From NCBI RefSeq assembly GCF_000189635.1, contig NW_002476365.1, positions 124,001-188,000 on the forward strand: a DNA stretch of 64,000 nucleotides. Direction: 5' to 3'. Shown here one piece after another: positions 1 to 64,000 of this stretch. Every line of letters begins with the position of its first letter. The stretch's first letter is position 1. Made by a program: the position numbers and the translations under genes. Origin of the DNA: Tetrahymena thermophila SB210. Its lineage: Eukaryota > Ciliophora > Oligohymenophorea > Hymenostomatida > Tetrahymenidae. The notes beneath the pieces were generated by a model. It worked only from the letters and a program-made list of their open reading frames with translations. It did no database searches and was not told the DNA's origin.

Positions 1-877
1 AAAAGGCTAAGTAAGTGATTCTGTAATTTCCTTATCTTAAATATTAGGATATGAATATGCGTTGTATGTATCAATGAATTGGAATTCAGTGTGAACTTAA
101 TTTCTTTTTAACATATCTAAAACAGTTAAATTAACAACACATTCTTCCCATGACTGTGGTTTCAAAGGATCTATTTATTCTAAGGCATTCACTTCATAAT
201 CTTCAACTCCTTTTAATGCGCATTTATGAGCCATAAATCTTTATCTAAATATTGTTAAAATAAAAAAATACATTATTTTGCACATTTAATTCAAAAATTT
301 AAATCTCATAATTATAACTTCATTGATAAAACATTTTAGTGTTTCATGTCTAATTGTGCATTTAGTATATTTAAAAAGTTAAATCTTTCTAATTTTAAAC
401 ATTATCAGAAGTTTTATTGAACTATGTATGAACATTATTATAATGCTTTATCTTTATGTATGAAAATCGCATATACTTTTTATCAATTATGAGGTTAATT
501 TATGGATGATAAATTCAATACCTTGCCATGAAAGGAGAAGGATCCATTTAAATAAATAATAAATCAGGATTATTGACTGTTAGAGAACGCTATAATACAT
601 CGTAATCTTTAAAATCTTCCTTAGGTTGTCCGAGAGGTGCACCAATCAAAGTAATCTCATCAGATGATCCTTCAGAATGGTTACAACCAGCTAATGGCTT
701 TAATTGAGCCTATTGAGTTTTATTTGCAAAATTAGCATCTCTTTAATTAAATAAATAATCTTCAGCTGATAAAGTTTTATATCCAAATGCAGGAACTTTA
801 AGAAAAGCCTTGGCTGCAGCAGCTGTTGTAACAGCTTTGCTGCATTTTTAAATATTACTTTGTACTATTCCTATCAT
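1..877 (-). CDS. Putative mitochondrial TraB-like protein, 3' end cut by window edge
   Basis: Two exons are visible: 877..522 and 244..1 (200 codons, running off the left edge). The intron 245..521 starts GTATTG and ends ATTTAG. The phase fits (AG+A = Arg) and the junction reads MARQRFMAHK, so I join what could be mistaken for two small genes; an unspliced reading would stop at a TGA at 515-517. The first ~45 residues are rich in Ala, Lys and Ser with almost no acid, like a mitochondrial targeting sequence. Residues ~75-115 (ITLIGAPLGQP..., then NNPDLLFIQMDPSPF) resemble the start of TraB/GumN family domains, where a hydrophobic strand with a G-H/P turn is followed by PDxVxVEL. That similarity is weak and from memory; the protein may belong to another family. 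Four in-frame TAA/TAG glutamine codons are present in the first exon. The start is the first ATG of the open frame. Confidence 0.6.
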
Positions 878-1602
878 ATCTTTAATATCACAAACTTAAT
901 AAATACTACCTATAAATTTTGAATGAAAATTTGAGTATTTTTTATTCTAGGCTTTTCTTTTTATACTGTTTTTAATAATCAAAAAGATATTTAAAGAAAA
1001 TTAGAAAGAATTTTGCTACTAAACATTAAATTAATTACATAAATCTATAAATTAACTAAATAATTTAAAGGTGTTTTTTTTATTAGCTTTATGTAAATAT
1101 TGTGATATACCAAATTCTATTTTTCTCAATATTTTAAAAATTAATTCACATTTTCTTCTTTTAATCATTTTAAAAATCTATTTTAAATAAAATCTTTTTT
1201 AAAATTTTAATATAAATTAGGATAAATTTTATTTTATTTTTTTATTTTAAAAATAAATCAAATGTTATTTAATTATCTAAAAAATTATTAATTTCAAATA
1301 AACAAATTTTAAGTTATATTCTTCAAATAATTTCCATGATCAAAATAAACAAATAAATAAAAATATAAAATAAAATTTAGGTATTTTTAATACAATTTAT
1401 TAAAAGTTTTTGTTTATTTTCTGATTTTTATTTACTGTAAAGTTATTTTTAAGACTAAAAAAACAGCTGTTATATCCTAAATTATATAAAAAGATTTATT
1501 TGTTAAAAAAAATTACTTTTTTGTAAAGTAAAAATATTCAAAAAGACATCTCTGTTGTATTTGATTATTGATTCTTATTAAGTAGTGCATTACTTTTAAG
1601 TT

Positions 1603-1692
1603 TTATTTAATGATTTAAAAGTAAATTATTGAATATTTATTAATTATTTAATGATTTAATAGTAAATTATGGAATATTTATTAATTATTTAA
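1603..1692. repeat. 41-bp tandem repeat, two copies plus a partial third
   Basis: The unit begins TTATTTAATGATTTAA. Copy 1 is 1603-1643, copy 2 is 1644-1684, and the start of a third copy follows to 1692. The two full copies differ at only two positions by eye. Confidence 0.8.
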
Positions 1693-2852
1693 AATAAATA
1701 TATTCAATTAAAAATGTTAGCAATTTGATAATAATTCAATCAAGACAATATATTTACCAAGTAGACCATATTAATTTGCTTATTATTTTTTATAGTTATT
1801 AAATATTTTTCATGAAAAAATTTATAAAAAAATATTATCATTAAAATTTATATGAATTTGATCAATACAAACAAATATTATATTTGAAAATAGATTTCAA
1901 AGAAATTATAGATTTTGAAATAAAAGAAATTTAAGCAAATGTTTGTTAGTAATTGTAGTGGTTTTAAATAGATATTCAATAGAAGCAAAAGCTATTCCCA
2001 AATAAAAATAAATATCATCATTTTTTTATCTATATTACCTATTATTACTGAAAAATGACTTAATTTATTCGTTTCTGTATTTGTATTTATTTTGATAAAT
2101 ACTGAATATACACCTAATTTAAAAGTAATTAAATTTCTAGAAGGATTTTATTATTAAAATAAATAAATGAATGAATCAATTAATGTAAAATATAATCAAT
2201 TAAATTGCTTCATACCTTGATTTACATTCTGTAGTAATTGGATATTTCTCTTCCATAAGCAATTTATTTATTGCTTATTATAAATTTAATATTCAAAAGG
2301 TTAATAAATAAATACATGATATCAAATATTTACAAAAATTTATTTTTTAATTTGAGTAAGCTAAAATATGTTTAGAACAAGCTAATTAGTTTATTATTTT
2401 ACACTTTTAATCTTTGTTTTGTATTTAGTTTGTATAAAAGAATAAAAAATTTACATTTTTTAATTGATAATTAATACAATAAAATAAAGTTTTGAACTTT
2501 GATTTATATCAATAATGCTCATAATATATCTTCATTCAGTATAGACAAACATTTATATTAATTTTCATAAAAATGTTCAATTGATTCTAAAATTATTTAA
2601 AATAAATTTTAACTATGAAGTAATTAAAATTTAAATGATTATTTTATGATAAAATCTGATTGAAAGGAAAAGGTTATGTTTAAACTGAATATATATAACA
2701 TCTACAATTGTCATAATATCTTTTTTTATATTTATTAAAAGTTAAGTGCAATTACGGAATTAATTCTTTTACAGAAAATTCAAATCTTTTACTTTATTTG
2801 TTTATTTGCTTTATTATTATTGTATTTCTTTAAAGCAAGAACAATTGTCAAT

Positions 2853-2964
2853 AAAATGCGATTTTTAGGGGGTCCATGTTAATATTAAAATAAAGATTAT
2901 CCTTTGTTCAATTTGATAAAATATTGAGATTGAATAAGGAGAATATTCTAAAAATCGCAATTTT
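2853..2964. ncRNA. Candidate structured RNA (long two-part hairpin)
   Basis: Outer arms at 2853-2868 and 2948-2964 are complementary over 16 bp with one extra base (core GCGATTTTTAG / CTAAAAATCGC). Inside, 2901-2914 pairs with 2927-2939 (CCTT.TTCAAT / ATTGAA.AAGG), leaving a 12-base loop. A G-rich patch (GGGGGTCC, 2868-2875) lies unpaired on the 5' side. An A-rich then T-rich tract with seven T lies about 37 bases downstream (3001-3007) and could end a Pol III transcript. The pairing is seen directly; that it is transcribed is inference, and the strand is undetermined. It could also be a chance inverted repeat or an element remnant. Confidence 0.35.
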
Positions 2965-4930
2965 ATAAATTCTGATTTGCTCTAAATAAAAAAGAGTAAA
3001 TTTTTTTAATTCATCGAACAGAGTAAACTGAATAGCAAATACAATCAATCAATTATAAATAAAAAAGACTTTGCATTCCAAATTTTTGTAAGTGGAAACA
3101 ATTTAATGTTATTTAGGAATGAGTAAAATAGTAGAACATACTTTTATAAAAATAATAATTACATGAGCAGATATAGCTTAAGCTAATATTACACAAATTT
3201 ATAAATATAATTCAACTAGAACTAATTTTGCAGTTCTGTACAAAAATTTTAATGTTAATAAATTTTTTATTCATTTATAAAAAATTATTTACTCTAAGAA
3301 TACATTGAAAATATTCAAGTGTAATGTGAAATATATTTAAATAATTGCAGTGTAAACTAAAATAAAAAGAAATTTCATAAAAATAAACAATAAATCTTGC
3401 ATTAATCAACCAGCAAAGGTATTACCAAAATCAAGGAAATATAATCTTAATTATGAATTATCAAGTTTTATTAAATGAAATCTACCTAAATAATAGAGAT
3501 GACTAAAAGGTGGATGAAGCTAATTCTCTCAATATCCAATATTCATAAATCAAATCAATCTAATCTTACTTTACTTATAATTAGATTGTGAATTAAGAAG
3601 AATGATCATTCTTATTACTTTAGCAGAACTATTAAGGTATTATAAATTTTAATATGCTTAAATTTGCAAAGTTACATTAAAGAATAAGTCAGAGTGCCAA
3701 TACGTAATAGTACCTTAACTTTTTTAATTATAATAAAGTCATAAATTGTAATTGAAGAGTTGTACTTTATATATCTTAAAAGGTTAGCACATATATCGAA
3801 TCATCATTCTTTATTTCTATTTACAGAAAATTAATTTTTGATAGAATAAAGGCAGAAAAGTTAAGCTGATTTCAATTATCTAATACGAAATATACATCTT
3901 CTTTATTAATAAAGAGTGATGAAATAGCTCTGTAAATCAATTAATTATATTATTTAAAAATAACCAACACATCTAATTATCAATTTTACCAGAATTGTGT
4001 TAGAATTATTTCTTAATATTAAGTATACTCTTGCTAATAAATTTTCTAAAGATCGATAACTTAAATTGAGTTAGAATGGCTTTTGAGAAATTAATAAAGT
4101 TAAAATCTCCTTATTCTTACACAAAAAATTTATATCTTTTGTAATTTGGATTGCTTAACTCTTATAGACAATAAGTAGGTAGTAGTTTATTTTATTTTTA
4201 CTAAATAATGCATTATCAAAGACATAGTCATTCCATCAATAATTTAAGGCAATTTGGATTAAAAGCCTTAAAACGTTGAGAAGAAATACTACAAAATTTT
4301 CCTTTAAACAATTTGAAAAAGTTCTTAATAACTCAATTCATCGAACTTAGAATGAATTTTGTCTTGATGTTTACCAATAAATTTTACTTTATCTTTCTTT
4401 AAAAATGAAATTTAATGATAGGGCTAGCTAGATAACTAGCTAGTTAAATAAATAAAAAGATAAAAAAACAATCAAGAATTAATTCTGATTTAAAATTGAC
4501 CTATATTTAATTATGAATTAATTTTTGTTTGTTTGTTTGTTTAAAAGCATATTTATAGAGGTCTAAATATAATTTGTTTGTAATGATTTACTAAAGACAT
4601 ACATGCACTGTTTGTATATATATATATCTCAACTTACTTATAGCATTATATTTATGTACCTCTTTTAAATATTTAAAAAAAAAGCATTTTTAATATAAAT
4701 CAGTATCTTTCTTAATTTATTCTTTGTCTTTAGACTTTAAAAGCTCAGTCAACAATTAATTTAAGATTGTAATCTAATAAATTTTAGAAAAATAATAAAT
4801 AAACAAAAACAAAACAAACAAATAATCTGTTTATTTCCTAAATTATAAATAAATAAACAAACAAATATAGGCTACTCTCTTCAGTCTTTACACTTCATAA
4901 TTAACTTTACAATAAGCTTATATCCCATTT

Positions 4931-7087
4931 ATGTCTACCATAATTAGAACTGATTCTTAACTGAATCCTTTAAACAAAGATCCCCATACAAACGAAAATG
5001 TTTAAACTGAAAATTAGTTTGTTGCTGAAGAAATCAAACCTGCTTCTATTTAACAGCAATCAGAATCATTTAAGGAAAGCGATACTCAAATTGAGAAAAC
5101 AGAAAAGCAACAACCAACCTAGCTAATGATCGATGATGTAATTGAAAAATTAAATACAAGAGGTATTTTCTAGTTTTGGATTCTCTTTACTTTCTGCATT
5201 CTTTATACCGTCCTATGTGCCGCAATGCTTTATCCTTCTTTTTATCTTATGGACCCTAGTTTTATTTGCCCAGGTCAAGGAGACGGATTCACAGAAGCAG
5301 ATACTGGGTGCGATGCTGGCTGTTATATTGACACCACTAGTGGAAGACGAACTTTAACCGACACTCTTAATTTATATTGCAATAATTAATAACTCCGTAT
5401 AATGAGTATTTCTATACTTTACTTCGGTTGTGCTATAGGAAATATAGTCATCGGAGCATATTCTGAATTAAAAGGACGTCGTTTAGGTATGATAGTAACA
5501 TGGGCTTTCTCAATTATTTCATTCATCGGTGTGATCACATCATACAGCATTACTTAATTGATGATATTTGAATTCGCCTTGGGTTTCTTTATCTAGCCTG
5601 CAAGTACATTGGTCTTTGTTTATATGAGTGAAGTATCTATTGGAAACTACCGTCAATACTTCTGTACTATTATCATGGTATTTTGGTCAGTTGGTGAATT
5701 GCTCTTACCAGCTGTAGCTTACTATGAATATAACTGGAGACTTGGATTTACTTACTACATGGTTATCCCAGCTGTTGTTGTAGTTATTTTACTTTATTTT
5801 TTCATGTATGAATCACCCTAATTTTTAGTCTCTCAACGTAGATTTGATGAAACTAAGCAAGTCTTACTTAGAATAGCCTCATGGAATAAAAGAACTGATT
5901 AGTATGCTATCATTGATAAATATGTTGAAGAGTAAAGATAATATGCAATTGAAGAAGAAAAAAAGAGCAGTTTCAAAGCTGATTAAATAACTTCCATTTA
6001 TTTCCACCAAGTCTTTTGTCTTCCAAAGTTGCTCAAAATTACTGCCGCAGCAAGTGGCATTCTTTTAGCTATTAATCTTATTTACTTTGGTTGCTAACTT
6101 TCCTTGAGTACCATCAGTAAAAATTTTTAATTTGTTTGACTAATCTTTATTTTTTAATTACTTCTTTACAACTTCTAGTAACTTACAAACGAGTTAATCA
6201 AAAAAATTTATAATATTCCTTATAGTACGATTTAATAATTAATAGATCAATGAAGGAATAAATCAATCTTACTAACTAACTATCTTTCTTTTTTTCTCAA
6301 ATACTTTCTTTTTTACAATTACAATTTGAACATTTTTTTGATAAAATCACAATCCCAAATATAAAAGAAATAAATAGTTAGTTCGTTAATAGTTTAGAAA
6401 TGCTTTTTAATTGTGCTTTAATAAAAAGCATATCATAAATAATTAATTGCATAAAAATAATTATTTTTATTAATTTATTCCTATTTATAAATTATTAGGT
6501 CCTAATCCTTATGCAAATTAAGTCTATTTGGGAATAGCAGAAGGTTCTACTTTATTATTTTCAAATTTAACCACTACAAGATGCAAAAGAAAACTTTGGT
6601 CTTTCATTTTCCATACTGCCACTTGTATTTTGTGTCTCTTCTTTTTATTTGTTGAAACTGATGATGGCAAGATTGCAGTAGCTTTCTTTGTGAGAATTGG
6701 AAATGTATTCGCTATGGCACTTGTTTAGATATATCTAAATGAATTGTAAGATTTTTTCTTTAATTGTTTCTTATATAATCTTTAATTATTTTTCTATCAA
6801 ATTAATCAAGATTCCCAACTCCTGCCAGAGCTGTATGCTAAGGTATAGTTTATTTCTTTGGTCTTGTTGGAAGTATCATCGCCCCCTACGTAATTGAATG
6901 GGCTGTTGATATTGGTATTAACTAAATAGCATGGCTTGGTATAGTCTCCTTCTTAGGGTCATTATGCTGCTTCTTCCTGAAGGAAACTTATCTCATGCCT
7001 TTAGATTAAGAATTAGAGGAATCTGATTTAAAGAGATTCAAAAAAATGAATGTCAAAAAAACAGCCACAGCTCCAACTGAATAATGA
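4931..7087 (+). CDS. MFS transporter, SLC22 organic ion transporter type
   Basis: Exons 4931..6116, 6499..6745 and 6811..7087 give 569 residues with intact phases (A|GT and TT|A). The protein is a 12-helix-type major facilitator. A hydrophilic N-terminus of ~75 residues precedes the first membrane helix, then a Cys-rich extracellular loop (FICPGQGDGF..., ending LYCNNQQ) as in SLC22 proteins. Family marks are ELKGRRLGM after helix 2-3, YMSEVSIGNYRQYF, the ESPQFLVSQRRFDE stretch (family pattern ESPRWLLxxGR), and LNELFPTPARAVCQG near helix 10-11. It presumably moves organic cations, anions or carnitine-like solutes across a membrane; the substrate cannot be told. Introns are 382 and 65 bp. The short C-tail is Lys-rich. 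Confidence in the family is high, in the substrate nil. Confidence 0.88.
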
Positions 7088-7551
7088 AAAATTTATTTAA
7101 TCATTAAAAATGGTATTTTTTACCTACTACTAAACATTTGAATATAAAAATAAATAAAAATGTAAATAATAAATTCTAAATCCAAAAATATAAACTAATA
7201 TGTAACTTAACTTTATATTACATTAATTCGTATTTGTTTTATCTTTTAAGATCAATTTTTAAAAAGCTTTATATTAAAACTACTTTTTATTTAAAGATTA
7301 ACTTTATTTATCTACATCAATAATCCAAAAAGACAAAAATTATTTTTAAACTGATAAAGCTTTTTCTTTTTATTAAATTTAATTTAATGTAAAATTTCTT
7401 AAGATTTATTTGTAAAAAAAAATTTCTTAAGGTTTATTTGAATATAAAATTAAATTAAAAAATTCATAATAAAAAGACATATTAATTAATTCAAATAATA
7501 AATAATTTATATTTAGATTTTAAATATCATAATTAATATAAATTATTTCAA
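7088..7551. other. Convergent intergenic spacer
   Basis: This A+T-rich spacer lies between the 3' ends of two convergent genes (the transporter on plus, a CNB protein on minus). It holds both 3' untranslated regions. A short direct repeat of TTTCTTAAGRTTTATTTG type occurs at about 7396-7441. Nothing else was seen. Confidence 0.5.
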
Positions 7552-10500
7552 TCATTTTTTTTTAAAGCAATTTTAAATTATTTGTTTAGATGGTGATTTT
7601 TTAGAAACATCAGCTATTATTTGCTTTTATATTTTGAATTAAGAAAATTATTAAACTGGTTTTAAGGGTGGATTAAATTGATCATATGAATTAGCAGCAG
7701 TGTCATATGACAGCATATTCTAATCTAAATCTTAGCCTGAATGTATTTTGGTTTCGTATTCATCAAAAATTTACTCTGAGTTTCTATGAGATAAGTCTTC
7801 AAAAATTTTGAAGCTTTTGCTTTAAATTTCTTACTTCAAACTACTTTCTTAGGAACTACTAGTAAAAGGAGAAATCTAACTTATTTCAAATTATCTTTCA
7901 GTTTAAGACCCTCCAAGTTACGCTGGTTATTAACTAGTTTTTATTTTAAGGAATTAACTAAATTTATTAGGAAGAGGCATGAGACTTTTTTATGGTTAAA
8001 AATTATTTTAGAATAAATTTGATTAAGAATTTTAGTGGATTGAAAATGTTTTTATTTTTTTTTGATTGTTTTTAGGAGAGTTTTAATTGCTGTGAAATGT
8101 TTTTTAGGAGTTTTAGCGCTGAAATAAGCTTTTTCTATCAATAATTATATTATTTATCTGTTCTGATGCTGTTTTAAAATCGTTTTAATGCAAATTTAGA
8201 ATTTCATCACTATTTCTACTTGAAAGAAAACCACTTAAGAGTTTATTTGTTGAATTTTATTCTTTTTTAGAAAATTCTAATTTGGACAAAGAATTTTCTC
8301 TGCATAAATTAATTTATTAACTGATGTTAGAGTTTGGTTATTCATAATTATTAAAATATTGCTGTAATGAATCATTTTTAAAAATTTATTTTTTTATGTT
8401 TATTTGATTTAAAAAAGAGTTTTTTAACTAAGGACACTTTTTTTTCATGCTATCTAAGAATTTTATCTTTTGTCTGATGTCTAGATTTTATAATCTTAAG
8501 GGAAAGACTTGATTAGTTTGCTTTTTGTTAGTATCGTTACTATTAGAAGGTAATTGTAATAAAAATTTAACTTTTTTGCTATTTGGAGATTAATCTTCGA
8601 TGCTATTTAGTTAATTTTCATTATCTTTATCCTGTAATTAATTATATTTAGAACAAATTTCTGTAAAATTATTGGAATTATTATCATTTTACTCTAATTA
8701 TTTAAAGACTTCCATTTCTGATTAGGTTTGCTAGTAATTTTTATTTTAACTTTATTCATTTTAGATTTTTTTTAAATTTATTATTGAATGAGTGTTTTTA
8801 TGGTTTTATACTTTTCTGGGAGATAAATTTAGAGATTTTATTATCGAAGGACTTTATGGGAAATAATTTTCATCTTGGTTTGAGATATTTCTTTAAGTTT
8901 ACGATCCAAACAAAATATTGCTATATTTTTTATTTTCTATAAGTTGATTTTAGCTTAAATAATCTGATATTAGAAAATCAGATTATTTCTACATTTAGTG
9001 TTATTTATTATTTTAAGCTGCTTTTACCTTTATCTCATAAATATCCTAGTTAACTCCTTATTCGAATGAGGATTTATGGTTTGGAGAGGAATTTAATGAT
9101 GCATTTCTTGAAATTTACTGTGAGTTAGCAATATTTTATTTGTTTATAGTTCCTCGTTTTTCTTTAAAATCAAAATAGTTAGATGAATCAAAATTTACTT
9201 AATTCAAATCTCTTGTATTGCTAAATTATTTATTTAAATTAAGTTATGATTGAGAATTTGAAAGGGATTTTTCACTTAATTTACTTATATTATACATACT
9301 CCTTTACCTTTAATTCTATCTAATGACAAAGTCAATTTTTTTCAAGCTTGAAGGAGGTTTCTCTCCTTCCTCTGTCTCTAAATGGTGCAAAGACTGAGGA
9401 TGTTATGATTCTATAGCATTTAAATTATTTGAGGTAAAAATCAGTGTTGATCTTTGTCTAATTATTGGATTTTACTCTGCTGAAGCATGGTAACTCTTAC
9501 TGTGTTATGTATTACGATTGTTATCTTAAGACTCCAAACAGCTATCTTACTAAATTTAAATCTATGACTAAACTCTTTTATGAGACTATATCTATTTATT
9601 TATTATTGGTTATATAGCAGCAGTGTTATATACATTATCAAATTTCATCTTGAATGAGTTAAATTCTGATACCAAATCCTTCATTGAAAAAGGTGAAAGG
9701 TCATTATGAGTTTCTTAAAAAAATTTATTAGATTCAGCTTTATTATTTATTTTATTGTTATTTTCTTGCATTAAATTTTCTACATTTGATGATGTGAATT
9801 TCTTGGTCTATTTTTATTAATGACTTTCAGAAATAAAGTAATCATTTTCAGCTTTGATTTTTTAAAGGATTGTTTCTTCTTACTTTTATACTGCTTCAGT
9901 ATAAAGTTGCAGATACCTTTTGTGCCTTTGATTTCCATGAGCTATCAGAGATTTCAATAAATTTTAGTTTTGATATTAACAGAGAATCTTTCGAGGAATC
10001 TTGAAAATAACTGTGTCAGTTTCTAGAGTTACAATAGAGAATTCTTTTTAAAGTTATATCATTTTATCTTAGAAAGCTTAAGATGGTGAAACTTGACCTA
10101 CGTAACTGAGCATGCTTTCAAAATCCTCTTTGAACCAGTTTTCATGTCCAAAAAACTCTCCCTCACTAAGCTAAGCGAGTCTTAAACTGAGTTTACTTAC
10201 TCTCGACATGGTATTTTTCTACAAAGATGAATCTATATTTTTAATTTGACTTTTGGAGTGATTGGAAGTCATTTTTTTTTGGATTTCTATAGAGCCTTTG
10301 TAAAGCAAATAAAGAAACTCCTCTTCTTAATCAGGATGAGAGAATATGGGATTTTCAAGAATTTCTTATGCTCTTTTTCTTTCAGTTGAGCAATGCTCTA
10401 TTTTTTAACTAGAACTATTATTATTGGAGCTTCTTTTAGATGAATCATTAGTACTTTCTAACTCTTTTATAATTTTTTAATTTTTCTCTAAGTGCTCTTC

Positions 10501-11523
10501 CTTGAAAAAGAATGCAATACTGCTTAAAATGTCTTAGTTTAAATCTTTCTAAAAATTATTTAATAAAGCTCTTCTAACAAAAGTCCTTTTCTCTAGCTCT
10601 TGCTAAAAGACTTTAAGATAATTTTTCTTGCTTATCTTACCCAAAATTATAAATTTAGAAATTTAAAAATGATTAGAAATTGTGTGGAGAGTTTATAATT
10701 AATTATCCAAATTCAAGTTTTATGCTTACTAATGTTGATCCAAAATATCTTAATTTTCCTATGACTGAATTATAATTTCTTTTACTGGTTGAATTTAGTA
10801 ATTTGCTTCTAATTTTTTAGTTGATTCTAATCTTAAAGTGTTACTCTCTTCTTAATCATCTGATACTATATTAATTTCTTGATTATTAACTTGTTTGTTG
10901 GTTTATCTTAATGGGATCCCGTTGTGTGCAATTAAAGTAGCTGTTCTTTTTTAGGACTAGTCAGAAAGAATTGACTCTCCAAAACTATCATATTCATACA
11001 ATTGAGTTATCTTCTTAAATCCACATATGGTTCCACTTTACCTGAAATATTTTGAAAAGTATTTATTTCTAAGTAATTCTTCATCTTCTTAGTTTCTTAA
11101 ACACTTAAGTATGCTTTTACCTTGATTTATTTGGTTTATAATTTACTAGCTACTTTACTATGAATGCTAGTTGCCATGTTTTGAGTCCTTATATTCATTG
11201 TTTAAATATTCTAATTTTTATCTCCATTTTACTTCAAGCTCTATATCTTAAGAAGACTTAGGAATAAAAACTGATATGTTTCCTTTGAGGATAAAGTATA
11301 AATATTAGCTTTGTTCACCTTTGTGGAAAACTGCGCTATATTCTGGAATTTCTTCGTATTCTACATATTAAGCCAAATCAAATAGACGATCTTATAGCTC
11401 TTACTTTGAGCAAACACCTTTTAGGTAAGGGATATGAGATAAAAAATCAGCAACAATTGCTCTGTCTTTCATATCACTTACATTAGATTATCTTTATAGT
11501 ATTTTGATGCAATTTTCAATCAT
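7552..11523 (-). CDS. Cyclic-nucleotide-binding domain protein A
   Basis: A single uninterrupted frame of 1323 residues with scores of in-frame TAA/TAG Gln codons. It starts at the first ATG after an upstream TGA. The N-terminal CNB fold is recognisable: a strand pair VFHKGEQSQYLYFILKGN then ISVFIPK (to residue 89), and the phosphate-binding cassette YEYDSFGESILS...KRTAT, with Gly182, Glu183 and Arg193 in the positions that hold the cyclic phosphate and ribose. About 85 mostly charged residues (90-173) are inserted between these halves. A second, weaker CNB-like unit follows (residues ~380-560; EFFGHENW at ~456-463). The C-terminal ~750 residues are Ser/Gln/Asn-rich and low in complexity. No kinase or channel domain is visible, so it is probably a cAMP/cGMP-responsive scaffold or regulator. 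It is a paralog of the gene at 22827-27237. Confidence 0.85.
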
Positions 11524-12703
11524 AATTGAGTTCAATCAAGCTAAAAAAAACAAGTTTAAAATAAATAGAATGAGCTTTGTTTAGAATTTAAGCAGTTATC
11601 AAAGAGATTTAGTTGAATTTGTTATATAGTTTAGCTAAGTAAGTAGGTTAATAGAATTATTTTAGTAGTTGAAATTGTTTTGTGTTTAAGTTTATCTTTT
11701 TCAATTTATATTAATTACATAAATCATACTATTTGATTTATAAAATACTTACTTTTAATGTTTTTGAATAATTATATTCCGCTTACTTATTTATTTTCAT
11801 AATTATTTGATGGAATTAGTAAACTGTGTATAAATAACACATATTTGTATCAACGACAATTGCAGCCAACACACCATAATATAGATTTCAAATATAAACA
11901 TTACTTATATTTTCATTACAAATCAAATGTTTTTTTTACCATGCAAAATTCATAATTAAATTTTACCATAAATTTTTTTAATTTGCTCTAATTACTGTAA
12001 TAAATAGAAAAATAAATAGAAAATTATTTATATTTTTTGTAACAAAAAAATTGAATTTTTAAATCTTCAAAATATCCAAAAATACTTTAAAAAAATTAAT
12101 AATTTTTAAATTATTATGTCATATAAATAATTTTATTTGAAAAAAAACATTATTATTGTTCGCTATTTTTAAGAAATTGTTAAAAATGAAATACCTTAAG
12201 TATGGTAAATTAAACAATAGATTGGTACCAACAAAAAAAATTCAGAACATTTAAAAATGATAAATGTATGTAGATTTAATTTTAAAGTAATTATATTTTT
12301 CCAATAAAATTAAAGTGTTTTAACAAAATTAAAAAATAAGAAATTATCTTAGAGATAAAAATATATTTTATTATTAAACAAAAAAAACATGAAAGAATGA
12401 ATGACTAAAAAGAAAAAATTTGATTTTAATCTTTCCAGATGTTTATAAATATAATAACAATTTTCTTCAGTGTAAGGTTTTTCTGATATTAATCATAGAA
12501 AATATAAATTCTATAAGAAATAATTGATATTCTTTTTGGAGTAAAGACACTGTTTGATAAAACAAAATTTGCATTTGTCAATTAGATTAAATAATAAGTT
12601 CCTAATTTAGTAAAAACAAACAAGTACATTTTTTTGCTTAAAAAAAACTTTTTGAGTATTAAAATTAGATAAAAAGTTATCACCGTTCTGAAAATAAGTA
12701 AGA

Positions 12704-12764
12704 ATTAAGAGTTTTAAATTAAAATAATTTATTTAAATAACTCAAAAATTTTAAAACTCTTAAT
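12704..12764. repeat. Inverted repeat / hairpin
   Basis: The arms 12704-12720 (ATTAAGAGTTTTAAATT) and 12747-12764 are reverse complements apart from one extra A, around a 26-base A+T loop. It lies in a gene-free region; function unknown. Confidence 0.65.
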
Positions 12765-12926
12765 CTCATTAGTTTTCCAATTCATAATTTAAAAATCTAT
12801 ATTAAATGAGATGTTTTTGAAAGAAATTTGCAAATAAATACTGCAAAATCATAAATAAATAAATAATTGTTATAAAAGTTTAAAAAGAATCTAAATATTT
12901 GAGGACTGACTAGCTTGTAATAGATT

Positions 12927-13187
12927 TAAAACATCAAAATTAATTAAAACAAATAAATTATAATTCATTTTTATGATATAAATGTATAAGCATATATTTA
13001 TATAAAAAAAGAGATAAAGTAATTATTTTTAGAAAAGTTTAAAAATGCCATAGATTTAATTTTTAATAAATAAGAATAAAAAACATCAAAAGTAACTATA
13101 ACAAATAAATTATAATTAATTTTTATGATACAAATATATAAGTATATATATATATATAAAGAAAGAGATATAGTTAATCATTTATAG
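12927..13187. repeat. Pair of ~105-bp direct repeats
   Basis: Copy 1 is about 12927-13032 and copy 2 about 13078-13187. Both run from an AAACATCAAA motif through ACAAATAAATTATAATT, TTTTTATGAT and a TATA-rich tract to a GAGATA(A/T)AG motif. They are separated by ~45 bp and are close to identical over most of their length, with some substitutions. No target-site duplications or coding content were seen. Confidence 0.75.
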
Positions 13188-13526
13188 TCATACATTAAGA
13201 ATTTAGAAGTTTTGAGAATGAAATTTTTTAAAGAAAGATGATGTTTATTAATTATTTAATTAAAATATGTTGTATTCATAATCAAAGAATTACAATTTTA
13301 TTTTATTGAAATGGTATTAAATCGCATTTGAAAGGTTTTTAATGTTGGTTGTTTAGTTAATTTATTGAATTATTGATTGATTGGTTAATTTATTTTTTGT
13401 CTGATTTCTTGCTTAGATAATTATTTTTGTTTGAATCAATTGAAAAAAGCACAATTTTTTCCAAAATTTATTTTTAAGATTTTTTAATAATTAAAGTATA
13501 TGTGCAGAAAGAAAATTTGGTAAAGC

Positions 13527-16500
13527 TCAAATCGATACATGCAAATTCTTGTTGCTATTGGTCAATTGACTTGATTAGCTAATAGGAAGAAGCTTCCATT
13601 TAACGATTAGATGTTGTAACTCGATAGAATCTAAAGGATTACTTAAAAAATCATAGAAGCCTATGCTTTCCAAATTCTTTTTAGTCTTAATAGTAAAATT
13701 ACCTATAGCAAATACAATACTTTATTAACAATAATCATTAAAAAAAGACTCTAAATCTTTTTAAAAAAAATCTTGTTTCTAGAATTCGTCAGTACATACA
13801 AAGATACAAACAAACTGTCTTTCACCACATGTTTTACAATCATTGTTTTTCTTTTCTTCACAAAATGTAATAGCTTCTTTAATACTGCAGCACTTTTAAG
13901 GCATAAAATTAAAATTTGTTAAGAGCATTTCTATCGTTTCTAAGTTCCTATAAACCTTATCTATTATTAAAACGTTTTTGCATTAACATTTTAAAAATTT
14001 GTAGTGCGAATGTATTCCTGAAGGTTGCTTCTAGAAAGTCATAGTTCTTGTTTAGTTCTTTTAAATTTAATCTAATAAAAAAAAATAAATTAATTATTTA
14101 GTTAGAATAATTTTATTAGTTTGTTATCATAATCTTTCGAATTTTAAACTTTATGTTATTTATTAAAGCTCATAAAATTCGATGATAAGTTTTTATATTT
14201 AAATTAAATTTTATATTAATTTTTTATAAACGTAAGATAGTTATTATTTTCAAAGCATAAATTTATCCATTTTACATCAATAAAATGTTTTAAATAAATT
14301 TAAATTTATCAAAATATTAATTTTTATCTAAACAAATCTAATTTATTTATGAAATTAATAATCAAATTATTATTCAAGTATAAACAAAAAATTTTTAAAT
14401 CCCTTTAACTAAATGTTAAATTATTTTTAAAATAAAAGTGGGTACATTTAATAATAATCTATCAATATTTCATTCAATTTATTTTTTAGAAATTTTTTAT
14501 TATTATTAACAATTGTTTATTGATTCCTTAAAAAATGAAAGTAAATCGATTTTTATTTAAAACTGATAACTTTAATGGAGTTTTTTAATATAATTTTGTA
14601 ATTTAGTGAATTTAAACTGGTGATTTATTTCAAAATTAAATGAATAAAAACATTAAACAGGTTCTCTGTTCATCTAATAATTATTGAAAATATTTTATTT
14701 AATTTTTTTTTTGAGTATTTCTTCATTTAATAATTTTATTTTGACGATTATAATCAAATTAATAAAAAATTAAATACTTTTTCATTGATTTTTCTATTTA
14801 CAAATATTTTGAGTAATTTTATTAAAAAATTATCTTACAAAACGAATTATATTTTTATTTAATCAATTTATATTTATGATAATAACCAAAAAAAGGCAAA
14901 AATCATTTTTTTACAAAATTAGTAATAAAAATATCGATAAATGATTGCCTGTAAAAGTATGAAAGGATTTTTAAAGGTTTTACTCATTCGTTTTCAAAGA
15001 ATTAAATTACTCATTAAAATTTTATTAAAATTTATTTTTAAAGAAATCATCAATCCAATCCATCCATCCATCCATCATTATAAATTTTATTTCAATAATG
15101 ATGAAACTTTATTTGAGTTTTGCTAAATTAATTAAAGAATGTAAAAATTTATTACCAGAAATATCTTCTGAAACATCTAATAAATCATTTCCTGTCTTTG
15201 TTTAAACTTGATTTCCCTTATTGGAATTCAGAGCCATCACTCCATTTTAAGATGATAAACCATTTTAAATGATTGAAGATTAAATTTGTTGATTTGTGTT
15301 GCTTTTTTATATATTATTATGCTACTGATTGATCTGCTCATCAACTTATGAAGTAATAGTAGGAGGTTAAGATAACTAAAAAAGAGAAGCATTTTTATTT
15401 TAAAAGATGCTTTTGCTATTATTTTACTCTTGATACATTAGAAAATTATTGGCATAAGAATAATTAATCAATGAATCCTATATTTTTTCTGACTTTTTAT
15501 TTTCGATAATTTTAATGTCAAAATAAAATTAACTTCCTTTATGAGGAACTGAAGTAAATTTAATGCCACTAGCATCATTACTTTCTAAAGGTGGATCATT
15601 TTCTTTTGTTAAAGTATATTAATATTCTGGATTGTAAAGTTTTTTAGCAATTATATTGCAAATGAACAAATTAAAACCAAAAGAAGATATTTATTTAAAA
15701 TCTTAATATCCTATCCCTATTCCAGAGTTTAATAGTTTATTTAGTTTTTGCTAAATACTTTAGTCCATACCTTCTCCTGTGTCTTCTACCTAAAACCTAA
15801 TTATATTTTTTAATTAGTTTCCTTTTTTTGTAGGAGGGTATATTCTAAATTTTAAATATCCAGTTTGGGTATGTTTGTGTGCATTTGAAAGTAAAGTAAT
15901 AATTATTTGTATCAGTCTTCTACTATCCGTAGGAATAACGAAGGGAGTATCTTAATCATAATCTACTATAAATTTAATATTCCTATCGCTTGTTTATTTA
16001 AACATCATTATACAGTGCTCTACTACTTCGGTAATTTTAGTTTCTGCTATGTCAAGCACGAATCTTTCACCTACTAAATCATTAAAGTCTCTCAAATTAT
16101 GAAGAATATATTTTATTATCCTACAAGATAATTAAATTGGCTTTATGAATTAATCTTTAATTTTCTCTTCAATCCTTTAACTTTTAATTCCTGCCTAAGA
16201 AGTTGCTATAATTTTACTCAAGCTTTAAGTTAAATCATTATTAAAGCACCTAAACAGGTTTTTTAGAATTTAATAGAATTATGATTTATTAACTATTTTT
16301 TCTCTCTAATGAATTTCTTCAAACACTAGCAAAAAATTGTATGGAGCTTCTCTTCTTTCATGTTCATTTTCTTTAAAATTTAAAGTTATTTAAAATCTTT
16401 TGAAAACTATTGTAATTTAAAAGTACCTTTTTAGTTATTTTTAATTGATGTGATATTAATTGATTGTGATTCCGCCATCTCCTCCATGTTGAATTTAAAT

Positions 16501-19500
16501 GTTTAGGGATATATTTTTATTTAGTATTTCTTTATTTCTGATAAGTCCAAGAGCTAGTCTTCTGCCGTGAACGAAGCTATTACAATAGGTTTGTTAGTGT
16601 AGTGCTTCTTGAAATACTCCCAATTCATTGAAATTTTTACCAAAAATTCTTTTAGTGAAATCCTATTTTAAAAGCAAAAAATAAATTTATAAAATATTTC
16701 CTCATAGCAAATAAATAACAAATATAAATAAATATTTGAAGAAATTAAAATAAAAAAATTATTAAAAATTTATTTTGAAAAACAAACTATTGCAAATTTT
16801 AATTAATTGAGAAAGAAGGGAATAAAAAATATTTTTTATTAATAAATTTAAAAGTTAAAAAATTGAATTGAAAAGTGCTTTTTGAACTATTTTTTTTAAT
16901 TTTTAAAAGCAAAATTTTTTATCAATTAGAAAATGAAAGCATCTAAAGAAACTAAATTATAAAAGTAGTAGCGATTATTAATTCATATTAAAAAAATGAG
17001 ATTACATAATGAAAATATCTAAAAATCAAATTAATTAGCTTTGAAATTATTTTAAAATATTGCTTAAAATGTTAAAAATTTGATGAAAAATAAATAATTC
17101 TTACAAAATGTTTTTAGACTTTAGGCCTATTTTGTAGGAATATGCTATATTGTAGTTTGTAGTAGCTGCAGAGTTAGACACTTTGTTGCAGCTCATATAT
17201 GAGTTTCTTGCAAATATTAGCTCCTTAAATGTAGAGGGACTATAGAGGAGTGGTGCTGGATTTTCTTGACTTACTTAGAGTACTTTAGAGTTATTAGGAG
17301 GATATTAATTAAAATTTTCTAGGTTATTATTGTTTTTTTTTGTAAAAGATTGAATGGTTGAGTCTTATATTAAACCAGGTAAAGGTTTTGTTTAACTTTA
17401 TTTTTTAAAATTTTCCCACAAATTCATAGTGTCTATGTCAACTCTTTCTATTATAATATTTTGTAAAAATTAATCAAAGAGCTTAATGAGGTTGCTTTAT
17501 TTAAAACTTTATTAGGATTTTTAGCGAGGAATAGTGGTAAAATCTGAAGGAGAGGCATGCCCTAATTCTGCTGGTGCAGTTTCTGCAAATATGTTAATTT
17601 TTTCTTTCTAAGCAAAAAAGGTTGCAATTTAAGGAATTATTTACTTTGAAACATACATGGTTGATGCTGTTTCATCAAGTAGAGCATATTGGACTGAATC
17701 CTTTAACATATTATCAGCTTCTTATTTATTAGAAGTTTCAAACTATGTATTATTTTATAGTTAAGGCTCCTTCTGCTGTATACTCCAATTTTAATTTTGG
17801 GTTTATTTTACTGAAAAATTAATTTTATTATCTATATTGTTTATTATGATTTCGTTTCCGCTTTTAGTTTTTTTCAAGTTGTTATTGTTACTATTGTTGT
17901 TCTTGTCATTTGACTTTCCCATGCAGAATTACTCCGAGAAGCAGCTATCAATTATAATCCTTTAAGAAAAATAACTTTTTTTTGCTTGTAGGTATGTATC
18001 ATTTTAGGCATTGTATATATTTATCTTGTTGCAGATCATCAAGTGAAATGGGAATTATTTGAATTTAAATTAAATGATAAGAAGAATAAATCCAAGAAGA
18101 CCCCATTAAATAAATTAGATATATAATTAATTTTATTGGTAATCCAATGATAGAATAGAAGCTAAAGCAAATATTATCATATCTAGTAATAGGAGCTTAT
18201 CTTTAATTCGAAAAATTTTAAAGTTTGGTAATACTTATTTTAAAATGAGCTAAATAAAGAATAGTTCTACTACAACTTCTAAAGCAGAATTTTCGATATC
18301 AAACTTTAAGAAATTATTTGAAAATACGGCGCATCTAAATATTTAAGTTGCTACAAAAAAAAATATCTTCTTTGTGTGATCTTACAAAACGATTTATAGA
18401 CTCAATGTTTTTAAGTATATTAAAATATTAATTAGAGAAATGACTTCAATTACTAAACAAATTAAAGCAAAGATTATAAAAAGCTAATAGTTATCATAAT
18501 TGAATCGTCTTACAATCTACAAGGCTTCAACTATCATACCTGCTACCTGAATAAGCATCACTTTTAAGATTTCCTTTTGGATTACTTCATTTTAGTTTTT
18601 AAAAAGTTTGTGAAGGTGCATGGACATATCTTCTGTTCTGTTAGTGGAAGCATGGTTAGAGTGAAAATATTTATCTTCGTTCTCTTTGAGTTTATGTTGA
18701 TTGCTTTACTTAGATAATTAATTGCAAATAATTTAAGCATCTAAGCTTGCAATTTTTCCATTTGAAGAATTTTCAAAGTGCTGAGTCTACTGAGCCTCAC
18801 TCTTGGGTGATTTTAAATCTGATTTACTGTTAATATCTATTTCCTAAATCATTAAACCTTTTTAGGTATTTTTATTATTATTGTCATTACTATTATTATA
18901 ACCACTCGTTTGTTTTTTAGAGGACTCAACCAAATAATTTTCATTAGCTCCAAAATTATTACCTAAAAAATAAAAGTTACCCTGGCCGTTATATTGCATG
19001 TTTTATTTATTTTATATCTAAAAAATATCTTGTTAAAGTTTTGTTAGATTATTATTGAATTTTTATTGACTTGAAATTTATCCATTTTTATTATTTTCTA
19101 TACTATTTTTAATTTCATGCCAAGAATTACTTTGCTATTAATCTTATTTAACTATTTATTTATTGACCATATCTTAAGCACCATAAAATTTCTTATTAGA
19201 GGGTTACAAATTAAATTATGAATTCTGAAAATTTTAATTTTATAGCATGATATTTAAATCTGTAATGTCTATTTTTGTCTGAAGAAGATTCCTTTCTTTT
19301 CCGTTAGCAATTATTTCTCGCGAATTATGCTCAATGTCACTTTTCTAATTTAATTCATTAACAGTTTAGACATTATAAATAGAATTTTGAAATGAATGGT
19401 TATTGCTAATAAAAGCTTAACTCTATTTATTTATTAAGTAGTTTATTTCTTCATTTTAAGGACTTTAAATTAAGCTATGTTTGCTATTTGGGATAGGAAA

Positions 19501-19788
19501 AAGGTTTAACAGATTGTTGTTTTATACTTCTTCTTTTTGCGCTCCATTTTAATATATCGTTTATAGCATTTATGGAGTATTTTATTGATTTTTAATTATA
19601 TCATTAATTTGAGCTATCTACAAATCGTTATTGTTTGGAATTTAATCGCAAGGGCTAAAAGTTATACTTTTTTATGGCCTAACTTCAACTATGCTTTTTT
19701 AGCTTTTTTTGCTACCGTTGCTCATTAAAGTCTCATCAACAATTGCTTGCTTTAAATTATTTTATTGGCCTTTATTATTTAAAGCCAT
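13527..19788 (-). CDS. Membrane hybrid histidine kinase with degenerate phosphorelay sites
   Basis: Exons 19788..17105, 16648..15156 and 14071..13527 give 1573 residues with consistent phases. Residues 1-410 are Asn/Gln-rich. About 415-605 contains several hydrophobic helices, so it is an integral membrane protein. A linker leads to a dimerisation helix (residues ~1020-1095), then a GHKL ATPase domain: N-box LLSNAHKHT with Asn1150, G1 box VEDTGEGMD (Asp1184-Gly1188), and a later GFNLFICNIIAKKL stretch. The C-terminus (~1424-1545) is a receiver domain starting KNVLIIDK. The helix reads CFNNDLTQSL where active kinases have F-x-H-[DE]-L, so the phospho-His is Asn1032. The receiver has Cys1485 near the Asp site (an Asp occurs two residues later) and LSNPL instead of the KP turn. 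It is probably a pseudo-kinase sensor. Exon 2's acceptor (16648) is chosen by phase; 16662 is an alternative that would break the frame. Confidence 0.82.
14072..15155 (-). other. Long intron of the histidine kinase gene
   Basis: The proposed 1084-bp intron joins ...EDIS to the receiver exon (G|AT = Asp). It starts GTAATAAA and ends TTTATTAG in the gene's sense. The frame is open for another ~100 codons past the donor, so a read-through form without the receiver would end near 14860. A CATC-type microsatellite (about 15057-15075) lies inside. If this intron is wrong, the receiver would be a separate small gene with no good start codon. Confidence 0.55.
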
Positions 19789-21254
19789 ATAAATTACCTA
19801 ATAATGATTATTTTAATTAATTTTTGACTGATTTCTTTAATTAATCTGATAAATACAAAATCTCTATAATCTAACTTTATCTTTAATTTCTATTTTCAAT
19901 GAGTAATTTTTAATATCCATCCTAAACAATATATATTAAGCAAATATTAATATTTAATCAAGATAAAGATAAATAAATAGATAGATAGAAAGTTTCATTG
20001 ACAAAATATATTGATTGATTAATCGATATTTTTTGTTTTTTTCTTTAATGATAAATTGATTGATAAACAGATTATAGTCAAAGATAAATTAATTTGTTTG
20101 TTTGTTTGTTTAAAAAAAATTAATAGCTTTTTAAAACAATTAATATTTATTACTAAAACAAAAACTTTCATTTTGTTCATTATTGAATTTTTAACTAAAA
20201 AACATGATCTATTTTAGAGTAATTAATAAACAAACGATTTCAAATATCCTATAAATTATTTATGGAAAAAAATTAAAAAAACTTAGGTCGATTAAAAATA
20301 ATCCTAGTATTAAAAACCTATTTAAAAATCTAAACTTAAAAAAAATGTAAACTTGATTAAAACATTAAATTAATATGACTCTAACGTAAAACTAATGTAT
20401 TTATAAAATGAAATACTATCACATGAAGCAGTTAGTATATATTGTAAACAAAATAAGGTATTCCTAATTCAATATATTTTCTATGATTGAAGGAATTATT
20501 TGCAAAAATTATAAAAAATCAAGATTATTTTCATACATGGTAATGCGTCTAAAAAAAACATGTATATGCTGTATATACCACAACTTGTTTGATTCAGTTC
20601 GTACTAATTCTAATAATTATATAATTTTGAATATTATCTTAGAATGAGAAATCTTTTTACTTAAAAAAGTAAAAAAAGACAAATTAAATTTGTGGGATTT
20701 ATTTTAATTTATTAATTAAAAGTGGATATTTTGACGTAGCTAAAAACATAATTATTGGATATTATTAAAATTACAATCAAAATTTATATTAAATATTCTC
20801 AAATAGTTGATGCTTTTTTTTCGTTCAAATGTATTCATTTTGAGAAAAACTTTCTTAGTTTAAGATTAAGTTTCAAGCTTTGAAAATTACTTCCTGATAA
20901 TAATAAAAATACTAATAATAAATTTATTGCTAGTAATATCAATTTAATAAAAGAAATTCATCTGTAGTTAAAAAGCTAGGAAAAGGTGTTGACTTTATTT
21001 ATTTATTTATGCTTTAGAATCAATAAAAATTTCAAATAAAATTTAATTTTATAATGATATATTTTTTATCTATAATATAAATAATAGAGAGAGAGAATTG
21101 TTAAGACTATATCTATTTATTGAAATTTCTAACAAAATACTATTTTTTTAAATAGTAAATTTCTCAAAAAAATTTAAATAAGAATTAACCTCAGTTTTTA
21201 AAATTCAAGCTATTTTTACCCACATTTTATTATTAAAACAAGAAATATATATAT

Positions 21255-21842
21255 AAATTTTTGCATCATCAAATGAAATAATATTAAATTTGTAATCTAC
21301 ATTTTAGGTCATCTAAAGATAAGGTATTATTAAATAGTAATTAAATATATTGTCTAATTTTAAAAATACAGATTTTTTAATAAAATATTAATAATACTTT
21401 TGATTATCTTTTGAAAAAGCATCCGCTATTATTAGGATATAAATATTTTACATAGTCATAAATTAATATGTATTTTTATTTATAAAATTAAATATCAACA
21501 ATAATTATTTTCATAGATACAAAATTCATTAAAGTTTTCAATCTAAATTTTTTGCTCATCAAATGAAATAATTAAATTTGTAATTTACATTTTAGAAGTT
21601 CATCTAAAGGTAAGATATATATTATTAAATAGTAATTATATAAATTGTTTAATTTTAAAAATACAAAATTTTTAATAAAAATTTAATAATATTTTTATTG
21701 ATTATCCTTTGAATAAACATCCTCTATCATTAGAATATAAATATTTTACATAGTTATAAATTCATTTCTATTACCTATAAAATAAAACATCAAAATTAAT
21801 TATTTTCAAAGATTATACATTATTCATTAAAGTTTTCAATCC
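21255..21842. repeat. ~290-bp tandem duplication
   Basis: Copy 1 is about 21255-21544 and copy 2 about 21545-21842. Shared landmarks in the same order are GC(A)TCATCAAATGAAATAAT, a TACATTTTAG block, CATCTAAAG(A/G)TAAG, AAATAGTAATTA, TTTAATTTTAAAAATACA, ATAAATATTTTACATAGT and a TCATTAAAGTTTTCAATC block that ends copy 1 and copy 2. The start of a third copy may follow. Differences are scattered substitutions and small indels, so the event is not recent. Confidence 0.85.
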
Positions 21843-22626
21843 AAAATTTTTCACTTTAAATAGAATAATTGGATTAAATTAGCTCTCAAACAAAAATTGC
21901 GTATTAAAAAAGTTAAGAATACTGGTTTTATCTATTTAAAGGAGAATGAGAAAAAACTTTTTAAAATAATTTAAAAATAGATTTATTTAAAAATATATTT
22001 TTTTTTGATTAAAATACCAAATTAAATAAAAAAGTAAAAATTAAATCAAAATAATTTCTTAGCATTTATTAGAATAAAAAAAATAAATTCATTATTTGTT
22101 CATTAAATTTTACAAAGTTAATTAAGTAATAATAAAATTTAACTACATAATTAATATTTTTTATCCTCTTGAAAAATTCAAAACAAATAAATTTTTTTTC
22201 AACTTTAAATTGATTTTATTTTATTTGAATAAATCTTTATGCAAAAGCAAAAAGCAAAAGTTATTTATAATAAAGCTACATACTTAATTTTATTTTTATT
22301 AGATTTTTAAAAAAGATTGTATAACAAATCTATTTTCTTTAAATTAAACTCTAAGCTTCCAACAAACCTTGTGAAAATAAATATAAATTATGATTTTCAC
22401 ACAGAATTTAAAAAGTAAAAATTAGAAAATAAATGATTATAAAAATATCTTTTTATTAATACTAGTTAGGATAAGCAAATATTAAAGCCATTAAATATAT
22501 CGAAATTCATTATTTATTTATTTATTTTCAGTAAATTTTGCTCTAAGGATTTTAAGATTTCTATCTATTTTCAATATTTGATAAGTAAGTAATGTTTATA
22601 CTTTAGCTACTTACAACAACGAACTT

Positions 22627-22658
22627 ATTAATTAAGTAAAAAAAAATACTTAATTAAT
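22627..22658. repeat. Short hairpin upstream of CNB protein B
   Basis: The perfect 12-bp arms ATTAATTAAGTA (22627-22638) and its complement (22647-22658) flank an eight-A loop. It lies about 170 bp upstream of the ATG at 22827 and may be in the 5' untranslated region or promoter. It could be chance in such A+T-rich DNA. Confidence 0.5.
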
Positions 22659-22826
22659 TAATTAGGAATTTTTATTCTTCACTCAAGCTCAAAATAAAGG
22701 ACTAACTATTCCTCAAAAGCTTCAAAATATATAAATACCTAGTATATCATAGCTTACTTGCAAGAAGATACTTTAACTTCATTTTTAAAAACTCTCATTT
22801 ATTAAAAGGAGTAATAAATTAATAGA

Positions 22827-25800
22827 ATGGAATACTTAGAATAAATAAAAGATTCGAAGTACTTTGAACCTATTAGAAATACTAATCATTTTGATAAAAA
22901 GATATAAAAACTCATAGAGGCTTCAAAAGTAGTTTAAAAGAAACCTCTTGATATAGTATGTGAGTATGGATCTAAATCCAACTTTATGTATTTTGTTCTA
23001 GAAGGCAAACTTGCTGTGTTTATTCCCAAAAACGAATCTGACTTGAACCAATAGTACTAGATTTTAGTAGGCATTGAAAAGTGCAAAAAATAGATTAATA
23101 AAGACCCTAGTTTGCTAGAAGCATAGTAGAAATTATAAAAACTACAAGCTGAATGGCTGAAGATTTAAAAGCAATTCGATTCTGAGCTTTTAAATAATTT
23201 TAAAAAGTACCAAATTAGTCTCAAACCTGCTTAATAAGGGTGGGATGATGAATTTTACTTGGAAAAGAAGAAACAGATTAATTATTAAACAAGCAGTTTG
23301 CTTAAAAAAGATGTATGCAGCATGAAAAAAGTCGGAGAGCTGAAAAGCGGAGATTGTTTTGGAGAAATAGGAGCAATTTTAGATAAACCAAGAACTGCAA
23401 CTATTATTTCAATAGAGAAAGCTACTTGCCTATTAGTTTCTTTTGATAAATACAAAGAAATCTTTTCATAAGAGCAGATTTATGAACTCAATTTCAGAGT
23501 CTTGAATTTGGCTTAAATCTTTTAAGAAAAATCTGTAGAAACAGAAGTGGTAGCCCATCTAGCCACTCATTTCTAATAAGTACAGGCGATTAATACGGTA
23601 TACAGGTAAATTAATTTTGAAAAAATAAGAAAATACATTTTATATTTTGATCCATTCAAGTTGATAATTTGTGGTACTAAAATTAAAGTTATACGTACAA
23701 TATTAACTGATGAACAAACCTTCAAATTATAATTTCGTTTCAATTAATTAATACATAAATACATCAATCAAGTTAATGTTACATAAAAACAAAGGCTCTG
23801 ATGAGTTTTATCAAAAATTTTATTGATTTTTATTTTAACCTTGATGATAATAAAAAATAGCTTTAAATATTAAGTTATGTTTTATTTTTATTAACAGAGA
23901 AGGTGAAAAAGTAGACGGATTATATTTAATACATAATGGTCATGTCGAGATATTTAAAACCTAAAAAGATTACTTCAATAGTTAAATTTCAATAGTAGTA
24001 AAGGGAAAGGGATCTCTTCTTGGATTGGAGGATTACTTTGAATTTGATAATAACTCGCTTTTATTAAATAAGGAATAAGCTAAAATAAATAATAAAAAAA
24101 ATGGGAGAAGTTTCACTGCTGTCTGTAAAGATTTAAACATGAAAATTTACAAAATAGATAAAGAAATTTTAGATTATTTCATAGAAGGCTACTCCCATTT
24201 TAAGAGCTATATTTTGACTATGGCTCATTAGAAGTTCTTGGAATACAATTCTAAATACTAAAAAAACTTAGAGCTAAAAAAGAAACTCAGTAATTTAAGT
24301 TTAGTTTAATAAATCCCAAAGAGCTCAAAAAAAATGTCTGTTGATATTTCCGACTTAAATAATTCTTTGAATCTTTCATAACTAAACGGCCATCATTAAA
24401 AATCGATTTCAATTGAAAAATTAGAAGACTTACCTAAAGAAGAAATAGCACCAAAGCTAAAAAATATCCAAAATTAAATAGAAGATTAAATTTTATAAGG
24501 TTACATTATCAATAAAAATAAAAATGATAAAAATTTAAATTTTCCTGAAATGCTTCGTTATGAAAACAGCAAAATAAAAGATTTAAAACAGAATTATGAA
24601 GTTTACATAACAAGGAATAAAAGACCACAAAGATAATAAAATCAATCTTATGCAAAATATGATGCCTTTTTGAGAAATAAATTTGATTAGCAATTTATTT
24701 AGGCATTTGAATAACTAAAAACGAATCAAAACAAAAAATCTCAGAACAAATAACAGAGTTAAGAATTAATTCTTAATGATTTGCCTGAAAACAAGCTAAG
24801 TTTAGACTTTATTGTTTAGCAAAATTAGCTCAAATCATTAAGATTCATCGAACAAAGATCAAAGAAATCGAAGACAGAAAAATCTGTAAATAATATAACT
24901 TAGAACTCAAGAGATAGTCTTTATGAAGAAGATGAAGAATAAATTCAATATGAAAATAAAACTCTAGAAAGAGAGGATTCTGATTAGACTTAAACTCTTT
25001 AGTTAGCAGACAAAAAAAATGAAAAGCTCTTCAAATATAAATCAATGAATTTAATTCCATCAATTGCTGATATTAAAATAAACAAAAATTATAGCCAAAA
25101 GCAAATTTAATAAAATTAAATGAAATTTTAGGAAAAGTTCTAAGGTGAATAAAAGGAGTAAACCAGTAATTTTACTACTGATAGAACTAAATCTGAAACA
25201 GATTAACTCACCAAATTACAAAGTATTTAAAAGATAGAAATGTAGCATGGGATACCAATTTAATTAATTAATTCAGATACTGAATAACTTTTATCAAATT
25301 AAGGTGTCTAAGGGTAAAGTATAATTGATAATACAGAAATTATGCAAAATAAAATGTATGACAAAGACCAAGTGATAAAAAATGATTCTAAAATGTTTGA
25401 ATAAAATACAAATAGCTTGCTTAATCAAAAAGACAAGTTTGCCTAAAGATTCTCAAATTTCTAACTTGAAAAGGACAAATCAGGTAAAAAAGTAATCTTA
25501 AGGATTAATAGAAATAGGAATTAAAGCGAAAAATTCACATCTCCGGAACCAAAAAGTTAAAACTGCTCTCTTCATTAATTATTTATTTCAGAAAATCAGC
25601 ATTAGGATAATGATTAAATTTCTATTTAGAGTCATTAACCATCAGAAAAAAGATTAAATTCAAATACAAATAGCAGCTAAAACAATTAATTTAATCATAA
25701 TCTGTAAGTTTCTAATCACGTAAGATCAAAATAGCAATCGCTTATAGATTTAAAAGATAACAATAATAAATCTTGCTTAGTTGAATAGCACTTAGAGGAA

Positions 25801-27237
25801 AAAATTTAAAATGACTCACAATAACTTTGTGATATAAAAAATTATAATTCTAAGATTTTAAACTCTATTCAGTCTGATTAAACTCCTTTGAGTAAAAATA
25901 GTACCTATTTCGAAAGTTAAAAACACACTAATTCTCCCTTTTTACCAAAAATTAACAACTAAATCTAAGCAAACCACTAAGATTAGGAAAAACAAAAGAT
26001 AATTTCTTCTTTTAACTCACTATATTCTAATCATAAAAAAGCTAATAATGATAGCAACATCAAGATCAAAAGTAATGAGACTTTCTCGATAAAATCACCT
26101 GTGAATATATCTAAAATTTCTCATTCGAAATTTGATTTGATTACACCTAACAAAAACAAGGTTATTTAATAATTCAATAGTCCTAAAAACTTAAAAGTTA
26201 GATTATCCATACCTTTTACTTAAAATGTATATGAAGAAAGTGAATATAATAAAAGATCACATTCTAATTAGTTAAAAGATTCAACACAAAGTGTGGATTA
26301 AGATTACAATCACCATTTTGGTTAAGACAATAACGAAAAGATAAACTCAGAGGCCAATTAAAATTTTATAAATAAGTTTTTTTTTAGCCAATAACCCAGT
26401 AAAAGGGTTTCAATTTAGCCTGAAAAGTTTAGCAACAACAGCACTCTTCCACTAAAAAATAATAGGTATTCTTCTTTGATAAACATAGAAAACGAAAGCT
26501 AGATAAATTAAAGTTAATCTATGGTTTCATAGAATTTTTACAACAGCCATATTTTTAGTAATTAAGATGATTTATAGAGTGCTTTATCTCCATCTAAAAA
26601 AATTAAACTTAGAAAAATAGTTGAAAATAACAGTTTTACTCATCTTAACTTTCAGCCTAATAATTTAAGCTATTCTAAGCCTACATAAAACTTGTAAAGA
26701 ATCTAAATGAAAGAATAAATTATGGATGATATTTAATCTAAACTCGGGCTATTTCCATAAAAAAAGAAAAATGAGACATTTTATAAAGATTCAGCTTTGA
26801 GAAAACTTAACTCTCATGAACTAAAATCTGACCATAATATAAGTCCTACTTCACCTCTAAAATAAAATCAAAGATAATCAGAATAAAATATAGAAAGTAT
26901 AAAAAAATTAGCATTTGCAGAGTATGTCAATAACAAAAGTATTATTAAAGAAGAAGAGCATTAAACATTATTAAGTACTCCTTAAAACAAAGTAAATAGT
27001 AATAACTAAAAACAAACAATGTTAAAAGGAACTAAAAGTCCCTAATCTCTTCACAAATACTCAGAATATGGAAATAGTCTGGCTTAAATTTATAAACTAT
27101 AGCAGATGGTAATAGGGACACCCAAAAAATAGTTAAAACCTTCTCAGCTGGTGCTCTATTAAAAATAGAGTAAAACATCCAATAATTATATTTCTAATCT
27201 TTTCAACAACAAACTAAATTAGTAATAGATTTAATGA
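22827..27237 (+). CDS. Cyclic-nucleotide-binding domain protein B
   Basis: Exons 22827..23605 and 23898..27237 give 1372 residues (AG|A phase, 292-bp intron). The first CNB domain has FMYFVLEGKLAVFIPK (to Lys68) and a canonical phosphate-binding cassette GDCFGEIGAILDKPRTAT, with Gly179, Glu180 and Arg189 intact, so cAMP or cGMP binding is likely. About 100 charged, helical residues (70-168) interrupt the fold, as in paralog A. The intron falls at the start of a second CNB unit (YREGEKVDGLYLIHNGHVEIFK, then GLEDYF), whose cassette is not conserved. The remaining ~950 residues are Asn/Gln/Lys/Ser-rich without recognisable domains. No catalytic or membrane domain is present. It is divergently transcribed from the histidine kinase. 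Confidence 0.87.
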
Positions 27238-27729
27238 ATTAAATACTCAATAAATAAAAACTATCAAAATCAAATTATTTAAAAACATTAATTTTCTAAT
27301 TGAGAATATTTCTGATTTATACTTTTTATTTTAAAATAAAATAAAAATCACATATTGATTAGCAATAATGCATAAAATCACATTATAAATAGATAAATTA
27401 ATTTTATGTTGTAAATTTATATAAAAATGGTTCAATTAGTTAAATAATGGTTAATCTAAATATAGTCTTGCCAGCAAATAAAAATAAATCAACTTTAAAA
27501 ACTTTTTTGGGATTTTAATAATAAGACCATTAAATATAAATGAAAAATAAGTGTTATAACGTGTATATTTTATATTTAGATTAATTAATGTTTTTAATTA
27601 GAAAAGCATATCTTTTTAATAATTAATTCGCATCAAATTCTATCAAATATATATATTACATAAATCTAAAATTTATTAAAAATCAAATTAATTTTTAGTA
27701 ATAAAAATAGTGTAAGGAGCAAAAGAAAA
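27238..27729. other. Intergenic spacer
   Basis: This A+T-rich spacer lies between two genes on the plus strand and holds the 3' end of one and the promoter and leader of the next. No motif stands out. Confidence 0.5.
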
Positions 27730-29294
27730 ATGGAAAAATATAGAAGATTTGCAGATTAATTTACAGGAATTAATCCATTCTTGCCAGTATTTTTAAACAA
27801 GAAAAAAAAAGCAAGTGAAATCATTTTGAAACTGGTAAAATAAATAGAGTTTAATCTTAGCAACTATCCAATAAAATTGATAATATTAAAGCATTTAATT
27901 AATTTAATTCAATGCCACTTAACAATAATCTAATATTATTTTATTAAATTAATAGCTTTTAGGTCCTATTTTAGTTTTAATTAGATTGCCATTGATTTTG
28001 ATATTCGCTCTTTTACTTGTTCTTTACCATTCTATTTTCATTCACTTGGTAATTCTATTTTGGATACTCATATTCAAAGGAATTAATAACATAATTTTAA
28101 TCAAATTGTTACTTATAGTTAGTAGTCAATTCATTTAAAAGAGTTGTAACTCTCTTTAATCACCTTGTATGTTTGAGAGTCATCTTATTCTTGATGGGTT
28201 TCTATAAATTCAAAACAAGTTTTAAAATCCTCTCTAAAGAAGGGTAATTTTATTTTTATAAAAAGTCAATAACAATTCTTTATTTTTATTTAATATTATT
28301 ATTGCAAAGTTCTAACAAATCTCCTCCTCCAAAAATGAACTCAGGATTTATAGTTTTAGCTAACCACACAAGTCCTGTAGACTACATCTATATGACATAC
28401 TTGTAAAATAATATATGAATTTGCAAATAAAAATAAGCTTATTTTTAATTAAAGAATGTCACCTATTTTCTCCAAATAGTACATTTCTACCAAGGACTCT
28501 TCTCAAACAAAAGTAATAAATAATTTATTGTTAGAATCAAATAAATGTAATTATTGTTTTCTTAGGTCCTTTTAAGCCCATTAAGTTTCTTTTAGACAAT
28601 AAAGGCAGCATTTAGCTTGGATTATTCTATTCCAGTTTAAGGTGATGATACTGAATTAGCAAAGCATCATGATTAAAAGCTTAAAGTTATTAGTCTCATC
28701 TAAGTAAATAGATAATTTATAATAAAAATTTAATTAAGTAACTCATATTTAATTAGTCATCTTTTGATGAGCATAAAGGTCCTCTTTGTGTATTTTTTGA
28801 AGGTGCAAAGACAAACGGTTATGGATTTTTGTAAGCTGAAGAGAGTTTGATTTAAGATATTGCAGAAGTTTAAGAAAAATATAGAAGAGAAGTTGTTGTA
28901 TTCAATTTAAAGTACACTGATAAATCTCACTTCTCCCCAATAAATACCACCAGAAATCCTTTCTTGCATTTTATTCTTTTGCTAACTAATTTTTCAAACG
29001 AACTAAAAGTTTCTGCTAAAGGCATTCCATTCTAAGATACTACTTAAACAGGACCTTTAGACATAAAATAATATAAGGAATCTATTTATTCATTTTACGA
29101 GTCATCAGGTATTAAAAAGGTACTGCATTAAATAATAAATAAACGGTTTATTTATTTATTTATTTATTTATTTATTGATTTTAAATTTATTAAAATAGAT
29201 GTAAGTAACATGGAGAGAATATTAGAAGTTCTTAGATTATTGGTAAAACTCTCAATCTAAATAGTACATTGAAGAAATCAAAAAGAGAGAATGA
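27730..29294 (+). CDS. Lysophospholipid / glycerol-3-phosphate acyltransferase family (PlsC-like)
   Basis: Eight exons: 27730..27834, 27956..28048, 28119..28243, 28310..28402, 28455..28512, 28566..28703, 28757..29119 and 29199..29294; all phases agree and the product is 356 residues. Hydrophobic segments at ~35-65 and ~75-95 anchor it in a membrane, probably the ER. The HX4D acyltransferase motif is NHTSPVD (His127, Asp132). The later motif reads FFEGAKTNG (~217-225), matching the FPEGTxTN of LPCAT-like enzymes, with Phe for Pro and Ala-Lys for Thr-x. It should transfer an acyl chain from acyl-CoA to a lysolipid; the exact substrate is unknown. Introns are 50-121 bp, the seventh carrying a (TTTA)n repeat. 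Confidence 0.88.
29144..29176. repeat. (TTTA)n microsatellite in an intron
   Basis: About eight ATTT/TTTA units lie inside the last intron (29120-29198) of the acyltransferase gene. Confidence 0.85.
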
Positions 29295-30941
29295 AAATAA
29301 AATTAATAAATCAAAAAAACTTCTTTATATGTGTTAATAACCAATAATATTGATAATTTCATATATAAAATAATTCTTAGTTTTATCAATTGAACAACAA
29401 AAATTTATGGCAATAAACTTTTTATAATTTCTAAAATCTAAATCTTTAACAAATCCCAATAAAATTCATTTATTTTTTATGTTTGATGAAAAAAGGAAGT
29501 TTTTACATTACTAAATTAAAGTTAGAAAATTAATACTGTTTTATATTTTATTGAATTCTATAAGATAAATAATTTGCACAAAATGTATTAAGTTATAAAG
29601 TAGGGTAGGTAAGTAATTAAAAGTATTTTGCAATTAATTAATTTAACAAATGTGTTAGCATATATGCAAAGATTAAAGAATATCAAAAATTATAAAATAA
29701 AAAAATTAGTTGTGAGTAAACTTTTCCAAATTTAATAAAATCATAATAAGATGTATGTTTTTACATAATTTTCTCATTCTAAGCATTAAAATTTAATATT
29801 TAATATCATTAGAAATGAAAAGAAAATTAAAAATATTATTTTAATTATTTGACTATTTTTTTAATGATTATTGATAATAGTTGTAGTTTATATTTATTCT
29901 TTTAATGATTATTTAATCTATTTGTTATTAATAGTTTTAATCACTTAATTTTGCCATGCAAGTATAATAAAGAGGTACCTTATTTATATGTATCAATGTA
30001 TTTCGAAATTAATTGCAAAATTTTATTTATTAAATTACCTTTAATTGAACCATATAAATAATACTTATTTAGAAATATCTTGAAAAGATATAAATTTTTG
30101 TTTAGTATTACTTTTTTCAAATTATCAAAACTTATATTTATTTTTGAATATTAAGAAAACAATATAGTTCTTCACTTTATCTACTCTTTAAATTGTTTGA
30201 GGTTTAAATTAACTTGAAAATTATATATTTCCAAAATATACTACCTACTCCACCAATAAATTTCACTTAAATTTGCAATTTTAAGGTATATAATTAATGG
30301 GTTGAAATTGTTTTATTTATGATATTAAGTTATTATCATTTGAATGATATATATTTGAAAATATTTAAGTTTAGAAATAGTTAAGTTAAATGTTGATTTA
30401 AAAAGAAAATTTATATAAAAATTAATTTGATTAATTTAATAAATATACATTTTAAATATCTTTGTATAAATTTAATTAATTTTCTACAGAAAATATCTTA
30501 ATTTATTTTACTTTTAAATATCTTTGAGACAACAAATTAAATTTTTTAAATAGAAGTTTAAGGGGAAATTGAATTCTACTTAAAAGTTTTAGAAAAACAA
30601 ATTTAAAGCACTAACTATATTTATAAATAAATAATTTACAATATTAATTAGTTTAAAATATTTTAAATTGAAATAATTTTGAAGAATGGAAGGACAGTTG
30701 AGATTTTGGATATTTTTAAATAAGAATCTCCTTGTTCTAAGGGATTCTAATTAAAGTAAGTTATAATACGATTATAAAAGCAAGGGAGTCATATAGAGTT
30801 AATTATACATAGAGACAATTTTTTACTTTTAAATAACTATATTATAAATACTTTAATCTTTTTTACAAATTTTGTGTTTTATATTTATATTGAAGCAGGG
30901 AGAATTAAATAAATCTTCATGTTTAAAATTCAGTATTTAAA
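29295..30941. other. Convergent intergenic region
   Basis: This is A+T-rich sequence between the 3' ends of the acyltransferase (plus) and NAC alpha (minus). The last ~300 bases (about 30680-30941) are less A+T-rich and are probably the NAC alpha 3' untranslated region. No coding frame is supported. Confidence 0.5.
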
Positions 30942-31842
30942 TCACTCTTGGACCTTGATGATAGCAGTAACGGCGTCACCTTCGGTTTCTCTAAGAGCCT
31001 TGATGGCCTTAGCCTTGGTGCACTTACCGTGTTCCATGACCATCTTGATGGATTCAGCATCCAAACCAGTTTCGTCGAGGTCACCTTCAGCTTCTTCGGT
31101 GGTTTCAGCGGTGGTTTCGGTCTTGGGAGCTTGAGTGGGAGCCTTGGAGTTGAACTTTTCAGCTTCAGAAGCAGCTAAGTTTTGAGCGAAATCGTTGATC
31201 TTGGCTTCACCGAAGCTTTTAATTTGAAAAGAATTATTAGAATATAAATAAACACTATTTTTGCTTAGAAGGTTATTTTTATCTTTAATTTTAAATATGG
31301 CTGTCTGTATTAGATTTAAATTGTTTTAAGCCAATCCTACAAATGTAAAACTATTCTTATTAATTCAATCATATTTTTAAATTGCCATTAAATGTCAAAT
31401 TGCTTATTTTGTATATTTTTTTCTAAAAAATATTCAAATATTTTCCCTCCTTCTAAGTTTAACATCAAACTTAATCATAAATTGCTTACATGATGTAAGA
31501 GTTTTCAGCACCAGGTGATTTCATGACATCGGGGTTGTCAATATATAAAAGTAACTACATGTTTATTAAATAAAAATTATTATTTTTTCAAAATTATAAA
31601 TTTTGTCAATTAATTACGTTCTTGCCCTTTCTAATGGTGACTCTGTTGATACCTTCAACAGACTTCATGCCGAGCTTGGCCATAGCCTTCTTGAACTTCT
31701 TTTCACCTCTGTTAGCCTTCTTGTCGCCCTTTTCATCATCAGAGTCAGAGTCGTCGTGATCATGTTCGTGATCGTGATCGTGGTCGCAGTCTTCACCGTG
31801 GACGTGTTCGTGATCGTGGAGCTTCTATTCAGCGTCAGTCAT
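30942..31842 (-). CDS. NACA: Nascent polypeptide-associated complex alpha subunit
   Basis: Exons 31842..31618, 31554..31490 and 31215..30942 give 187 residues with good phases. NAC is a heterodimer that sits at the ribosome exit tunnel and shields nascent chains. The NAC domain shows KLGMKSVEGINRVTIRKGKN, then DNPDVMKSPGAENSYIIFG and EAKINDFAQNLA. A C-terminal UBA domain follows (DAESIKMVMEHGKCTKAKAI ... VTAIIKVQE), typical of the alpha subunit. The N-terminus is unusual: residues 9-29 contain nine His alternating with Asp/Glu. Codon use is strongly biased to C- and G-ending codons (AAG, GAC, GCC, ATC) unlike every neighbour, as expected for a very highly expressed gene. Introns are 63 and 274 bp. 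Confidence 0.96.
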
Positions 31843-32836
31843 TTTATTTGATTTTCTTTTCTTTTTTGATTTTTAAGAATTTGTAATTAATTTTCTTTTT
31901 TTCTTTTGTTTTTGGCACTTTATACTTTTTTTTGTTTTACCCCAAATTCATATGATTTTGTATTTCAGCCTTATCATTCTTTTTTCATCTTAGTCAAAAT
32001 TTTCATTTCAAAGGCTCGCTAACTCACTCATTCACTAAATAATTATTTCATTCATCCTCACTTTATCTTTTTCGATCTACCTACATACATAGATAGATAG
32101 ATATCTGCAAATATACATAGATTGTTTATACTCTAATATAGATTTAAAAATTCATGATAGATATGATTGAATATAATTAAATATTTGATTGTATGTAGAT
32201 CTTGAATTTGATTGAATTTCATTTTTAGAAAAGGCAAATGAATGCGATCAATATTTTTTTATATAATCATTTGATATTTTGTTCTAATTTCTAGATATGC
32301 TAATTAATTTGATATTTATATTTTTGCAGATTAATTGAAGCGATATTAAATTAACATTTTCTGAGACATAATTTAGTAGTGCTTAAACAATTTAATTTAA
32401 AATTAAAACCTTTTTATTTAATGCAAATAAATTTAATTTTTTTAAATTTAGAAAATAATTTTCATTTAATTTTTATATTAATAAATTAAATAATATAAAA
32501 ATGAATAGATTTATTTAAAATAGAAATTAATTTATATTTTTTTTTATCACAATTTAATATTTAGTCCATATAAAAATGATAATTTATCATAGTAAAATAA
32601 TTTATTTGGTTTTTTGTTTTATTAAATGAGTAATTTATATAAATACTAATAATATTTTTGCATACTTTTGAATAATTTTTAAAAAATTTAGATTTGAAAA
32701 TAAGTGATAGCCAGTCAGTCAGTAGTGGTAGAAAAAGAAATTTTTAAAGTTTTTGAATTAAAAAATTGAAATCAACTTAAGCAGTTAATAATCATTTGTT
32801 TTAATTATTTTTTATCAAAAACAAACACTTTATAAA
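31843..32836. other. Divergent promoter region (NAC alpha / STRIP)
   Basis: The divergent start codons are separated by ~1 kb. The 200 bp next to the NAC alpha ATG is strongly T/C-rich on the plus strand (purine-rich on the NAC sense strand) and includes CTCACTCATTCACT and GATAGATAGATA runs near 32090-32105. No defined promoter element can be named. Confidence 0.5.
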
Positions 32837-35302
32837 ATGAAAAAAATTAGCTTTTCTGACCACCTATAAGAATATTTTTTTTCTTATTCCGAATAGTTTG
32901 ATTAGGAGTATGTGCAAATGACTTCAACTTACTAAGATTTAGATAAATAATGTTCTTCTGATAGAGAAAGGCTTTTTTTTTTGCTTGATGCTCTTGAATT
33001 AAATTTAGCTATTCTTAAAAAAGATATTATGCTCACGTTATTTTCTTTATGCGCTAGTAAAATAAATTAAAATTATGAGCTTAAATGTTAATAAAATTTA
33101 AATTAAAATAGAATTTTAAAATGGGAAAATGATCTTAAATACAAATTTTATTGAAGAACTTTATCATAATGATGGGATTAACATAGTAGATAGTACTTTT
33201 AAGGATTCAATTGAGAAATTAGTACAATATTAAGCAAAAAAGTAAATATTTATAGATAAATATAAAGAAAATGAAGATTATTCTAATAAATTTAAGGAAT
33301 AAAAAGGTAGACAATTCTCCTAATGATACAAACGAAATGATCGATACCGAAATATAATTAAAAGCATCATTAAATACTTTATTTTTATTGATAATTCACA
33401 TGCAAGAAACAAACAAAGATGATTTGATAAAATATTTTGAAGGTAATTTAAATTTAATCAATCAATATTTATATTAAAATCTTATAATTTCTTCAAAGAC
33501 TATCTAAAATTAATTTTAAACTATCACATATTAATACTAGATAAAAAATTTGAAGAGTATTTGATGAAAATGATTTAGCTTTCAGTCGAGCTCTTTTTAA
33601 TACCTATAAAAAAAATAATTAGTTTATTTTATCTATATCTGAAAATATATCTCTAAGATACCAGTAAAATATTTGATTCAAAAAAAATAATTATCTAATT
33701 GTCCAATTTTTAGATGACTCAGGGACTAAGTTAGACGATAATTACTACACTGAAGATAATATGAATTAAATAGACAAGGGACCACCAAGATTATTCATTT
33801 AAAATCCCACTAAAATAGAACAATTTTACTAGAGAAATATTATAAATTAGGCAGATATTGCATTAGCTTAAATTATAGTAGTGGGCTTACTTAGAACTAT
33901 GCTCACTACATGTGCAACAAACAATAAATATAATCCTACAAATACTACAAGTACTACTACCACTATTACTAAATCAATTTTTTTGCAAAATTACTTTATT
34001 AAATTTGTTTTTTAATTTAATAAAATAAAGAGGGAATAGATTTAAATAGAGAATGGGAATCTTCAGGTATTCTTTCATTCATTAATTTTCAATGATTAAG
34101 ATTTGATTAATTTTTATATTTTAAAAAATTGCCAGTGATACACATTTTACAGTATAAAGATGAAATTAACTTACAAAAAGAGGAGTTAAAAAAATACATG
34201 GATGACTATAATTAATACATTGAAAATAATAAAGATTTTCCTCAAAAAGATGAAAAGGAAAGTGAGTTAAACAAAGAAAAGTCAATAATTAAAATTGAAT
34301 TAGATAGACATAGATTGTTTACTGCCAATATTATTTCAAGTTTTATTCTTTTGTTAGCAAAGAAGTTTAAGCATAATTGTGTTTGGTAATTTTCTTATCT
34401 AATCTAGTTAATTACTGATGCAAATGGAGTCTTAGTCTTCCTTAAGTTTTTAACAGATAAATTTTTAAGCATCAACTATGAAATTCCATATATTTTGTAT
34501 GACAAATTTTATTGAAAAATTAAGAAGTAATTTAGTTAATTTTAATTAATAGATCCGATAAAGTTGCTTTAATGGATATTGCAGGTGATACTGTTTACAA
34601 GATTTCCAAATTGATGTATATCACTTGCAATAATTTCACAGAGAAGATATCTTAGTATTTAATAGATTATTAATCATTTGTAAAAAAAAAAAGCAGAAAT
34701 TCAACAATATTTTAAATTTTATCAAAAAAATAAAAATTAATTAGTTTATATTGAAGAAGTTGCCTTAATAATTCACTATGAGAGAAGTTAGTAAATATTG
34801 TTATAAGCTAATGAAGTTGTAGATTCCTATGTTTGATAAGAGAATGTTAAAATCTAATTAAAGTTACGTGAAAGTTATTTCTGACCTATTCTGTAAAGTT
34901 TATCCTAACTTTGAGCCAGACAAATTTACAAAAATATTCAAAGAAGAACAAAAAAAATTCATGAATTAAGCAGATAAGGCTATGAAAGATGAGCCACTTA
35001 GATAATTATATTTACTTGAGGGAATTAGAGACAGAAAGTCTATGCTAGCTAACTATTGTAATTAAGATGAAGTTCGTAAAATAAATACAGATTTTAATAA
35101 TTATCATTACTGGAAAGCTGATGAGTCCAAGAAGGAACTGAAATAAAAGTTAAATTTAGATGAATCAGGTATCTACTAGGACTAGCTTAAGCTTAAAAAA
35201 TAAATTCTCAATAAAATGTGGGATGAAGTTTAAGTTCCTGAAGATTTTGAAAATAATTATGAAAAGTGGCTGGAAGATAATGTGTGGAATTATTATGATT
35301 GA
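32837..35302 (+). CDS. STRIP: STRIP/Far11-family STRIPAK scaffold
   Basis: Eight exons: 32837..33056, 33112..33241, 33297..33442, 33499..33663, 33714..34066, 34153..34496, 34553..34679 and 34757..35302; all phases agree and give 676 residues. STRIP proteins hold together the striatin-PP2A-MST kinase complex. The N-terminal half matches the N1221 region (helical, with DSTFKDSIEKLV and LIPIKKIISLFYLYL). The C-terminal half matches the DUF3402 region: HNCVWQFSYLIQL, VLVFLKFLTDKFLSINYE, KLMKLQIPMFDKRMLKSN and, closest to the end, QVPEDFENNYEKWLEDNVW, which matches the conserved LPEDF-x-NY-x-WL ending. It is shorter than animal STRIPs because the disordered middle is reduced. Seven introns of 50-86 bp are typical minimal ciliate introns. 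Confidence 0.87.
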
Positions 35303-35886
35303 TTGATTGATAATAAAAAAAAATATTTAATTAGCTTTTTCAATTAAAAAAATAATAAGCAAAAATGAAATTTTTTGGCTGGTTGAATAAATAAAATTCT
35401 ACTAAAAAATTGTTTATTTTTTTGCAATATTGTATAAAAAGTATTCGGATTTTAAATATTTAGTTATTGTTTTTTTAAATATTGTGCATTTTGAGTTCAA
35501 TTTTGTAAATTTATTTGTTATTAAATAAGATTTTTTGAAGTAGTAAGCTAATCCTAGTGAAAAAAATACATAAACAAAATTTTTAATTGTGTGGTAAATA
35601 TTTGTTAAAGCTTCAAATATGATGAAAATATCTTTAAATTGGGATGCACTGATTAACTTTATTGCATTGGAATAAGTAAAATGCCAAAATATATTTTGTT
35701 TATTTCTTTGTTTTTTGCAGATTTTGAAGTTGAATAATAATAATAATAAATAATGCTAATATTTTCATTTGGTTATTTGTTTATTAATCAAAAATTAATT
35801 ATTATTTAGTTAGCTGGAAAAGGTTTATTTCAAGTAAATATTCTGCCTAATTATTAATTATATATAAAATAAGATAGTATTGAATT
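35303..35886. other. Intergenic spacer
   Basis: A+T-rich spacer between two plus-strand genes, with an (AAT)n run near 35736-35752. Nothing else seen. Confidence 0.5.
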
Positions 35887-38800
35887 ATGCTAGAAGATCC
35901 ATGTCAAAAAGTTATTCGCGTTATTAAAGAGAAGCAACATAACAGAGACTACACTTATGAAGAAAGAGTGGCAATACTTGACTTTCTAGTAAAGAGTAAA
36001 TTTGGAGAACATTATATGGGAAAGATCAGTGCCTTGCATAGGTTAGCCTATCAAATGTAATACGAAGTTTATGAAAAGGGCAAGACAATTTACACTAATA
36101 TGGATCAAATTGATAAGCATTATATCATTTTAAATGGGAGAGTAGCTATTTTAGAGAGCAAAAATATAGAATAAATGAACTACTAAAGATAGAGAGAATA
36201 ATAATTTGACTATGATCGCACACTTTCCTAGCTATAAGTAAATTAATAAGCTCGATAGCTAAAGAAGAGATGCGAACTTTAATAATATGACAGTTTTGGA
36301 TTTAATTTACAATTAGCTTAACAAAATACATAGCAATATTCCCAAACTTCTGACCATATAGTCTTAGCTATGGAAAATACTCATATTTTAATATTAAAGG
36401 CAAAAATAATTCAAGAGAATAATGCAGAAAATTTATAGCTTAATTGTAAATTTGTTGGAAAGTAATTGTAAGTAGAATACACCTTGCTTAACGATATTAT
36501 TTGTGAGCAGTGCTTTAAAAAGAAAGGAATGTATATTTGCTAAGAAAGTTAAAATCCTCGTTTCATTTATTGCGTTTTATATGGTTCTGTTCTTTACCAA
36601 GATTAATCACCTGCTGGGACTAATAGAAACAGAGTTGTTTTAGGTGAGGGAGCTATTATAGGTCAATCTATCAAAGGTGAAAAGCAAAGTAATTCTAATA
36701 AAGCTCAAAATTAAATTTCATAAAAAGCTTTATCTCGATAAAATAGCAGATATAATGGTATTTAGTTAGATATTTAATCCGATGAAAAAATAAATGAAAA
36801 GGAGGAGTAAGTATAATCTTCAATACACTCTTCATCTGATTTTACTGTTATATTAATGATCGATAAAGAAAAGCTTGGCTAAAAATTGATTGAATACAGG
36901 AGGTAGTAGGATTATTCAATAAATAATAGCAATAAGCAGTAATTTCACCAAAGTTCACAAAGGAGTATTTAGAAACCTAAGGCAGAGAGCAGTTAAGTTA
37001 ATGATTTTAATGCAAATATTTAGTAATCAAGAAGACAATAAAGACCAGTTTAAGAAATGAATGTCACGAAAGGAAGATTGGTGTTTTAAAAAAAGAGTAG
37101 GAGTTAAAGCTATTCTATTTTGTGCAAATTGATATAAAAAGAAGAGAGATCTAATTCTTACAGCAGAAATAAATTAAATTTTATAGAACTAAATCCTAAT
37201 TACAAAAAAGAGTATTTAGCAATTGAGTAACCAGAAAATAAAAATAGAATATAAACATTAATGGAATAGTCATTTTATCAAAATAACGATGTCTAAAATT
37301 CTATGCAAACTAAAAACCTATAATTGTAAGCAAACGAGAACAATAGTAATAGGAATGACTTTGAAGATGTGGTTAAGAGACTTGCAGAAAAAAGTGTTTT
37401 CCCTTAATATTATCAATAGGAAAAGAAATATAATAAATTGCTAATGAAAAACCTGAAAGATAGGGAATAGATAGCTAGACTTATAATCGAGAGCAAAAAG
37501 CCTACTTACCTCCCAAATTACTTTAGTAACCCTGAGAATTTTGTAAACAAAGATCAATTAATGAATCAGTTTCACACAAAATATTTGCATCATAGTATTA
37601 AAGAGATTTAAAATAACCATAAATAAAAAAGAAGCTACACTCACTAAATCCAAAGTTAGAATTCTACTGAATATTTAGAAAATTTCAACATAAATAGTCT
37701 ATAAACTGAAGAAGAGATAGATAAATTTATCCAAAAAATCAATAGACAGCTTATAATATCAGAGACTCATCAAAACCAAATACCTAACAAGACTTCATAA
37801 AGCATATCAAATAAAAATAATAATAACAATAACAATAATAATAGTGTTAGTAGTCATAACTAATAAATAATTAATAAATAATACACGCTTGGTAATTTAA
37901 TCAGCGAAGAAAATATGGATTTAAATCAAGAGCAAGATAAACTAAATCACTTAACTGTAAATTCATAACAATTATTCTACCCATATAGAGTTCAAGAAAT
38001 GTTAGATTAGTTTATATCTCTCAAAAACTAAGAAAGTGGATAAAAGAATATAGAATGTATTGAAATAAGAAAATCTAGCATTCCATAAATAAAAAAATAA
38101 GGATAGAGCTAATAAGAATAGTATTTAAAAGAAGAGGTATTTCATAATTAGAATTAAAATATGCAAAATAATTGCAATATATACTAAGATATTGCTTTTG
38201 AAAGTAATTAGGAGCTTTAAGAGATGGATGTAAATTACCCATCTAACGACTCTTTTCAGAATGACTAGTATTTAAATTAATTAGAAATTCGAGAATAGGA
38301 TCAGAATTTAAACATGGATACAGATTAAACCCAAAATTATGAAATTATGAATTATTTTACTTCTAATTAAGTATCTAGGTTAGGAAGCAGAGGAAATATA
38401 GGGATTAATTAGGTAGATAACGAAAAAGGAGTTCTTAGATCACAAAGTGTTCATAATATATTAAGAAAATAATTAGATGTTCAATAATAAAAAGTGTTTG
38501 CTTTAAATTAAATGTATCCTAATATTAGGTAAAGGAGCTTATCAAGAAATAAAATTTTAAACAAGAATAATTAAAATCTTACAAAATCGTAGAATGAGTC
38601 AATAAATAAAATATTAACAAAAACTGAATTTCGGTTAAAAATACAATCAGAAAAATAATTAAATAAAATAGTTTCAGAAGAATGTAGAGGTAGCACAATT
38701 TTCAAACCAGAGAAAAACTTTGTATCTCTATTATCAACTTACATATAAAATACTTAATAAAATAGTTAAAAGACGAGTAGAAGAACATCGAATTTAAAAG

Positions 38801-39093
38801 CTAGGCCATCAACATCAAATTGCGACTAAAATTAATTTAACTTAACGAGCAAATAAATAATGCTATCTAAATTTAATAATAACCTAAACACCATAAATAA
38901 TCAATCCTTGAGTAATTCACAAAAAATTAAATAAGATTTAAAATAGTCACAATCTGAAATTAATAAAACCCCAAATAGAACTATATTATTTAGCAGCAGC
39001 GACAGAAGATATTCAAAATTAAATTTGCCATAACACAAAATAAATTATCAATCAGGAGAAAATTAAGATTAAAAATAAAAATAAAAGTAATGA
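35887..39093 (+). CDS. Degenerate cyclic-nucleotide-binding domain protein C
   Basis: A single intronless frame of 1068 residues ending in a Gln/Lys-rich tail. Residues ~55-95 contain the first strands of a CNB fold (YEVYEKGKTIYTNMD, HYIILNGRVAILES). The part where the phosphate-binding cassette should lie reads YDSFGFNLQLAQ...SDHIVLAMENTHILILK: the Gly-Glu and Arg that contact cyclic nucleotide are missing. A second unit has FIYCVLYGSVLYQD and VVLGEGAIIGQS, again without the Arg. The fold is therefore probably kept while nucleotide binding is lost. The remaining ~750 residues are Asn/Gln/Ser-rich, with a poly-Asn run near 640. It is related in layout to CNB proteins A and B but more distant. 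Confidence 0.75.
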
Positions 39094-40758
39094 GCCTTCC
39101 TGAGATAGATACCTTACCTAGCAACTTAATATACAATTTGAAAAAAAATCTCCTCAAAATAAATTGCATTAAGTTGCTTTAAATTTAGTTAAAATAATAA
39201 TTTTAAAAATTAATTTTGAAACATACTGTAACTCCTCAAAAGCTCACTTCTAGCCTTTAGCTATTTTTTAGTAAAAAAAGAAGGTATAGAAAGTTAAAAA
39301 TTTTGATTTAAAAATAGCTATAAGTGAGATGTGCGCTTACAAATAGTGAATTAAAATTAGATAATAAAATCACAAACATACACTGACTGATTTTAGAGAT
39401 AAATTTTTAATTAAAAATTTTTAGAGATTCTGTCAATTACATAAAATAGAATAGCTATATTTAAATTTGAAGCGAATGTAAATTTTTCATTCTTCATTCA
39501 ATATCCTTATTTTTAGAATTGGAATAAAATATTGATTACTTTCTTAGCTAAGATAGATAATATATACTGTTCTTTAACAAATTTTATATAAATAATAATT
39601 TATCTAACTTTTACTTTGTTTAATTTATTTTTTCAAAAAATAGCTGCTTTATATTAAATATTTTATTTGCAAATATTTAAAATTATAATTACTCTTTATA
39701 TCCTACAAAAAATGGTATTAAAGTTGAATACTTTGTTTAAAATTACAATAAAAAAATAGTCAAATATTCAAAGTTAAGATAAACAAATATTTTGCTTCTC
39801 ATCTAATTAATAGAAAATAATTACAGTCTTCTCAATTTAGTTACTATATATAAATTTAAATTTGTGATCATCCATAACCACTAGATCGTTTATTTATCAT
39901 CAAGTATTAAAGTTGAAAATTTTAAAAATTAATACTTCTTAATTTTTTATCATTCTAATTATTTTTGATTGTTATTTTGTTAATTTTTTTTTTCTTTTAT
40001 AAAAATTATTAACTACTCGCTAAAATTGGCTAAAAAAACTGATTTAATTTAAAAAAATCAAAGTATAAAAAAAATTATGTTGAATTAAGATTTTTTTCTA
40101 TAAAATTTACTAATATTTTATTTACTCGATTAAATATCTATTATCTATTGCATCAAATAATAAAGATAAAAACAGTAAAATCATATCAAAATATTAATTT
40201 TTGACATAATATATATCAATTCTTTAAATTAAAAAATTTAAGATAAATTATTTATCCTGCTAGAAACTTAATTTTTATTAATCTAGGAGCTTTGAAATTT
40301 TTAAAACAAAGAGATGTTTTTAAATAATTATAATATTAAAATTAGTCTAATTAGCTCTTATTTATTTATTTCAATAATTTAATAATTAAAATTTGCTGTT
40401 AAGAAAGAAAAACAAATAATATTAAAAAAATATTGAGTAAATTAGACCTCAAACTAACTATTGATTGGAAATGAATAAAATTAAAAATAAATATTTATAA
40501 CCAAAAAATAATAAAATTAAGAAATATTATCAATTCGAACTATTTATTTATCAATAGTAAGTAATAATGAAAACAATTTACTTTACTCTCACAGAAAATT
40601 AAGAATAAAAAAAAATTTATTAATAGTAAAATTAGGTTATAACTTAAAAACGAATTTATTAGATCCTCAAGCACTATATTAAATTAATTAGAATTCAAAA
40701 AATTGTTAACAAGAAATAAAGCAAAAAAGGGAAACAATAGTCTTTAGGCAGATAAAAA
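39094..40758. other. Intergenic region
   Basis: 1.7 kb of A+T-rich DNA between two plus-strand genes. I see no coding frame, repeat or RNA gene in it. Confidence 0.5.
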
Positions 40759-43700
40759 ATGGAATCAAATAAAAAAAAGGGATTTACAAATTTTTTAAAG
40801 TGTCTGTACACAGAAGACATTTACATCATAGCAAAATAAGCAAAAAGAGGAAGAATATATAGTTTCTTACAATTATCCATTAAATATATTTTGATAATAT
40901 TATTAGGAGACATTGTAGAATACTCGCAAAATCTCACTGAAATTGATTATAATTTATAGTTTTTAGATGAGCACTCTTTTTATCATTTCTTGAGCGATTC
41001 TTAGTATCTAAACTAAATAGTTTTAATCATTTTTTATATCAATTTGGTAGTTTTTTCTTTACTTAACTTAGTCCTTTTTGATTTGCTGCTGAGATACTTA
41101 TTTAAGGGAAATACTTCTACTTTCCTTTTATATAAAATTTCTTACTCAAGCAATAGCTAAAATCATATTTTTTAGTAGCTTAAAAAGATTTTATCGTCTC
41201 TTATCTAGAGCTATGGATATGTCTTCCTCCTTCCTACAGTTTACTATTCATCTAAAGATCTATCTTCTGTATACTCTATAGTTAACTTATTGATAGCTGC
41301 AATTTTAGGTAATTATTCAATTTGTAATTTAATTAAAAATACTTTGATTTAACTTAAATCATCAAATTGAACTTTTAAAAAAATGAATTTTTCGAAAATT
41401 TAAAAATATTTTCATCATTTTTTTATTCATTTTATTGATAAATGTGAATAAATTTTGTGCTTAAAATTTATTGAGACAATTAAGGTTTTTTATATATTTT
41501 GTAAAAACTCTGATTTAATAGTTTTGAAAAAAGAATTAGTAGTAATCTTCAAATAAATTAACTTGAAATTTTTGATTTGTAGAAAAATAAATAATCTGTA
41601 TCAATTTTTTACATTTAATTTCTTCAATTTTTTATTTTTATTTTTTTGATTACTATTTTCCTATTTTCTTAATCTAGTTTTCTATGATCATTTTAAATAC
41701 CTTCTCTATTTTCTATGCAGATTAAATAATTTTTTTTCCTTCATTTTAAAAATGGAATAGTAATAAAGCTAACAAAATCTCAAATTAATAATACGAATTA
41801 ATGAATTAAAAATTATGTTTAATAAAAAAAAAATAAAAATTTAGGTTTCATATTCTATGATACTGACTACGATTATTCTTTATATTCAGAAGATCATTTA
41901 TCTGCTCCTTACAGCAATCTTAATAATTTACTTTTTTTGGGGGAATTATTGTTTTGCGCTGTAATATGTAGAGACAACTCTTACAAAGAAGGCTTGACTA
42001 TACTATTTTTATTGCTTGATTTAGTAAGAATGCATTTTAGACCTTATTACAGTTTTTAAACTCAAAAAGTAGCTCTCTTTTTTAATTTCTATGGAATAAC
42101 TTTTAGCTTTTTGATATTAATTGCGCGGTTAACGCCATAACCAATTAATTTGATTACTTTTTTCTCTCCAGTGTTAATTCCCATAACATATGTAATGGCA
42201 AGCAAGACAATAATTTATATAGAAAATAATACTTTTGAGGATCTATAAAATAGCTTAAACAATTAATAAATTAATTTAACTAAACTAGATAGAATAATTA
42301 GACTTACTGTACTTAAATAAACTAAAGATTAAAATCTAACATTTTCACAAGTTGATAACATTTTAATGAAATAAATGAATATAATTACCTAAAAATATCA
42401 AAGATAAAGCTCCAAAAATTAAGAAAATCATTTAGATAAATAATAGGAAATAAGTTAACGTGTGTAAGATCTTGAATAAATTTAAATTAATTTTGATGAC
42501 GCACATTCCCATAAAAATACAAAAAAAATTAGAAAACAACTAAAGGAAATTTTGAAAGAAATATTTTAGAATACTTTAAAAAGCAAAAGTGGAATTTCTA
42601 ATGCAAGAGATCACGCAGTATATTTCGTTTTTTTAATTGAAATCATGGGATCTCTTAGACAATATTGGATTCTATACAAAAATATTTTATAAAAAGAGAA
42701 CTAATTTTCGAAATAAGCCCAAATATTTAATTCTATCCACAATATCATTTATCAAAATAAAGCTGATGTTCTAAAAAAAGATCAAGTTAGTGATCCTTTT
42801 GGACTTAATTATTTAAGTGTGATGTAGTATGAAAAATAGCTTGAAGAAACTGTCAAGCTATTTGATGTGGTGATCAGAAATAAAATTGAAGTTTTGGTTA
42901 AAATGAAGCAGAAATTAATTAACTTGGAAGAGTTAATCAAAGAAATTGAGTTATTCTTTTAAAATAATAAAAAGTTAAAAAGTTATTTAAATTAATTGAC
43001 TAAAATTAACTCATCTAATAACACTTTATATGAGCTTTTGCATCTATATTTAGATACTTTAGCTTTTGCTGATAAAGACATTTAAATTCCTAGATATACT
43101 GCAGATATAAATAGAAAAAAAATAGACCAATAGAGTTATATAAAAAGAAATTGGTAATAAGATTTATACAGTAAGTACACTTGCGTGCTTGCGTCAACTT
43201 ATGAAGAGTCAGGTGCCTTAACTGTGAGAAATGTAACTCAGAATTTCTATAAAATTTTCAATTTAAAAAATAAAGAAGAAATAATAAATAAAAGAGTTGA
43301 TATTATAATCCCTTCTTATTTGTAAAGCACACATTAAAAATATGTTAACCATTTCCTAGAAAAAAAATGTAATCTAAAAAATGCTTTGTATAATAAATAA
43401 GTGGTTTTTGGTGCTCTTTCTAATTGCCATATTTTACCTTTACAAATTGATATCAAGGTGAACCATTTATTAGATTAATCTTAGTTTGGCTTAACCGCAA
43501 AAATCACTGCAATTGATTAGAAAAAGCAATTTATTCTTTACTGCCCAAAGACTTATTAAATATTAGGAATGACTCAAAAAGTGTCCAATATACTAGGGTT
43601 AAGCAGTGAAAGAATAATAAAATTTAAAATTAATTAACTCTTTCCTTTAGTATAAGAATCTGGTTTTGTTCGTATTAGATAGTAAATTAATCAGAATTCA

Positions 43701-46700
43701 TAAATCTTTGATCAGGAAGACCAAGATCATGAATATCAAAATCATTAACATAATTTAGTAAAATCAGAGCTGAAAATAGACAATAAGAAACGAAAAACAA
43801 ACAAATAGCCAGTGAATTAATAAGAAATATCATTTTAAGAAGATTTCTTGTATATATCAAAGAATATTACAGAACAAATTTTAAGTGCTAAAAAAATTTC
43901 AAAAAGCACTACTAGCAAGGTGAAATAAACTGCCAAATTAGAAAACGAGGATTTAATTAGCAATTTTTAATTTTTAATGATGAATTTATCAGTGAAAAAA
44001 GTCGATTATTAATTGAATTAAACATTTTGTTAACTAGAAATAGTTAATGCAAAATAGTATTTAATAGAATAGAACCTACAGGCAATATTTTATTAAGTAA
44101 AAAGTTAAATAGGATTATATTAGAATTAATTAAATAATTCTCATTTAAATCCTCTAATATCTCTTGAAACACTTTAAACTTTACTAACAGAGCTTTCTAA
44201 ATGTTTTGAGAATTCATAAACCAAAATTTAGAGTTTTTCTTCAAATGTATCTCTGGGCCATCAAAATAATATTTCAGATATTGCAAATAACTCATTTTAA
44301 GCACAAAATAATATTGCACAAGCACCCTAAAAAGATACAGCCAATTTTATATCAGATATATTTCACAGTTAGCTTTTTCCTCAGCAAGTACAGCAAGAAA
44401 CAAATTCTAAAAGATAAATTTTAAATCCTTTAAGTATTGAAGATGTAAAGTGTAATTCAGGAGACTTTCCATCAATTATTTCATAATAAAATGAAAATAA
44501 TATTGATAACATAAGTAAAATTTCTGAGTGTTAATTAAAGCAATACCCACCTACCACGAGAAGAAGTTTATTGGATAAGCAAGATGATAGTATTCTCTAA
44601 TTAACTGCTGATCAAGGAATAGAATAAGATATCTCTAACTTAAACACCTACACTCCTAGAGAGAAAATCTTATCATTAGGCGAGAAGACTTCAACTGAAA
44701 CTTAGAGAAATTAAATGAATTAAATTCATTCAAGCAACAAATCGTTGTTAAAAAATAACGATTTAAACTATTTATAAATGAATGATACTTAGAACTAATA
44801 AACATCTCATAATTTACAACATGCTAGTAAATTTTAACCAAAAAGTGCAAAGAAACTCACCAGCAAAAATAATAAACAAAGGAACTCTTAATAAGCAAAA
44901 TTTAACAACTTTTAATAGACTTTTTATTAAGAATAAATGAACTTTTCAGATAAGCATAACATAGAATCTCTATTGGATAAAAGTAAAATTAAAGATAAAA
45001 AGCAACTAAGTATTTGCAGGCAGCAAACAACTTTGAACAGGTCTAAAAGAAACTAAGAAAACTCTACGAAAAGAGAAAAAGAGGTTCTAAAATAAATTTT
45101 AGATAAATAAGCAGATATCTAATCGACTAGCTCTAAGAAATCTTCTTATGCATCTGCATCTAGGCAACTTAACTAAATACTTTCTTATTAGCATGTGCCT
45201 TTAGCAATAAAAATTTCAACATCTATTGGAATAATTAGTTATTTTGTTATAAATATCTTAATAATAACGTAGTATTTGACTCTGAGTAGCTAAATAACAT
45301 AAAGCAAGCAAGATAAATTTTATTCAACCTGGCCAATAGACTTCTAAGCTGCTGTATGGAATTTAGTTAGAGACAACAACATTATATATGCTGTTAAGGG
45401 TTTGAATGATTACAAATTTCCCTCATCAAATGTTAAAAATTTATTCTTAAATAACACTTTTTATAATATTCTAGAAACTAAAAATATTGTTAGTGAGCTT
45501 ATAGCCTAAACTTCAGGATAGAATGCAAATGCTCTTCCATTTTAGCTTCTGAAATAATTACCAAACACCTTCTAAATAGGAAAATATTATAACTAAGATA
45601 ACATTACGAAGGTATCATCAATTGTTTAAAAGTATGTTTTCTATTATGTGAATTACACAACAACTATCCACTTCTCTATAATTTTATCTTATCAGCACAC
45701 TTTTAGGTACGCAGTTGGATTGGGTACAGGAAGACCGGAGTACTATATGATTTTAAATAACATAAATTTTTACTAATCTTTAGGGAGTGTTTAATAGCAA
45801 TTATTAAATATTTAACAATAAAGAGATAGTGACCTATAAGACTAGTTAGTTTAAACTATGATTTTAATTATAGTCATATCTGGTGTTTGTATTGGTATTA
45901 TTATACCTCTTTATTCGTACATCCAATAGCAAAGAGAAGATATAGTAACTCTTTTTTCCACTTTCAGCTCAATAAAGTTAGATGATATGCTTGAAAAAAT
46001 ACAAAATAGTTACGAATATCATAGAAAATAACACAACTTAGCCGCTCTTAAAATAAGCAACTTCAAGTCAGAAGGAAATAAGAAAATAGCGAAAAATATT
46101 AGTGCTACAACAAAATTACAAAGGATTAGCATTCCTTTATTGTTTAAACTACTTATATTATTTGGTTTAATAATCATATATCCTATTGTAAATAAAATAG
46201 TAACATCAAACTACATAACGTAATAGACAATAGCTCTGAATACAGTTGGTAAATTTAATCTTTCTTTAAATTCAAACTATATTTATTTATTACTTTTTTG
46301 ATTAAATTCTTTTTTAACTTTTCTAATTATTTTTAATATTGAATAAAAATAAAACAATTTTATTAATAAAAAAATAAATAGTTAATATGTATAAATTAAA
46401 GGGCTATATATCTCATATTATAGCTTAAAATTATAATGTCGTTTATATGTAAATGTATCCAAATGCTAAGCCTATTATGGTAGGTAACTTTTTAAATGAT
46501 ATCAAAGACCTAGTTAGTTACATTGACTAATATTAGCAAGATCTTTAGGATATTATTGATTTATAACCAACAATAAATAGGTAAAATTAGTAATAAAAAT
46601 AAATTCTTAATATATTTTTTTCAAATTAAATTTTAGATATCAGTAAAATGACTATGATAATTTCTTCTTCTAAATATTTAAATCTAATATGTGCTAAGTA

Positions 46701-47204
46701 TTCTAAAATTATCCTTAGTATAACTCCAATACTACACTGATTAATAATAATGATTGTACTACAGTGCACAATGGGATACTATAAAAAGGATTGTAAATTA
46801 GTATTAAGGAATTTCTAACAATATATCCAACTTTGTATTCAATTTACCAAATTTAAGATCCAAAAAAATACACTCCTCTTCTCTAAAAATTTACAGCCAG
46901 CTTTAATATTCAGGATTTCACAAAGTTTGAAATGATCTTAGAAGAGGTACTTGTATCTCTAAAAAACTTCATTTTTTCTGTAAGTCAAGATTACTATGAT
47001 TATATTTCTTTAATTTAGATTTGGCTTTTACTCTACTAAATATGTTTAATGACTGTAATCTTTATTTTTGGGTGGCTTCAGTTCTCCTTCTAATTACATT
47101 ATAAATTGCTTAAAACAAAATAGTATTTGCAGGTTATGGACATTGCATCTTTACTTGAAAACAGCTATATTCTTATTTTTATTAAAAAAAATACATCTAT
47201 TTGA
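40759..47204 (+). CDS. Large multi-span membrane protein with a PAS domain
   Basis: Five exons: 40759..41308, 41583..41759, 41845..46248, 46424..46580 and 46637..47204; phases agree (1951 residues). The N-terminal ~400 residues contain about eight hydrophobic helices. A helical linker (~400-670) leads to a PAS region (~685-850: SGALTVRNVTQNFYKIFNLK, VDIIIPSYLQSTH, FGALSNCHILPLQIDIKV). A long Asn/Ser-rich stretch follows, then a membrane helix (~1365), an extracytosolic region with several N-glycosylation sequons (~1390-1575) and further helices near 1585, 1680 and 1890. This layout matches the large ciliate family annotated as PAS domain S-box membrane proteins, thought to be sensors. Exon 2's acceptor at 41582 was chosen because it alone keeps phase; the nearer one at about 41679 does not. 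Ligand and output are unknown. Confidence 0.8.
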
Positions 47205-48419
47205 TTCAATGTATAATAAAATATTTATTTTGATCAACTAAATTCTCTTATTTATTAATATTATTAAAAATATGTTTGCTATTTCTTAAATTAAATTTTA
47301 TTAATAAAAATTACTTTAATAATCATCAACGAATAACATCTTTAGTTTTCTGTAATAGTTATATTTTGAGTGCTGAAATATTTATTTATGATTTAATGAG
47401 TTATTATTGATTCAATCTAATTTATTTACATATTATTATTTTTATCAAAGATTTATTTGTAAAGCAGCTCAATTACTCTAACTTAGCGAAATTCCATTTT
47501 CTATAAATTTAGCAATCTTAATACCTCCATAAAATAGAACACCGTCTTAAATTTTAAGCGTCTTCTGTTCGAGCAATTATAGTAATTAAAATCTAATATT
47601 GATGATTTATATTTTTATCCTTGGCGGATTATTTCAAGATTATATTTCATTTAATCCAAATTAGATAATAAAAATTTTATTTCTTTAATTTAAAGGAAAA
47701 CTGAAAAATATGTTTATTTTAAAACAATCAATTTATTTTAAATAAAAAAACTATTCAAAATATTTTTCATTTGATTAATATGTATTATTTTATTTTTTAA
47801 AATTTAGTAAAAAATATAAATAATTTAACAAAAAAGAATTTAATCTATCTTATTAATAATTTAAGTGAATACTTAATTCATAAAATATATGATATAAACT
47901 GGTAGTTAAAATAAGATGATTTTATTTCAAATAAATAAATAAATAAATTTAAAAGTTTATTTTCTATTTTAAAATTTATAAATTATTCTAATGAATTTTT
48001 TATTAAAATATCATATTAATTTGAATTAAATATGACAACTTAAGAAAGATAGATGGCTAACAATATAACACAAGATTTTGTTGTGATTTTTATAAAAGAA
48101 TGGAAATATTTTTAATGGTCTTTATTATTAGTTATAAAATTGGTTTTGATTTACTCAGTTTAAAATAAGCAAATATTAATTAATTAAATAAAGAGAAAAA
48201 GAACTAACTATATCGTTAAATAAAAAATATAAATAAAAATTAACATTCAATATAAATACAGATTGATTGATTAATAAATATTAATTTTTTTTAATTACTA
48301 TATATATATTTATAAGAAAATAAATTACTATTGAACGAACACAGTAAAGCTTATCCACAAAATTTATTACTAATTAAATAATAATTAATAGAAAATTAAT
48401 TTTCATCAATTTAATAAAA
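47205..48419. other. Intergenic region with a coding-like patch
   Basis: 1.2 kb between two plus-strand genes. The patch 47469-47633 is less A+T-rich and reads on the minus strand as 55 codons closed by TGA with no ATG (includes GVLFYGGIKIAKFIENGIS). It may be a gene relic or a stray exon. The rest is A+T-rich and featureless. Confidence 0.4.
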
Positions 48420-51400
48420 ATGAATAGCTTTGGTGTTGTATAGAAAAATGTCCTAACTCAATTTATACAAGGACAGCCATCTCCTTAACAAGATAAAAAA
48501 TATATTCCTGATAAATTTAGTCCAGACATGATAAGTGTACAGAATTTTAATATGTATCCCTTTTCTGCTTTTGGTTTCGTAGAAGTAATGCTAAAGAAAC
48601 CATTTAATAAATCTCCACAAAGACAATCTCTAACTTCTTCAAAAAATCTAATGTAAAGATAGTCAAATCAGTTTAGTAAGTCCCCTATGAGGTAGTCAAT
48701 ATATTCTAGGGAAAGCATTATTAAGGAAAGAGATGAATAAGAGGATGAATTAGAGAAAAAGGTTCTTTAAGAACCTACATTGTTAACTGGTATATTAATA
48801 GGCCCTCAACATCTTTTGGTCTAGTTAGATAATACAGAAATCTTAAGTAATGACTTAAAGGTAACAATAGGATCATATGGAAAAGTTAATGTAGTAGAAA
48901 TACTTAGAAGCAAATTTTTGGCTCTAAATAGGTTTGTAGTCTTACTTTTAGATAGGCAAGTTGGAATAGAAAGAGGATATGTCGGCCTAATATCTAATAA
49001 AAGAACATTTAATAATAAATATTTCTACTCTCTTGACACCATAGTTGAGTCAGATGTTTAAATTAAGAAAACTGGTATTGTAGTAGCAGGTTTTATCAAG
49101 AATTAATATCATGCCATGCAATTGATATATAATCAAGTTAGCGATGTGATGGGAGGAGTTCTAGTCAATATTAATGTAGATAGAAATAATTTAAGCAGAG
49201 ATGCAGAAAATTTTGCAAGAAATCATTGGCCTTTGCTAGTAAACGATCCAGAAGCAGGATATTGTGTTGCTGGTTTTACTCAAGAAATCAATTCAAAAGG
49301 TTTAAAAAGCATTTTAATTAACTCTGAGCAATTCAATCAAATAGTAATTTTCACTCAAAATTATCAACCACAAGACATCCTTAGAATACCTTGTAAGCAA
49401 AATTAATTTTATTTATTATTAATAAAATATTAATTAAATTAATTAATAGGTTGCGCTTAATTGAGTGAAGATGAATACAAAGTAGATGTAAAATCTATAA
49501 AAGCTCATAGAAAATCTATAAAAAGTGTTGTTCGTATTAATTACAGATTGATTGCTTCTATTGATAGCGAAAAAAAACTCAAAATTTGGCAGATTGATTC
49601 AAAAAAAGTATATTCCGAAATAGATTTATCATCAAGTCCAGGATGCATAGTAGCCGATAACAGAAATATTTATGTTTGTCTAGATGACAAAATTTAAGTA
49701 TGGGATTGGCAACTTAAATAAATTACTCATGAAATTGAATGCTTTTATCCAATCACTCACTTAATTAAGGTAAATCATTTAATTAATTTTCTAAAATACA
49801 AAACTAAAAAATAATTTTTTGGTTATATTCAAAAAAGTGAATGTAAAGTATTTCAATTTGAATTGAATATCTAAAGATAATCTTTTAATATTCTAAACAT
49901 ACTTAATTTTTTATTCATAATTTTAAATGAATATTTTCAAATCTATTCTTTAAGATTGCAGAGTTAATAAATAATTTTAATAAATTATAAAATGGATTTA
50001 TTAAAAATTTGCAATTTTTTTAATTAAATTTGATATTAAAATTAAAAAAATTTAAATCAAAAATTCAAACAATTAAAAAGAATTTAATTTTAAATTTATT
50101 AAAATTAAAACATAATAAATAAATTAAATTTAAACTAATAACATAATAAATTAAATAAAAATTATTTTAATTTTACTATGATTAGGTCAATAAAAAATAT
50201 ATGGTTACAGCTGATGCTGGTGGTTAGATCATAATTTGGAGGAATAATGAAGTAAGTAAAATTGTTTTTTAACCCAACTAATAGATTGATTAGGCTGATG
50301 TGACAAGTATGGTTTTATTTAATGAGAAGTTTGTTGCAGCTGGTTTTTCTAATGGAAAAATAATAACTTTCGATATCAGTTAAGGTGTGTAAATGAGGGT
50401 CATTGAAAATGGTCACTTTGTTAGAGGTAGACTGAATTAGGTTAATAGCTTAGTTGTTTTCAATTAAGAATATCTTATTAGTGGGTGTTCAGATTAAACA
50501 GTAATTATCTGGGATTTAAGCAATGAATATAAAATACTTAAGAAAATGAAATTTGATGGATAAATTCTTTCAATTTCTTCATTAAATGAAAAAGAAATGC
50601 TTATTGCTCATGGCTGCCATGTTACAGTATATAATATGTCTACTGATAAGACTTTTAATCTTACTTAGGTATACGAGCCTCATTCTGAATTAGTAATAAA
50701 TTGTACAGCTATAGATCATGAAGTCTTTATCACTGCAGATTTAGGCGGTACTATTAGACTATGGAGAGTCGATAAGGTTTTAGATGAAATTTACGAAACT
50801 ATCTCCTTGGAAGAATTGCAGAAGATCTCTGAATAACTCAAAGAACCTAGCAACTACAACTACTTTTTTTTTAGAAATTTTATACAATTTTCTCAAATAC
50901 CCTAACTTTAAATATAGCCTATGAGTTAAAAAGAGAAGCAATTAAAAAATGAAATTGAATAACAAAAGTTGATCTAACAAAATTTAATGCAAGAGTTGCA
51001 GTAGGTTTATCAAATTTTGAAAAATAGAGAATCTGAATTACAGCAAAAGACCAGTCAAATAGAAAGACTTACTGGAGAGCTTGACTCTTTGAATAACAAA
51101 CAATATCAAAAAAATAGTAAATAGCAAGAATAAGCTGAACAAATCTAAAAATTGTAGCAACAGGTAAGAGATCTGACGAGCAACGAAAACAAATTAGTTA
51201 AAGTAATTTAAACATAAATATTGTGTGTGTTTATTTATATTATTTTTACTAAATTAGGAGCTAGAGTAACTAAGAAAGAAGAGCCAAAGCAATTTAGAAG
51301 AAAGCATTTAGCAATCAAAATCTAAAGAAAGACTTACTTATATCAGCAGCAATGGAAAAAACTCATAAAATATAGATTAATTGCAGAAACAATTGAACTA

Positions 51401-53018
51401 ATTAAGTAGTACCATAGCCAAATTAGAAAATGAAAATGATAGGCTTAAGAAGGAGTTCAATAGCAACGAACAATAAGTAAGATAATTTTAGCAAAGTCCC
51501 AGCAAATCTTATAATAACAAGGGCTCAAACGATTAATATCTTACTAACTTAGAAATGGAAAATAACAAGTTGAGAACCTAAATAAGAAATCTAGAGTAAG
51601 AATAGCAGCAATTTTAATAAAAATAGAGTAATGAAAGTAACCAAAGAGAAGTTTACAAATCTCCTATTAAATCATAGAGACTAAGCTAAAATACAGTTCC
51701 TAAATCACCAATAATTGATCCTAAAGAAGAAGAAATAAATAGGCTAAAACTAGAACTCACAGAGTAAGATTCATAAAATAAACTACTAGCATAGTAATTG
51801 GAATCTTACAGATTAGATTTAATAGAAAAAAATAATGAAATTGAAGAGATGAAGAACTCAGTTCAAACATTAAAAGACAGCTTTAATGAAATTTAAAACT
51901 TATAATAAAAGAAGCACAAATTAGATCTCAAGTAAAAAGAAAAAGAAAAAGAGGAGATTATTTCAATCTTAAATGAACAAAGATAGTAAAATTAGAAACT
52001 AATGAAGACACTCGAAAGCACAAGAGAGCAACACATTAAAAACTTGTAAGAATCAAATAAAGAAAGAAGATAAATGTTAGAAAATCAGAATGTTTAATCA
52101 AACATACCTAATTTCAGCAGCAGCAATTAGTACACGAATGACTTGAATAAAAATAACTCATTTAATTCAAGAGTTAATTATCAACAAGAACCAATATTAT
52201 CAAATAATTAAGAGAATTTAAGTAGCTGGTAAACTCCTTAAGATATTCAAAGCTGTAAAAAAGAATTATAAATGGTTTAAGACTAGATTCAATCATTGAA
52301 GAAATCCATTCTTAATTCTAGTAACTCATAAAGTGATCTCTAGCTTTCATCTCAGAAGAATGCGAAACCCTAGAAATATAATGAGCAGTAACAAGAAAAA
52401 CAGAACAATAATATATCAGAAAGAACTGCTCAGAAAAAATAAGGTGGATTCTTAGATGCTAACATCTCAACACCTATCTAAAATAAAAAATCTCTTTCTC
52501 CAAACAAAACAACTAGCCCATAAAAAGATAGAAACACAAACAATCAACCATAATAATCATTTTCTAAAAGCAAATCTGAATTGTAGCAGATTTTACAAAA
52601 TAAACTCTCAGATTTACAGCAAGAGCTATTAAGAAGACAAGGAAAACTAGATAGCTAAGGATATAGTTTGAATAAATAAGAGAGAGGCAGATCACCAAAT
52701 ATTAGTATGAGCCCTTAAAGATATAAATAAGTTAATACAAGTTCATCGCCTCTACCTAAGCAAAATATGTATAATCAAGGAAGCATAAACAGCAGTGTAA
52801 TAATAACTGGCAATAAAAACTTGGGTGATTTAATTGGAAGTCCACTTAAGTTAAATAAATGCAACATTGAAATAGATATATCTGCAGCAGATGATAATGA
52901 ATATGATATAGATGAAAAATACTCATCACCATAGAAACAAAATAATTAATTCTGTTAACCATAAGTATAGATTTTACTTGCAAATGACTAATAAAATAAA
53001 TAAAAAAATAAGTTTTGA
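48420..53018 (+). CDS. V8/trypsin-like pseudo-protease fused to WD40 repeats and a coiled coil
   Basis: Exons 48420..49392, 49450..49769, 50186..51202 and 51258..53018 give 1356 residues. Residues ~120-315 have the strand pattern of V8-type serine proteases: TGILIGPQHLLVQLDN matches their TGxLIGPxxVLTAAHN, and GYVGLI matches their GYxGL. The catalytic His is Asp137, the Asp region is replaced, and the serine loop reads SDVMGGVLVN (Gly246-Val247) with no Ser, so it cannot be an active protease. WD40 repeats follow (~335-640; for example LKIWQID, VWDWQL, IIIWRN, VIIWDLS, IRLWRV). Then a long Gln/Lys/Glu coiled coil (~680-1120) and a Ser-rich tail. It is likely a scaffold. Intron 1 (49393-49449, 57 bp) is in-frame open, so a form retaining it is possible. 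Confidence 0.8.
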
Positions 53019-54053
53019 ATGATTGATAGGTAGAAGTTTTACAAATAAATAAATAAACAAATAAAAAATCCAATAACAATTATAACTAACAATTTTCCTT
53101 GTAAATTTAAAATTTTAAAAATTATTTTATATGTTTTTGTAAATAAAATTCAAATTTATTTTCCATTCAACTAATTAATTAATTATATTTTTCATTATTA
53201 AGATTTTCACTCAATATTTTTAAAAAGTTATTAAATTTTTTTGCAAATTATTTTACTTTAATCACTTTCTTTACTTCTTCATCTATATTTTTATTAAAAA
53301 ATATATTTAAAATTACCAGATATTGACCTTGAATTTTGAGATATTAATATACTCTATTAAAGCATAACATAATTTTGGAATTAGCCAGGCATTAATTAAT
53401 TAAAGGCCACTCCCTCCCACATTTTTACCCTTCATTGAGATTCTTAATCCAAAATTTCAGAAATTATAAAAAATATCCTTAATTTTTGATCAAATAGGCT
53501 AGGCTCTTAATATAAAAAATTTCAAATTTTTTAAAAAATTAAAAAATAATTAAATAAATGGTATTTTGTAATACATCTTAATATAAGTATTCAAAGTATC
53601 AGCTTTTCTCATTTCTTAACACTCATAGTCAAAACATAAAAACTAAAAATTTTCAATGCTTTTCATAAGTTTTTCTTCGTTCACAATTATATTTTATTTC
53701 TCATTAATTAACACTTGCATTCAAAAAGCTTTTGAGTGTTTATCAAATATTTTATAAATTTTTTATATTGAAAAATTGAGTGTTAGTTATTGAAAAATGA
53801 AGGCATATTATAAACATTTATTGTATTATTTAATTATTATAAAATAAAATTAGTATTTAGATAGCTAGATCAATAGATAGATATCTAACATAAGGATATA
53901 AAATATAAAGTTTAATAGACGATTAAGTAAATTTATTATATTAAGAATAGTTAGTTATTTTTATAAATAAATAAGATTTTTTATATATTGAAAGTAAATG
54001 CATGTTAACAATCACATAATCAATCAATCATTTTCAGCAAATCTTTCTTACTG
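53019..54053. other. Convergent intergenic region
   Basis: This lies between two convergent 3' ends and is A+T-rich. One C-rich patch (about 53382-53440, with GGCCACTCCCTCCCAC) stands out from the background without an obvious fold or frame. Confidence 0.5.
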
Positions 54054-57000
54054 TCATTCAAGGTTTCCTCCTATAATTTTTTCAACAAGCTCTGGACCTC
54101 CATGCTCTAAGCATACATTCAAAGCATCTCCATACTTTTATTTAGTTTTAATAAGATCTTTTGAAATAGCTTGCATATCGTTTTCCATATCTTTCATCTT
54201 TTTTTCCATATTCAACATAAGTAGCTTGTTGTCCTCAACCTTCTTGTCAAAATTTACTTTCTGCATCTAAAATTGATAAAAATTAGTTAAGATCAATAAA
54301 GTATTTAAATTCAAGAAAGTTAAATTAGTTATTATTTTTTTCCGAATAAATAGAATTGATTAAAAAGATTAAAAATAAATTTTTTGTACTTTAATTTAAA
54401 TCAGTTCATCTTTAGCAGATTAGTAATCGAGCTCTAACTTTTTATATGCTTTGGCTATATCATTATTTTAATCAGATTTCTGCAATTTTTAATTTAAATC
54501 TTTTATTTTTCTTTGAAGCTATTCATTTTCAACTGATAGTCTAGCTATTTCTGATTCTTAGTCTGGATTAAAATTAGAGCTTTGAACATTTATAGGTTTA
54601 ACAGATGCTCTTAATTAAATTTTCAGCTCCTAAATTTAAATTTAAAGACCTTCAATTTCAGCCTGGTGATCTTCTTTCTTTAGATTAAAATAAAATTATT
54701 AACTTATGCAATAAGCTATTTAATTTGAACTTACTTGCTTCTTGTATTTTTTCTTCAGTTCTTTATATTTAGTTTGATTAATGTCATCAGTTGATTGATA
54801 GAGATTAGATCTTTCTCCTTCTAAAATTTACGATTCAAGTTCTCTTATTCTTTTTTTTTTCTCATCAATATCTTTTTCTTTCATTTAAAGAGTATCAGTC
54901 ATTTTCTTAGCCTGTCTCTAAAAGTTACTCTTCAGATTTTCTAATTCTTCTTTTTGCTCAATTATAGTGCTTTAAGCTTGATCAAATTCTTTAGTTCTTT
55001 ATTCTATTTCTTTGATATTACTTTCTAATTTATTAATGTATTCTTGTTGATACTGGTTCTTTTTTTCTAGTTAGATAACCAAATCTCTATTTTCATCTTT
55101 ATCACTGCTACTATCATTTTTCTGTTGCAAAATTTCCAATATTCTTTGCTTAAGAGTTTAAATTTCTTTATCTTTAATTTCAATTTCTTTTTAATGACTT
55201 TCGTTATCTTTATCTACTTAATTTTTACTATATTCATAACGATTTTTAATCTTTTGGTATTCTATTTCTACACTTTTGAATTTTAAATCAGCTTTTGTAT
55301 ATTCATTTAAAGCTTTTTGTCTCTCGTCTTCTGCTTTTCTAATTTGATCTTTTATTTCATTTAGTTGCTAGTCTTTTTCAGATATTTATTGTTTCAAGTT
55401 AGTAATTATGGTGCTTTGTTCTTGCTGTATGTTTTATTAAAATTAAATATAAATAAAGCTAACTTAATATATTAACATTTTCAGAAGTGGCTGAATTTGC
55501 ATTTGTCCTTATTGTTAATTCTAGTTCTTATATTTTCTTTTAGAGTTTGAAATTTTCACTTTCTTGCTTAGTTTACTCATTTCTAAGTCTATTAATTTCT
55601 TCTTATTGGCTTGTTATTTTTTCTAATCTCTTTTTGAGTTCCAATTCTGTTGTCTTATTTTCATTAAATTATTTAATCAAACATCAACTTCATAAAATAT
55701 TTTACTTTTGACTAAGTACTCAAACTACTTTGTTCATCCTATAGAGACTCCAATATCTCTTTATTATCTTAGTATTCTTTTCTGAGGTTTTGATAATCAG
55801 AAGAAAGCTTTTATTTAAATTAAATAATTTTCAATAATTTTTCTCAATTTTTTTGAATTACATTTTTAAACTTAGTTTCTAAAGTTTTAAAATTCGAATT
55901 GGCTTAAGTTGCTTCACCTTGAGCTTTAGTAACTTAGAGATTTAACTCTTAAATTTTTTACTTGAGTTTGTCGTTCTCTATTTGTAACAAAGAGGATTTT
56001 CCATCTGGTCCACTTCCACCCTACTTATTAAAGAGAGCCTTCTTCAATTATTCATTTTCTGTTTGTAACTCATTAATTTTTTTAAAAGAATTTTATAATT
56101 CTATAACCTTTTGCTATAATAATTGCTATTAATTGCTATTAGCTTATTAATTTAAGGCTTGTTGCTAAGCTTATGGCTATTAAATAGATTCATTTTTAAC
56201 TAATGGTCTAGAAGGAGAAACTCCTACAGGTTAGTTACTTCTGATAGAAGAGCTCATTTAATTTTGGTTGTTAAATATTGCTGGTTTCTTTGGAGGTTCT
56301 TAGCCAAAAATCGGTTTTCTAACTTAATTAGATGCCAAATCAGAATTGCTATTCTATCTTGATAAAGAATTAGTAGGTTTATTTTAGTTAGGCTTTTAGG
56401 CAGCAACTGGAGCTTCGTCTTCAGAATCATCATTTGCATCGATAAGAATGACATCCTCTTCATCGTCATCATCATCTTATTTTTAAATTAAAGCAGGCTT
56501 AATAGCTGAATTCAACTACTGTTGAGGTACACTTGAGCTACTCTTAGAAAATATATTATTTTATTATTATTAAGGTTAGATTTTTGATTATATTGTAGTC
56601 TACGACATAGGATTAGCAGGTACTCTTTATTAATTATTTGCATTTATTGTTGATTGACTTGAAGATTATTAAGGTTTGTTTATTTAAGGAGCTTACAAAA
56701 AGGCTTCTCTTTCCTTTTTTAACTGTTCTAACTTTTCTCTTCTTTTTCTTTCTTCTTATTCTTGGGCTAGTTTTAATTGGTTTTCTTCATCCTTTTTTTT
56801 TTATTCTTCCTTAATCCTTGCTTCTTCTTCCTCTTTTTCTTTCTAACGCTGCATCTATTCTTCATATTCTTTTTACTTTCTCTTTAGTTCTTCTTATCTC
56901 TGCTAAAATTCTCTTTGTTTCCTTTCAAATTCCATCTCTTCTTCTTTCTCTTTCTCTAATCGAATTCTCAATTCTTCATCTTCCTACATTTTCTTTTCTT

Positions 57001-58069
57001 CTTATTACCTTTATCTCTCTTATTCATAAGGATCATCTTTTTTCTAAGTTTTTTATCCACGATCAATACTATCATCGCTTTTATTTTATTTATCTATATT
57101 ACTCATAGAAGTGCTTCTTCCATTACTAGCTTAAATGTCATTCATATCTTTAGCTTTACTGAATTTTAAAAATTGATATTAAAGATAGATGTCTTCATAG
57201 AATAAACTAAATAGGCTAAATAATATTCAATAACTAATTAAATTGTACCTCCTTTCGAATTCGAATACTCCGCTACCAATGTTATTAGAAATACCTTTTA
57301 GGTTTTGAGAACGAAAAGAATTCTCTCCATCCCTATCACTTTCACTTCTGTTTATTATAAAGTATGATTTTTTATAAAATGCTCACTTAAATTTATTGAT
57401 ATGCTTTACATTTATGATTCATTTACATCACCAACTTTCTAATAAATCAAATCAAATTTTAAAGTTGCATTTTTATCAGGACATTTTTCTAATTTCAATT
57501 CATAACTCTTTCCTTTTATAATAAAAAATATATACATATTAATTTTTAAACTTTTAGAATTCAAAGCTCTTTACTGGTTTTTTCTGAATTAGGTAGCTCT
57601 GATAAATCTAAAGAAACTTAACCTCCTGCTTTATCACCCTTTTGAGATTCTAAAACTACTGTGAAAACACTCTAATAAATTATTTATAGTATAAGTTTAT
57701 GGTCTCACACTAACTAAAAAGATTTAATATTACTAATTTTTCTTAATATTAATTATTCTTTTTGGAGAGATAAAGAGTTGCATCTAGAAATAGAGATTCA
57801 TTGAACTTTGCCTAGCCTGTTCTGTGATTAAGTTATGAACTACGCGACGTTTAAGTTGAATGATTTCCTAATAATAAAATTGATTGCCATTTTTTGAAAA
57901 TGAAAGCTAATCAGAATAAGGTAGTCAAATTTGAAAGAAAAGAAATACCTCTTTTCCAATGGACTTTAATGAAGCATGAACCACCTAAACTTAAATTAAC
58001 CTATTATATCTCAGCTTCATAGTTAAACTTAGTCGCCTTTGTTCCAATTCTCTTAAAGAATTTGCTCAT
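54054..58069 (-). CDS. NT-C2 domain protein with long coiled coil (EEIG1/EHBP1-like N-terminus)
   Basis: Eleven exons: 58069..57949, 57867..57734, 57671..57575, 57512..57410, 57347..57249, 57158..55862, 55807..55706, 55653..55477, 55424..54735, 54677..54390 and 54266..54054; all phases agree (1106 residues). The first ~150 residues follow the NT-C2 pattern: KATKFNYEAEIQQVNLSLGG, FIKVHWKRG, AKFNESLFLDATLYLSKK, FTVVLESQKGDKAGGQVSLD, LKLEKCPDKNATLKFDLIYQ. Such domains bind membranes or small GTPases. A Glu/Lys/Arg helix (~205-300), an acidic-Ser/Pro stretch and a long coiled coil (~600-1080) follow. It is probably a membrane or cytoskeletal linker, perhaps at basal bodies or trafficking sites. 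Donor 8 is GTTAAT rather than GTAA; intron 4 ends were picked by phase. Confidence 0.83.
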
Positions 58070-59195
58070 ATAACTTATTTTATTTTGTACACACTTATTT
58101 TTTTCCCTACTTTATTTAACTTTCTTAAATAATATGTAATTATGCTTTAATTATCGTTTATCATAATTATTAAAATCTGTGATACTTTCGCTTTAATCTA
58201 TTTTCAATGTAAAGCCTGATATAAATATTTTTAGAATGATTTGACCAAAAATAAATATCAAATAAAAATATTGATTAAAATTTAAGGAATTAAAATAGAA
58301 AGAAAAAATTATCAGTAACGCTAATTTTCAAAATTAGTGCATTCTTAATGTATCTATATTTATTCAAATCTTGTTAAATTTCATAATAGACAGCTTGAAT
58401 TTCACTGAACATTTCATTTTTCTCATAAAATACTATTTTATGTTTTAAAATATTTAAGATAAATTAAATTAATCAAGAAAAAATTTTGAAAATTTGTCAA
58501 CAAAATAACAAAATAAAAAAATAACAAAATAGACAAAAACTACTTATAATAATGTTAATTGTAAATTAATAAATATAAATTGATGTTAAATCTTTTAGCA
58601 AACAATAAATATATTTGATTAAATCATTTAAAGAATAATAAAAAACTAGCTATTCAAATGTTCTTATCAAGGATACAAATTTCATTTAATAAATAATGAA
58701 CACAAAAAAGATGAAATTAACTAATTTTTATATTTTTTAGTAACATTTTTATTTTTTTCAGCATATGAGTAACTAATTTGGACTTTAAGCCAACTGAAAG
58801 AAGCTATTTTCATAAGAAATTTTATCGTTTTTAATAAAAAATATTTAATACCTAAAATTATTTATTAAAATTAAACTGAATAAAAATTTAAAAGCATTAA
58901 TAAACAGAGCAACTATCCAACTTTCTTTAATTTCTCAAATTATAAGAATAAATTCATTCATTTTTTCAGATAATATTTTTGTATTAAATTTTATAAAGTA
59001 AAATAAATATTGGACATAACGTTTTTCTACCAATAAAACACTTCCATCTCTGATTTAAAAAACATGCATAAAACAAAGAAGAATACATAGTATTTGAAGT
59101 TTATTATATTTTTTTTGTTTTTTAGCAATACTATTTCATAATTTATGCATGCATGACTTATTAGAATTTTAAACGTCTCTTTAAAGAAAACCATC
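58070..59195. other. Intergenic region between two minus-strand genes
   Basis: A+T-rich. It holds the promoter of the NT-C2 gene and the 3' untranslated region of the NOT4 gene. A minus-strand frame runs on from the last NOT4 exons to about 58960 if the final intron is spliced differently; I treat that as noncoding. Confidence 0.45.
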
Positions 59196-62100
59196 TCACT
59201 CATTATCATCTGTTTAATTATAAAAAGATTAAATAAAATTAAAAAATATTGAATATATTTTACCATTAATTCCTACCTCTGGAGTGCCTTTGTACACAGC
59301 CTACTCACCTTTTCATTAAATAATATAAATTTAATTTCAAAAAAGTTAATCTAAAATTTTAAATTGAGTAAGATTATATTTACTTATTAAATCACTGTGG
59401 TACACTATTTTATAAAAAATATTTTAAGTTAAAATGATAAATCAATTAAAAAAAATTAAATACCTTTGCTTTCATACTAAACTTGCTTCTCTTCTTTCTT
59501 CTTATTTGCAAGATTTTTCTCATTTTTAGATTCTAAAATTTTAGTATTAATAAATTACAATATGGATATTAAATTATTTTTATTTTACTGCTAGATCTAT
59601 AGTTCAGTTTACTATCAATAGGAACATTGGTAGATATAGTATTTTGTATTGTAGAAGTTTTGTTTGTATTATCTACATTATCAAAACGAACTACTATGTT
59701 GTTTGGCATTTAAATTTTAGAAGCATTTTTTGTAATTTCTGGTGGTAAGAGTCCTTACTGAGTTGATTTAGTAATATTAGCACTTATATTTATGCCTTCT
59801 TTAGTCACATTTATATTAGTAACGCTAGCTTCAGCATGGAATGCTAATTACTAGTTAACTAATCTATTCTAATTTTGAAATTAAAATGCCTTTGGGTCTA
59901 TGCTCATTAAGTTGCTAATTTATTTCTATATGTCAATGCTATTAAGACTGCTTTCTTGTCTTTTCTTTCTCTTTTTATCAAAAGTGCTCTGCTTAATTTA
60001 AGGAATTTGAATTTCACCATTTTGCACTAAAATCTGTTAGCCGCTTATTTCGTGGCAATTTATTGAATTACAATTAAACTTCAAGCAACCTCCATTTATC
60101 AAAGGATTCAAAATTTAAGATTTATCAGCTTATGCCTATTGTTACTATTCCTTCTCTTACTCTTTTTACTTTTTTTTTTGCTGTTATTGCATCTATTCTT
60201 GCTTTTACTCCTGCTGTTTTTACTTGTTTTTTTCTTTCTCTTATTTGATCAGATTAAGTTGTTCATTTAAAAGCTGATATTCCTCCTACCTCTTTTTCTT
60301 CTCTTCCTTCAATTATTATTGCTCTAGCTATTTAGAGTTCATTTTTTTTGAGGTCTTTTTCTCAGGTTTTTCAGCTTATTTTACTTTGGTTTTTTGCTTT
60401 TTAGTTGTATTATCATTCTTTTGCTTTTATTGTTCCTCTTTATCTTTATCTTTATCTTCATCTTCTTCTTATTCATTTTCTAAAAATGTGAACATGTTGT
60501 TATCAACTCTCTCCTTCTTTTTGTCAGCTAATTCCAATTTTATAGCTCCTCCTTCTAATCATTTAGTAAATAAATTATTTAATTAATTATCAATATAAAA
60601 ATATAGACAAATTCATCAAATAAATCTGTGTTTAAATAAAAATAATTTTACTTGGCTAAATGCTCACAAATTCTTCATCTTGTTCATTCTTTTCTTTTTC
60701 TGATTCCTGCTTTTTTATTTAAGTTTCTTGCTATGAAGTGGAACTAGAGACAACTTTAGTTCCATTTACTTTATTAGTATTAGCAGTATTGCTTGCAGGA
60801 TTTTAAGTTGTTTTTTAAATTGTTTTTACTTGCTAGTTGACAGTTGAATTTATATTTTTTGAAGACTATTAAGAAGCGCTTTTATTAAGCTCTAACTTTT
60901 ATGAGTTTTAGTTACTAGATTATTTTTAGATTTGAAACTCATTCTTAACAATTGAAGAAGATAAATTACTAGGTTGACTAGTTATGGAACTACTCTTTAT
61001 TGGTTTATTTATATTTTAAACACTTTGCTATTTTTCTTCAGCTTTTTTAGGTGCATCAGAAGAACTTGATTATGCATTATTATTTAATTTTGTTTTGCTT
61101 GTTTTACTTTAATTTGAAGATTAAGGAAAAATATTGCTTTTTATCAGTTAGCTGTTTTCTTCATTGTGTTTACTCTCCTCAAGATCTGCTAGCTCTCCAC
61201 CCATACTGCTGTGATTAGTGCTCTGTATAAAATTATTTAAATTTTAGCTATTTTTTAAATCGAATTATTATACCTAAAGAGAATTCGAAGATCTTTTTCT
61301 TTGCTTTTAATGATTCGGATGTAAAGTAAATATTGTTTAAACCTCTTGCAATTGCTGCTTCTGTTCAACTACAGGAGTAAACAAGTCAACACATTATGGA
61401 GCAATATCAACATATAGTAGATTTTTATCCTTAAATGTACTTCTAGCAGCACTCAAAATAATTTCTTTTTCTTCATCAGTAAATAAGTTATTTTCAAGGA
61501 ATTCCAACATCCAGTTATCATTATCAAACATGTATTTATTGAAACTAAATTAAGATATTTATTGATCAACCAGTAGTTTTTTAAATATCTTTTCAGTTAA
61601 ATTTTGCAATTTGACATAAGGAATCCACAAACTATGAGTAATGTTATATGCCAAAATAAATGTGTTAAGCACACTAAATTCATCTTCTTCATTACTTTGA
61701 GGTAATTATATGCAATCATTTCCTTACAAACCATTTATATAATTAGGATTATTAGGATTTTCAATTTTAAGTGAGCTTTTTTTTTAACCAACAGGTCCCC
61801 ATATATTTTTAAATTTAAAGCTCTTGCTAGAGTCATTAAAAAATCTACTAGTTTAAGAATTTTCTGCTAGTTAAAATTTATCATCAAAATAGAATTAATT
61901 TGGTGAGTAATTTATAGAATCAAGCTCTACCCTGTTAATGTATTAATTTATACCAAGCTATTATTGTATATCAGGTTGTTATAATAACTAATACAAATTA
62001 GGATTTTAAAAAGGCAAATCTAATTTTTCGACCATCTTATAATAATTTAAAGTATTCATAGATTTTAAATCAAATAAAGGGTGCTGTAACTAGTTTGTAT

Positions 62101-64000
62101 TTTAATTAAATAAGTTTATATCTTTCTGAGTGATGTTAATGTCTTAATTTTAAATATATTCTTAGTTTTAAATCTCAAAATTTTAATTTTAATCTTAATT
62201 TTAATTTTAAATTCCCTCATTTGTCATAGCATCATCATCATCCCAAGTACCTTTTTAAAATTACAACAACGATTGTTAGTTGAAAATAAGATGCAAAATG
62301 ATTAATTACATGCTGTAATATTATTAATAATAACTGCAGAGTTCTTAGAATCGTTCGCTTTTAATACTGCAGTAGTGAGTGTATCAGGTATTTATAATTA
62401 AGATTTTAATTCATTTAATACTATCATAACATCTGGAAATATAGGGTTTTAAACTGATGAATAATTATTGTAAAAACTAATTTTTTAATTCACTATTTTT
62501 AATGCTATTTCTTTATAATTTATATAAAATCTTTAATCCTATTAATTTATTATTTTTATTAAAATAAAATTAATTTATAAGTAAATATTTTTTTCATTAT
62601 AAAATTTTATTTATTTATTTATTTATCAATCAATCAGTCTCATCTTATCTCTTAATTTACAAAATATCCTTACTTCCTTCCTTACTCACTTTTTGATATT
62701 AAATAATCAATATTTATTTTCTTTTTTTTACATAGCTCCTAATTCAATAAAAATTATTTCTTATACAATTTTAAAAAAGATTTTTTCCTAAATATTTTAT
62801 TTAACTTGATGTATTTTAATGTCTAAATTATTTCCTTTTATTTAAGATGCTATTAACTTTTAAATATTTGATATCTCTTTAAACATTAGTTAAGTATATA
62901 GTTTGCCATATTGAATACAATATTTTTATTTGCTGATAACCAATTTGTTTTATCCTATAGAATATTCTTTAAATGTAAAGGAATTTTTAAGGAAATAAAT
63001 AATTTATTAAATTCAGATTGATTTCCAACCAATAATTTTAAAAATGTAAAAATTCATTTTTTTTTTAATAAAAAAGATCAAGATTAAGCCAGACTGATAG
63101 ATAGATATGTTGTTAATTAATATTTCCAAGCTAATCAATAAAGACTAAACTTACTTTATAAAATGTATGCTCTTTTGCTTTTTCATGCAAATAAGGACAA
63201 TCTTTTTTAATACATTATTAGCCATTTAAAAATGAATTACAGTATCTATTTTATTTATATTATGAAAATATTAAGTATTATTTTAAATAACTGTTTTATT
63301 TATTATCTATCTTTCTCTTTGTCTATATATCTCCAAATCAAACCAACTAACCTAAATGCTTCATAAATCCCTAAATATGTTTAAGTAAAAACATATTTCT
63401 TTAACTTTTTAGTGGCATATTAATTCAACAAGTGTTTGTTGTTAGTCTCTAAAAATTGCAATTTAAATGCTAGAAGTGATATTCAAAAACTATAATAAAG
63501 TGAATAAATGGCTCAAAATAGCTAAAAAAAGATTTATGATCATGATCCCTTTAGCTTATTATTTTTATGAGTTAATTATAAGAGCACTTGGCGTAATATT
63601 CTTTTGGTTTGCTGGTAAAAAGTTAGAGATATATATATAAAAGAGAGAAGAAGAGAAAAAGAAGAAATATATTTTAATGCCTACTTAGTTGATCCATAAA
63701 ATGCTCTTAATGGCTTGCTATCGAGTTCAAATTAATCTAATGCCTATTAATAAATAAAAATTGAGTTGAAGCACTTTGAGCGCGGGAATAAAATAAAAGC
63801 ATTTAATAGAAAATAATCAAATAGAAAGTAGTTATTATTCTATTACTAATATCGCAATTGAAGCCTCATTAGGAGAAGAATATGAAACATAAACACCAAC
63901 TGAATTTTAATCTCTATTACCCTCCTGCTTTAAAATAACTTTTTTAACATTTCCATACTATCCCATATACTGCTTCTTCTTTAAAACCTAATTTTATGAT
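59196..64000 (-). CDS. NOT4: NOT4-type CCR4-NOT subunit, 5' part outside window
   Basis: Visible exons: 64000..63847, 63743..63685, 63245..63155, 62538..62310, 62250..60652, 60554..59589, 59532..59464, 59308..59264 and 59209..59196 (1075 codons including the stop, entering mid-codon). NOT4 is the E3 ubiquitin ligase linked to the CCR4-NOT deadenylase; its RING would lie beyond the right edge. The RRM is clear: KKKQYMGQYGNVKKVILKQE, NSVGVYVSYSSPNEASIAIL, LDSKPLRAFYGSTK. Directly after comes the characteristic CCCH finger CNSFLNGQQCIKKDCPYLHE (C-x8-C-x5-C-x3-H). Then a conserved-looking helical region (to ~175) and a very long Gln/Lys/Asn tail with a charged coiled coil (~720-830). Last exons are set by phase; splicing at GAG|GTAGGA instead would replace the short acidic end with a hydrophobic extension. 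Confidence 0.86.
62539..63154 (-). other. Long intron of the NOT4-like gene
   Basis: This 616-bp intron starts GTAAGT and ends TTAATAG in the gene's sense, and separates the CCCH-finger exon from the first exon of the extended C-terminal part. No small ORF or RNA motif was seen inside it. Confidence 0.65.

Follow-up and report, generated by a model that had tools for sequence, protein, structure and literature searches.

The minus-strand gene at positions 13527–19788 of the window, a 64,000-nucleotide stretch of the Tetrahymena thermophila SB210 genome (contig NW_002476365.1, positions 124,001 to 188,000), encodes a predicted hybrid histidine kinase that has neither the phosphoryl-accepting His of its kinase half nor the phosphoryl-accepting Asp of its receiver half. 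Since both residues are absent, two-component phosphotransfer through the protein is not expected. It is probably a membrane-anchored pseudo-hybrid histidine kinase that acts as a conformational or heterodimer partner.

Gene model and coding signal

The gene model is based on six-frame translation, a codon-usage scan trained on ten open reading frames of the window, and the reading of splice sites. With the ciliate code (code 6), four exons are joined into a product of 1559 residues with a sole stop at its C-terminal end. All three introns have GT-AG boundaries and a GC content of 14–15%.

17105–19788, minus strand: exon 1, with the start Met, an N/Q-rich N-terminus of about 400 residues, about five hydrophobic helices and a long N/Q-rich linker (codon scan, splice model, hydropathy)
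18073–18585, minus strand: membrane region within exon 1, five TM-like segments, residues 402–572 (Kyte-Doolittle scan with a fixed threshold)
16663–17104, minus strand: intron 1, 442 nt, GTAAGA...ATAG, GC 14%
16427–16662, minus strand: exon 2, linker N-terminal to the DHp domain (codon scan in frame 0, moderate)
16371–16426, minus strand: intron 2, 56 nt, GTACTT...AAAG
15156–16370, minus strand: exon 3, DHp helices and HATPase_c (CA) domain, followed by a linker (PF02518, genome HMMs, AF2)
14072–15155, minus strand: putative intron 3, 1084 nt, GTAATA...TTTTTTTATTAG, GC 15% (splice sites, family-typical kinase-receiver gap)
13527–14071, minus strand: exon 4, receiver domain and stop TGA (genome receiver HMM, AF2 (beta-alpha)5 fold)

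The initial annotation had reported a clean frame over 1573 codons. Once spliced, the frame indeed contains no internal stop in 1559 codons, but it is distributed over four exons rather than forming one open run; the other exon 1 frames hold up to 28 TGA codons. The residues that had been named do exist, under code 6 on the minus strand, with numbers 14 higher than in the spliced model used here. The codon signal is clear across the greater part of exons 1 and 3; exon 2 gives a moderate signal and exon 4 a weak one. In the membrane region it is negative, and elsewhere in exon 1 the modelled frame scores best. Near 16.4 kb the signal passes from frame 0 to frame 2; a frameshift at this point was considered and discarded, as the change is explained by the 56-nt length of intron 2, a GT-AG intron of fitting length. 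A comparison of exon 1 with the genome returned the self-match alone at E≤0.01, and a Pfam search of exon 1 found no match at E≤1 and thus no PAS domain.

Exons 3 and 4 very probably belong to one hybrid gene with the putative intron 3 between them. A same-strand receiver lies within 6 kb downstream of 50 of the 54 kinase hits in the genome, with gaps of 371–2627 bp (median 1420 bp), so that the gap of 1439 bp found here is typical; these positions come from search results, which do not comprise every receiver fragment, and the gap of this gene is understated by about 150–270 bp because its own full-length match extends further into the CA domain, which still leaves it in range. Additionally, the exon 4 receiver bears the CxC motif that many hybrid receivers in the genome share, and the splice sites and phases of intron 3 fit a single gene, the chance of phase compatibility being one in three. 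All of this speaks against the improbable alternative of two genes, namely a kinase gene lacking the His, whose end would lie before about 14.9 kb, and an orphan pseudo-receiver gene of its own at 13.5–14.07 kb, with the 1084-nt AT-rich stretch being intergenic. That arrangement would accommodate the 9–22% GC per 100 bases in the stretch, a coding signal that continues beyond the proposed intron 3 donor to about 15.0 kb and then fades, and an ATG at 14042 that could start a separate open reading frame. It would also suit the length of the stretch, which we take to be long for an intron of the T. thermophila genome.

Kinase core and the phospho-His site

HATPase_c (PF02518) is the single Pfam family that scores above its cut-off in the protein (E 4.4e-10, 40.4 bits against a cut-off of 26.4), and a kinase HMM built from the genome aligns to exon 3 over model positions 18–152 of 164 (E 9.5e-17 in a small database). 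Judged by these sequence matches, the DHp helices and CA domain are real relatives, homologous to the HisKA-type hybrid kinase family. Of the three families proposed for alignment in the initial annotation, HATPase_c was thus recovered with Pfam, and the DHp helices and the receiver with genome-derived HMMs, but the Pfam models HisKA (E≤10) and Response_reg found no match in the protein.

The AF2 model of the DHp-CA region has a pLDDT of 82.5 and a pTM of 0.79 and matches histidine-kinase cores. It was computed from an alignment of 39 bacterial kinases, and that of the receiver from 35 prokaryotic receivers; such alignments carry the folds and bias the models toward them, and the models are therefore used as supporting evidence only. 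With this qualification, the DHp-CA and receiver folds are both predicted to be intact, the kinase fold being kept while the catalytic residues are lost.

16237–16239, minus strand: Asn1018, the likeliest residue at the phospho-His position (HMM, spacing); Arg1014, Asn1011 and Gln1007 are alternatives, none of them a His

The spliced protein contains no His between H994 and H1064; therefore, the phospho-His is gone in whatever register the helix is read. Asn1018 is likely, although not certain, to be the residue that replaces it. The family HMM alignment begins at Asn1018, at the His position, and the distance from Asn1018 to the next helix motif (52 residues) is the commonest spacing in the family, found in 10 of 35 measured paralogs with a range of 47–68. 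Other alignments give other registers: Arg1014 stands opposite the His in a pairwise MAFFT alignment with the paralog L041, and Asn1011 in the bacterial alignment. A gapless profile of 41 H-boxes yields near ties, all negative, for Q1007 (-17.3 bits), N1018 (-17.5 bits) and R1014 (-18.7 bits). This profile cannot locate the site by itself, because unrelated places in the protein reach equal or higher scores (up to -4.2 bits, at residue 319). By its sequence, the H-box has drifted past recognition and its register is uncertain. Hence, the earlier assignment of Asn1018 (there Asn1032) as the substitute holds for the loss of the His, but is less certain than it was put, the registers giving Asn, Arg or Gln. 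A Tyr, as in DivL-type proteins, is absent from every candidate register considered. H994 was also considered as a real His at the active position and was rejected, as it would lie 76 residues from the next helix motif, outside the range of the 35 paralogs.

The Thr or Asn four residues after the H-box His is a phosphatase residue, and in the N1018 register, itself uncertain, the corresponding position is a Gln (Q1022). This counts against a reading to which we give little credence, in which the protein retains phosphatase activity only and dephosphorylates a partner receiver. For this reading, the acidic residue following the His position would be kept as Asp (D1019) if N1018 is that position. 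Moreover, the His is dispensable for HisKA phosphatase activity, to which it contributes without being essential (PMC12632262).

The ATP pocket

15883–15885, minus strand: N-box Asn1136 (LLSNAHKHT), kept with its Lys
15769–15783, minus strand: G1 box DTGEG, residues 1170–1174, kept
15667–15684, minus strand: G2 position, S1203-F-G1205-F-N1207-L (1203–1208) where GxGxGL is expected, with two of the three Gly gone

The N-box Asn and the G1 box given earlier as Asn1150 and DTGEG at 1184 correspond to N1136 and D1170 of the spliced model, and both are intact. The ATP lid, said to be kept, has fared less well: the N-box and G1 are there, but the G2 hinge is lost, reading SxGxN instead of GxGxG. A displaced GIGIG (residues 1190–1194) was tried as the G2 box and rejected, since G2 falls at SFGFNL in the family HMM as well as in the bacterial alignment, with the next helix matching; the displaced motif may contribute to the lid.

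The N-box and G1 residues are kept at 5 of 5 positions, against 10 of 25 other conserved columns, the remaining 15 being changed. On this sequence comparison, their preferential survival is more in keeping with a nucleotide pocket that has been retained than with random decay. As regards nucleotide binding, the N-box and G1 speak for it and G2 against, and the loss of G2 may abolish it; because G2 is lost and the lid is not intact, ATP binding is put forward as a hypothesis only.

Receiver domain

13827–13988, minus strand: retained cysteine signature, C1407-x-C1409 before beta1 and C1457-x-x-C1460 before beta3
13956–13961, minus strand: acidic pair DD replaced by D1416-K1417, the first acid alone kept
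13794–13796, minus strand: Cys1471 in place of the phospho-Asp, where strand beta3 ends
13701–13703, minus strand: Gly1502 at the conserved Ser/Thr
13638–13640, minus strand: Asn1523 at the conserved Lys (KP to NP, LSNPL)

Exon 4 is covered along its length by a match to the genome receiver HMM (E 6e-6). The AF2 receiver model is a (beta-alpha)5 fold with a pLDDT of 83.1 and a pTM of 0.78, for which Foldseek returned Sln1 and GacS D1 as matches. The phospho-Asp, second acid, Ser/Thr and Lys of active receivers are all replaced (C1471, K1417, G1502 and N1523). The Cys reported at the expected Asp position (as Cys1485) is present at the end of beta3, and the reading of the KP turn as LSNPL likewise stands, with Asn1523 at the Lys position. 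The statement that every phosphorelay residue had been lost was right for the His, Asp and Lys; the receiver has in fact lost more, the second acid and the Ser/Thr, but the first acid remains. Two residues past Cys1471, beyond strand beta3, there is an Asp (D1473).

The Asp column is visible in 29 receivers of the genome and contains Asp in 28 and Cys in that of this gene, in a survey that leans to intact receivers, the HMM seeds having been chosen by a D..MP pattern. In 29 receivers with both places visible, the CxC before beta1 and the Cys pair before beta3 occur together in 15 (this gene included, as CQC and CKTC), neither occurs in 12, and there is one exception each way (Fisher p 3e-6, ignoring relatedness). 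These surveys exclude seven duplicate loci and an out-of-frame row of L018. As to the two exceptions, L011 has its CxC in another piece and L013 is cut short.

A much bolder reading, which we regard as very unlikely, takes the receiver as rebuilt into a cysteine-based output, with a four-Cys site (CxC and CxxC, possibly for metal or redox chemistry) and a Cys for the phospho-Asp. Ciliates would then repeatedly have made phosphorelay-free membrane sensors from hybrid kinases, the signal leaving the membrane via a DHp-CA core stabilised by nucleotide and ending in a pseudo-receiver that works through thiols or metal.

Histidine kinase loci across the genome

The T. thermophila genome (about 101 Mb, 445 contigs) was searched with HisKA, HATPase_c and this protein, which gave at least 85 kinase loci. 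The His is kept in 79 and lost in four, L055 and L057 being placed in neither class. It is present in all 75 loci matched by Pfam HisKA (76 hits, two of them in one gene; L093 read by eye) and in four (L016, L018, L054 and L056) of the ten loci that Pfam HisKA does not match. The His-less loci are this gene, L027 (Arg), L053 (Leu) and L052 (Asp, read by eye).

The G2 box could be read in 42 distinct His-bearing loci; the second and third Gly are invariant there (42/42) and the first is present in 38, whereas in each of the four His-less loci the second Gly, the third or both are missing. Such a split would arise by chance once in 163,185 cases if the loci were independent, which they are not. 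By sequence, the dead kinase is not unique, at least three further loci of the genome having lost the His together with G2 glycines. L027 also lacks the N-box Asn and L052 also lacks G1; therefore, the His-less group does not keep the pocket as a rule.

The pocket residues lend some appeal to a strict nucleotide-gated switch, in which ATP binding without phosphotransfer would itself be the signal: the N-box Asn and Lys and the DxGxG of G1 are the residues preferentially kept. Set against this are the loss of two of three G2 Gly at the lid hinge and the state of L027 and L052, and we find this version doubtful.

A tree was built for 46 of 49 loci (three short ones were dropped) after seven duplicate loci had been set aside. 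This gene groups with L027 with a support of 0.73, near L056 and L016 (0.64 and 0.43), and L052 lies at the same end. L053 is found beside the canonical L047, apart from this gene, and because it falls elsewhere in the tree, the data suggest that the His was lost at least twice in the genome. Among the receivers of the His-less loci, that of L053 is intact, that of L027 has a changed acidic pair (EQ) with Asp and Lys kept, and that of this gene keeps the first acid only.

The alternative of relaxed decay, a redundant hybrid kinase losing its function with a frame open by chance, draws on the high divergence of the protein (15 of 25 conserved non-pocket columns changed) and on the unrecognisable H-box. 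Against it stand the stop-free spliced frame, when other frames hold many TGA; the codon use, which is coding-like over the larger part of exons 1 and 3, moderately so in exon 2 and weakly in exon 4; the complete N-box and G1; the retained cysteine signature of the receiver; and the parallel loss of His and G2 in L053, elsewhere in the tree. On balance, decay is unlikely. The initial preference for a switch over random decay is supported by the pocket residues and the clean spliced frame, yet the divergence and the state of the H-box tell against it.

Proposed mode of action and relation to known systems

As a membrane-anchored partner protein, the reading we prefer, the gene product would neither autophosphorylate on His nor take part in a phosphorelay. 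It would signal by shape: its DHp helices could homodimerise, or heterodimerise with one of the approximately 80 His-bearing kinases, and thereby alter the state of the partner. Docking of its receivers would be an alternative output, and a nucleotide in the partly preserved pocket may tune the conformation. The pseudo-kinase switch of the initial annotation survives in that the phosphoryl residues are gone from both halves, bar the first receiver acid, in a clean frame with folds predicted intact, but its ATP-binding component is hypothetical.

Pseudo-histidine kinases have been described in a handful of bacteria and in plants. The core of DivL, a Caulobacter pseudo-histidine kinase with a Tyr and PAS domains, senses a phosphorylated regulator and bound TNP-ATP weakly (57 uM; PMC4211667); the available part of that report describes no receiver, whereas here there are membrane helices and a dead receiver, and no orthology is claimed. 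RetS blocks the autophosphorylation of GacS in Pseudomonas (PMC4866733), and the RetS/GacS network is a precedent for a kinase acting on a partner. ChrS of Corynebacterium matters despite being a catalytically dead kinase, and it heterodimerises with a paralog (PMC9491836); it is laboratory-evolved, with a frameshift in the CA domain, in contrast to the residue replacements in a clean frame seen here. The plant ethylene receptors, which are unlikely to signal to CTR1 through a phosphorelay (PMC3485614), include in subfamily II likewise eukaryotic, membrane-anchored and diverged relatives of histidine kinases. They differ in having an ethylene-binding domain and, in subfamily II, Ser/Thr kinase activity.

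The same rare state has been counted in bacteria, where 722 of 76,471 HisKA domains (0.9%) lack the His and 2.0% of receivers lack the Asp (Bourret et al. 2025, PMC12632262). The domains were counted separately there, whereas here both halves of one ciliate protein are dead. The Ichthyophthirius genome paper (PMC3341644) describes the histidine kinases of ciliates as a family that is expanded and 'atypical', and no ciliate protein of the present kind is reported among the literature matches listed. The kind of protein is thus known, and a hybrid that is dead in both halves, with sister loci showing fewer losses, is an unusual variant of it.

A hybrid kinase dead in both halves beside about 80 His-bearing paralogs would be a natural system for the role of a histidine kinase without phosphate. 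The joint loss of the His and G2, apparently in at least two lineages, makes testable what stays once catalysis is dropped. If the gene is merely decaying, comparison with the sister loci still reveals the order in which parts go. The nearest of these is L027 (G000:C209:4078), a weakly supported sister that shares the loss of the His (Arg) and of G2 and a changed receiver acidic pair, but differs from this gene in keeping the receiver Asp and Lys and in having lost the N-box Asn.

Cysteine signature of the receiver domains

The hybrid kinases of this genome include a receiver subclass with a CxC motif directly upstream of β1 and a Cys pair directly upstream of β3. Among the 29 receivers of the genome in which both positions can be read, both elements are present in 15 and absent together from 12, with two apparent exceptions. 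Carriers include the loci L009, L015, L021, L038, L040, L041, L047, L051 and L175 (contig C368, 653-1066), among others. The signature of the window gene spans:

13827-13988, minus strand, CxC and Cys pair

Since β1 and β3 adjoin each other in the receiver fold, these cysteines may constitute a metal or disulfide site.

Related kinases

Four kinases (L016, L054, L056 and L086) have the H-box SHE[FL]GT instead of SHELRT, with the His retained and the Arg gone. L016 and L056 lie close to the window gene in the tree of 46 kinase loci and may represent intermediates. L053 (G000:C368:2425-2940) is a second His-less kinase of the genome, in which the His is replaced by Leu and the G2 box is altered. 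In the receiver of L053, L175, the acidic pair is retained along with the Asp, Thr and Lys. The neighbor of L053 in the tree, L047, is a canonical kinase.

Other proteins in the window

4583-6139, plus strand, sugar/MFS transporter-like protein (Sugar_tr, E 3e-21)
7552-11523, minus strand, large protein, borderline cyclic-nucleotide-binding match (27.4 bits)
35887-39093, plus strand, large protein, borderline cyclic-nucleotide-binding match (26.8 bits)

Both cyclic-nucleotide-binding matches are slightly below the Pfam cut-off of 27.5 bits.
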